NCBI GenBank assembly: GCA_937919205.1
Contig: CALFOZ010000207.1
Location: forward strand, 1 to 37,127
Reading direction: 5' to 3'
DNA: 37,127 nucleotides
Source: an uncultured Planctomycetia bacterium
GTDB lineage: Bacteria > Planctomycetota > Phycisphaerae > Phycisphaerales > SM1A02
Shown: positions 1 to 37,127 of the stretch, piece by piece
Layout of the letters: every line of letters starts with the position of its first letter
Position numbering within the stretch: the first letter of the stretch is position 1
Program-made: the position numbers and the translations under genes
Notes under the pieces: generated by a model
What the model was told of the DNA's origin: nothing
The model's database searches: none
The model's input: the letters and a program-made list of their open reading frames with translations, nothing else

Positions 1-604
1 GCGACCAGGATTTCTGCCACGGACTTCCAGCCGGCGGACCTGCGAGCAATTCTTGCAACATGCCGCGAAACGGCGCAATGCCCGTGCCCGTGGCCAAGAA
101 AAGATAATCGTGTTTGGAAGGATCAGTGGGCAAAAGAAATCGCTTGCCTGATGGACCCGTCACTTGCACCGCATCGCCCGGTTTCAGATCGCATAGATAA
201 TTGCTACACGCGCCCAAAATAAGTTGCGGATGCGCCACGGTGTCTCCAGGCGTGGTGATCATTTCCTCGCTGATGAGGCGCTTGGGAGTGGTGGCAAAAA
301 TCTGGCCGTGGCCGTCCTCGCCCCATGTGGGACTGGCAATGGAATACAGACGGACTTTGTTGGGCCGACCTTGATGGTCGTTGCCCGGCGGCACCACGCC
401 GAAACTTTGTCCGGCATGAAATTGCCCGGCCATAGGCGTGCCCGCAAGGTCAATGCTGACATGGCGAACATAGCTGGAAGAGCGGCCTTTGATGCATAAT
501 TCATTGGCCGTTACGCGCGCGATGGCGGGCGCGTTGGGCGCCACCAAATGCATCTTCACTTCGGGCAGTGTTGGTTCACCCACGATTTCAAAAGTTGTGC
601 TCAC
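1..604 (-). CDS. Ferredoxin--NADP(+) reductase, plastid-type (3' end cut off by the window)
   Basis: FAD enzyme that moves electrons between ferredoxin/flavodoxin and NADP(H). The visible 201 residues show the FAD-binding motif RLYSIASP (85-92), the plastid-type motif GACSNYLCD (131-139) and the nucleotide-loop motif GTGIAPFR (173-180). These three together are characteristic of plastidic and Leptospira-type FNRs. The rest of the NADP-binding domain lies beyond base 1. The open frame extends upstream to a TTG at 700, but I chose the GTG at 604 because TACGAT (611-616) lies exactly 6 bases before it, matching the leaderless pattern seen across this window. It also gives a natural N-terminus (MSTTFEIVGE) and leaves 108 bases to the divergent murA. 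Function is secure; the start is an inference. Confidence 0.85.
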   Translation of the reverse strand, partial: MSTTFEIVGEPTLPEVKMHLVAPNAPAIARVTANELCIKGRSSSYVRHVSIDLAGTPMAGQFHAGQSFGVVPPGNDHQGRPNKVRLYSIASPTWGEDGHGQIFATTPKRLISEEMITTPGDTVAHPQLILGACSNYLCDLKPGDAVQVTGPSGKRFLLPTDPSKHDYLFLATGTGIAPFRGMLQELLAGPPAGSPWQKSWS

Positions 605-610
605 GGCGGT

Positions 611-616
611 ATCGTA
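611..616 (-). promoter_or_regulatory. -10 box TACGAT, leaderless type, for the FNR gene
   Basis: TACGAT on the minus strand ends 6 bases before the GTG at 604. Transcription would begin at or next to the start codon. No -35 consensus is clear. Confidence 0.5.
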
Positions 617-712
617 GGCATGTCGGGCGGAAATTGTTGCTCGGGCGCTCGCTTGGTCGATTGAGAATGGCTTACTTTTTTCACCACGAATTCTTTTCAA
701 AGGATCTCAACT

Positions 713-2038
713 ATGGATTATTTTCGCATTCAAGGTGGTCGGCGGCTCGCGGGTCGCGTGACGGTTGAGGGTTCCAAAAATGCGGCGCTTCCGCTGATGG
801 CGGCGTCATTGCTGACCGACGGCGAGTTGAAACTGAAAAACGTGAAGCCGTTGGCGGATATTGAAAATATGAACGCGCTACTGCGCGAGTTGGGCGTGCA
901 AACCAAGCGCACGGGCGACGCATTGTCGCTGACCAGCATGGACCAGAATTGCGTGCACGCGCGCTACGACATTGTGCGCACCATGCGCGCCAGTATTTGC
1001 GTGTTGGGGCCAATGGTGGCGCGTCGTCGCAAAGCCGTGGTGAGCATGCCTGGTGGTTGCAGTTTTGGACATCGACCAGTTGATTTGCATTTGAAAGGCT
1101 TGGAGGCGCTGGGCGCCAAAATTGAACTTCGCAATGGCGACATCATTGCCACGGCGGATCGATTGAAGGGCAACACGGTTTTCTTGGGTGGACCAAACGG
1201 TAGCACCGTGCTTGGAACTTCAAACATTATGAGCGCCGCCACGTTGGCCAAGGGTCGCACCATTATTGAGTGCGCCGCGTGCGAGCCTGAAGTGGTGGAG
1301 GTTGCCGACATGCTGAACAAAATGGGCGCCAAGATTCAGGGCGCCGGCAGTCCGCGTTTGATCATTGATGGCGTGGAGGAATTAAGCGGCACCGAATACA
1401 ACGTGATGCCCGATCGCATTGTGGCCGGCACATACGCGGTGGCCGCGGCCATGACCAACGGCGACATTATTTTGGATGATTTTCCCTACGATTCGCTGTT
1501 GGCAACGCTGGATGTGTTCCGTGAAATTGGCGTGCATGTGGAGCGCCTTGATGACAAGGATTCCAGGCGTTGCTCGGTGCGCGTGACCAGTGAGCGCAAC
1601 TTGAAACCCGCCACCATCACCACACAGCCGCATCCGGGATTTCCAACGGATTTGCAGGCGCAATTAATGGCGCTTTTATGTTTGGCCCAAGGCAACAGCG
1701 TGATCACCGAGAAGATTTATTTGGAGCGCTTCCTGCATGTGGCGGAGTTGTCGCGCATGGGCGCGCACTTGAATCGCCAGGGACCAACCGTGATTATTAC
1801 GGGCGGGTCGAAACTGATTGGCGCGCCTGTGATGGCCAGCGATTTGCGCGCCAGCGCAAGTTTGGTGTTGGCGGGTTTGGCCGCCGAAGGCGAAACGTTG
1901 GTGACGCGCGTCTATCACTTGGACCGCGGCTACTACCAGATGGAGAAAACATTAAACTCGCTGGGCGCGCGCATTGAGCGCCTGCGCGAGGAGAAAAATT
2001 CCCCCGTGAATGTGGAAGCCGCCGCCAACGCAAGTTAA
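713..2038 (+). CDS. murA: UDP-N-acetylglucosamine 1-carboxyvinyltransferase (MurA)
   Basis: Catalyses the first committed step of peptidoglycan synthesis, transfer of enolpyruvate from phosphoenolpyruvate to UDP-GlcNAc in the cytoplasm. The protein has 441 residues (E. coli MurA has 419). It shows the substrate motif SKNAALP with K22 and N23, the VRTMRAS segment, and the active-site loop [10 protein letters not shown] with C116. C116 is the Cys alkylated by fosfomycin in sensitive enzymes, so this is not an obvious Asp-type resistant variant. The ATG at 713 is preceded by AAAGGA (699-704) with 8-base spacing, a conventional leadered start. It is divergent from the FNR gene and convergent with the MCE gene downstream. 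Its presence implies peptidoglycan synthesis. Confidence 0.97.
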
Positions 2039-2139
2039 GGTGTGCATTGTTCAGCGATGCCGCTGATGAAGGCGGCCGGACAATGTTGTGCGATTTGGCT
2101 TGGCCCACTCTTCGCGCACGCGTACGCGGTTGCAATTGA

Positions 2140-3462
2140 TTACGGATTTTGAGTTTGCAGAGTGGCGTGGAACGCGTCCAGCGACTTCTTTAATTGCGCC
2201 AATGTTGCGGCGGTGCGCTGACGAATTGCATCGGCCATGTCCGGCGAACTTGACTTCATTTGATTCGCCAACATTTGCAAATCTTCAACGGCCACTTGCA
2301 CTTCTTGCGCTTGCAATGCCAGTTCGCGCGCAAACATAAGTTGGTCTTGCTGAGAGAACTGCGCGTCGTTTGGTTTTTCCAATATGGCCCGCACGATGCC
2401 GCTGAGAAGTTCTTGAAACGCGCGGTAAATTTGCCCGCCACTGAGCGACAATTCCGCAACACTGTCGGCGTACGCGCCATTGGCGTCCTTGCCCGCGGCG
2501 ATCAGCGTTTGCATGTCCGCTTGCAGGCGCGCGAATTGTGTTTGAAAGTCCTCGTACGTCTTGGTCATCTTCTCGCTGACTTTATTTTTAATCTCAGCGG
2601 CCACGGCCGTGTAATCACTATTCGCGCTTGTGGCATCGTCGCGAATTTGCGGCAATTTTTGCTTGATGATGCTGGAGTAACTTGTCGGATCCTGCTCGCC
2701 TTCGTTGGAAATTCCCAACCGACGATTCATCTCCGCGGTGTTTGATTTGAGCGAGGCGAATCGCGCCCGCCAATCATTGGAATCGCTGTTGACATTGGCG
2801 CGCAGTGAATCGATAGACGCGTTGATGGATTGAAAGTGGGCCACAATCTCTTTGCGCGCGTGTTGGGTGAACCAGTCGTAGAAAAGATTGAAGTTGGCGT
2901 ACATCTGGTCAAGTTTCAGGGCCACAGGTCCGCCAAAGATGGTCGTGAATCCGGAGGGCGGATTACTGGCGCGGATGGTGGCGCTGGCGATCAACGGGGA
3001 GCTAGGGCCAGTCACTTGCGGATTGCTTTGTAATTCAAATCCAGTGTCATAAATTTGAATGGACACATTGCCGCCAAGCACGGTGGCGTTGCGACTGATG
3101 CGCGCCGAGGACCACAGGGGGACTTTGGAATCCAGTTCAAAGGTGACAAAAGTTCCCAAAATGTTTGCGTTGGCGGAATCGGGCCTTTGCGCATTCGGTC
3201 GCACATTGCCCGCGTCATCCAACATGGGACCAGTTTCAACCCGCAGAACTTTGCCATAACGAATGCCACCAATTTGCACGGGAATTCCCGCCCGAATGCC
3301 CGAAGCGTCTTGAAGCAGTGAAAATACAAGGCGATATTGCGTGTAGGGGCGCCAGTCCACTTGGGTCACAAGAACAATGAGAAGCGTGGCGCACAGAATG
3401 ACCGCAAGCGTGAGAAAGCCGGCGAACCGCTCCTTTGCGGGATTGGGATCAAGCGAACCCAT
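2140..3462 (-). CDS. MCE/MlaD family lipid-transport protein (second of pair)
   Basis: Membrane-anchored protein with one N-terminal transmembrane helix (about 13-33, AGFLTLAVILCATLLIVLV) followed by an MCE domain (about 43-145, with PVQIGGIRYGKV). A long alpha-helical C-terminal part reaches residue 440. MCE proteins form hexameric rings that carry lipids between membranes, usually with an MlaE permease and MlaF ATPase. Neither partner is in this window. Its start at 3462 lies 3 bases after the stop of the upstream MCE gene, so the two are surely co-transcribed and may form a hetero-ring. The MCE domain is clear; the lipid substrate is unknown. Confidence 0.85.
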   Translation of the reverse strand: MGSLDPNPAKERFAGFLTLAVILCATLLIVLVTQVDWRPYTQYRLVFSLLQDASGIRAGIPVQIGGIRYGKVLRVETGPMLDDAGNVRPNAQRPDSANANILGTFVTFELDSKVPLWSSARISRNATVLGGNVSIQIYDTGFELQSNPQVTGPSSPLIASATIRASNPPSGFTTIFGGPVALKLDQMYANFNLFYDWFTQHARKEIVAHFQSINASIDSLRANVNSDSNDWRARFASLKSNTAEMNRRLGISNEGEQDPTSYSSIIKQKLPQIRDDATSANSDYTAVAAEIKNKVSEKMTKTYEDFQTQFARLQADMQTLIAAGKDANGAYADSVAELSLSGGQIYRAFQELLSGIVRAILEKPNDAQFSQQDQLMFARELALQAQEVQVAVEDLQMLANQMKSSSPDMADAIRQRTAATLAQLKKSLDAFHATLQTQNP

Positions 3463-3465
3463 GCG

Positions 3466-4725
3466 TTACTTGCCTTCGCCGCCCTGGGATTGCGGAGCGG
3501 CGAGCACATCAAAGAGTTGGCGTTGCGCGGCCTCGTATTTTTCCAGCGAGTCAAGAACTTCTTGGCGAACTTCCTTGCGGAAATTTTCATCGCTGTTGAA
3601 CTTGTTGGCGTCTTGCGCCAGCACGGCTTGCAAGGATGCGCTGGCTGTTTTTAAATCCGCCGTGGCCAGCGCGAAGGCGCGCGTGGCGCTGTACAAATTC
3701 TCGTGCGCCACTTCGCCTGGCTTTGGTTGATAGAGCAACTTCCAAGGGCTACGGCGAATTTCTATGGCGGTCAATTTTAATTGGCCAGCAATCTCGCGCG
3801 CGTCAAGCATGAAGTCGCGCAGATCCGTGAGGCGTTGGGGCATTTGTTGTTCGACCTGGTCAAGACTTGAGGCAAGTGATTGCGCGGCGTCGGCGCCTTG
3901 GTCGAGCAATTTTTGTAGCGCGGGCATGCCTTTGGTTTTAAATTCACTGGCGATGACTTTGGCGTCGGCCATGGTGGCGGAGGTGTTGTCCATGAGTTGC
4001 GTGAATTTGGCTTTGTTGTCCTTCAAAAGTTGATCCGCGTTGCCCGTGAAACTTTGCGCGTTGAGCAACGTGTCGCCAATGGGCTTGCGCCACATTTCGT
4101 AATCCTGATTGAAGTTGGCGGTGGTGGTGGAAATATTTTGCAGTGTGGGCACAACGCGAGTTCGATATTCCTCCGGGATGGTCTTGAGCCACGCCGCGGT
4201 GACGGCCAGTCCCTTGATGATCTCATTGGTGCGCACCGCGTTGGCTGGACCCACAAGCGTGGTCAACATTCCGCTGCCACGCGTGGCCAACAGTTTGTCG
4301 CCGCTGTTTAGAAGTGGCGCCGGCGCTTGACCCAGCGTGTTGAAGTTAATGATGGAAGTGCTTCCCACCAAACTGCCAACGCGAATCACTTCGGCGTTGG
4401 TGCCCTCGGGCGCGGTGTCGGAGTAGCGAATGGGAATGCCCGCCATAATTTCAATGGTCACATTGATCGCGGCAAGATCGTTATTCTTATCAATGTCTGG
4501 CGTGATCGAAATCACGCGGCCCACGGTGAGTCCGCCCACTTTCACTTCGCTACCGCGGCTCAAGCCGCTGACGCCTTCGGTGGTGTCAAATTGCAGGACA
4601 AGCGTTTGATATTTTTTGAACAGGTCCACCTTCAACAGCACAAAGCCAACGGCTAGCGCCAGCACAAGAATGGTTGAAACGAAAATTCCCGCGCGCAGAT
4701 TGTTGGAGAAATTTGTGTCGCTCAT
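3466..4725 (-). CDS. MCE/MlaD family lipid-transport protein (first of pair)
   Basis: 419 residues from the ATG at 4725: a short polar N-terminus, one transmembrane helix (about 12-32, AGIFVSTILVLALAVGFVLL), then an MCE domain (about 42-140, with GSEVKVGGLTVGRV), then a long helical region with many Gln, Ala and Asp residues. The frame stays open to 4890 inside rho, but MSDTNFSNNL is the natural start because the helix and domain follow at normal distance. It lies 22 bases after the rho stop and 3 bases before the next MCE gene. The likely role is periplasmic lipid transport or outer-envelope maintenance. No adjacent permease or ATPase is visible. Confidence 0.85.
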   Translation of the reverse strand: MSDTNFSNNLRAGIFVSTILVLALAVGFVLLKVDLFKKYQTLVLQFDTTEGVSGLSRGSEVKVGGLTVGRVISITPDIDKNNDLAAINVTIEIMAGIPIRYSDTAPEGTNAEVIRVGSLVGSTSIINFNTLGQAPAPLLNSGDKLLATRGSGMLTTLVGPANAVRTNEIIKGLAVTAAWLKTIPEEYRTRVVPTLQNISTTTANFNQDYEMWRKPIGDTLLNAQSFTGNADQLLKDNKAKFTQLMDNTSATMADAKVIASEFKTKGMPALQKLLDQGADAAQSLASSLDQVEQQMPQRLTDLRDFMLDAREIAGQLKLTAIEIRRSPWKLLYQPKPGEVAHENLYSATRAFALATADLKTASASLQAVLAQDANKFNSDENFRKEVRQEVLDSLEKYEAAQRQLFDVLAAPQSQGGEGK

Positions 4726-4747
4726 AGGTCGACAAATGGTAACGAAA

Positions 4748-5881
4748 TCAACTTCCCACGGTTTGCGGGCCGCCCACCATTTGCTCATTGGTGCTGTAGC
4801 GTTGCAGTGCCGAAAGTAATTGCTCCACTTGCACATGTGGCGGCAAGCTAAGAAGTCGTCGGCGCAGGGCCGTGACGGTCTTGAGTTCACGATCGGACAA
4901 CATTAAATGTTCCTTACGCGTTCCGCTGGCCGCGAGATTAATGGCGGGAAAAACCCGTTTTTCTGAAATGGTGCGGTCCAAAATAAGTTCCATGTTGCCC
5001 GTGCCTTTGAACTCCTCAAAGATCACTTGGTCGGCGCGGCTACCGGTGTCCACCAGGCATGTGGCAATGATGGTGAGCGAGCCGCCCTCTTCGCATTTAC
5101 GCGCGGCGCCGAACAGTTGCTTAGGAACTTCAAGCGCGCGATTATCCAGACCACCGCTCATGGTGCGGCCACCGGATGCGTAGCGGCGATTGTTGTTGAA
5201 GGCGCGGCCAACTCGCGTGAGCGAATCAAGAAGCACCACCACATCGCGGCCAGCTTCAACCATGCGCTTGGCGCGCTCAATGGCAAGAATGCCAAGCGCG
5301 GTGTGGCGCTCCACGGATTCGTCGTTGCTACTGGCCAGCACTTGCGCGCGCACATTGCGTTTGAAATCGGTCACTTCTTCGGGGCGCTCATCGATCAAGA
5401 GCGCGATCAATTCAACTTCTGGATTGTTGTGCTTGATGCCAGATGCGATATTTTGCAACAGAATTGTTTTACCGGCTTTGGGCGGCGCAACAATCAGGCC
5501 GCGCGTGCCAAATCCGATTGGGCAAAATAAATCAATCAAGCGGCAGGCGGGCGCGCAACCGCGATGTTCCAGCGTGAGGCGCGGCGATGGATCAAGCGCG
5601 GTCAATTCAATGAACGCTTTGCGCGCGGCGTAGGTTTGCGGATCCATGCCTTCAATGTCAATCACATTCAATGCGACGCGCTTGATGCCTTCGGGACGGT
5701 TGGGCGCGTGGCGCTCCTCTATCTCAACGGTGATGTGCTGCGCGGGTCGCAGCGAAAATTGCGCAACCAGTTCGGCTGAGACATAGGGATCACCGGGATT
5801 GTCGGCAAGACCAAGTTCAAATTGTCTGATGCGCGCTTCGCCGCCCGCGGGCAACTCAAGAACGCCACTTTTCGTGTTCAT
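4748..5881 (-). CDS. rho: Transcription termination factor Rho (short N-terminus)
   Basis: Hexameric RNA-dependent ATPase that ends transcription at Rho-dependent sites. From the ATG at 5881 it has 377 residues (E. coli Rho has 419). It begins directly with the RNA-binding cold-shock domain (GVLELP at 6-11, YVSAELV at 33-39), so the usual N-terminal Rho_N helical domain is missing. The ATPase core is complete: Walker A PPKAGKT (133-139), RPEEVTD (166-172), Walker B VVVLLDS (214-220), Q-loop region PKQLFGAARK and R-loop FKGTGNMEL (291-299). GGAAGA, 9 bases upstream of 5881, supports this start. A TTG at 5923 would add 14 residues. It lies between psuG and the two MCE genes on one strand. Confidence 0.93.
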   Translation of the reverse strand: MNTKSGVLELPAGGEARIRQFELGLADNPGDPYVSAELVAQFSLRPAQHITVEIEERHAPNRPEGIKRVALNVIDIEGMDPQTYAARKAFIELTALDPSPRLTLEHRGCAPACRLIDLFCPIGFGTRGLIVAPPKAGKTILLQNIASGIKHNNPEVELIALLIDERPEEVTDFKRNVRAQVLASSNDESVERHTALGILAIERAKRMVEAGRDVVVLLDSLTRVGRAFNNNRRYASGGRTMSGGLDNRALEVPKQLFGAARKCEEGGSLTIIATCLVDTGSRADQVIFEEFKGTGNMELILDRTISEKRVFPAINLAASGTRKEHLMLSDRELKTVTALRRRLLSLPPHVQVEQLLSALQRYSTNEQMVGGPQTVGS

Positions 5882-5972
5882 AAAAATCAATCTTCCCGCC
5901 ACAAACTGGATGGTTCCAAACAAGAACCGATTACCGACGGACCACCGGAGGTCCCATCACCAATTTGGGTTT

Positions 5973-5996
5973 GACGAGTCGTCGAGGGGTCTCGAC
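5973..5996 (-). promoter_or_regulatory. Overlapping inverted repeats in the rho leader
   Basis: GACGAGTCGTC (5973-5983, 5-bp arms) and GTCGAGGGGTCTCGAC (5981-5996, 6-bp arms, 4-base loop) share three bases, so the two hairpins exclude each other. They lie between psuG and rho, in what would be the rho 5' leader. This could be a leader switch or a weak attenuator. There is no T tract for an intrinsic terminator. Confidence 0.3.
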
Positions 5997-6039
5997 ATAT
6001 GTAGTTGAGCACCAAACAAGGCGCAAGTCAAGTGCAATG

Positions 6040-7011
6040 TTACATTTTAGTGGAGATTGAGGCGGCGGTGCGCGCGTTATGCAACAGTAGTGCGACATTA
6101 GCGCGCAATGTTTTTCCGCTTGAAAGTTGTGCCAAATGCGAAAGTAGGAACGGCGTCACGTCGGGGCCTTTGACGCCTTGCGTGCGCGCGGCGACTTCGG
6201 TTGCGTCGTACCACATTTCAAATTCATCGCGGGCAATGGCGTGCGCGGCGGGACACGCTTGCACCGCTAGCACGCCGCTGTGGTGGCCAAGCGCCCAATG
6301 CGTGCGCGCGATGGCGGCAATGTCGGTGGCGTTTTCAACGGAACTCGCAAGCGACAATGTTGCGTCCGGTGGCGATAAGAAGCATGGAAAATGTTGTGTG
6401 TGAATTCCAATCACGGGGACACCAAGCGAATCAAGCGCCTCAAGCGTGGCGGGCAAATCCAAAATACTTTTTGCGCCGGCGCACACCGTGATTACGCGCG
6501 AGCGGGCAAGCGCCGCGAGATCCGCGCTGATGTCGAGCGAGTGATTCCAACCGCGGTGCACTCCACCAATTCCTCCAGTGGCAAACACGCGAATTTCAGC
6601 GGCGGCGCAAGCGCAAAGCGTGGCCGCCACGGTGAGTCCGCCGGTGGCCGCGCTGTTGATCGCGCCCGCCAAATCGCGCGCGCTGAGTTTCAGTGGGCTT
6701 TGGTGCGCGGCCAGTGATTCAAGTTCCTGCGCGCTTAAGCCAATCACAAGTTCGCCGTCAATCACCGCGCATGTCGCGGGCGTGGCGCCGCCTTCGCGTA
6801 CGGTGTGCTCCATGGCCATGGCAAGCGCCACATGCGCGGGCAACGTTTCGTTCCATACGTTTGAAATGTCGCGCAGTGTTGGCACGGCGTGGCGCGGCAA
6901 TCCATGCGTAAGCACCGCGGTCTCAAGCGCTACAACCGGCGCGCCTTTGGCAAGGGCAGTGGCGACCTCTTTGTGAATGCGAATGTGCTTGTGCGTGTTG
7001 GCGTTCTGCAT
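6040..7011 (-). CDS. psuG: Pseudouridine-5'-phosphate glycosidase (PsuG)
   Basis: Cleaves (reversibly) the C-C glycosidic bond of pseudouridine 5'-phosphate to uracil and ribose 5-phosphate, for pseudouridine breakdown in the cytoplasm. The 323-residue protein carries ALETAVLTHGLP with the catalytic-type Glu at residue 30, ATGGIGGVHRG (144-154) followed by SLDISADL, and CAGAKSILDL with the Schiff-base-type Lys at 181. All are conserved in the family. The start overlaps the stop of the DEAD-box gene by one base (TGATG), so the two are translationally coupled. No pseudouridine kinase (PsuK) is visible in the window, so the substrate-forming partner must be elsewhere. Confidence 0.93.
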   Translation of the reverse strand: MQNANTHKHIRIHKEVATALAKGAPVVALETAVLTHGLPRHAVPTLRDISNVWNETLPAHVALAMAMEHTVREGGATPATCAVIDGELVIGLSAQELESLAAHQSPLKLSARDLAGAINSAATGGLTVAATLCACAAAEIRVFATGGIGGVHRGWNHSLDISADLAALARSRVITVCAGAKSILDLPATLEALDSLGVPVIGIHTQHFPCFLSPPDATLSLASSVENATDIAAIARTHWALGHHSGVLAVQACPAAHAIARDEFEMWYDATEVAARTQGVKGPDVTPFLLSHLAQLSSGKTLRANVALLLHNARTAASISTKM

Positions 7012-8357
7012 CAGTGTCGTCGTCGAGAATTCACTTTGCCACCCAAACGCTTCATGGGTTGACCCGTTGGCACAACGCCGCCTGGGAATTTAGTTGGATC
7101 GGCAACCGTTGGCGTTGGCGCCGCGGCTTGAAAACGATTCTTGGTGGCGTCGTTGGTTTCTCGCCGCTTCACTTCTTGATCGCGGCGCGCCTGCACTTCA
7201 ACTGGTGGCGGACCTGGATCAAAGTCTGGATATTCCTTGCGGACAATTTCCACATTGGTCAACATTTCAATATTTGTAAGCAATTCGCCCTGATCTGGGC
7301 ATACAAAGCTCCAGGCAATTCCGCGGCGACCGGCGCGCGCGGTGCGGCCAATGCGATGCACATACACCTCGGGGTCCTCGGGAATGTCGTAGTTAATCAC
7401 GTGGCTAATGTCGTCCACATCAAGTCCGCGCGCCGCAAGATCGCTGGCCACAAGCACGCTCAGATGCCCGCCGCGCAAACGTTCCATGACTTTGTCGCGC
7501 GCCTTCTGATACATGTCGCCGTGAATGGCGAAGGCGTCGATGTTTTTCTTTTGCAAGTATTCGGTGACGTCGTCCACGGTGCGCTTGGTGCGGCAGAACA
7601 CCACGGTGAGTTCGGCGGTTTCATGCGTGAGCAAATGATGTAGCAGTCGTCGCTTGCACCAATAGTCAACTGGCAAGTAACTCTGATCAACTTGGCTCAC
7701 GGTTAAACTTTTCTCGGAGCTGACAATTTTTTCCGCGTCGCGCATGTAACTGCGCGCCAACTTTTCAATCTCTGGACTAATGGTGGCCGACACGAACACA
7801 GTTTGCGGATGTTGCTTCATACTGCCCAAAATGCGGCGAATATCCTCGCGGAAACCAATGTCAAGCATGCGGTCCACTTCATCAAGCACCGCGACCTTGA
7901 CTTGGTGGTACGGAAGAATGCCGCGTTGATTCATGTCCATCACGCGCCCAGGCGTGCCCACAATAATCGCGGGGCCAGCCTTCAGTTGAGTGGTCTGCGT
8001 GTTGATACTGCTACCGCCGTACACCGCCACCACTTTGTGGCCGCTGTACTTGGCGAACTCCATGAATTCCTTGGCCACCTGAATGGCAAGCTCGCGGGTT
8101 GGCACAAGCACCAAGCCGCTGAAGGCATCGCCCTTGTCAAGGCGCGCCAGCATGGGCAACGCGAACGCCGCGGTCTTGCCGGTGCCCGTCTTGGCTTGGC
8201 CTAGGCAATCTTTTCCGGACAGCGCCACTGGAAGAAGCGAGGCTTGAATGCGGGTTGGATACTCAAAGCCCTTTTCATTCACGGCTTTAAGAAGTGTTTC
8301 TGGAAGTCCAAGGTCGGAGAATTTTTTACTGGTGTCGAAAGTTTCTGTTGAGTTCAT
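7011..8357 (-). CDS. DEAD-box RNA helicase with DEVD motif II
   Basis: ATP-dependent RNA helicase, probably in RNA folding, decay or ribosome assembly. In order: Q-motif region (FSDLGLPETLLKAV, PTRIQ), motif I AKTGTGKT (55-62), PTRELA (87-92), TPGRVMD, motif II DEVD (159-162), motif III within VSATI (189-193), SDLAARGLD and motif VI HRIGRTARAG (334-343), with a short basic tail (VNSRRRH). Family members normally have DEAD at motif II. I checked the codons (GAT GAA GTG GAC) and the third residue is Val, as in some eukaryotic relatives. AAAGGA 4 bases upstream marks the ATG at 8357. It is first gene of the minus-strand block and divergent from alr. Confidence 0.93.
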   Translation of the reverse strand: MNSTETFDTSKKFSDLGLPETLLKAVNEKGFEYPTRIQASLLPVALSGKDCLGQAKTGTGKTAAFALPMLARLDKGDAFSGLVLVPTRELAIQVAKEFMEFAKYSGHKVVAVYGGSSINTQTTQLKAGPAIIVGTPGRVMDMNQRGILPYHQVKVAVLDEVDRMLDIGFREDIRRILGSMKQHPQTVFVSATISPEIEKLARSYMRDAEKIVSSEKSLTVSQVDQSYLPVDYWCKRRLLHHLLTHETAELTVVFCRTKRTVDDVTEYLQKKNIDAFAIHGDMYQKARDKVMERLRGGHLSVLVASDLAARGLDVDDISHVINYDIPEDPEVYVHRIGRTARAGRRGIAWSFVCPDQGELLTNIEMLTNVEIVRKEYPDFDPGPPPVEVQARRDQEVKRRETNDATKNRFQAAAPTPTVADPTKFPGGVVPTGQPMKRLGGKVNSRRRH

Positions 8358-8415
8358 GAAATCCTTTGGGAATCTAATGGTAGTTCCCTTTCAAAGTCGA
8401 TACAACGGACACTCT

Positions 8416-9684
8416 ATGAGCCCCCGAAGCGAAGTAGTCGTTGACCTGGCCGCCGTTGATCATAATATTTCTGTCATTCGTGCGGCGCTGGACCCATCGG
8501 TGCGCCTTGGTTTGGTGTTGAAATCAGACGCTTACGGTTTGGGCGCGGCGCGATTGGCGCGGCGCGTGGCGGGACGCGCGGATTTTTTGGTGGTCTATGG
8601 AATTGAAGAGGCGGAGGTGGTTGGTGTTGCCGATCCAAGCACGCCAGTGATCGCGCTCATGCCAGTGCGCGAGATTGATCGCGGCGGGATCGCTCACAGC
8701 ATGTGGCTCAAGGGTCAGTTGCATTTGTCCGCGCATGATGTGGAGCAAGTGGAATCACTGTCCAAGTGCGCCGCGGACTTTGGCGTGGTGTTACCACTGC
8801 ATTTGGAAATAGACACTGGACTTGGCCGCGGTGGTTGTTTGCCAACGGATGCGACGAAGATTGCCGCGCGAATTCGCTCGGATAAAAATCTTCGCTTGGC
8901 CGGAGTGTTCACGCACTTCGCCAACGCCGGTGGTAGCGAGACCGCCACGGATCAACAACGCAAAATGTTTGAGGCGTGGTGCAAGAGCGCGTCGCTACCC
9001 GCGGATTGCATTGTGCATTCCGCCAGCACCTTCGCCGCCATTCGCGATCCGCGATTTCACCACCACATGATTCGCGTTGGATTGGCGTGGACTGGTTTGG
9101 CCTTTGAAGGAACGCGCGATGGACACTTCATGGAGTTCGCAAAAAACTTGCGCCCCGTGTTCAGTTGGCGCAGTTCATTTGTGCAAGTGCGAACGGTTCC
9201 AGCGGGCACGGCGGTGGGCTATGGCAGTCGCTGGAAATGTGAAAAAACCAGCAGAATTGGCTTGGTTCCAGTGGGATACGGCGACGGCTATCCGTTGCTT
9301 CCAATGAACCCCGTGACGCGCCGGCCACTGGGCGTGGAGCGGCGCATGGTGCGCGTGGAAGTTGTTGAACATGGTCAAACAACGTGGCTCAACGCGCCGG
9401 TTGTTGGCGCCATCAGCATGGATCAAATCGCGGTTGACTTAAGCGAGTTGCCCGACGCGCTTGCAACAAATTGGAATCACGCGGCGGTTGAATTGATCAG
9501 CTCTGATTGCAACGCGCCCAATCACGCGGCGCGCGTGGCCAGCATGACTGGTCATCACGCGTATGAGTTGTTGTGCCGAATTCCGGCGCGCGTGCCACGC
9601 AAATTTGTGGAGCCGGTGGTCAGAGAACTTCCTAGCCTAGACTCGTCGCAGGTGTCGACGAATGCAATTTCACAAGCATCCTAA
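8416..9684 (+). CDS. alr: Alanine racemase (PLP enzyme)
   Basis: Interconverts L- and D-alanine using pyridoxal phosphate and supplies D-Ala for peptidoglycan. From the ATG at 8416 it has 422 residues. It shows the PLP lysine K36 in VLKSDAYG (usual form VVKANAYG), DTGLGRGG (133-140), FTHFANA, SAST, RVGLAW, Y269 in VGYGS (position of the second catalytic base), PVGYGDGYP and GAISMDQIAVDL. The reading frame is open to 8248 inside the helicase, but MSPRSEVVVDL is the proper start. It begins 58 bases from the divergent helicase and is 35 bases before the FAD oxidoreductase, heading a four-gene plus-strand operon. Confidence 0.93.
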   Translation: MSPRSEVVVDLAAVDHNISVIRAALDPSVRLGLVLKSDAYGLGAARLARRVAGRADFLVVYGIEEAEVVGVADPSTPVIALMPVREIDRGGIAHSMWLKGQLHLSAHDVEQVESLSKCAADFGVVLPLHLEIDTGLGRGGCLPTDATKIAARIRSDKNLRLAGVFTHFANAGGSETATDQQRKMFEAWCKSASLPADCIVHSASTFAAIRDPRFHHHMIRVGLAWTGLAFEGTRDGHFMEFAKNLRPVFSWRSSFVQVRTVPAGTAVGYGSRWKCEKTSRIGLVPVGYGDGYPLLPMNPVTRRPLGVERRMVRVEVVEHGQTTWLNAPVVGAISMDQIAVDLSELPDALATNWNHAAVELISSDCNAPNHAARVASMTGHHAYELLCRIPARVPRKFVEPVVRELPSLDSSQVSTNAISQAS

Positions 9685-9719
9685 ATTTGTAGCGCCTGCG
9701 AGCCAACTCGCCATGCGAT

Positions 9720-10928
9720 GTGGTGGCGCGCATGGATAACGCGACGCGTTGTGACGCGCCCCATGGTGGCGATACGCCAACCGTCGCGCTGGAGCAGACA
9801 AGCGCGTCTGCGCTTTCCGTGCGCGCCAATGAATGCGTTGACGTGCTTGTGGTGGGAGGCGGTCCCGCTGGAAGTTCATGCGCCATCGCGTTGGCGCGTG
9901 AAGGCGCAAAAGTAATGTTGGTGGACGCGCAAGCGCGCGGGCGCGACAAATGTTGTGGACATTGCTTGTCGGGCGCGGCGTGGAATATTGTGGGTGAGTT
10001 GGGCGTGCGCCATGTGGTTGAATCGGCGGCCACGGGCGCCACGCAGTACGTGGCGTGGCGCAGTGGAGCGCAGGAATTTGCAATGAATTTGCCTGTCGTT
10101 GGAGCTATTGTTCCGCGCGCAACGCTGGATAAAAAATTATTGGATGAAGCCGAGCGCGTGGGCGTGCGTGTGGCGCAACCAGCCACGGCCACATGGTTGG
10201 AGCCAGGAAAAGTTGCGCTTCGCATGCGCGGCGATGAATGTGTGGTGGATGCGAAGTTGGTGATTGCCGCGGATGGTCTTGGTAGCGGCATTGCGCGCGC
10301 GCGTGGGTGGAATCCAAAAAGTCCCGGGCGTAAATATGGATTCGCCGGCTCGTGGCGCGCGCCGCTGGCGCTAGGTCATTGGTGTGGTGAGCGCATTGAA
10401 ATGCGCGTGGTGCGTGGCGGATACTTGGGGGTGGTGGCCGAGTCGCACGAATACATTCATGTCGCGGGTTTGATCGATCGAAATTCCAAAGTGAGTCGCC
10501 CTGATGATTTGCTCAATGAAGTCGCGCGCGATTGGCCGTTGCTTACTGCGGCGTTGCAAGAGGGCAAGCCCGCGCGTTGGAACGCCGCGGGTCCGTTGCC
10601 ATGGAAGCCCACGCGTATCGCAGATGAATCGACCGCGTTAGTGGGCGACGCGGCTGGATATGCCGAACCATTTTCCGGCGAGGGCATGCGCTGGGCATTT
10701 GAGAGCGCGCTTGGATTGTCGCGCGCGTGGCGAGAGCATGGCGGTTGGAGCGCTGTGGCGGCGCAAACCTACGCCAAGTGGCATGGCGATCACATTGCGC
10801 GAGTTCAACAAAAAACACTGCGAACGGCTTGGTTTTTGGCGCAACCCGCGCGCGCCTCACTCATGTGTCAAGCGGCACGATCATTTCCTAGAGTCGCTTC
10901 GTGGCTTGCTTGTAGCATGGGTAAATGA
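9720..10928 (+). CDS. FAD-dependent oxidoreductase, geranylgeranyl-reductase-like
   Basis: Soluble flavoprotein of 402 residues with a Rossmann FAD motif VVGGGPAGSSCA (44-55), an unusual Cys-rich stretch CCGHCLSG (78-84), the second FAD motif VGDAAGY (307-313) and PFSGEGMRWA (316-325). This pattern is typical of the geranylgeranyl reductase/FixC-like group, which reduce or hydroxylate lipid-like substrates. The start is GTG 9720 or ATG 9732; residues before about 38 look like an unstructured extension. Its stop overlaps the polyketide synthase start (ATGA at 10925), so the two are translationally coupled. By inference it modifies the polyketide product. Confidence 0.85.
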   Translation: MVARMDNATRCDAPHGGDTPTVALEQTSASALSVRANECVDVLVVGGGPAGSSCAIALAREGAKVMLVDAQARGRDKCCGHCLSGAAWNIVGELGVRHVVESAATGATQYVAWRSGAQEFAMNLPVVGAIVPRATLDKKLLDEAERVGVRVAQPATATWLEPGKVALRMRGDECVVDAKLVIAADGLGSGIARARGWNPKSPGRKYGFAGSWRAPLALGHWCGERIEMRVVRGGYLGVVAESHEYIHVAGLIDRNSKVSRPDDLLNEVARDWPLLTAALQEGKPARWNAAGPLPWKPTRIADESTALVGDAAGYAEPFSGEGMRWAFESALGLSRAWREHGGWSAVAAQTYAKWHGDHIARVQQKTLRTAWFLAQPARASLMCQAARSFPRVASWLACSMGK

Positions 10929-12118
10929 GCGTGCGAATTGAATCAATGGGTTTTGCGACGCCTTTTCTTGAGCGCACCCAACAAGACATTGGGCGCGAGC
11001 AAGCGCAATTGTGGAATTTAAGCGCGTCCTCACAAGAACGATGGCAACGCATGATTGACCACTGCGGCATTGAGCGACGCGCCGCGGTCATGCCGCTGAA
11101 AGAAATTGTTTCGCTGACCACGTCCCAGCGCATGAAATGTTTTTCCAAACACGCTCCCGCATTGGCTGTCCGCGCCATTGAGCAGGCCTTAGCGCGGGGC
11201 AATCGCGCGGCGCAAGACATCACCGACTTGATTGTTGTCACTTGCACTGGATTTGAATCTCCAGGACCGCTACACGACATGTGCGTGCGTGCGGGACTTT
11301 CTGCAAGCGTGCGAACTTCTCAAATTGGATTCATGGGTTGCTTTGGTGGAATTTGCGGACTTGACGCCGCCGCCGGCGCCGCCTTGCGGCATGAGGGCGC
11401 GGTGGTGCTGTTGGTGTGCGTGGAATTGTGCTCTCTGCATTTACGCAATGATCGCGACGCGCAAAATATGGTGGCCAGTTTGTTGTTTGCCGACGGCGCC
11501 GCGGCGCTGATTGTTTCAAACAACTCATTTCACCCGGCACATTCAGCAAAAAACGCGCTGGAGAGAGATGGCGGTATTGCGCTGGATCATGCGCAAAAAA
11601 GCAACGGTGCTTTGACGCAACCACACACGCCGTTGATCACCGTTGGCCCACGCCAAGCGCGGCGCATTCCCGAAACCGCCCACGCCATGAGTTGGCAGAT
11701 CACCGACGCTGGATTTGCAATGACGTTGGATCGAAGTGTTCCCGCGCATATTGAGCAGACGGCACCGATTGCGCTGGGTGATTTGCGCCAGTGCGCCATT
11801 CATCCTGGTGGCTCCGCGATATTGGATGCGATGGAGCGCGGCGCAAACGCACGAGCATGCGGCGGTCTTGCGCCTGAAAGTTTGAGCGCCGCGCGTGGAG
11901 TTCTGCGCGATCACGGCAACATGAGCAGTGGTAGCGTGTTTTTTGTGCTTGATCGCTTGTTGCAAAGCGGAGTGACCGGCGACATGGCGGTGATCGCATT
12001 TGGACCAGGCTTGACGGTGGATCAAATTCATCTTGCGGCAACGCCTGCCCTCGCAAATCATGCTCAATCCCCGCAACGCGTGGCAAACCGATGGAACACG
12101 CCCGTGGTTGCGCAATAG
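10925..12118 (+). CDS. Type III polyketide synthase (chalcone/stilbene synthase family)
   Basis: Homodimeric ketosynthase that condenses an acyl-CoA starter with malonyl-CoA units and cyclises the product (alkylresorcinols, pyrones or naphthols in bacteria). The 397-residue protein keeps the Cys-His-Asn triad: C139 in FMGCFGG, H293 in AIHPGG and N332 in HGNMSSGSV. MVASLLFADGAAALIV is the usual thiolase-fold strand region. It is coupled to the FAD oxidoreductase (ATGA overlap) and followed after 9 bases by the multi-HTH gene. No methyltransferase, the common third partner of such clusters, lies nearby. The chain length and product cannot be read from the sequence. Confidence 0.93.
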   Translation: MSVRIESMGFATPFLERTQQDIGREQAQLWNLSASSQERWQRMIDHCGIERRAAVMPLKEIVSLTTSQRMKCFSKHAPALAVRAIEQALARGNRAAQDITDLIVVTCTGFESPGPLHDMCVRAGLSASVRTSQIGFMGCFGGICGLDAAAGAALRHEGAVVLLVCVELCSLHLRNDRDAQNMVASLLFADGAAALIVSNNSFHPAHSAKNALERDGGIALDHAQKSNGALTQPHTPLITVGPRQARRIPETAHAMSWQITDAGFAMTLDRSVPAHIEQTAPIALGDLRQCAIHPGGSAILDAMERGANARACGGLAPESLSAARGVLRDHGNMSSGSVFFVLDRLLQSGVTGDMAVIAFGPGLTVDQIHLAATPALANHAQSPQRVANRWNTPVVAQ

Positions 12119-12127
12119 GGCTAGCCG

Positions 12128-13783
12128 TTGGCCAGGCGACCACGATTTCAGACAAGCGCGGCCGCGAATGTGTTATCCCAAGTTGAGTACGCCAAGCCCG
12201 ATGTGTTGCGGCGCATGGCGATGAACGTTGAACGGTTGGCGCGCTCGCTTCACGCCGACCAATTGGTGAGTGAATCTTGGCTCATGGAAAAAGTGACAGG
12301 CGTTCGCGCCCGCAACGCCGACACAACGCCATCATTGGTGGGCTCCGCGGTGATCGATGATCTTGCCGCGCTTGCGATTCGTTTGACGGATCGCGCGCCC
12401 ATTGACTCTGCGCGCGCCGACGGCGGCGCATTCACGCTGGAGCAAGCCGCGCAAAAACTTGGAGTGGGGGTGCGCAGTATTCAGCGTTGGCGGCGCCTGG
12501 GTTTGATCAGCATGCGATTTCAATTTGACCGCGCGCGCTTGGTCGGTTGCTCCGGCGCGGCTTTGGCATGGTTTGAAACTCACCACCCTGAAATGGTGTC
12601 CAAGCTCAAGCGGCCCGCCGCCACTCAACACGCGCGCCAACATCTGCGGGCGCAAGCGCGGCTGGCGGCGGCCGTGGGTGGAACATTGAACTCGGTTGCG
12701 AACAAATTGGCGCGCGAGGAAAAAATATCGCCCCAGATTGCCCGGCGCATTTTGGAGCAACTTGAGCAAAGCGGAGCCATTTCCAAGCTGAAACGCCGCG
12801 TTTCATTGCCGGACGCCAAGGTCGCTTTGGCATGGCGAAGTTGGATGCGCGGCGTGGATCTGAACACGATCGCGCGCAGGTTAAGTCAAACCCGCGCGGC
12901 CACGTTGCGTTGCATTGCCAAGCAGAGGCGGCGAAATATTGCGGCGAGTCACGTGTTGGTCGCGCCACTTTCCACATTTGATCGCGCCGACGCCGCGGAG
13001 ACTTTGTTGGCGCCCCAGGAAGTTCGCCAAGATTTGGCGCACGGTGTGTGGCCAACGCATCCGCGTGAATTTCTGGCGGAGTTCGCGCCACTTGTGCCGG
13101 CGCGTAAAAACATGCCCGCCACGGATCGCGTGCAACTTGTCGCGCTTCGATTTTTGCTGTGGCACGCCAAGCGTCTGGCACAAGTTGTCAACGCACAAAG
13201 CGAGTGGGTTGATCTTGACCAATGCGAAACCGCGTTGCGTTGGTCAGCGCGAATTCGCTTGGCGCTTATTCAACGCGCGGTCTCCGAGGCGCTCGGCCGT
13301 CTTCAAGCCATCGCGCGGGCGCCTCTGCATTCACTTTCTCTTGCGGCACAATGTCAAGCTATTGAAATTGCGTTGGATTCTTGCGCGGCGGTTTTGGATC
13401 AAGTGATGGAGGCACAGCCAAGTGATCGCGCCATTCGGCTGGGTGCCTTGGCCGCGATTCACGTGGAGCAACAGGCGCAAATTGGCTGGAATCCACGCGC
13501 CCGCGCGTCGGCTGGGCAGGGCGCTGAATTGCCCGACACGTTGCAATTACGTTGCGTGCCATGGTTGCGCTTCACGCCTTTGCGCGATGATCTTCAGCGC
13601 GTTGTGCCAGGCGAGTCCTCCTGCCCAATGGGACGTGAATTACTTGCGCTTCGATATGGCTGGCAAGGGCGCGCGCCGCACACAATGAAACAAGCCGCTC
13701 TGGCGTTGGGGATTCATCCGCGTCAAGGCGCAATTCTGGCCGCCAAGACATTGCGCGCGCTCACCCGCGTGGGCGCCAAGTGA
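12128..13783 (+). CDS. Multi-HTH DNA-binding protein with C-terminal sigma-70 region-4-like domain
   Basis: I do not recognise this 551-residue protein as a named family. What can be seen: a MerR/excisionase-like helix-turn-helix (about 101-126, FTLEQAAQKLGVGVRSIQRW and following); a second possible winged HTH (about 185-225, with ISPQIARRILEQLEQSGAI); a third HTH-like stretch (about 235-265, VDLNTIARRLSQTRAATL); a long helical middle (about 320-460); and a C-terminal segment (about 508-547, LLALRYGWQGR, TMKQAALALGIHP, AKTLRALTR) shaped like sigma-70 region 4. It may be a very divergent sigma factor or a specific activator. It is basic and Arg-rich in the N-terminal half. The start at TTG 12128 is 9 bases after the synthase; ATG 12215 is an alternative. 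Operon position suggests it regulates the polyketide genes, but that is inference. Confidence 0.6.
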   Translation: MARRPRFQTSAAANVLSQVEYAKPDVLRRMAMNVERLARSLHADQLVSESWLMEKVTGVRARNADTTPSLVGSAVIDDLAALAIRLTDRAPIDSARADGGAFTLEQAAQKLGVGVRSIQRWRRLGLISMRFQFDRARLVGCSGAALAWFETHHPEMVSKLKRPAATQHARQHLRAQARLAAAVGGTLNSVANKLAREEKISPQIARRILEQLEQSGAISKLKRRVSLPDAKVALAWRSWMRGVDLNTIARRLSQTRAATLRCIAKQRRRNIAASHVLVAPLSTFDRADAAETLLAPQEVRQDLAHGVWPTHPREFLAEFAPLVPARKNMPATDRVQLVALRFLLWHAKRLAQVVNAQSEWVDLDQCETALRWSARIRLALIQRAVSEALGRLQAIARAPLHSLSLAAQCQAIEIALDSCAAVLDQVMEAQPSDRAIRLGALAAIHVEQQAQIGWNPRARASAGQGAELPDTLQLRCVPWLRFTPLRDDLQRVVPGESSCPMGRELLALRYGWQGRAPHTMKQAALALGIHPRQGAILAAKTLRALTRVGAK

Positions 13784-13860
13784 CACGCGTCGAAATTTCA
13801 GCCCCGGCCACCGCAACTTGATCCGTGTCGCATGGACGTAAAAAATAAATCGGATGTGTT

Positions 13861-13970
13861 CGCAACTACTTGGCGAACATGCTTGGCGCAAATACTTGGC
13901 GCAAATACTTGGCGCAAATACTTGGCGCAAATACTTGGCGAAAATACTTGCCGAAAATACTTGCCGCAAC
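13861..13970. repeat. 13-bp tandem repeat, 8 full copies plus a partial ninth
   Basis: Consensus CGCAAATACTTGG. Units 3-6 (13887-13938) are identical; units 1, 2, 7 and 8 carry one to four changes. A partial unit closes the array at 13965-13970. It lies in the gap between the convergent HTH gene and rpsI (13784-14028), where no gene is visible. The four perfect copies suggest recent slippage or a length-variable locus. There are no spacers, so it is not CRISPR. A small inverted repeat ACCGC-ATGAAA-GCGGT at 13988-14003 lies just after it, towards rpsI. Confidence 0.95.
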
Positions 13971-14028
13971 ACCAATGCGACAAAGCCACCGCATGAAAGC
14001 GGTTCTCGCGAACGCATGACCAAAGAAA

Positions 14029-14553
14029 TTAACGCTTGCTGAATTGGAAACGTCGACGTGCGCCTGATTGACCGTACTTCTTGCGTTCCACCTTGCGGGC
14101 GTCACGAGTTAAGAAGTTGTTGTCTCGAAGCACGGTTTCCAAAGTTGGGTCGTAGGCCATCACAGCTCGAGCAAGCGCAAGTAAAACCGCGCCCGTCTGA
14201 CCAGTGACGCCGCCACCATTGCAAGTGGCGCGAATGTCAATTTGACCCTTGATGCCAGTCTTTTCAATCACGGCGAGAATGTTCTTTCGATCGCGTTCTT
14301 CAACAAAGAACTGATCAAATTCACGCTCATTTATCTTGAATTCACCCTTGCCTGGCTTGATGCGAAGGCGGGCGATGGAAGTCTTGCGGCGGCCGGTGGC
14401 CCACCACCAACCAAACTTGTCGGCTGGCTCTTGCGCGCGCAAAGGTCGCGGAGCTGGAGGCGCTTTCACAACTGCAACTGGGGCGAATTCCATTTCATCG
14501 CCATCTTGGTTGCGGTCGCGGTTTCGATCTGAATATTTATCTTGGGTTCTCAT
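14029..14553 (-). CDS. rpsI: 30S ribosomal protein S9 (uS9) with N-terminal extension
   Basis: Small-subunit protein whose C-terminal tail reaches the P-site tRNA. The conserved body starts near residue 46 (WWWATGRRKTSIARLRIKPG), contains TCNGGGVTGQ, and ends in the invariant basic tail (KKYGQSGARRRFQFSKR), with Ser-Lys-Arg last as usual. The protein has 174 residues against about 130 in E. coli. The extra 45 N-terminal residues are charged and Pro/Ala-rich (RNRDRNQDGDE, KAPPAPRPLRAQEP). It follows rplM by 8 bases, the classic rplM-rpsI operon. Confidence 0.97.
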   Translation of the reverse strand: MRTQDKYSDRNRDRNQDGDEMEFAPVAVVKAPPAPRPLRAQEPADKFGWWWATGRRKTSIARLRIKPGKGEFKINEREFDQFFVEERDRKNILAVIEKTGIKGQIDIRATCNGGGVTGQTGAVLLALARAVMAYDPTLETVLRDNNFLTRDARKVERKKYGQSGARRRFQFSKR

Positions 14554-14561
14554 TGGAAATC

Positions 14562-15023
14562 TCAGCGAGTGGCTGGAGCCTTTCGTGACTTGATGACAAG
14601 TTTGGTTGGTTGCTGAGCGGCGAATGTGTGCTCGGCGCCAGCGAATATTCGAAGACGGGTTCGCATCTTGCGACCCAGACGTCCGCGCGGCAACATACGA
14701 ATGATTGCTTCTTGAACAAGAGTGGTCGGATCATCAGCCAACACAGTGCGGTAATTGCGCACGCGCAATCCACCTGGATATCCGCTCCATCGACGAAGAG
14801 TCTTCAGATCAAGCTTGCGACCAGTGATGGCCACGTTTGATGCATTGGTCACAATCACGCCCTCGCCGCAATCGACATTGGGTGTGTAGTTGGGCAAGTG
14901 CTTGCCCATTAATACGGTTGCGACTTCAGTTGCGAGCCGACCCAGAACCATTTTGGTTGCATCGACATGCCTCCAAGAAAGTTTGGTCGAGCCTGGCTTG
15001 ATAAATGTGGTTTGGCGTGGCAT
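14562..15023 (-). CDS. rplM: 50S ribosomal protein L13 (uL13)
   Basis: Early-assembling 23S rRNA-binding protein. Its 153 residues include RHVDATKMVLGRLATEVA, LMGKHLPNYTPNVDCGEGV, KLDLKTLRRWSGYPGG and the conserved MLPRGRLGRKM. It is slightly longer than E. coli L13 (142) because of short tails. It is first in the operon, with rpsI following. A strong promoter (TTGACA, 16 bases, TATCCT) lies upstream at 15058-15085, and a hairpin sits near the predicted 5' end of the mRNA. No clear Shine-Dalgarno precedes the ATG, apart from GGAAA at about 10 bases. Confidence 0.97.
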   Translation of the reverse strand: MPRQTTFIKPGSTKLSWRHVDATKMVLGRLATEVATVLMGKHLPNYTPNVDCGEGVIVTNASNVAITGRKLDLKTLRRWSGYPGGLRVRNYRTVLADDPTTLVQEAIIRMLPRGRLGRKMRTRLRIFAGAEHTFAAQQPTKLVIKSRKAPATR

Positions 15024-15034
15024 TTGATTTGTTT

Positions 15035-15050
15035 CCGGCGAATATGCCGG
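15035..15050 (-). promoter_or_regulatory. 5'-terminal hairpin in the rplM-rpsI leader
   Basis: CCGGC-GAATAT-GCCGG, a perfect 5-bp stem with a 6-base loop. From the predicted -10 (15058-15063) transcription should begin around 15051, which puts this hairpin at the very 5' end of the mRNA. It could protect the transcript or act as an L13 autoregulatory site; both are inference. Confidence 0.4.
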
Positions 15051-15057
15051 GTCGAGG

Positions 15058-15085
15058 AGGATAGAAACTTTGCCGTTTCTGTCAA
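15058..15085 (-). promoter_or_regulatory. Sigma-70-type promoter of rplM-rpsI
   Basis: On the minus strand, TTGACA (15080-15085) and TATCCT (15058-15063) are separated by 16 bases. The -35 is a full consensus match. It gives a leader of about 28 bases before the rplM ATG at 15023. Confidence 0.7.
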
Positions 15086-15185
15086 GCGGCGGGGCGGTTT
15101 TTTGGCGGTTGTTTATGGGAGATTTTCAACACAGGCTACGCTTTTTCAGCCATGTATTTTCAATTCTCGGCGCGCTCAAACCCGC

Positions 15186-15191
15186 TATTGT
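15186..15191 (+). promoter_or_regulatory. -10 box TATTGT, leaderless type, for the CPBP protease gene
   Basis: TATTGT ends 6 bases before the ATG at 15198. No Shine-Dalgarno sequence is present between them. Confidence 0.5.
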
Positions 15192-15197
15192 GCTGTA

Positions 15198-16754
15198 ATG
15201 CCACGATTTCTGCACGCTGTAGCCATTTGGGTCTTCATTCTTGGGATTGCTGGAGTGGCTATTTATGCGCCACATAGGCCAGATCCTGAAGTGGAAGCAT
15301 TTGATTCCGCGCCGACCAACGACTTGAGCCAGCCGGCGGGCGTGGGTGTTGCTGATACAGCAAAGTCCAGTGGCCCGGAGGCCGTGGCGACCAGCGATTC
15401 GCAAGAAGAAGATCAAATTTCATCCACCTCGGAATTGCGAGGGCGTTTGTTGGTGATTTCGCAAAGCATGGCAACAGGGCCTGCGCCATTGCCCGTGGAT
15501 TTAATTTTGGGCGATGAGCCGCTGGATCGCTTAGCCAGTGCGATTGTGTTGATGCATTTTGGCAACCCTACGCAGGCCTATGAGCAAATTGATTTGGCCG
15601 CGAAAAGTTTTGATGTTGGCGATTTGGGCGACACTGCAAGCGACAATAAAAGTGTTTTGGCGAGCGACAATGCAAGCAACAAGTCGAGTGACAAGGCTTT
15701 GGTGAACGCCACGCGCGCCGCCATAATTGCATGGCCTGAGATGATTGAGGCGGCGGACGGAACAGGCACCTGGAAGCAAAAAACGCAACTCACCAAAGAG
15801 CAATTTGAATTGCTTCAGGACCGACTTGGCTGGTTTGGAACATTCGCGCAGGCAAAAATTTCTTGTGACGATGGCTTATTGATGAAGTTGCAAGAAAGCG
15901 ACTTGATGTTCATGCTTGTGTTGGGTTGCGCCACAATTTGGTTTATGGGTTTTGGCGCGTGCGGGATCACGGCTTTGATTGCGCTCATTGTGATGGGGCT
16001 TAAGCGTAAAATTGGTTCGGCGCTGAAATCGCAAGCCAACACATCTCTTATTCTTGGCGAAACATTCGTGGTGTGGTTTGCGTTGTTTATGGGCTTGCAA
16101 TTTGCGGCCATGCTGTTGCATGTTGACCCAGAATCCCCGCAAAGATTGTTGCTTTCTGGCGTGTTGATGTTCGCGGCTTTGGGCGCTCTTGCGTGGGCGC
16201 GGTGGCGTGGACTTTCATTCGGAGTCATTCTGGACCTTGTCGGATTGCGCTGGAATCAAGGGTTTTTTCAACTGCTTTGGAAGGCCGCGCTTGCCTACAC
16301 CTGCGCACTACCACTAATGGTTTTGGGTCTTCTGATTGGCATGGGCATGGGTTGGTTTTTGAATGTGCCCAACCTTGGAAATCCAACGCACCCTATTCAG
16401 CAACTGATTCAGAATGCCAGCGGAATGGAATTATTCATGCTCTTCGCATTGGCGTGCGTTGCCGCGCCCATCACGGAGGAAATTGTTTTTCGCGGCGTGC
16501 TGTACGGACATCTTCGCCAAGGCACAAGCAAGTGGGGCGTTGCCGCCTCGATGATCTTCTCAATGGTGATCAGCGGAGCAATCTTCGCGGGCATTCATCC
16601 GCAAGGCGCGTTCGTGGCGCCGGCCTTGGCGGGATTGGCGTGCGGTTTCTGCATTACGCGCGAGTGGAGCGGTAGTGTATTTCCTGGAATGATCGCGCAT
16701 GGAATTCAAAACGCCACAGTGCTTGCGTTGAATGTGATTTTATTTCAGGCTTGA
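15198..16754 (+). CDS. CPBP-family intramembrane glutamic endopeptidase with long N-terminal domain
   Basis: Membrane protein of 518 residues. An N-terminal anchor helix (about 5-24) is followed by roughly 210 mostly soluble residues that include a Ser/Asp/Ala/Lys-rich linker (about 140-167, SDNASNKSSDKALV). About six to eight membrane helices follow from residue 237. The C-terminal CPBP (Abi) domain has its motifs: EE at 427-428 with R432 (TEEIVFRG), H467 in FAGIH and H501 with N505 in AHGIQN. Family members are Rce1-like proteases. The frame is open to 14967 across rplM, but MPRFLHAVAIW is the natural start and lies 6 bases after TATTGT. The target and the role of the N-terminal region are unknown. 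Confidence 0.85.
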   Translation: MPRFLHAVAIWVFILGIAGVAIYAPHRPDPEVEAFDSAPTNDLSQPAGVGVADTAKSSGPEAVATSDSQEEDQISSTSELRGRLLVISQSMATGPAPLPVDLILGDEPLDRLASAIVLMHFGNPTQAYEQIDLAAKSFDVGDLGDTASDNKSVLASDNASNKSSDKALVNATRAAIIAWPEMIEAADGTGTWKQKTQLTKEQFELLQDRLGWFGTFAQAKISCDDGLLMKLQESDLMFMLVLGCATIWFMGFGACGITALIALIVMGLKRKIGSALKSQANTSLILGETFVVWFALFMGLQFAAMLLHVDPESPQRLLLSGVLMFAALGALAWARWRGLSFGVILDLVGLRWNQGFFQLLWKAALAYTCALPLMVLGLLIGMGMGWFLNVPNLGNPTHPIQQLIQNASGMELFMLFALACVAAPITEEIVFRGVLYGHLRQGTSKWGVAASMIFSMVISGAIFAGIHPQGAFVAPALAGLACGFCITREWSGSVFPGMIAHGIQNATVLALNVILFQA

Positions 16755-16758
16755 TCCG

Positions 16759-16776
16759 CGCGTCGCCAGTGACGCG
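16759..16776 (+). terminator. Possible terminator after the CPBP protease gene
   Basis: CGCGTC-GCCAGT-GACGCG forms a perfect 6-bp stem just after the stop codon, followed by TTTGGTT. The T tract is weak. A second small inverted repeat (TGCGC-TCCAT-GCGCA) follows before the convergent HNH gene. Confidence 0.35.
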
Positions 16777-16803
16777 TTTGGTTCATGCGCTCCATGCGCA
16801 TGT

Positions 16804-17433
16804 TCAAGTCAATTCAATTGACCAATAGGCGTCGTCTAAGAAAGCCTTCCAACTTTGATATTTGGGGCTACCCAAACGCAAGGCGATGGCGGGATTTCGT
16901 TTTGGGCGAAATGGCGGGCGAATAAGCTTCATTCCAGATTGAATGGGAGTTCGACCGCCTTTGCGCGCGTTGCATTTCACGCAGGCGCACACCAAATTTT
17001 CCCATGAATTCTCGCCGCCTTGCACGCGCGGTTTCACGTGGTCAAGCGTGAGTTCCTTGGTGGAAAAATGTCGGCCGCAATATTGACAGCGACTTTCATC
17101 GCGGGCGTAAATGTTGCGGCGATTTAATTTCACCTGCTGTTTTGGAAATCGGTCGTAGCGGAACAAGCGGATAATTTTTGGAACCGCAATCACCAAGCGC
17201 GACGTGTGCACCCAGTCGTGTTGCTCGCACTCGTACTCGCGTTGCAACACGGAGACCTCGCTCCACGTGTTGAAGGTGTAATTTATGTACGAGCCATCCT
17301 CGACATTGATGACCTCGGCAAGCTCACGAAATAGAAGAGAGAAGGCGCGAGCGGCATCGATGATGCGTATCGCACCATAGAGCCGATTCAGCACCAAGAC
17401 GCGGGCATCAAGAGTTGATGCGTGCGATGTCAT
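16804..17433 (-). CDS. HNH endonuclease family protein
   Basis: Predicted metal-dependent nuclease of 209 residues. The HNH domain holds a structural zinc site C116xxC119 ... C151xxC154, the catalytic-type LDHVKPRVQGG with H132, and the NLV Asn at 147 followed by CNARKGG. Residues 1-100 form an N-terminal domain (RVLVLNRLYGAIRIID and following) that is common to a widespread stand-alone family in Planctomycetes and Cyanobacteria. No intein, intron or phage gene surrounds it, so it looks like a resident chromosomal gene. GGAGG precedes the ATG at 17433 by 9 bases. The promoter spacer contains a perfect inverted repeat, suggesting repressor control. Confidence 0.85.
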   Translation of the reverse strand: MTSHASTLDARVLVLNRLYGAIRIIDAARAFSLLFRELAEVINVEDGSYINYTFNTWSEVSVLQREYECEQHDWVHTSRLVIAVPKIIRLFRYDRFPKQQVKLNRRNIYARDESRCQYCGRHFSTKELTLDHVKPRVQGGENSWENLVCACVKCNARKGGRTPIQSGMKLIRPPFRPKRNPAIALRLGSPKYQSWKAFLDDAYWSIELT

Positions 17434-17480
17434 CCTGACAGACCTCCAAACACCCGTATCCTTGTGGGCATTGCATTTAT

Positions 17481-17509
17481 ATTGTAACTCCCAAATTGTG
17501 GGAGTCCAA
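17481..17509 (-). promoter_or_regulatory. HNH-gene promoter with inverted-repeat operator in its spacer
   Basis: On the minus strand TTGGAC (17504-17509) and TACAAT (17481-17486) are 17 bases apart. The spacer region carries ACTCCCA-CAATT-TGGGAGT (17487-17505), a perfect 7-bp inverted repeat abutting the -10 and touching the -35. That is the usual place for a repressor operator. The 5' leader would be about 40 bases. The rest of the gap up to 17646 shows nothing further. Confidence 0.65.
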
Positions 17510-17646
17510 TGAAATGTCCATGGAATATGTGTGGGCCAAGCAAATTTTCAATTTAGATTGGGTGGAAAAGCGAACTGTAGATCGCTTTGGCGCACCTCGA
17601 AGCCACGAATCCTTCACGGTAGATTTCTAATCTCAGCCTGGTGGAC

Positions 17647-18357
17647 TTACTTTGAAACGGTCTGCGACGGCTCAAATCTCAGCCATTTCAGTTGCTGATC
17701 CAGCTTTTGCGGCGTCACAACCAGGGGAGTGGTGGCGGGCACATGCTCGCGAATCAATGACAGCACAAGTTCCTGCGGCAAGATGCCATCGCCGAGCGCC
17801 ACACTGCGCGCCTGTCCCGCGGCGTTGAGGCGGATGTCGTTTAAAAAAATCATTGCGGTGCGCGGCGCGAGTGATTCAAACATGCGCCGCAGATGATCAT
17901 CGATTGTCCCAAGCATGTCGGGGGCAAGCATGTCGGCGGGACTAAGCGCGATTTCAAATGGTTGCTGGTCGTGATCCAGCAGGAAGCGAAGCGTGCCTTG
18001 CGGATCGCTGAGCACATGACGCGCGTGGGGACGAAAACAAATTGTGCGCTTGGTGGTTTCTAGCGTGGGAAGAATGCGCGCGGCGAAGGCGTCCAATGCG
18101 GCGCGGCCAGGCTTGAGCCAGGTGCGAGGGTCTTCGCCAAACAAAGTGCTTGAAAGCGTTCCGCTGTACATCAGAAGTCGCGGCGAAACTTGATCGACAT
18201 CCGCGATGAAGTCTGCGCTTAAAGGGTTGCCATCGATCCATGCGGCGGCGATTTCATTGGCTTGACCCAAGCGGGTCACAATTCCGTCGCAAGGCAATTG
18301 AGTTTGACCCGTCAAATTTGCAAGCACGCGGCAATCATGAAGGACATGGAGATTCAC
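17647..18357 (-). CDS. Hypothetical protein, possibly a TIM-barrel sugar-isomerase-like fold
   Basis: 236 residues from the GTG at 18357. I do not recognise it firmly. Alternating strand/helix segments (MNLHVLHDC, TICFRPHARHVLSDP, FEIALSPADML, TAMIFLNDIRLN) resemble the xylose-isomerase-like TIM-barrel group, but the metal-ligand pattern is not clear enough to assign. No signal peptide or membrane helix is seen. The longest frame would run to 18564 and overlap the DUF1080 gene. The GTG is preferred because TACTAT (18364-18369) lies 6 bases before it, and the codons upstream read as non-protein-like Cys/Arg-rich sequence. It is divergent from the DUF1080 gene, with 65 bases between starts. Confidence 0.6.
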   Translation of the reverse strand: MNLHVLHDCRVLANLTGQTQLPCDGIVTRLGQANEIAAAWIDGNPLSADFIADVDQVSPRLLMYSGTLSSTLFGEDPRTWLKPGRAALDAFAARILPTLETTKRTICFRPHARHVLSDPQGTLRFLLDHDQQPFEIALSPADMLAPDMLGTIDDHLRRMFESLAPRTAMIFLNDIRLNAAGQARSVALGDGILPQELVLSLIREHVPATTPLVVTPQKLDQQLKWLRFEPSQTVSK

Positions 18358-18363
18358 ACAGGC

Positions 18364-18369
18364 ATAGTA
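18364..18369 (-). promoter_or_regulatory. -10 box TACTAT, leaderless type, for the hypothetical gene at 17647-18357
   Basis: TACTAT on the minus strand ends 6 bases before the GTG at 18357. The same hexamer and spacing precede thiE. Confidence 0.5.
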
Positions 18370-18410
18370 AGCACTGCGCCGGGCAATGTCACAAGCGGCG
18401 CGTTGCAAGT

Positions 18411-18416
18411 TAGATT
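18411..18416 (+). promoter_or_regulatory. -10 box TAGATT, leaderless type, for the DUF1080 gene
   Basis: TAGATT ends 6 bases before the ATG at 18423. No Shine-Dalgarno is present. Confidence 0.5.
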
Positions 18417-18422
18417 GCGCAC

Positions 18423-19877
18423 ATGCAAACATATTCAGTTGGTTTTTTTGGAGCGATGGCGTTGCTGGTTGCCCTTGTGAATGGCGCCTCGGCGCCCGCG
18501 CAAACTGCGGCAATTTCAAGCAGTGCTGGGCCATTGAGCGCAGTAAAGAATGACGCCGCCACACGCAATCAATCCGCGGCTGTCATGCCCATAAGCGCCG
18601 ACGGGTTCACGCCGCTCTTCAATGGAAAAGATTTATCCGGCTGGGTGAACGTCAACACCGCCCCCGAAACATGGAGCGCGAAGAACGGCGAAATTTTTTG
18701 CACCGGAGTTCCCACGGGCGTACTGCGCACCGAGAAGTCCTATCGCAATTTTGTTTTGGAAATGGAATGGATGCACGAAAGTCCAACTGGCAACGCCGGC
18801 TTGTTTATTTGGAGCGACCCCATCACGGCCAAGGGACAGCCTTTCACGCGCAGTATTGAAGTGCAAATTATGTTGGGTGGTGAGATGCGCGAGGGCGACA
18901 AGTTGATGTACACAAGCCAAGGAGATATTTTTTCCATTCATGGCGCCACCATGAAGCCCGACCGTCCGCATCCCGCGGGTTGGTCGCGTTGTTTACCCAG
19001 CGAGGATCGCACCAAGGGCGCGGGCCAGTGGAATCACTACCGCGTGACGGCGATCGACGGAACAATCAAGTTGGCCATCAATGGAAAAGAAGTCAGTGGC
19101 GCCTTTGACGTGAATCCACGCGAGGGATTTATTTGCCTTGAGAGCGAGGGTACGCCTGTGCACTTTCGCAATCTGCTCATTCAAGAATTGCCGTCTGGTG
19201 AACCGCTGTCCGCCGAGGCAAAATGCCTACAAGACGAGGGTTTTCGCAGTATTTTGGAAGGCTCTTTGCGTGGTTGGCGGGAGCAACCCGGACACGCGGG
19301 GCATTGGAAAGTGGATGACTGGAAGTTGACCTACGACGGTAGCGGTGAAACATTGTGGAGCACAAAAAGTTACGCCGATTTTGAAATGATGTTTGATTGG
19401 CGTTGGAGCGGAACCTCCCACAAAGCCACGGTGCCCGTGGTGCGCAAAGATGGAACAACGCCAATGGGCGCCAATGGAAAACTGGAGACAGTTGAGATAG
19501 ACGAGTTTGGCGACAGTGGAATTTATTTGCGCGGCAATGACAAGAGTCAGGTGAACATTTGGTCGTGGCCCGTGGGAAGTGGGGAGGTGTTTGGGTATCG
19601 AACCGATCCGTCGCAATCCGCCGAGGTGCGCGCCGGCGTGACGCCATCGGAAAATGCGGACGCCCCGCCTGGCAAGTGGAACCGCATGAAAATAAAAATG
19701 CAAGGTGACCGATTGACCGTGGTGTTGAATGAAAAAACTGTGGTCACCAACGCTCGGCTTCCGGGGATTCCCGCGGACGGGCCGATCGCACTGCAACATC
19801 ACGGCGCGCCGATTGAATTTGCGAATATTTATTTGCGCGAGTTGCCAGCGCCGAAGCGGGCCAAGTCCGCGCAGTGA
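18423..19877 (+). CDS. Secreted protein with two DUF1080 (3-keto-disaccharide hydrolase) domains
   Basis: 484 residues. An N-terminal signal peptide (about 1-27, hydrophobic GAMALLVALVNGASA ending near APAQ) indicates export. The first DUF1080/LamG-like domain is about 58-255 (FTPLFNGKDLSGWVNV, GNAGLFIWSD, GQWNHYRVTAIDGTIKLAIN). The second, diverged copy is about 270-478 (SGIYLRGNDKSQVNIW, GKWNRMKIKMQGDRLTVVLN, GPIALQHHG). DUF1080 proteins are abundant in Planctomycetes and Verrucomicrobia and act in glycan breakdown; a 3-keto-glycoside hydrolase role is known for some. The tandem arrangement suggests carbohydrate binding or cleavage in the periplasm or outside. The terminator at 19914-19942 follows it. 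Confidence 0.85.
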   Translation: MQTYSVGFFGAMALLVALVNGASAPAQTAAISSSAGPLSAVKNDAATRNQSAAVMPISADGFTPLFNGKDLSGWVNVNTAPETWSAKNGEIFCTGVPTGVLRTEKSYRNFVLEMEWMHESPTGNAGLFIWSDPITAKGQPFTRSIEVQIMLGGEMREGDKLMYTSQGDIFSIHGATMKPDRPHPAGWSRCLPSEDRTKGAGQWNHYRVTAIDGTIKLAINGKEVSGAFDVNPREGFICLESEGTPVHFRNLLIQELPSGEPLSAEAKCLQDEGFRSILEGSLRGWREQPGHAGHWKVDDWKLTYDGSGETLWSTKSYADFEMMFDWRWSGTSHKATVPVVRKDGTTPMGANGKLETVEIDEFGDSGIYLRGNDKSQVNIWSWPVGSGEVFGYRTDPSQSAEVRAGVTPSENADAPPGKWNRMKIKMQGDRLTVVLNEKTVVTNARLPGIPADGPIALQHHGAPIEFANIYLRELPAPKRAKSAQ

Positions 19878-19913
19878 TCGCACGCATGTGTCTTGAAGGA
19901 TTTTGTAAATAAA

Positions 19914-19942
19914 AATCGCCCCGAGGGTTGCTCGGGGCGATT
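19914..19942 (-). terminator. Intrinsic terminator of rpsP-trmD-rplS (may act both ways)
   Basis: AATCGCCCCGAG-GGTTG-CTCGGGGCGATT, a perfect 12-bp stem with a 5-base loop. On the minus strand the stem is followed by TTTATTTAC, so it fits as the terminator of rplS. On the plus strand the trailing sequence has fewer T residues, so it is weaker for the DUF1080 gene. Confidence 0.85.
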
Positions 19943-19964
19943 ATTGAAAATAAATGAAATAGGC

Positions 19965-20387
19965 TTATTCCGCGGCTGGTTGCGGTGTCGTGTCCGTGGC
20001 AAGCAATGCGGCCTCAAGGCCCTTCAAGCCGCGGCGTTGATCACGCAAACGACGGCTCTTGCCGGTGCGTTCACGCAAGAAGTACAACTTGGCGCGTCGG
20101 GCATCGCCACGACGGATCACATCAATCTTTGCGATGCGCGGCGAATGCAGTGGGAAAATTCTTTCCACGCCTTCGTTGGCAACAATGCGGCGCACGGTAA
20201 TGGTGTGGTTCACGCCACGACCCTTCTCGGCGATCAGCACGCCTTGAAAAACCTGCACGCGCTCCTTGTCGCCTTCGACGATCTTGTAATGCACGTCAAT
20301 GGTGTCACCCACGGTGCACGTTGGTAAATTATTACCAGTTTTAAGTTGCGGAGAAAGAAGTTGTTCGATTAACAGTTGACGATTCAT
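19965..20387 (-). CDS. rplS: 50S ribosomal protein L19 (bL19)
   Basis: Protein at the 30S-50S interface, 140 residues from the ATG at 20387. Conserved segments are VGDTIDVHYKIVEGDKERVQ, FQGVLIAEKGRGVNHTITVR, IFPLHSPRIAKIDVIRRGD and AKLYFLRERTGKSRRL. The tail (about 25 residues, ending TTPQPAAE) is longer than in E. coli L19 (115). The frame also permits a start at 20399 (MRLV before MNRQ), but MNRQLLIEQL is the natural start. It is the last gene of rpsP-trmD-rplS, 92 bases after trmD. The spacer holds a GGATCC-AGGAC-GGATCC inverted repeat (20403-20419). Confidence 0.97.
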   Translation of the reverse strand: MNRQLLIEQLLSPQLKTGNNLPTCTVGDTIDVHYKIVEGDKERVQVFQGVLIAEKGRGVNHTITVRRIVANEGVERIFPLHSPRIAKIDVIRRGDARRAKLYFLRERTGKSRRLRDQRRGLKGLEAALLATDTTPQPAAE

Positions 20388-20479
20388 GACCAGTCTCAAT
20401 CTGGATCCAGGACGGATCCGTTTGGTTGTTCAGCTTTTGCTTTCGCAAATCCGCCGTTCAACACTTTCCACTTGAGTTC

Positions 20480-21193
20480 TTACGACTCAGGGGTGGCGCT
20501 TCCAAATAAATCCGGCCGACGCACACGCGTGCGACTGACCGATTGTTCCAACCGCCACGCCGCGATTGCCGCGTGGTCGCCCGAGAGCAAGATCTCGGGA
20601 ACATCCCTGCCGCGCCACGAGCGCGGACGGGTGAAGTGAGGGCAATCCAAAAGCGGATTGCCGTGTTCGTCGCGAAGACTGAAGGAGTCTTGCGCGGCCG
20701 AACATTCATGCCCAAGAACTCCTGGAAGAAGTCTGGACACCGCGTCGACCACCAACAGCGCGGGCAGCTCGCCGCCAGACACTGTGAAGTCGCCGACACT
20801 CAGTTCGAGCGGACGAAGCTCTTGGATCGCCCGCTCATCAATTCCCTCGTAGTGGCCCGCAATCAGCAGCAAACGCGGCTGTTTGGCAAGCCATTCCACG
20901 CGAGATTGCCGAAGGGGTTCACCCTGCGGCGTGAGCAACACGCGGCACGTTGCTCGTGAGTCTAGTTTTTCAACCGCCTCGACCGCGTCGACGAGAGGGT
21001 CACACATGAACACCATTCCGGGCCCGCCCCCGAAGGGTCGGTCATCCACCTTGCGGTGGGGTGAGTTGCTCCACGCGCGAATGTCGTGCACATGACATTC
21101 CATCGCGCCGCAACTCGCCGCTCGGCCGGGAATGCTGGTCGCCAAAGGCGTTGCCATCATCTCCGGGAAAATTGTGAGGAGGTCAATGCGCAC
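20480..21193 (-). CDS. trmD: tRNA (guanine(37)-N1)-methyltransferase (TrmD)
   Basis: SPOUT-fold enzyme that methylates G37 next to the anticodon using S-adenosylmethionine, preventing +1 frameshifts. The 237 residues hold TPQG (88-91), the trefoil-knot motif GHYEGIDER (113-121), SVGDFTVSGGELPA (132-145), the catalytic-type D169 in AAQDSF, and CPHFTRP with LLSGDHAAIAAWR. Length matches the family (255 in E. coli). The start is a GTG at 21193 with GGAG directly abutting it, an unusually short ribosome-site spacing. It lies 21 bases after rpsP. RimM, which usually sits between them, is absent. Confidence 0.96.
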   Translation of the reverse strand: MRIDLLTIFPEMMATPLATSIPGRAASCGAMECHVHDIRAWSNSPHRKVDDRPFGGGPGMVFMCDPLVDAVEAVEKLDSRATCRVLLTPQGEPLRQSRVEWLAKQPRLLLIAGHYEGIDERAIQELRPLELSVGDFTVSGGELPALLVVDAVSRLLPGVLGHECSAAQDSFSLRDEHGNPLLDCPHFTRPRSWRGRDVPEILLSGDHAAIAAWRLEQSVSRTRVRRPDLFGSATPES

Positions 21194-21214
21194 CTCCGTA
21201 TTCCTCGAAAGGCG

Positions 21215-21571
21215 TTACTCGCCCTTCGGGGTCTCCTCTGCTGGAGCCGCTGGTGTTGCCACCACGACTGGCTTTGGATGTTTCGAAACTTTGCTACGCA
21301 CGGAAAGCGCCTTGATCGCGGCCGCCGGAATTGTTCCGCCAGCTTTCTTGATCATGTTGGCCGCGGTTTGAGATGGCTGTGCGCCCATCTTGAACCAATG
21401 CGCCACGCGCTCCATGTTGAATTCAAATTGTTTGCCTTGGGGACCGGCTGGATCGAACCAACCGAGTTCCTCGATCACCGTTCCGTTTCGAGGGCAACGC
21501 TTGTCAGCGGCGCACAATCGATAAGTTGGACGATGAATTCTTCCGAAACGCTTGAAACGTAATACGACCAC
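21215..21571 (-). CDS. rpsP: 30S ribosomal protein S16 (bS16)
   Basis: Small-subunit assembly protein, 118 residues. The body is canonical: LRFKRFGRIHRPTYRL, IEELGWFDPAG, RVAHWFKMGAQPSQTAANMI. A low-complexity Ala/Pro/Glu tail (PAAPAEETPKGE) extends it beyond the about 82 residues of E. coli S16. The start is GTG at 21571 with GGAG 8 bases upstream. An out-of-frame ATG inside that leader (near 21590) is probably not used. It is the first gene of the operon, preceded by a leader of roughly 120 bases and the promoter at 21700-21728. Confidence 0.96.
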   Translation of the reverse strand: MVVLRFKRFGRIHRPTYRLCAADKRCPRNGTVIEELGWFDPAGPQGKQFEFNMERVAHWFKMGAQPSQTAANMIKKAGGTIPAAAIKALSVRSKVSKHPKPVVVATPAAPAEETPKGE

Positions 21572-21699
21572 GTGAGTTCTCCATCAGCCGCCTCCTCGGA
21601 ACCAGTTGATCAGCGATCAACGTGTCAGTTCCGTATGTCGGTGGGGCGGGCTTTTCAGCTCGCCGTGCCGCCATAACGGTGGGCAGGTGCGAATCGACG

Positions 21700-21728
21700 A
21701 GTGTAACCAAAGTTTCATTTCACGCCAA
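21700..21728 (-). promoter_or_regulatory. Sigma-70-type promoter of rpsP-trmD-rplS
   Basis: On the minus strand TTGGCG (21723-21728) and TACACT (21700-21705) are exactly 17 bases apart. The 11-base string TTGGTTACACT around the -10 recurs upstream of dnaN (32815-32825). Confidence 0.65.
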
Positions 21729-21781
21729 CGGCTTGGTGAAATTTCTTTGCGCAGAGGCGCGAAATGTTGAAAAATCAGGCG

Positions 21782-22447
21782 TTAGCCGCCAAAAATAGTG
21801 GCGATGCGCTGGGAGTACTCAATAGAAAGCACTCTGCAGAAGCGCTCGATGGGCCCGAAGAAACCCAGCATGCTGAGCGCGAAGATGGCGAGCCAGCCAA
21901 ACTGCATCACTTGCGGGCTTTCAATAATGTCGCGCGCGGGGCGATTCAAGCCCGCCAAAATGCGCGAGCCATCAAGCGGTGGCACGGGTAGCAAATTGAA
22001 CGCGGCCAGGAAAAGATTCAGCCAGCCACCCGCGTATAAAAAGATGTACAGATTTTCGTAGATCTTTGTGTCCACGGGCCCGCGCGCCAGCCAAATTCCA
22101 AGCGCGGTCAACGAGATCAACGCAAGCACAATGTTCATCAGCGGTCCGGCGAACGCAACGGCCGCTTCGCCGCGGCGCCCCCATCGAAAGCGGCTTGGGT
22201 CAACTGGCATCATGCCCCAGGCAAAACCTGTGAGCGCGAAAAAGACCAACGAGGTTGGACCCATGTGCGTCAGTGGATTGAGATTCATTCGATCCATGTC
22301 GCGCGGCGTGTTGTCGCCTTGCCAAATGGCGGCCCAGCCGTGGGCGAGTTCATGCAACATAATGCTGAGCAACACCCAGAACACCCAGCTGGCCAGAAGC
22401 ACCGGGTTATTTTGGTAAAGATCATGTACCCACCAACCGCTTTGCAT
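21782..22447 (-). CDS. Site-2-protease-family membrane metalloprotease (M50)
   Basis: Integral membrane protein of 221 residues from the ATG at 22447, with about five hydrophobic helices. The zinc motif HELAH (32-36) lies in the second helix. AGPLMN (100-105) and NLLPVPPLDGSRI (151-163) with Asp159 complete the catalytic site pattern. This is the minimal S2P type without PDZ or CBS domains, common in bacteria and probably cleaving transmembrane substrates. The frame opens at 22474, but MQSGWWVHDL is preferred because TATTCT (22454-22459) sits 6 bases before it. The substrate is unknown. Confidence 0.88.
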   Translation of the reverse strand: MQSGWWVHDLYQNNPVLLASWVFWVLLSIMLHELAHGWAAIWQGDNTPRDMDRMNLNPLTHMGPTSLVFFALTGFAWGMMPVDPSRFRWGRRGEAAVAFAGPLMNIVLALISLTALGIWLARGPVDTKIYENLYIFLYAGGWLNLFLAAFNLLPVPPLDGSRILAGLNRPARDIIESPQVMQFGWLAIFALSMLGFFGPIERFCRVLSIEYSQRIATIFGG

Positions 22448-22453
22448 GGCGCA

Positions 22454-22459
22454 AGAATA
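22454..22459 (-). promoter_or_regulatory. -10 box TATTCT, leaderless type, for the M50 protease gene
   Basis: TATTCT on the minus strand ends 6 bases before the ATG at 22447. Confidence 0.5.
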
Positions 22460-22596
22460 GAAGATGTTGCGCAAGTTTGTTGGCGAGTTGAATTTTATTT
22501 TTGCGGGCAGGGCCTACGAGATTTTGCCCGCGTGGCATTGCGCTTGCTTGTGGCATGTGTTGAAAAAGCTTTAGCCGCGTCAATTGAAACAGCTGG

Positions 22597-24333
22597 TCAA
22601 CGCGCGGCGGAAGTGGCGAGTCCAGCCACACATGTGAAGCGAATGTTTGGCTTGTGCTTGGACCAATCCATAGTGAGTGGATCGCGGTCAAGCGACACAA
22701 TATCGGCGGCGTATCCAACTTTCAGTGTGCCGCACGTGTCGCTGGCGCGCAGGCATTGCGCGGCGGTGCAGGTGAATGCTTTAAGGGCAATTTCCGCGGA
22801 AATAGAGGCTTCAGATCGAGTGATGGCGCCGCCGGCCGTGGCGCCAGTGATGGCGGTTTGCATGGCTTGCAAACAGTCGGGCTCCACAATGGGCCAGTCA
22901 CTGCCAAAGGCAAGCCGCGCGCCCGCTTCGTGGAATTGCTTGAATGAAAAGAAGCGATCCATACGCGCAGAGCCAAGGCGCGTAAGGGCGGGGCCGGCGT
23001 CGAAATATTTGTGCAGGGGTTGCATGCTGAGCCAGCGATCTTTACAGCGAGCAACGTCGCTGGCATGAGCAGTTTGACCGTGTTCAATGCGCAGTGACTG
23101 GCACGCGCGGTTGATGTGGGTGGGATTGGTGGCGGATATTTTTCCCGCGCTGTGCGATGGAGCATCGACATACATTTCATTCGCGCGGGTATTTGTGTCA
23201 CTCAAAGATTCCGCGGCGTCGGCGGCGTCAAGCGCGGCGCGCAAGGCCGCGTCACCAATGGCGTGCATGGACATGCTCCAGCCACGCGAAAGTCCCGCGC
23301 CTAGCCACGTAGAAAGTTTTCCTGACTCCGCAAGTTCAACAAACATTCCTTGTTGCTCTGGCGCGTCGCAATATGGCTCAAGCATGCGCGCGGTACGCGA
23401 ACCAAGCGTTCCATCGATGAAACTTTTAAAACCAATAATGCGTAGCGCGTCGTCGGCAGAAACGCATTGACCTAGACTCCAATCCACGGGCCACTCGCGG
23501 TCAAGAATGGTGGCGCGAATACGCAAGTTCAATTCATGGCGCAGTGGCGAGAGCGTTGAAATAAGGTCGCGCGAATATTCCATACTGCCAACGGTGGCAA
23601 TCCCATGCGCGTGCAAGTGGCGCGCCGCGGCGTGCGCTGATTGACGCAAAACTGCTGAATTTGGCTCTGCAACGCAAGGAACGGCCAGTTTCCACGCGGC
23701 TTGTTCCAGCAGTAATCCAGTTGGATTGCCCGCTGAGTCGCGCGCAATTGTTCCGCCAACAGGATCGCGCGAAAGATCGTGGCGTTGCGCGATGATGTTC
23801 AGCGCGGCACGATTGACCACGCACACATGTTGATCCATACGCCAGGCGATGGCGGGGCGGTTGCCGCAACTTGCAAGCCAAGTGTGATCGGGCATGCCGT
23901 GGCTGGAAATTTTCTGCGCGTGAATTTGTGTTGGCGTTTGGCTTTGTGCTTGAGTTGGCGTATTCATATTCGCATTCAAACTTTCATTTCGCGGCGAATT
24001 TGCCTGCCAATTGCCTTGGTCCCAGCCACTTGCCTCAAGCCAGGCATCGCTGGGCAGTGACTCATGCTTGGCGCGAATCACATTTTCAAATTCTTCACGC
24101 GATGAAACGCCGGTCAAATGCGCGTGCGAAAGCGCGCGGCCGCCAAGAAGCAAATGCACATGCGAGTCAATGAACGCGGGGCAGACAAATTCGCCGCCAT
24201 CCATTTCGTGGTCGACCGCGCTGGCGTCATCAATGGCCACAATCTTGCCGCCATCCATGGTGATTGACTTTGCAAATGGGCGTGTCGCGTCGCCTGTCCA
24301 GATTTTTTTGGCGGTGATCCGTGTGCGTGGCAT
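22597..24333 (-). CDS. Amidohydrolase family protein (YtcJ-like, Amidohydro_3)
   Basis: 578 residues from the ATG at 24333. The TIM-barrel metal motif is DSHVHL with H58 and H60. Downstream are FIDGTLGSRTARMLEPY, MHAIGDAALRAALDA, LRIEHGQ and AFGSDWPI, the usual order in YtcJ-like amidohydrolases. A Gln/Thr/Asn-rich insertion (about residues 118-145, TPTQAQSQTPTQIHAQK) sits before the IAWRMDQHVCVVNRAAL segment. The family hydrolyses C-N bonds in formamides or other amides; the substrate here cannot be read. No signal peptide is seen. It is divergent from the lipoprotein gene with only 16 bases between the two start codons. Confidence 0.88.
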   Translation of the reverse strand: MPRTRITAKKIWTGDATRPFAKSITMDGGKIVAIDDASAVDHEMDGGEFVCPAFIDSHVHLLLGGRALSHAHLTGVSSREEFENVIRAKHESLPSDAWLEASGWDQGNWQANSPRNESLNANMNTPTQAQSQTPTQIHAQKISSHGMPDHTWLASCGNRPAIAWRMDQHVCVVNRAALNIIAQRHDLSRDPVGGTIARDSAGNPTGLLLEQAAWKLAVPCVAEPNSAVLRQSAHAAARHLHAHGIATVGSMEYSRDLISTLSPLRHELNLRIRATILDREWPVDWSLGQCVSADDALRIIGFKSFIDGTLGSRTARMLEPYCDAPEQQGMFVELAESGKLSTWLGAGLSRGWSMSMHAIGDAALRAALDAADAAESLSDTNTRANEMYVDAPSHSAGKISATNPTHINRACQSLRIEHGQTAHASDVARCKDRWLSMQPLHKYFDAGPALTRLGSARMDRFFSFKQFHEAGARLAFGSDWPIVEPDCLQAMQTAITGATAGGAITRSEASISAEIALKAFTCTAAQCLRASDTCGTLKVGYAADIVSLDRDPLTMDWSKHKPNIRFTCVAGLATSAAR

Positions 24334-24336
24334 CGC

Positions 24337-24342
24337 TAGTAT
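24337..24342 (+). promoter_or_regulatory. -10 box TAGTAT, leaderless type, for the lipoprotein gene
   Basis: TAGTAT ends 7 bases before the ATG at 24350. It overlaps the opposite-strand -10 box of the amidohydrolase gene by two bases. Confidence 0.5.
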
Positions 24343-24346
24343 CGTA
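24341..24346 (-). promoter_or_regulatory. -10 box TACGAT, leaderless type, for the amidohydrolase gene
   Basis: TACGAT on the minus strand ends 7 bases before the ATG at 24333. Same hexamer as the FNR gene. Confidence 0.5.
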
Positions 24347-24349
24347 GAT

Positions 24350-24994
24350 ATGCGCAATCAACTTTCAATCGTGTGCAAAGGACTGTTGGCGGGATTGTTC
24401 TTTGGCGCACTGGTGTCGTGCGCCGACGACGCCCCTAAACCCAAGCTTCCAGCGGCGTTTCCTTTACAAACCGCTACCGATCCGTTGACAAGTAGCGCCA
24501 CATCAAATCCGTCATTGATTGAATTGCCATCGATCACTCTGCCCAAGCCCGCCGCTTGGACATGGGTGAAGCCTTCAATGCAGTTTCGCACTTTGCAATA
24601 TCAAGTGTGCAACCCGGGTCCAGGAAAAGTTGCTCCATGCGCGGATCTCATTGTGAGCGTGTTCAAGTTGGGCGATGGCGGAAGCGTGGACGCCAATATT
24701 GGGCGCTGGAAAAATCAATTTCAAAATGCTGACGGCAGTCCAGCGCAACCAACTCGTTCACAGCGCGTGGTGGCTGGAGCATCTGTGACGCGCGTTGACT
24801 TGAAGGGCGCGTGGAAGGGCATGGGCATGGGCGAGGCGCAAAATAATTCCGAGCAACTTGCCGCCGCTATCGAGTTGCCGCAAGAAACTATTTACATTCG
24901 CATGGTCGGTCCAGAGAGCACCGTGGAAGCCGCTCGAAAAGATTTTGAAGCCATGGTGGATAGACTTGCGCCGCGCGCGCCGCTTGTGAAGTGA
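24350..24994 (+). CDS. Lipoprotein of unknown function
   Basis: 214 residues. An N-terminal lipoprotein signal (K10, hydrophobic GLLAGLFFGA, lipobox LVSC with C24) predicts a lipid-anchored envelope protein. The mature part begins with a Pro/Thr/Ser-rich linker (about 25-65). A compact domain of about 140 residues follows, with one probable disulfide pair (CNPGPGKVAPC). I recognise no catalytic motif. The overall strand pattern (FRTLQYQV, DLIVSVFKL, VTRVDLKGAW, ETIYIRMVGP, then a helix with FEAMVDRL) resembles small PsbP-like substrate-recognition domains, but this is only an impression. An upstream frame extension to 24011 is antisense to the amidohydrolase and rejected. Confidence 0.75.
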   Translation: MRNQLSIVCKGLLAGLFFGALVSCADDAPKPKLPAAFPLQTATDPLTSSATSNPSLIELPSITLPKPAAWTWVKPSMQFRTLQYQVCNPGPGKVAPCADLIVSVFKLGDGGSVDANIGRWKNQFQNADGSPAQPTRSQRVVAGASVTRVDLKGAWKGMGMGEAQNNSEQLAAAIELPQETIYIRMVGPESTVEAARKDFEAMVDRLAPRAPLVK

Positions 24995-25007
24995 TTTAAA
25001 AATAAAC

Positions 25008-25037
25008 GTGCGACGATCTCCGAGCGTTGCACTTTTT
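25008..25037 (+). terminator. Intrinsic terminator of the lipoprotein gene
   Basis: GTGCGACG (25008-25015), 9-base loop, CGTTGCAC (25025-25032), an 8-bp stem with one G-T pair, followed at once by TTTTT. It lies 14 bases after the stop codon. Confidence 0.65.
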
Positions 25038-25119
25038 GCTCTATGCAAAGCGACTTGTCTTGTGCGTCGTTTGACTCACGGTGAAGCGGTGAACGCAGTC
25101 GCGGCGCGCAAAAATAAAA

Positions 25120-25153
25120 ACGCGCGGAGTGAAAACAATTTCAATCCGCGCGT
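25120..25153 (-). terminator. Intrinsic terminator of the superoxide dismutase gene
   Basis: ACGCGCGGA (25120-25128) pairs perfectly with TCCGCGCGT (25145-25153). The loop itself folds (TGAAA-ACAA-TTTCA). On the minus strand the stem is followed by TTTTATTTTTG, a good T tract 19 bases after the stop codon. Confidence 0.8.
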
Positions 25154-25172
25154 GTGCGATTATAAAATTAAC

Positions 25173-25961
25173 TCACTTTGCCGCGGCGAAACGCTTGTTC
25201 ACTTCGTTCCAGTTCACAACGTCCCACCAACTCTTCAAGTAATCGGCGCGGCGATTTTGGTACTTCAAGTAGTACGCGTGCTCCCACACATCCACGCCAA
25301 GAATGGGCGTGCCCAGCGTGTCAATGGTGCCTTTCATCAGCGGATTGTCCTGATTCGCGGTGCTGACCACTTCAAGCGCGCCGCCTGGTTTTACAATAAG
25401 CCACGACCAACCACTGCCGAAACGCTTCATGCCGCCGTCGGCAAGTTTGGCTTTGAAATCTTCCATGGTGCCAAAAGTTTTTGTAATGGCCGCGCTCAAC
25501 TCAGCGCTCGGCGCGCCGCCACTGCCTGCTGGCGCCATGATTTGCCAGAACATGCTGTGGTTGAAATGTCCGCCGCCGTTGTTGCGCACCGCGCCACGAA
25601 TGGCTTCTGGCAACGATGGCAGTGACGCGCACAATTCTTCGATGGTTTTATTTTGTAGATCGGCTTGGCCTTCAAGCGCCTTGTTTAAATTGTCCACGTA
25701 CGCCTGGTGGTGCTTGGTGCGGTGAATGATCATGGTCTGTGAATCAATCGATGGCTCGAGCGCGGCCTCTGGATACGGCAGGCTTGGAAGTGTGAATGGC
25801 ATGTGTTGCTCCTTCTGAGTTGGTGGGTGAGTGGTTGACGCGGCGTTGCTGTTGGCCGCGAGTAGAGTTTGCGTAAGTGAATGCGACGAAAGCGCCGTGA
25901 ACGCGCCAAGCCCAACAAGGGAGTGGCGCAAAAAGCTTCGGCGGTTTGCTGTGTCGGACAT
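25173..25961 (-). CDS. Superoxide dismutase, Mn-type signature, with Tat signal and a second internal start
   Basis: Converts superoxide to oxygen and hydrogen peroxide. The 262-residue long form begins with a twin-arginine signal ([12 protein letters not shown], hydrophobic GLGAFTAL), so it should be exported folded with its metal. Metal ligands are H80, H135, D224 and H228. Gly131 and Gln204 (TANQDNPLM) match Mn rather than Fe enzymes. Inside the gene, AAGGAG stands 6 bases before an ATG at 25802 (residue 54, [10 protein letters not shown]), exactly where a cytoplasmic enzyme would start. TATTGT lies 7 bases before the upstream ATG at 25961. Both forms may be made: a leaderless exported one and a Shine-Dalgarno-started cytoplasmic one. 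Confidence 0.93.
25803..25816 (-). promoter_or_regulatory. Strong internal ribosome binding site within the SOD gene
   Basis: On the minus strand AAGGAG lies 6 bases before the in-frame ATG at 25802. It is one of the best Shine-Dalgarno sequences in the window and would start the SOD without its export signal. Confidence 0.6.
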
Positions 25962-25968
25962 GTCGCTA

Positions 25969-25974
25969 ACAATA
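25969..25974 (-). promoter_or_regulatory. -10 box TATTGT, leaderless type, for the SOD gene (long form)
   Basis: TATTGT on the minus strand ends 7 bases before the ATG at 25961. Confidence 0.5.
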
Positions 25975-26095
25975 GGGCGCGGCGGCGCATTGCGCCATAT
26001 GTGAAAATATATTTGTTTTTAGATTGCGTTCGCTCAGTGTTCAGAGCAAGCGCCTTGGACATGAACTTCATCATGAAATTGCATCGCGGATTGCG

Positions 26096-26101
26096 TACTA
26101 T
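26096..26101 (+). promoter_or_regulatory. -10 box TACTAT, leaderless type, for thiE
   Basis: TACTAT ends 6 bases before the ATG at 26108. No Shine-Dalgarno and no thiamine riboswitch fits in the 146-base gap to the SOD gene. Confidence 0.5.
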
Positions 26102-26107
26102 TGCTGA

Positions 26108-27163
26108 ATGCGAAGTGAACATCGAATTATTGACGCCGCGGGAAATCGCGCGCGCGAAGGCTTGCGAACGCTCGAGGATGTGCTTCGATTCTCGCTTGAT
26201 CATGCGGATTTATTGAGCCGCGCCAAGGCGTTGCGCCATCAGTTGCGCGCAGGATTTGATCGTTTTCCCGCGGGATTGTTGGAGGCCCATCGCGACGCGG
26301 CGGGCGACGCCGGTCAACATGTGCACACTCCGCAAGAATTTCAACGTGGCGATGTGCGTGCCGTGGCCGTGGCCGCGGGCAAGCGCGTAATTGAGGCTTT
26401 GCGAACGCTTGAGGAAGTTGGAAAAATTATGGACGACGCGTTCGCCCAACAGATGGCCGCCATGCGCTACGAAATGTACGACTTGGAACGCGACGCCATT
26501 CTTGCGTTTGGTTCGTCCGCGCGCTTTCAGCCGCGCGTGTGCGTGTTGCTGAGCGAGTCGCTGTGCAAACTTCCTTGGATGGATGTGTTGCGCGGCGCGC
26601 TTGATGGCGGCGCCGACATGATTCAAGTGCGCGAGAAAAATATGTCCGACCGCGACCTGATCGAGCGCGTGAAACAAATCATGCAAGTGGCGCAACCCGT
26701 CAACGCGCGTGTGATTGTGAATGACCGTGTGGACATTGCGCTTGCCTGCGGCGCCGACGGCGTTCACTTGGGCACGGGGGATTTGTCCATTCGCGACGCC
26801 CGCAAACTTGCTGGCACGAATTTGCTCATTGGCGCCAGCACGCACAATGCCGCTGAAGCGTTGGCCGCCGTCACGGAAGGTGCCGATGTGTGCGGGGTGG
26901 GCGCCATCTTTGCAACGCAACTCAAGCCTGATCGCTCGCCATGCGGCGTAGGGCTTGTGGCGGATTTCATTCGTCATTATCCAAACGCGCCGCATCTTGC
27001 GATCGGTGGAATTACTGCGCAAAACATTGAACAACTGACCGCTGTGGGTTGCCGCGGTGTGGCCGTAAGTGGCGCGGTGTGTGGCGCAGGTAATCCCGCG
27101 GCCGTGGTCGCTCACTTGCGCGAAATTCTGTCGCCCAAAATTTCTGAGCGCACTGCAACATGA
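26108..27163 (+). CDS. thiE: Thiamine phosphate synthase with N-terminal ThiD2 domain
   Basis: Joins hydroxymethylpyrimidine diphosphate and thiazole phosphate into thiamine phosphate. The protein has 351 residues. The N-terminal ThiD2-type domain (about 1-140) begins IIDAAGNRAREGLRTLEDVL and repeats a similar phrase at about 93-103 (RVIEALRTLEE). The C-terminal ThiE TIM barrel (about 142-345) has MIQVREKNMSDRDL, VNDRVDIALACGADGVHLG, IGASTHN, GADVCGVGAIFAT and LAIGGI. The fused form is known in several phyla. TACTAT 6 bases upstream suggests a leaderless mRNA, which would exclude control by a 5' TPP riboswitch. It is the first of three plus-strand genes (thiE, metallo-hydrolase, atpG). Confidence 0.93.
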   Translation: MRSEHRIIDAAGNRAREGLRTLEDVLRFSLDHADLLSRAKALRHQLRAGFDRFPAGLLEAHRDAAGDAGQHVHTPQEFQRGDVRAVAVAAGKRVIEALRTLEEVGKIMDDAFAQQMAAMRYEMYDLERDAILAFGSSARFQPRVCVLLSESLCKLPWMDVLRGALDGGADMIQVREKNMSDRDLIERVKQIMQVAQPVNARVIVNDRVDIALACGADGVHLGTGDLSIRDARKLAGTNLLIGASTHNAAEALAAVTEGADVCGVGAIFATQLKPDRSPCGVGLVADFIRHYPNAPHLAIGGITAQNIEQLTAVGCRGVAVSGAVCGAGNPAAVVAHLREILSPKISERTAT

Positions 27164-27205
27164 TTTTGCAGTGGCCAAAAAATTTGGGCATGCCACATGA
27201 TTTTG
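27158..27205. repeat. Direct repeat ACATGATTTTG flanking an inverted repeat
   Basis: ACATGATTTTG occurs at 27158-27168 and 27195-27205, 37 bases apart. Between them GTGGC (27171-27175) and GCCAC (27192-27196) can pair around an A/T-rich loop. The first copy overlaps the thiE stop codon. It may be a weak terminator of thiE or a regulator site for the next gene. Confidence 0.5.
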
Positions 27206-27275
27206 TTTTCACACAAGTATTCGGCGCGGTCCATATGACTGTGCGTTTACAACACGTCTTGGGGCGCGAACTCTT

Positions 27276-28097
27276 GTGAACACTCTGAACGCCGCGCTCA
27301 CATTGCTTGGAACTGGCACAAGTTCCGGTGTGCCCGTGATTGGTTGCGCCTGCGCCACGTGTCAAAGTACCGACCCGCGTGACAAGCGTTTGCGCACGGG
27401 CGCCATGTTGCAATTTACCGACGCAACTGGCCAGCCCCGCGTGATCTTGATCGATGTTCCGCCCGATCACCGCGAGCAAAGTTTGCGCGCGGGCATTGAT
27501 CGCTGTGACGCCATTCTGATCACGCACGGACATGTTGATCATGTCTTTGGCCTAGACGAAGTGCGCCGCTACAACGCCTTGATGCGCCAGCCAATTCCCG
27601 TGTACGCCGACAATGAAACATGGGAGCAACTTGAGCGCGTCTATCGCCACATTTTTTTCCGCAAGGAAAATAAAAATGATTCCTTCGTGGCCTCGCTCAC
27701 GCAACAGCGCGTTGGGCACGGCACGCAACTGAACTTGCACGGAATTTCCGCCACAGCATTCACGCTGATGCACGGCCGACTTCCAATTCTGGGTTGGCGC
27801 TTTGATTCGCCAAGCGCCGATCCGCTGTTTCCCATCGCCTATTGCACGGACGTGAACCACATTCCGCACGAGAGTTGGCCGTTTCTTGAGGGCGTGAACA
27901 CGCTCATTCTGGACATGTTGCGCCCGCGCGCCCATCCGACGCATTTCACATGCGATCAGTCCATTGCAACTGCCGAGAAAATAGCGGCAAAACAAACAAT
28001 TTTTGTGCATATGACCCATGATCTTTTGCACGGCGAGTTCGATCCAACGCTCCCCACCGGCATGCGCCTTGGCTTTGACGGCATGAAGATTTCCTAA
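27276..28097 (+). CDS. Metallo-beta-lactamase-fold hydrolase (PhnP-like)
   Basis: 273 residues from a GTG at 27276; no earlier start is in frame. The metal motif HGHVDH (84-89) is followed by later ligand candidates (FTLMHG, AYCTDVNHIP, HMTHDLLH). The N-terminal LGTGTSSGVPVIGCACATCQS, with C24, C26 and C29, is the structural-zinc signature of the PhnP and related phosphodiesterase branch. Relatives cleave cyclic or short nucleotide phosphodiesters. No phn genes are nearby, so a phosphonate role is not supported. The RNase Z-like overall fold is certain; the substrate is not. Confidence 0.85.
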   Translation: MNTLNAALTLLGTGTSSGVPVIGCACATCQSTDPRDKRLRTGAMLQFTDATGQPRVILIDVPPDHREQSLRAGIDRCDAILITHGHVDHVFGLDEVRRYNALMRQPIPVYADNETWEQLERVYRHIFFRKENKNDSFVASLTQQRVGHGTQLNLHGISATAFTLMHGRLPILGWRFDSPSADPLFPIAYCTDVNHIPHESWPFLEGVNTLILDMLRPRAHPTHFTCDQSIATAEKIAAKQTIFVHMTHDLLHGEFDPTLPTGMRLGFDGMKIS

Positions 28098-28148
28098 CCA
28101 CAAATCCGCGCGCGCCCGCCGCCAAAAATTCGCTAAACTTCTTGCCCC

Positions 28149-29039
28149 ATGGCGCAGATCCGCGAAATTAAAAAACGAATGATCGCTGTCCGAACGATTC
28201 AACGCATCACCAAGACGATGCAGATGATCGCCACGGCGAAGTTCACCGCAAGTCTTGCGCGCGCCAAAGCTAGTCGCCCATATATGGAGCGCATCCGAGA
28301 ATTGGTGGCCGAGGTGGCGGCGCGCGCCGGTGATGAAAGTCATCCGCTGTGCTTGCCGCCCGCCAAGCCAGCCGGCAAAGAGTTTGTGCTTGTCATCGCC
28401 AGTGACCGTGGATTGTGCGGTGCCTACAACGGACATGTCCTGCGCAAGTCGCTGGTCGCATTGAAGGATATTCAAAGTCGCAACGCTCAAAGCGTTGTTG
28501 AAACCATCGGCAAAAAAGCCACGGCGTTTTTCAAGTTTCAAAAAGTTCCAGTCGCGCAGAAGCACCAGTTTGGTGATCGACCTACTTTTGAAATGGTGGA
28601 GCCGTTGGCCGAGCGTTTGATGAGCGAGTATCTCGCGGGTCAATACGACGTCTGCCGAATTGTGTACATGAAGTTTGTCAGCAACAGCAAGCAAGTTCCA
28701 GAGACCATGCAATTACTGCCCATGCGCGTGCCAGCCGCCGCGGCAAAAAGTGAAGGCAAGAGCGACACCAAGAGCGGCGAGGCGCTGTATGAATTCAGCC
28801 CAAACGCCGGCCAATTGTTGAACGATTTACTGCCGCGCGCCGTGAAAATAAGTTTGTTTCAAGCCATTATCGACGCCATTGTCAGCGAAAATGTCATGCG
28901 CATGATCGCCATGAAGGCCGCCACGGACAACGCCTCTGGAATCGCGAAATCTTTGCATCGCAGTTACAACCGCGCGCGTCAGGGTCGAATCACCACCGAG
29001 CTCACGGAAATTATTTCCGGCGCCGCGGCGCTGGAATAA
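28149..29039 (+). CDS. atpG: F-type ATP synthase gamma subunit, isolated from other atp genes
   Basis: Central rotor shaft of F1. The 296-residue protein keeps the N-terminal helix (IREIKKRMIAVRTIQRITKT, MQMIATAKF), ASDRGLCGAYN (84-94) and the C-terminal helix (MKAATDNASGIAKSLHRSYN, ARQGRITTELTEIISGA). It is a complete, normal gamma subunit. The upstream gene is a metallo-hydrolase and the downstream one a minus-strand rhodanese. There is no atpA or atpD on either side, although gamma normally sits between them. TAAACT (28134-28139) lies 9 bases before the ATG, and no Shine-Dalgarno is seen. Confidence 0.96.
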   Translation: MAQIREIKKRMIAVRTIQRITKTMQMIATAKFTASLARAKASRPYMERIRELVAEVAARAGDESHPLCLPPAKPAGKEFVLVIASDRGLCGAYNGHVLRKSLVALKDIQSRNAQSVVETIGKKATAFFKFQKVPVAQKHQFGDRPTFEMVEPLAERLMSEYLAGQYDVCRIVYMKFVSNSKQVPETMQLLPMRVPAAAAKSEGKSDTKSGEALYEFSPNAGQLLNDLLPRAVKISLFQAIIDAIVSENVMRMIAMKAATDNASGIAKSLHRSYNRARQGRITTELTEIISGAAALE

Positions 29040-29089
29040 ATCCCACAGGGCAATTCACTGTGTCGTGAAACTGCGGCGCATTTCAAGAA

Positions 29090-29144
29090 TTAATTTATTT
29101 TTGCGAAACTGCAATTGCAATGCATTGCATTGCATCAATAAATT
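29090..29144. repeat. A/T-rich nested inverted repeats between atpG and the rhodanese gene
   Basis: AATTTATT (29090-29097) and AATAAATT (29137-29144) are perfect complements. Inside lies the 14-base perfect palindrome TGCAATGCATTGCA (29116-29129). Two related strings, TTTTTGCGAAACTG and CTTTTGCAAAACTG, flank the palindrome. The 198-base gap has no gene; this may be a bidirectional terminator or a protein-binding site. Confidence 0.6.
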
Positions 29145-29237
29145 TCTTTTGCAAAACTGAAACCACAAATCATTGGGCCATGAACTTAATTCGTTGTGAA
29201 AATAAAATGGCGATCTATTTCGCGCCTCACTTCATGT

Positions 29238-29702
29238 TTACTGCGGTGCTGGCGCTTTCGCAGGCTCGTTTGGTGGCGCCGGAAATCCAGTCTCAAGCAT
29301 GTTGCCATCGCGTGTCCACGCCTTCAGGCCACCTTCAAGCGTGTAGACGTCGCTGAAATCCAACTCGATCAAGCGTTTGCTTGCCGCCTTGCCAATGGTG
29401 TCGTCATACGAGGTGTCGTAGACCACGAACAAGTCGTAGCGTCCAAGCACCAACCCAGCCTCGGCGGTCATGCGCGGAAAGGGCAAATTAATCGCGCCAG
29501 GAATGTGGCCCTCGGCGTATTTTTCTGGACTGCGTGGATCAACCCACACGCTCTGCGGCGCGCGTTGAAGCATGCTCCCAGGATTATTCATAAGTTCAAC
29601 GGCTTTAAAGGGCGTCACATAGGTGATATTTTTATCGCTGGTGCTTTTGGTGCACGCGGAAGCCGCCAAGAGCGCAAGACAAACAATGGCAAAGGTTCTC
29701 AT
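29238..29702 (-). CDS. Rhodanese-like lipoprotein lacking the catalytic cysteine
   Basis: 154 residues from the ATG at 29702. The N-terminus is a lipoprotein-type signal (VCLALLAASAC, C17), so it is probably envelope-anchored. The rhodanese fold is clear: WVDPRSPEKYAEGHIPGAIN (53-72) and TLEGGLKAW (121-129). The active-site loop reads VVYDTSYDDTIGKAA, with Asp96 where an active enzyme has Cys; I checked the codon (GAC). It should therefore lack sulfurtransferase activity and may bind a partner or ligand. It stands opposite a DsbD-N-like protein and a thioredoxin-like protein, suggesting an envelope redox context. Confidence 0.85.
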   Translation of the reverse strand: MRTFAIVCLALLAASACTKSTSDKNITYVTPFKAVELMNNPGSMLQRAPQSVWVDPRSPEKYAEGHIPGAINLPFPRMTAEAGLVLGRYDLFVVYDTSYDDTIGKAASKRLIELDFSDVYTLEGGLKAWTRDGNMLETGFPAPPNEPAKAPAPQ

Positions 29703-29708
29703 GCGTTG

Positions 29709-29737
29709 ATTGTCACCACATTTGGCGCGCAAGGCAA
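29709..29737 (-). promoter_or_regulatory. Leaderless-type promoter of the rhodanese gene, with -35
   Basis: TTGCCT (29732-29737), 17 bases, GACAAT (29709-29714), then 6 bases to the ATG at 29702. The combination of a -35 at proper spacing with the 6-base gap supports the leaderless reading. Confidence 0.55.
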
Positions 29738-29801
29738 CTCAGGGTACATATTTTCCGCGTCGCGCGCCTTCAATTCGGCGCGAAACGTTCTGCGACATGT
29801 C

Positions 29802-29807
29802 TATGCT
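29802..29807 (+). promoter_or_regulatory. -10 box TATGCT for the DsbD-N-like gene
   Basis: TATGCT ends 8 bases before the ATG at 29816, or 14 before the in-frame ATG at 29822. Confidence 0.35.
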
Positions 29808-29815
29808 TTCATTCA

Positions 29816-30769
29816 ATGATCATGCGCTTTCGATTTCTAGTGTTGACCGTATGCATGCTTGGCGCGGCTTGGCAAGTATTTTTGAATGACAAGCCCGCTG
29901 TGGCAACCATGCAAGCACATCCAACAACGCCAATGTTGAAAGCCGCCGGCGCATTCAACACCGCAAACGCGGGCGCGCAAGACAAGACTCCAGTGAAGGC
30001 CACGGCGGCGGGCTGGGTCAAACTTGCCAGCGGTCAAACCGCCGCGGTGGTGCGCTTTGAAATAGAAAATGGCTGGCACATGTATTGGCAAAATCCTGGC
30101 GACAGCGGTGCGCCGCCATTGGCGCAACTGCAAGCGGTGAATGGATGGACGTTGTTGGAGCCAATTTTCCCGCGTCCTTCAATTCTAAAAACTCCAGACG
30201 ACACGGAATTTGTCTATGACACTTCGTGGGAATGGTTGCTACCAATGCAGGGGCCCGACGGTGTCGCCGCGCCAGCGTGTTCATTTGATCTTTCATGGAT
30301 GGTGTGCAAAGAGCGTTGCATCGTTGGCCAGGCGCGCGTGCAATTTGCGGCGGCAACGGGTGAACTTCCCGCGGCGGGCTTGGCGCGTCTTGGTCGCTCG
30401 CTTGCAACCGTGGGCTCGGTGGCGACATTCAATATCAAAGATCAAACAATCACCATCAGTGGAAACGCTATCAACGCCACAAGCGCCGCTTCCACGCCCA
30501 ACACAAATCCCAACTCCCCATCCAACACCGCGCCAGCGGTGCAATGTATTCCCGCGGTTATGCCCGGCGTATCTCTGCAGTCCGCGGGACCATTTCCTGC
30601 AACCGTGGCCAATGAAAAGTTCACGCTCACCATTCCACTAGAAATTCAGCCGCACAATGCTCTCGGTAAGCCCCTTGTGTTCAATGGGTTGCTTCTGTTC
30701 GGCCAATCAAGCGGTGAGTATTGCGAAAATATTCATCTTCCATTGAACATGCAAGTTTCCCAGCCCTAA
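29816..30769 (+). CDS. Exported DsbD N-terminal-domain-like protein
   Basis: 317 residues with an N-terminal export signal (MRFRFLVLTVCMLGAAWQVF). The folded part shows the DsbD-alpha/ScsB-type phrases ENGWHMYWQNPGDSGAPP and, later, ACSFDLSWMVCKERCIVGQA with two cysteines in a CxxxC arrangement. In DsbD this domain passes electrons to periplasmic partners. Here the membrane beta and thioredoxin gamma domains are missing and no ccdA-like gene is adjacent. A Pro/Ser/Thr/Asn-rich linker (about 225-243) precedes a last domain. The start is ATG 29816 or 29822. The thioredoxin-like gene 111 bases downstream may supply the missing redox domain. Confidence 0.8.
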   Translation: MIMRFRFLVLTVCMLGAAWQVFLNDKPAVATMQAHPTTPMLKAAGAFNTANAGAQDKTPVKATAAGWVKLASGQTAAVVRFEIENGWHMYWQNPGDSGAPPLAQLQAVNGWTLLEPIFPRPSILKTPDDTEFVYDTSWEWLLPMQGPDGVAAPACSFDLSWMVCKERCIVGQARVQFAAATGELPAAGLARLGRSLATVGSVATFNIKDQTITISGNAINATSAASTPNTNPNSPSNTAPAVQCIPAVMPGVSLQSAGPFPATVANEKFTLTIPLEIQPHNALGKPLVFNGLLLFGQSSGEYCENIHLPLNMQVSQP

Positions 30770-30880
30770 ACGCGGACGCGTTGCGCAGAGCAGTTGACCG
30801 CACCGAGCTGGCTATACTGTGAAGTTAATATTTTCTGTTCAGTTTCTTTTTTTTCACCAACCCCCGAAAGGATTCACTTC

Positions 30881-31567
30881 ATGAAGCACTCACGTCTTAC
30901 CGCGTTGCTCACTGGTTGCGCCCTGTTGTTTGGCGCCGCAACATTTGCCATGGCCGACGACACCAAGAAGGACAAGAAGCATGACAAGGCCGCCGCCGCC
31001 ACCGACACCAAGGAAAAGCGCGTGAAGGTTGGCGAGCAAGTTCCAAACTTCAGCATGACCGATGTCAATGGAAAGACAATGCAATTCAGCGATTTCTCTG
31101 GCAAGACCGTTGTGATGGAATGGGTCAATCCAGGTTGCCCAGTGTGCGCTGGAATTACCAAGGCTGGTTTGGTCACCAAAATGATCGCCGACGCCAAAGT
31201 GATTGATCCCAATGTTGTGTTTGTCATGGTCAACAGCACTGGCGACACCGCCAATGATCCAAAGGCAACTGCGACCTATTTGGCCGACAATAAAGTGGTG
31301 GCCAACGCCGCGGTGATTGACGGCAGCGGAGTCATTGGAAAGATGTTCGACGCCAAGACCACGCCCGCCGTGTATGTGATTGATTCAAAGGGCACGCTGG
31401 TGTACGGCGGCGCCTTTGATGACAGTTCCGATCGTGGCTCTACCCCAGGCAAGACCAACTATGTCATTAACGCACTGACACAACTCAAGGCTGGCGAGAA
31501 AGTTTCGCCAGATAAAACCAAGTCATACGGCTGTGGCGTGAAGTACGCCAAAAGTCAAAATGGCTAA
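30881..31567 (+). CDS. Exported thioredoxin-like / redoxin-domain protein
   Basis: 228 residues. A signal peptide (MKHSRLTALLTGCALLFGAATFAMA) and a Lys/Asp/Ala-rich linker (27-48) precede an AhpC/TSA-type thioredoxin fold. The segment VVMEWVNPGCPVCAG carries C86-P-V-C89. The C-terminal SYGCGVKY (C218) is typical of a planctomycete-rich family of exported redoxins. A resolving role for C218 is possible. Shine-Dalgarno AAGGA lies 8 bases before the ATG at 30881; a start at 30794 is rejected. It probably acts in periplasmic thiol chemistry with the DsbD-N-like neighbour. A strong terminator follows. Confidence 0.85.
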   Translation: MKHSRLTALLTGCALLFGAATFAMADDTKKDKKHDKAAAATDTKEKRVKVGEQVPNFSMTDVNGKTMQFSDFSGKTVVMEWVNPGCPVCAGITKAGLVTKMIADAKVIDPNVVFVMVNSTGDTANDPKATATYLADNKVVANAAVIDGSGVIGKMFDAKTTPAVYVIDSKGTLVYGGAFDDSSDRGSTPGKTNYVINALTQLKAGEKVSPDKTKSYGCGVKYAKSQNG

Positions 31568-31594
31568 TTTACTGGGTTTTTCATTGTAAAAAAG

Positions 31595-31633
31595 AAGAAG
31601 CCCGGCCTTGCGGTCGGGCTTCTTTTATTTTTG
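31595..31633. terminator. Bidirectional intrinsic terminator between redoxin gene and dnaN
   Basis: AAGAAGCCCGGCC (31595-31607), TTGC loop, GGTCGGGCTTCTT (31612-31624), a 13-bp stem with one G-T pair. The plus strand continues TTATTTTTG; the minus strand continues CTTCTTTTTTAC. It serves both converging genes. Confidence 0.9.
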
Positions 31634-31646
31634 CTTCAAATCGAAA

Positions 31647-32768
31647 TCAAACATTCAGCGGCATGATGACATAGGTGAACTCTTGGCCAATGCGAAGCAC
31701 GCCGGGCTTGTTGGTGGCTTTCAGTTCAATGGTGACTTCAGGCGCGTCGATAATTTTAAGAGCGTCCACAATGTAGCCAGGGTTAAACCCAACTTCGATG
31801 GGCTCGCCTTGGAAACCCTCAAGTGGCATTGTGATTTCGGAATCGCCAACATCTGGCGAACTGCTCGACAGTGTCAACTGCGTCGCGGTGAAATTCATCT
31901 TCACGCCTTTGCTTTGCTCGCTGGTCAACAAACTTGATCGACGCACGGCCGCGGTCAGCGCCGCGACATTGCATGTCACGCGGCGATCATGTTCCTTGGG
32001 AATCACATCGTCAAACGGCGGAAATGTTCCCTCGATCAAACTGGTCACCATCTTCGCAGAATCGGCGCCACTGCCAATGGTGAACACAAGTCGGCCATCG
32101 GCCTTGGCAATTTCAATTGGATCCTCTGGATCAACCGCCAAGCGATTGAGCAAATTCAGGGCCTTTGTGGGCACAATCACGGATGAATCGGTTTCGGTGG
32201 CGGAGATGCAATCACCCTTGGCAACCGCCAAGCGGCGACCGTCGGTGCCCACAAGTCGCAGGCGCTTGCCCACGCGTTCAATCAACACGCCGCCAATGGC
32301 GTAGCGATTATTTTCTACTGCGGTCGCAAAAATAGTTCGACCAACCAACTTGCGAAATGTCGCGGCACTGACAGTGCATTCAGGTTTTGAATTTATCTGG
32401 GGCGGAGCGGGAAATTCCTTCGGGTCGTAGCCGTTGACATTAAAGCGCATGCCATCGGCCTTGATGGACAAAATAGATTTGTTGGATTCAAACGCCAAGG
32501 TTGTTCCCGCGCATTCACGAGCGATTTGCGACAAGCGCTCGGCCGGCACAAGCGCCTCGCCTGGCGATTTCACATCCACGCTGGCCACGGGAATTTCAAG
32601 CGCGATGTCCTTGTCGGCGGCTTGCAGGTATAAACGATTGTCTTTCGCCGTTAACTTGATGCAAAGCAGGGCGGGCACATTTCCGCGTGTCGCCACAACG
32701 GCGGCGGCAATCTGCACAGCTTCGACAAAGGCGGCACGGTCGCAAATCAATTTCATTTGGTCAGCCAT
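31647..32768 (-). CDS. dnaN: DNA polymerase III beta subunit (sliding clamp)
   Basis: Ring-shaped processivity clamp of the replicase. The 373 residues (366 in E. coli) show the three-domain pattern: MKLICDRAAFVEAVQIAAAVV, VENNRYAIGGVLIE, LRLVGTDGRRLAVA, EGTFPPFDDVIP and the C-terminal YVIMPLNV, which corresponds to the usual YVVMPM ending. The first ATG at 32768 puts four residues before MKLICD; the second ATG is four codons later. It is not beside dnaA, gyrB or recF here; its neighbours are a redoxin gene and a zinc-ribbon gene. A -10-like TACACT lies upstream at 32815-32820. Confidence 0.97.
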   Translation of the reverse strand: MADQMKLICDRAAFVEAVQIAAAVVATRGNVPALLCIKLTAKDNRLYLQAADKDIALEIPVASVDVKSPGEALVPAERLSQIARECAGTTLAFESNKSILSIKADGMRFNVNGYDPKEFPAPPQINSKPECTVSAATFRKLVGRTIFATAVENNRYAIGGVLIERVGKRLRLVGTDGRRLAVAKGDCISATETDSSVIVPTKALNLLNRLAVDPEDPIEIAKADGRLVFTIGSGADSAKMVTSLIEGTFPPFDDVIPKEHDRRVTCNVAALTAAVRRSSLLTSEQSKGVKMNFTATQLTLSSSSPDVGDSEITMPLEGFQGEPIEVGFNPGYIVDALKIIDAPEVTIELKATNKPGVLRIGQEFTYVIMPLNV

Positions 32769-32814
32769 AAGAAGTGGTCCACGGGCTGGAATAGCCCAAC
32801 TTGCAGTGTAACCA

Positions 32815-32825
32815 ACAGAAAAAAA
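32815..32825 (-). promoter_or_regulatory. Candidate dnaN promoter (TTGGTTACACT)
   Basis: The 11-base string TTGGTTACACT is identical to that at the rpsP -10 region (21700-21710). With TACACT as -10 the leader would be about 40 bases. No good -35 is seen. Confidence 0.45.
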
Positions 32826-32870
32826 TGTGTTTGACGCTTTGGATCAGTCGACTTGCAAGCCCGCGGCATC

Positions 32871-32876
32871 TACGCT
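32871..32876 (+). promoter_or_regulatory. -10 box TACGCT, leaderless type, for the zinc-ribbon membrane protein gene
   Basis: TACGCT ends 6 bases before the ATG at 32883. Confidence 0.45.
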
Positions 32877-32882
32877 TGCAAC

Positions 32883-33278
32883 ATGATTCTTCGCCTACTG
32901 CGAGCCGTGAATCGCGTCTTTCCATTTGTGGTGCTGTTTGGCTACATGGGGGCGTTCTTGTTGGCCTTCATCTGCATATTTTCATTTCCCTTAGGCGCGT
33001 TGGTGTTGGTCATCGGCAGTGTGCTAAGTTTGGCGTTTGTGGTGTTCTTTGGCGAAACACTTTCCGGCATTGAAGGAATCTTGACGCGCCGCGCGTTGAA
33101 AAAGAATCGTTGCCCCGCGTGCCGGACCGGTCCCATTCAGAAAAATTCGGCGCACTTTCAATGCCTTGGGTGTGGAGCGCGCTTTCATTTTGATGGCGCG
33201 CAACTTTCCGCAGATGAGCAAGAGGCGTGCGCAGTTGATGCCTCGGGCAACAACGCGAAATTGATCGCGGTGGATTAA
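32883..33278 (+). CDS. Small membrane protein with C-terminal zinc ribbon
   Basis: 131 residues from the ATG at 32883. Two hydrophobic helices (about 13-33 and 36-57) are followed by a basic stretch (TRRALKKNR) and a zinc-ribbon with C77xxC80 and C94xxC97 (CPAC, CLGC). The basic segment after the second helix suggests the ribbon is cytoplasmic. I do not recognise a named family. The long frame starting at 32853 is not preferred because MILRLLRAVN gives a normal amphipathic start and TACGCT lies 6 bases before it. It is divergent from dnaN. Confidence 0.7.
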   Translation: MILRLLRAVNRVFPFVVLFGYMGAFLLAFICIFSFPLGALVLVIGSVLSLAFVVFFGETLSGIEGILTRRALKKNRCPACRTGPIQKNSAHFQCLGCGARFHFDGAQLSADEQEACAVDASGNNAKLIAVD

Positions 33279-33296
33279 GAGCGCCACGCGGGATTT

Positions 33297-33438
33297 CCGC
33301 GCCGCGTCAACGCAAAATAAAATCTTCGCGCCGCCCGCGTCGAATCACCGACAATAAAAATATTGGCGCTGTGCGCGCCGAATCAAGGCAAAAGAAATCG
33401 CCGCATGACCCGCGCCGCATCAACGCAAAAATAATGTG
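33297..33438. repeat. Four degenerate copies of a GC-box/A-rich element
   Basis: Copies begin near 33297, 33326, 33371 and 33410. Each has a CGCGCCG core, then a TCAA- or AATCA-containing middle, then an A-rich end (CAAAATAAAAT or similar). The first and last match at almost every one of the first 20 bases (CCGCGCCGCGTCAACGCAAA against CCGCGCCGCATCAACGCAAA). The array fills the 171-base gap between two convergent genes and contains no evident gene. Confidence 0.6.
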
Positions 33439-33449
33439 AGCGCGCGCAG

Positions 33450-34034
33450 TTAGTCCGCTTTGACGTGCGCCAGCAACTCTTGGCACTGTTTGGCCAAGTC
33501 GGGGCGGCCCACAAATATGATCATTTCGCCCGCGGGCATGATCTCTATCACAATCGGCGCGCCATCACTGCACAACGTAATTCCATGCTCAATTCCGCGG
33601 CCATCGCGCAAAATAACTTTGATCAAGTCGCGCAAGGTGTGCGCGTCGGCCAAATTAAATTGCAGTGGATCGCGCGTATTCAACTCCACGCTGGCCGATG
33701 TGTCCACGCCACGCCACGCGGCGTTGCTGACCATGCCGTGGCTCACGGCTTCAAATATCTGGCGCCACTTTCCAATCGGAATGACATAGGTGCGTTGCAG
33801 GTGCATCTTGTGCACCAAGGCCTCCACAAAATTCGCAATGGCGTTGCGCGCAACGTGGCGCACCTCGTGTGGCAACGATTTAATTTCAGGGTGATCATCA
33901 GCGGCGACATCAATCACCACAACACTGGGGGAGTCGGCCAGTTCAAATCGCATTTCTTTCGAAGCGTCCGTCACCTTGGTCACGCCAAGGCGTCGAAGCA
34001 GGCTCCACGCTTCTTCAAATGTTACGAATTCCAC
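33450..34034 (-). CDS. Hypothetical cytoplasmic protein
   Basis: 194 residues from a GTG at 34034. I do not recognise it. It has no signal peptide or membrane helix. The sequence is a balanced alpha/beta mix: MEFVTFEEAWSLLRRLG, VVVIDVAADDHPEIKSLP, HLQRTYVIPIGKWRQIFEAV, IVIEIMPAGEMIIFVG. Several His and Asp residues are scattered without a catalytic pattern. Codon use matches its neighbours. It is divergent from the phosphatase gene by about 97 bases. Neighbours give no clue to its role. Confidence 0.7.
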   Translation of the reverse strand: MEFVTFEEAWSLLRRLGVTKVTDASKEMRFELADSPSVVVIDVAADDHPEIKSLPHEVRHVARNAIANFVEALVHKMHLQRTYVIPIGKWRQIFEAVSHGMVSNAAWRGVDTSASVELNTRDPLQFNLADAHTLRDLIKVILRDGRGIEHGITLCSDGAPIVIEIMPAGEMIIFVGRPDLAKQCQELLAHVKAD

Positions 34035-34100
34035 GGTGGGTCTCGGTTGAAGGCCCTACGAGGGCGCACATAAATGCTACAGCACTTTTGCATGGCGAGT

Positions 34101-34122
34101 GCAAGTCATCTTGCTGTACCAT
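34101..34122 (+). promoter_or_regulatory. Inverted repeat and -10-like box before the ywlE-like gene
   Basis: GCAAG-TCAT-CTTGC (34101-34114) directly precedes TACCAT (34117-34122), which ends 9 bases before the ATG at 34132. The repeat is placed where a repressor could block the promoter. Confidence 0.35.
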
Positions 34123-34131
34123 TCATGCCCC

Positions 34132-34584
34132 ATGAAAACGGCGCTCTTTCTTTGTACCGGCAACACCTGCCGTTCACCAATGGCCGAGTCAATTGCCAAG
34201 TACGTCATTGAGCAGGGTTCCATGACTGGCCTGTCCAAGGACATCTTTGTGGCCAGTGCGGGTTTATCCGCGGGCGACGGATTGCCAATCAGCCGTGAAA
34301 CCAGGTCGTCGCTTGAAAAACTTTCTCTTAAACATGACGGCCACAGCAAGCGTGTCACCGCGGCTATGATTCGCAAAGCCGACGTGACCTTTGTCATGAC
34401 CGAAAGCCACTTGTTGGCCGCGCGGCGTTTGGTGGATCATGATGAAAGTCAGGATCGCATTGTGTTGCTTGATCCAAAGGGCGACATTGAGGACCCGATT
34501 GGTAAGGGCCAGGCCGCATACGATTCGCTCTCGGTGCGATTTATGAAAGTGATTCCAAAGCAACTTGCGGAATATTTGAAATAA
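34132..34584 (+). CDS. Low-molecular-weight phosphatase, YwlE (protein-arginine-phosphatase) type
   Basis: 150 residues. The P-loop is CTGNTCRSPMAE (8-19) with nucleophile C8 and R14. The catalytic Asp is D121 (IEDPIG). The Thr at position 12 of the loop is the residue that in Bacillus YwlE favours phosphoarginine; tyrosine phosphatases of the family have Ile there. The adjacent rpiB also matches the ywlE-ywlF order of Bacillus. No McsB-like arginine kinase is in the window, so the activity is an inference and a tyrosine phosphatase remains possible. The start MKTALFL at 34132 is preferred over 34099. Confidence 0.85.
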   Translation: MKTALFLCTGNTCRSPMAESIAKYVIEQGSMTGLSKDIFVASAGLSAGDGLPISRETRSSLEKLSLKHDGHSKRVTAAMIRKADVTFVMTESHLLAARRLVDHDESQDRIVLLDPKGDIEDPIGKGQAAYDSLSVRFMKVIPKQLAEYLK

Positions 34585-34594
34585 TGGAGCGTCA

Positions 34595-34687
34595 ATGAAA
34601 TTGATTGTGGGAACAACATTCGCGGCGCAAGTGAAGCGCGCCACAAACGCCGCATGCATTGCGAACGCGTCGCAGGTGCCAGCATGA
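34595..34687 (+). CDS. Possible 30-residue coupled ORF ahead of rpiB
   Basis: ATG at 34595 with GGAG 5 bases upstream; 30 codons, ending in a TGA that overlaps the rpiB ATG (ATGA at 34684). The peptide starts MKLIVGTTFAAQVKR, which resembles the RpiB start MKIVLGSDHRGNQVAQ. It may be a translational-coupling leader or the remains of a duplicated rpiB 5' end. Its reality rests only on the ribosome site and overlap. Confidence 0.4.
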   Translation: MKLIVGTTFAAQVKRATNAACIANASQVPA

Positions 34688-35151
34688 AAATTGTCCTGGG
34701 TTCGGATCATCGCGGCAATCAAGTGGCGCAGACATTGATGACGCAACTTCGCAGTGACGGTCACGAAGTCAATTTGCTCGGCGATTGCGGCGGCCAAATG
34801 TGCGATTACCCGGATGCCGCGTGGCATGTGGCAAGCGCCGTTGCCAATGGCAGTGCCGGACGTGGAATTTTAATTTGCGGAACTGGAATTGGCATGTGCA
34901 TCGCCGCCAACAAAATCAAGGGAATTCGCGCCGCCTTGGCGCAGGATGAGCTCAGCGCGCAACTGAGTCGCACGCACAACGACGCCAATGTTCTGTGCCT
35001 TAGCGCGGACTTGTTGGGGCAAACGCTTATGAAACGCATCGTGGACATTTGGTTTCGCACGGCGTTTGATGGCGGCCGCCATGAGCGGCGGTTGGCCAAG
35101 ATTGCCATGATTGAAAATGGTCACGATCCGGCTGCGCCAAAATCCGCGTGA
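34684..35151 (+). CDS. rpiB: Ribose-5-phosphate isomerase B
   Basis: Interconverts ribose 5-phosphate and ribulose 5-phosphate in the pentose phosphate pathway. The 155 residues have GSDHRG (6-11) with D8 and H9, the catalytic Cys65 in ILICGTGIGM, ANKIKGIRAAL, and RTHNDANVLCL with H98. These are the RpiB/LacAB signatures and length is normal. The ATG at 34684 is preferred over 34654 because it gives the canonical start and overlaps the stop of the small ORF. It sits with the YwlE-like phosphatase in one transcription unit. Confidence 0.94.
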   Translation: MKIVLGSDHRGNQVAQTLMTQLRSDGHEVNLLGDCGGQMCDYPDAAWHVASAVANGSAGRGILICGTGIGMCIAANKIKGIRAALAQDELSAQLSRTHNDANVLCLSADLLGQTLMKRIVDIWFRTAFDGGRHERRLAKIAMIENGHDPAAPKSA

Positions 35152-35164
35152 CACGGTGATGGCG

Positions 35165-35212
35165 TGAGCGACTACCACGCGCGCAACTACCACGCGCTCA
35201 TTAAAATTTTTC
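35165..35212 (+). terminator. Weak terminator candidate after rpiB
   Basis: TGAGCG (35165-35170) and CGCTCA (35195-35200) pair around a 24-base loop containing a 14-base near-direct repeat (CGACTACCACGCGC / CAACTACCACGCGC), followed by TTAAAATTTTT. The long loop makes it doubtful. Confidence 0.3.
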
Positions 35213-35255
35213 CAGCAACGGCAATGGCGCCACGCAGTTGGTGCAACACGTGCGA

Positions 35256-36728
35256 CTACAACTTGCTTGACCAACGCGTGAGCAACTCCACCAATGTCCG
35301 CACGCCCCAACCAGTTGGGCCCGCCGCGCATACATCCTGATTGCTATCTGAGTTGGCCACGCCCGCGATATCCAAGTGGCACCACGGCACGGATTCATCC
35401 ACAAAGAAGCTCAAGAACGCCGCGCCCTGAATCGGGTGCGCCGAGCGCTGAGGATTGCTGTTGATTAAATCCGCGTGTTGCCCGCGCATGAAATCGCGGT
35501 GCTCTTTCCAAAGCGGCAAGCGCCACACGGATTCACCCGTGGCGGCGGCGGCGTCTTTCACGCGGCGACGCAGCGCGTCGTTCTCGCAAAATAATCCCGC
35601 GCAAAAATGTCCCAGCGCAACTACCACGCCGCCGGTCAGCGTTGCCAGATCAATGATGGCGGTGGGTTTCAAATCACTGCATGCGAAACTCAGCGCGTCG
35701 GCCAGCACCAAGCGACCCTCGGCGTCGGTGTTGGTCACTTCAACTGTGACTCCATTGTGCATGGTGATGATGTCGTCGGGCCGGTAGCTGTCGCCGCCAA
35801 CCATATTTTCCGCCGTGGGCAAAATGCCGGTCACGCGAATTGGCAACTTCAGCGCCGCGATGGCTTGCATTGCGCCAATCACCGCCATGCCGCCGCACTT
35901 GTCGTACTTCATTCCCTTCATGCCGTTGTTCACCTTCAGCGAATAGCCGCCGGTGTCATAGGTGATTGTTTTTCCAATTAGAACAATGTGCTCTGTTTTT
36001 ACGCGCGCGGAAATTGCGCGCGGCCGATGTTCCAACACAATCATGCACGGCTTGGACGCGCCGGCTTTGCCCACGTTCACAATGCCGCCCATGCCCAGTT
36101 TTTGCGCCTCTTTAAAGCCAATCACGCGCGTGCGTAAGCCGCTGGCGCGCCCGATTTTCTTGGCTTGTTGCGCCACCCAATCTGGATTGCAAATGTTGGG
36201 CGGAGTGGCCGCCATTCTGCGCGCCTCATTCACGCTGGCGGCAATGGTGACGCCGCGCGTCAAGCCCGCCAGGAATATTTTGTCCGAGGAATGCACATCA
36301 AGTTGCGAAAGTTTTGTGGACTTCTTGCTGGCCTTTCCGTCGAAATAATCAAAGCGCCACGCGGCCAACGCAATTCCCTCGGCCAAACTTTGGCCAAGGG
36401 CATCAAGCGCGGTGGCGCGCTTGTCCACTTGCGCTGATAGTTCAACATCGATGGCGGTCACTTTCATGCGCGCCAACACTTTCACCAAGCGCCCGCCCGC
36501 CACGCGCATGCTGTCAAGGGAAAATTGTTTGTTGTCGCCCAATCCAAGCGCCAGCATATTTTTTCCAGCCGCGACAACCTCGCCGTTGTCGCCACGGAAG
36601 CCAGGATGCGCCAACGCAATCTCAATTGTGGCGGCATGCTTGGAGCCGCGCACAACTTTGTCGCCAGCGAAGACGCAGATTACGGTGACGGGCTTGGTGG
36701 CGCGACGAACTTTGATGGTGTGATACAT
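35256..36728 (-). CDS. pepA: Leucyl aminopeptidase (M17 family)
   Basis: Di-zinc or Mn cytosolic aminopeptidase, usually hexameric, removing N-terminal residues from peptides. The 490 residues show the metal and catalytic motifs: GKTITYDTGGYSLK (252-265) with K253, D258 and K265, D276 in MKYD, PTAENMVGGDSYRPDD, and the family signature NTDAEGRLVLAD (333-344) with D335, E337 and R339. MKYDKCGGMAV replaces the more usual MKxDMxGAAAV, which looks like a lineage variant rather than damage. TACAAT ends 6 bases before the ATG at 36728. It is divergent from mnmG with 58 bases between starts. Confidence 0.95.
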   Translation of the reverse strand: MYHTIKVRRATKPVTVICVFAGDKVVRGSKHAATIEIALAHPGFRGDNGEVVAAGKNMLALGLGDNKQFSLDSMRVAGGRLVKVLARMKVTAIDVELSAQVDKRATALDALGQSLAEGIALAAWRFDYFDGKASKKSTKLSQLDVHSSDKIFLAGLTRGVTIAASVNEARRMAATPPNICNPDWVAQQAKKIGRASGLRTRVIGFKEAQKLGMGGIVNVGKAGASKPCMIVLEHRPRAISARVKTEHIVLIGKTITYDTGGYSLKVNNGMKGMKYDKCGGMAVIGAMQAIAALKLPIRVTGILPTAENMVGGDSYRPDDIITMHNGVTVEVTNTDAEGRLVLADALSFACSDLKPTAIIDLATLTGGVVVALGHFCAGLFCENDALRRRVKDAAAATGESVWRLPLWKEHRDFMRGQHADLINSNPQRSAHPIQGAAFLSFFVDESVPWCHLDIAGVANSDSNQDVCAAGPTGWGVRTLVELLTRWSSKL

Positions 36729-36734
36729 GCGGCG

Positions 36735-36740
36735 ATTGTA
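36735..36740 (-). promoter_or_regulatory. -10 box TACAAT, leaderless type, for pepA
   Basis: TACAAT on the minus strand ends 6 bases before the ATG at 36728. Confidence 0.55.
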
Positions 36741-36774
36741 AGCACGGAAATTTCTTGCGCGCGCGAATGTTCGC

Positions 36775-36780
36775 TAGGCT
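36775..36780 (+). promoter_or_regulatory. -10 box TAGGCT, leaderless type, for mnmG
   Basis: TAGGCT ends 6 bases before the ATG at 36787. No Shine-Dalgarno lies between. Confidence 0.5.
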
Positions 36781-36786
36781 TGTGAA

Positions 36787-37127
36787 ATGGAATCGTTTGA
36801 TGTCATTGTGATTGGTGGCGGACACGCCGGCGTTGAAGCCGCGTGCGCCGCCGCGCGCGTGTTGGGCGCGGCCAATTCACATGGTGCGCAAAAATCTCCG
36901 CGCGTGCTTTTAATCACCATGGATCCAACCCGCATTGGCGCCATGAGTTGCAATCCGGCGATTGGTGGTCTGGCCAAGGGACAAATGGTGCGGGAAATTG
37001 ACGCGCTTGGCGGCATTATGGCGGAGGCCACCGATCACGCGGGCATTCAATTTCGCGTGCTCAACGCGTCCAAAGGTCCAGCGGTGTGGGGCCCGCGCGC
37101 GCAGTGCGACAAGCACGCCTATCCCGC
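36787..37127 (+). CDS. mnmG: tRNA uridine-5-carboxymethylaminomethyl modification enzyme MnmG (5' part only)
   Basis: FAD protein that, with MnmE, installs (carboxymethyl)aminomethyl groups at wobble U34. The visible 113 codons begin [20 protein letters not shown] (FAD Rossmann motif), then [40 protein letters not shown] and [14 protein letters not shown], all hallmark MnmG segments. Compared with E. coli there are about 13 extra residues between the first helix and second strand ([13 protein letters not shown]). The gene runs off the right edge. Confidence 0.96.

Follow-up and report, generated by a model that had tools for sequence, protein, structure and literature searches.

The window, by which we mean the whole stretch of 37,127 nucleotides analysed here, corresponds to contig C207 in a draft assembly that totals 2.49 Mb over 241 contigs. 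Four genes follow one another on the plus strand in the same orientation: alr, an FAD oxidoreductase gene, a type III polyketide synthase (T3PKS) gene, and a gene for a 551-aa multi-HTH protein. Downstream of the HTH gene, rpsI and rplM lie convergently on the minus strand.

The alanine racemase gene alr (8416..9684) reaches 207.8 bits against TIGR00492 (cut-off 168) and matches both the N- and the C-terminal Pfam Ala_racemase families over their cut-offs; its start is our own choice of codon, the longest ORF beginning at 8248. The product of the adjacent gene (9720..10928, GTG start) is a geranylgeranyl-reductase/UbiH-like FAD oxidoreductase that matches PF01494 (FAD_binding_3) over cut-off and scores 125.4 bits against TIGR02032 (geranylgeranyl reductase family), under the curated cut-off of 158.8. 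Its dN/dS is 0.12–0.19 over the profile-matched region in six genus pairs. The T3PKS gene (10925..12118) is followed by the HTH gene (12128..13783), which we read from a TTG codon matching the ‘MPR..RF’ start of its relatives. The preliminary description of this DNA had given a 35-base gap after the end of alr at 9684, an ATGA overlap between the FAD and T3PKS ORFs, and a 9-base gap before the HTH gene, all of which are reproduced by our ORF calls. The alr-FAD-T3PKS layout is not due to chance, because this order is also found in other genera of the family.

A scan for promoter-like sites returned five, compared with a shuffle mean of 2.1, and a scan for terminator-like sites returned ten, compared with a shuffle mean of 11.9. 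Neither scan placed a site on the plus strand between the T3PKS and HTH genes, and the 9-base gap suggests that the two are now co-transcribed. Further upstream, the interval 8358-8415 between alr and a divergent DEAD-box helicase gene is identical in the window’s genome (G000) and in G002, G007, G011, and G013, despite an alr dS of 0.27–0.35 between G000 and the other four. This interval, which contains GGGAA-N11-TTCCC, may serve as a bidirectional promoter or operator under strong constraint. At the other end of the locus, downstream of the HTH gene, positions 13861-13969 hold a 13-bp tandem array (CGCAAATACTTGG, 8.4 copies). The array was rejected as a binding-site array, none being visible by eye in 14 other intergenic stretches of the genus (G015 left out).

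A T3PKS group without a methyltransferase partner

The T3PKS matches PF00195 with 69.9 bits and PF02797 with 61.8 bits (Chal_sti_synt N and C, cut-off 27 each), and the PF00195 match is the only one in the window’s genome. The intact Cys-His-Asn triad noted earlier holds up across 16 sequences, in which Cys139 (codon 11339..11341), His293 (11801-11803), and Asn332 (11918-11920, all plus strand) are invariant; from knowledge of the family we take these three residues to be catalytic. In a list of 61 loci, the closest named relatives of the enzyme belong to uncultured Phycisphaerales and Planctomycetia, such as ‘Phycisphaerales bacterium isolate Baikal-deep-G174’, and Mucilaginibacter, Frankia, and others follow lower down.

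Two sorts of T3PKS occur in the order. Type A, to which the window’s enzyme belongs, is found mostly at the alr locus, and neither the window locus nor the other type A loci examined matched the methyltransferase profile. In contrast, type B stood in a methyltransferase-FAD-T3PKS operon in all ten loci fetched. In the T3PKS tree, type A forms a group of its own (SH-aLRT 99), with all 19 rows from methyltransferase operons across that branch; these trees were made by a quick method from part of the genomes, and the remaining assignments to type A or B are our own sorting by score. Among 101 genomes, namely the window’s own and 100 relatives as in all counts below that refer to 101, type A is present in 25, type B in 37, neither in 39, and both in none. 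By chance, 9.2 genomes with both would be expected (hypergeometric, shared ancestry ignored). This mutual exclusion suggests that the two types serve the same need.

The combination of T3PKS and lipid-type FAD enzyme had been likened to systems that make alkylresorcinol- or quinone-like lipids, and published planctomycetal alkylresorcinol operons do offer a close parallel. In Milke 2024 (PMC10896814), 58 of 96 planctomycetal T3PKS genes are described in a methyltransferase - oxidoreductase - T3PKS layout, and alkylresorcinols are demonstrated for enzymes from several species. As in that layout, the oxidoreductase of the window lies directly upstream of the T3PKS. The window locus differs from it in having no methyltransferase, in the position of the pair between alr and either mqnA or the HTH gene, and in the separate grouping of the type A enzyme from T3PKS of methyltransferase operons, in a tree built without the enzymes of Milke et al. 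The FAD-T3PKS pair is thus a methyltransferase-less variation on a known planctomycetal operon. Its product is likely an alkylresorcinol-like lipid: the T3PKS would extend a fatty-acyl starter with malonyl-CoA to an alkylresorcinol- or pyrone-type lipid, which the flavoenzyme would then modify with no methyltransferase step. A T3PKS group that lacks this partner and excludes the methyltransferase-operon type points to a putative phenolic lipid in uncultured Planctomycetota.

Two observations on the T3PKS list stand apart from this argument. T3PKS-FAD-methyltransferase operons akin to planctomycetal type B occur in Mucilaginibacter, Arcticibacter, and relatives (L219-L222, L224-L227, L230, L234-L239, L246, L247, and L249). 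Moreover, a record titled Chitinophaga pinensis (L197) carries a type A T3PKS near-identical to those of the planctomycete assemblies L198, L199, and L248, and is probably a mislabelled or mixed assembly.

Sigma-70 descent and motif loss of the HTH protein

On its own, the HTH protein matches no Pfam family over cut-off and no sigma family of Pfam. Its ancestry becomes visible in profile A1, built from 49 homologs, with which chains of RpoS and SigA align at a best E of 9.5e-13, region 2 and then region 4 in the correct order. Within this match the region 2 stretch is weak by itself (17.7 bits, i-Evalue 0.012), and stretch 477-544 matches sigma region 4 with an i-Evalue of 1.5e-06. Likewise, 34 of the 49 profile members match Sigma70_r4 at E <=0.05 (best 1.2e-17), and Sigma70_r2 is absent among the 25 families listed for them. 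A search of 199 genomes across the phylum, in which at most seven candidates were scored per genome, found matches in 34, short or partial ones included. They include full-length homologs from outside the order, and full-length proteins in which an FSTY-type region 2 is combined with region 4. Matches to both Sigma70_r2 and Sigma70_r4 over cut-off were obtained for all three long homologs examined (L146, L150, and L113), of which one belongs to family f5 and the other two to lineages outside the order. These intact Planctomycetota homologs resemble the window’s protein over the full length, N-terminal half included, and differ from it in these two over-threshold matches. The HTH protein therefore descends from a Planctomycetota sigma-70 family with N-terminal HTH domains. 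It is a degenerate member of that family, for which no description was found in the literature searched, a search with subscription journals mostly outside its scope.

Three parts of the protein can be outlined in the window. A MerR-like N-terminal HTH (12431..12517, plus strand; HTH_17, alignment-row residues 103-131) is under cut-off in the window copy, and a search against PHROGs gave only a weak excisionase-type match of 19.6 bits. A sigma region 1.2/2-like helical domain (13055..13498, plus strand) keeps its fold in the AlphaFold2 model of the C-terminal half but has lost its motifs. A diverged region 4-like HTH follows at 13625..13765 (plus strand). With SigA and RpoS the protein thus shares the order of regions 2 and 4 (by profile) and the region 1.2/2-like fold; in contrast to them, it contains HTH in its N-terminal half, has no region 3 visible by eye, and has lost the core-binding and -10 motifs. 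The window’s genome also encodes a short sigma factor on another contig (G000:C149, L185 8829-9908, minus strand), which matches the HTH-family profile, has intact regions 2 and 4, and is without the N-terminal HTH half.

In sigma factors, region 2.2 binds the core enzyme, regions 2.3-2.4 contact the -10 element, and region 4.2 contacts the -35 element. Compared with the intact reference L150, the window’s protein has one of 18 positions in common in region 2.2, one of 20 in region 2.3-2.4, and eight of 30 in region 4.2. Motif states were mapped on a 73-row tree for which only the N-terminal part of the protein was used, and 21 of its rows keep FSTY: 19 of 20 outside the order and both rows of f5, as against none of 35 in f1 (the window’s family), none of 11 in f2-f4, and none of five in f6. 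The 52 rows without FSTY are what we call degenerate, one of them (G222) being a mild case with FASF. In the best tree the state changes three times, at f1-f4, at f6, and at G222. Strongly supported branches force two changes, one of which can be G222, so that a single loss common to f1-f4 and f6 is compatible with them. Conservation along the protein is inverted between intact rows and f1: the 16 intact rows preserve region 2 most strongly, with a mean pairwise identity of 69%, and 37% in the N-terminal domain; in 25 f1 rows from outside the window’s genus, region 2 is the worst kept part (26%), and the N-terminal domain stands at 42%.

AlphaFold2 models of the protein are confident, with mean pLDDT values of 93.1 and 93.7. 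The C-terminal-half model aligns with E. coli sigma-70 entries (Z 8.9, rmsd 3.5, 132 residues), in an alignment that covers half-model residues 8-161 and not region 4 and with a Z that, according to the tool’s own note on values of 8-9, lies within the chance range for helical proteins. All 50 rows among the matches listed for this half are RNA polymerase initiation or holoenzyme chains, which we take as sigma chains. Foldseek returned a weak best match for the same half (E 0.017) and none at E <0.05 for the whole model, for which VIA-align lists sigma entries at Z values of at most 7.8. In the window’s family and several neighbouring ones, the core-binding and -10 motifs have been lost, with fold and purifying selection kept.

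Two other accounts of this pattern deserve attention. An alternative sigma factor that still works despite strong divergence would explain the sigma-like fold of the confident model and the purifying selection on its gene, but it is improbable in view of the two single common positions in regions 2.2 and 2.3-2.4, of the rank of regions 2.2-2.4 as the least conserved part of the protein in the window’s family, and of region 4, which is absent from all five f6 rows. Even more improbable is a decaying sigma pseudogene, to which the lost motifs might point: frames of at least 500 aa are open in families f1 to f6, the predicted fold is confident, and dN/dS is 0.13-0.23 in six genus pairs (simple Nei-Gojobori script, profile-matched region only; dS >1 for the pair G000-G013). 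Of the earlier suggestion of a possibly sigma-type regulator, descent from sigma-70 thus stands on the profile match and the intact homologs, but with its sigma motifs lost the protein is probably no working sigma factor. Since the motifs are gone and the fold, the HTH half, and purifying selection are retained, we infer that it is most likely a DNA-binding transcription regulator. Region 4 is partly kept, which leaves room for contact with RNA polymerase.

Neighbourhood of the HTH gene and the menaquinone genes

The preliminary description regarded the HTH protein as dedicated to the T3PKS. Its distribution argues otherwise. A single-sequence search found the HTH gene in at least 89 of 101 genomes, compared with 25 of 101 for the type A T3PKS; 89 is a lower bound, as G074 was missed there but has the gene according to the profile-based phylum search, and in G058 the gene is broken by a contig end (L212). 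Its direct annotated upstream neighbour was recorded at 59 loci, which comprise the window and loci that we chose and fetched from HTH-positive genomes and are hence not a random draw (L119 and L120, fetched for their T3PKS, hold no HTH gene). The neighbour is mqnA, a gene of the futalosine pathway, at 42 loci, T3PKS at eight, and alr at two; at one further locus an FAD gene lies about 1 kb away, and six loci have no annotated neighbour, three of them at contig ends. The usual order in f1 is alr - (FAD - T3PKS) - mqnA - HTH - rpsI/rplM, where only some loci contain the bracketed pair. Among loci that were retrieved from the order’s other families, mqnA-HTH occurs without alr, and in G024 the HTH gene is distant from mqnA. 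Homologs from outside the order gave no match to mqnA within flanks of at most 1.5 kb. The alr gene keeps its place at the locus whether the T3PKS is there or not; the proposed link to a cell-wall enzyme lacks support, and alr is a positional neighbour.

The T3PKS is directly upstream of the HTH gene in nine genomes of the window’s genus, namely at eight of the 59 loci and on a separate contig of G005 (C40, L193). These adjacencies and the tight spacing of the genes are what a dedicated sigma-type cluster regulator with alr as functional partner would lead one to expect. Still, we consider such a regulator unlikely, given the far wider occurrence of the HTH gene and the restriction of every direct adjacency to one genus and to genomes without mqn genes. 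Moreover, scattering of the genes in relatives, named beforehand as evidence against a functional unit, is found in part: the HTH gene is on a different contig from the T3PKS in G045, G082, and G097. In the window’s sub-clade, the HTH protein may have been co-opted for the T3PKS.

The adjacency itself can be traced to the menaquinone genes. MqnA/MqnD (PF02621) has no match in 21 of the 101 genomes, the 21st of which (G065) was counted because the match list does not contain it. The window’s genome and eight more of the 16 members of its genus are among them. The nine are the same genomes in which the T3PKS stands next to the HTH gene; other members of the genus have futalosine genes. G014, from the same genus, has T3PKS, mqnA, and HTH consecutively. 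Hence, the T3PKS adjoins the HTH gene in the window because the sub-clade lost mqnA.

We consider it most probable, at roughly three chances in four, that the stretch consists of two independent modules joined by descent, the FAD-T3PKS pair and a sigma-70-derived gene. The latter would have lost the region 2 motifs for binding core RNA polymerase and reading the -10 element, kept its fold, HTH half, and selection, and come to touch the T3PKS once mqnA, its usual neighbour, was lost from the sub-clade. Its product would act as a DNA-binding regulator and no longer as a sigma factor. More tentatively, and as a possibility that we do not favour at present, the Phycisphaerales may have turned a full-length sigma-70 factor into a standing DNA-binding regulator, which was kept at the alr/lipid locus even after mqnA was lost there and may tune genes for membrane lipids or quinones. 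This conversion would have happened once or, more likely, twice, with the sigma fold kept and promoter opening lost, and such a regulator may act by sitting on promoters or on the flap of RNA polymerase.

To our knowledge, sigma factors that abandoned initiation and persisted in another role have rarely been seen. In the present case, one gene exists in both intact and degenerate versions, which within the order often share the mqnA context, so that the change can be placed and tested. The locus also illustrates that, once a single gene is lost, a long-standing neighbour may resemble a dedicated pathway regulator.

The missing MqnA/MqnD in G000 raised the idea of a substitute membrane quinone, which the FAD-T3PKS pair would make in the sub-clade without futalosine menaquinone synthesis. 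In keeping with it, T3PKS-HTH adjacency coincides with the absence of mqn genes within the genus, and NuoH of complex I, which 27 of the 30 genomes examined for it contain, is kept in eight of these nine (not found in G003). The idea was dropped on finding that G000, unlike the mqnA loci, has no detected mqnA and instead a classical menF-D-H-B-A-C-E operon (G000:C160, L180 995-8826), and we now give it next to no weight. In this operon, menD, menB, menA, and menC are over their equivalog cut-offs and menF over that of the isochorismate synthase subfamily, with menH and menE under theirs. All seven genes also occur in G002 and G009, and G005 has the operon without menF, at a contig end. Equally at odds with a substitute quinone, G014 has a type A T3PKS together with mqn genes. 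The UbiA search, used only to locate the men operon, returned several copies in 30 of 30 genomes.

Across the wider set, menD exceeds its cut-off in 18 of the 21 genomes without mqn genes, compared with none of the 12 tested that have them; G011, G013, and G047, all without mqn genes, are those in which it was not found. Within the sub-clade that lost mqnA, seven of nine members have menD, and a further nine genera of the family, which lack mqn genes, likewise have menD over cut-off.
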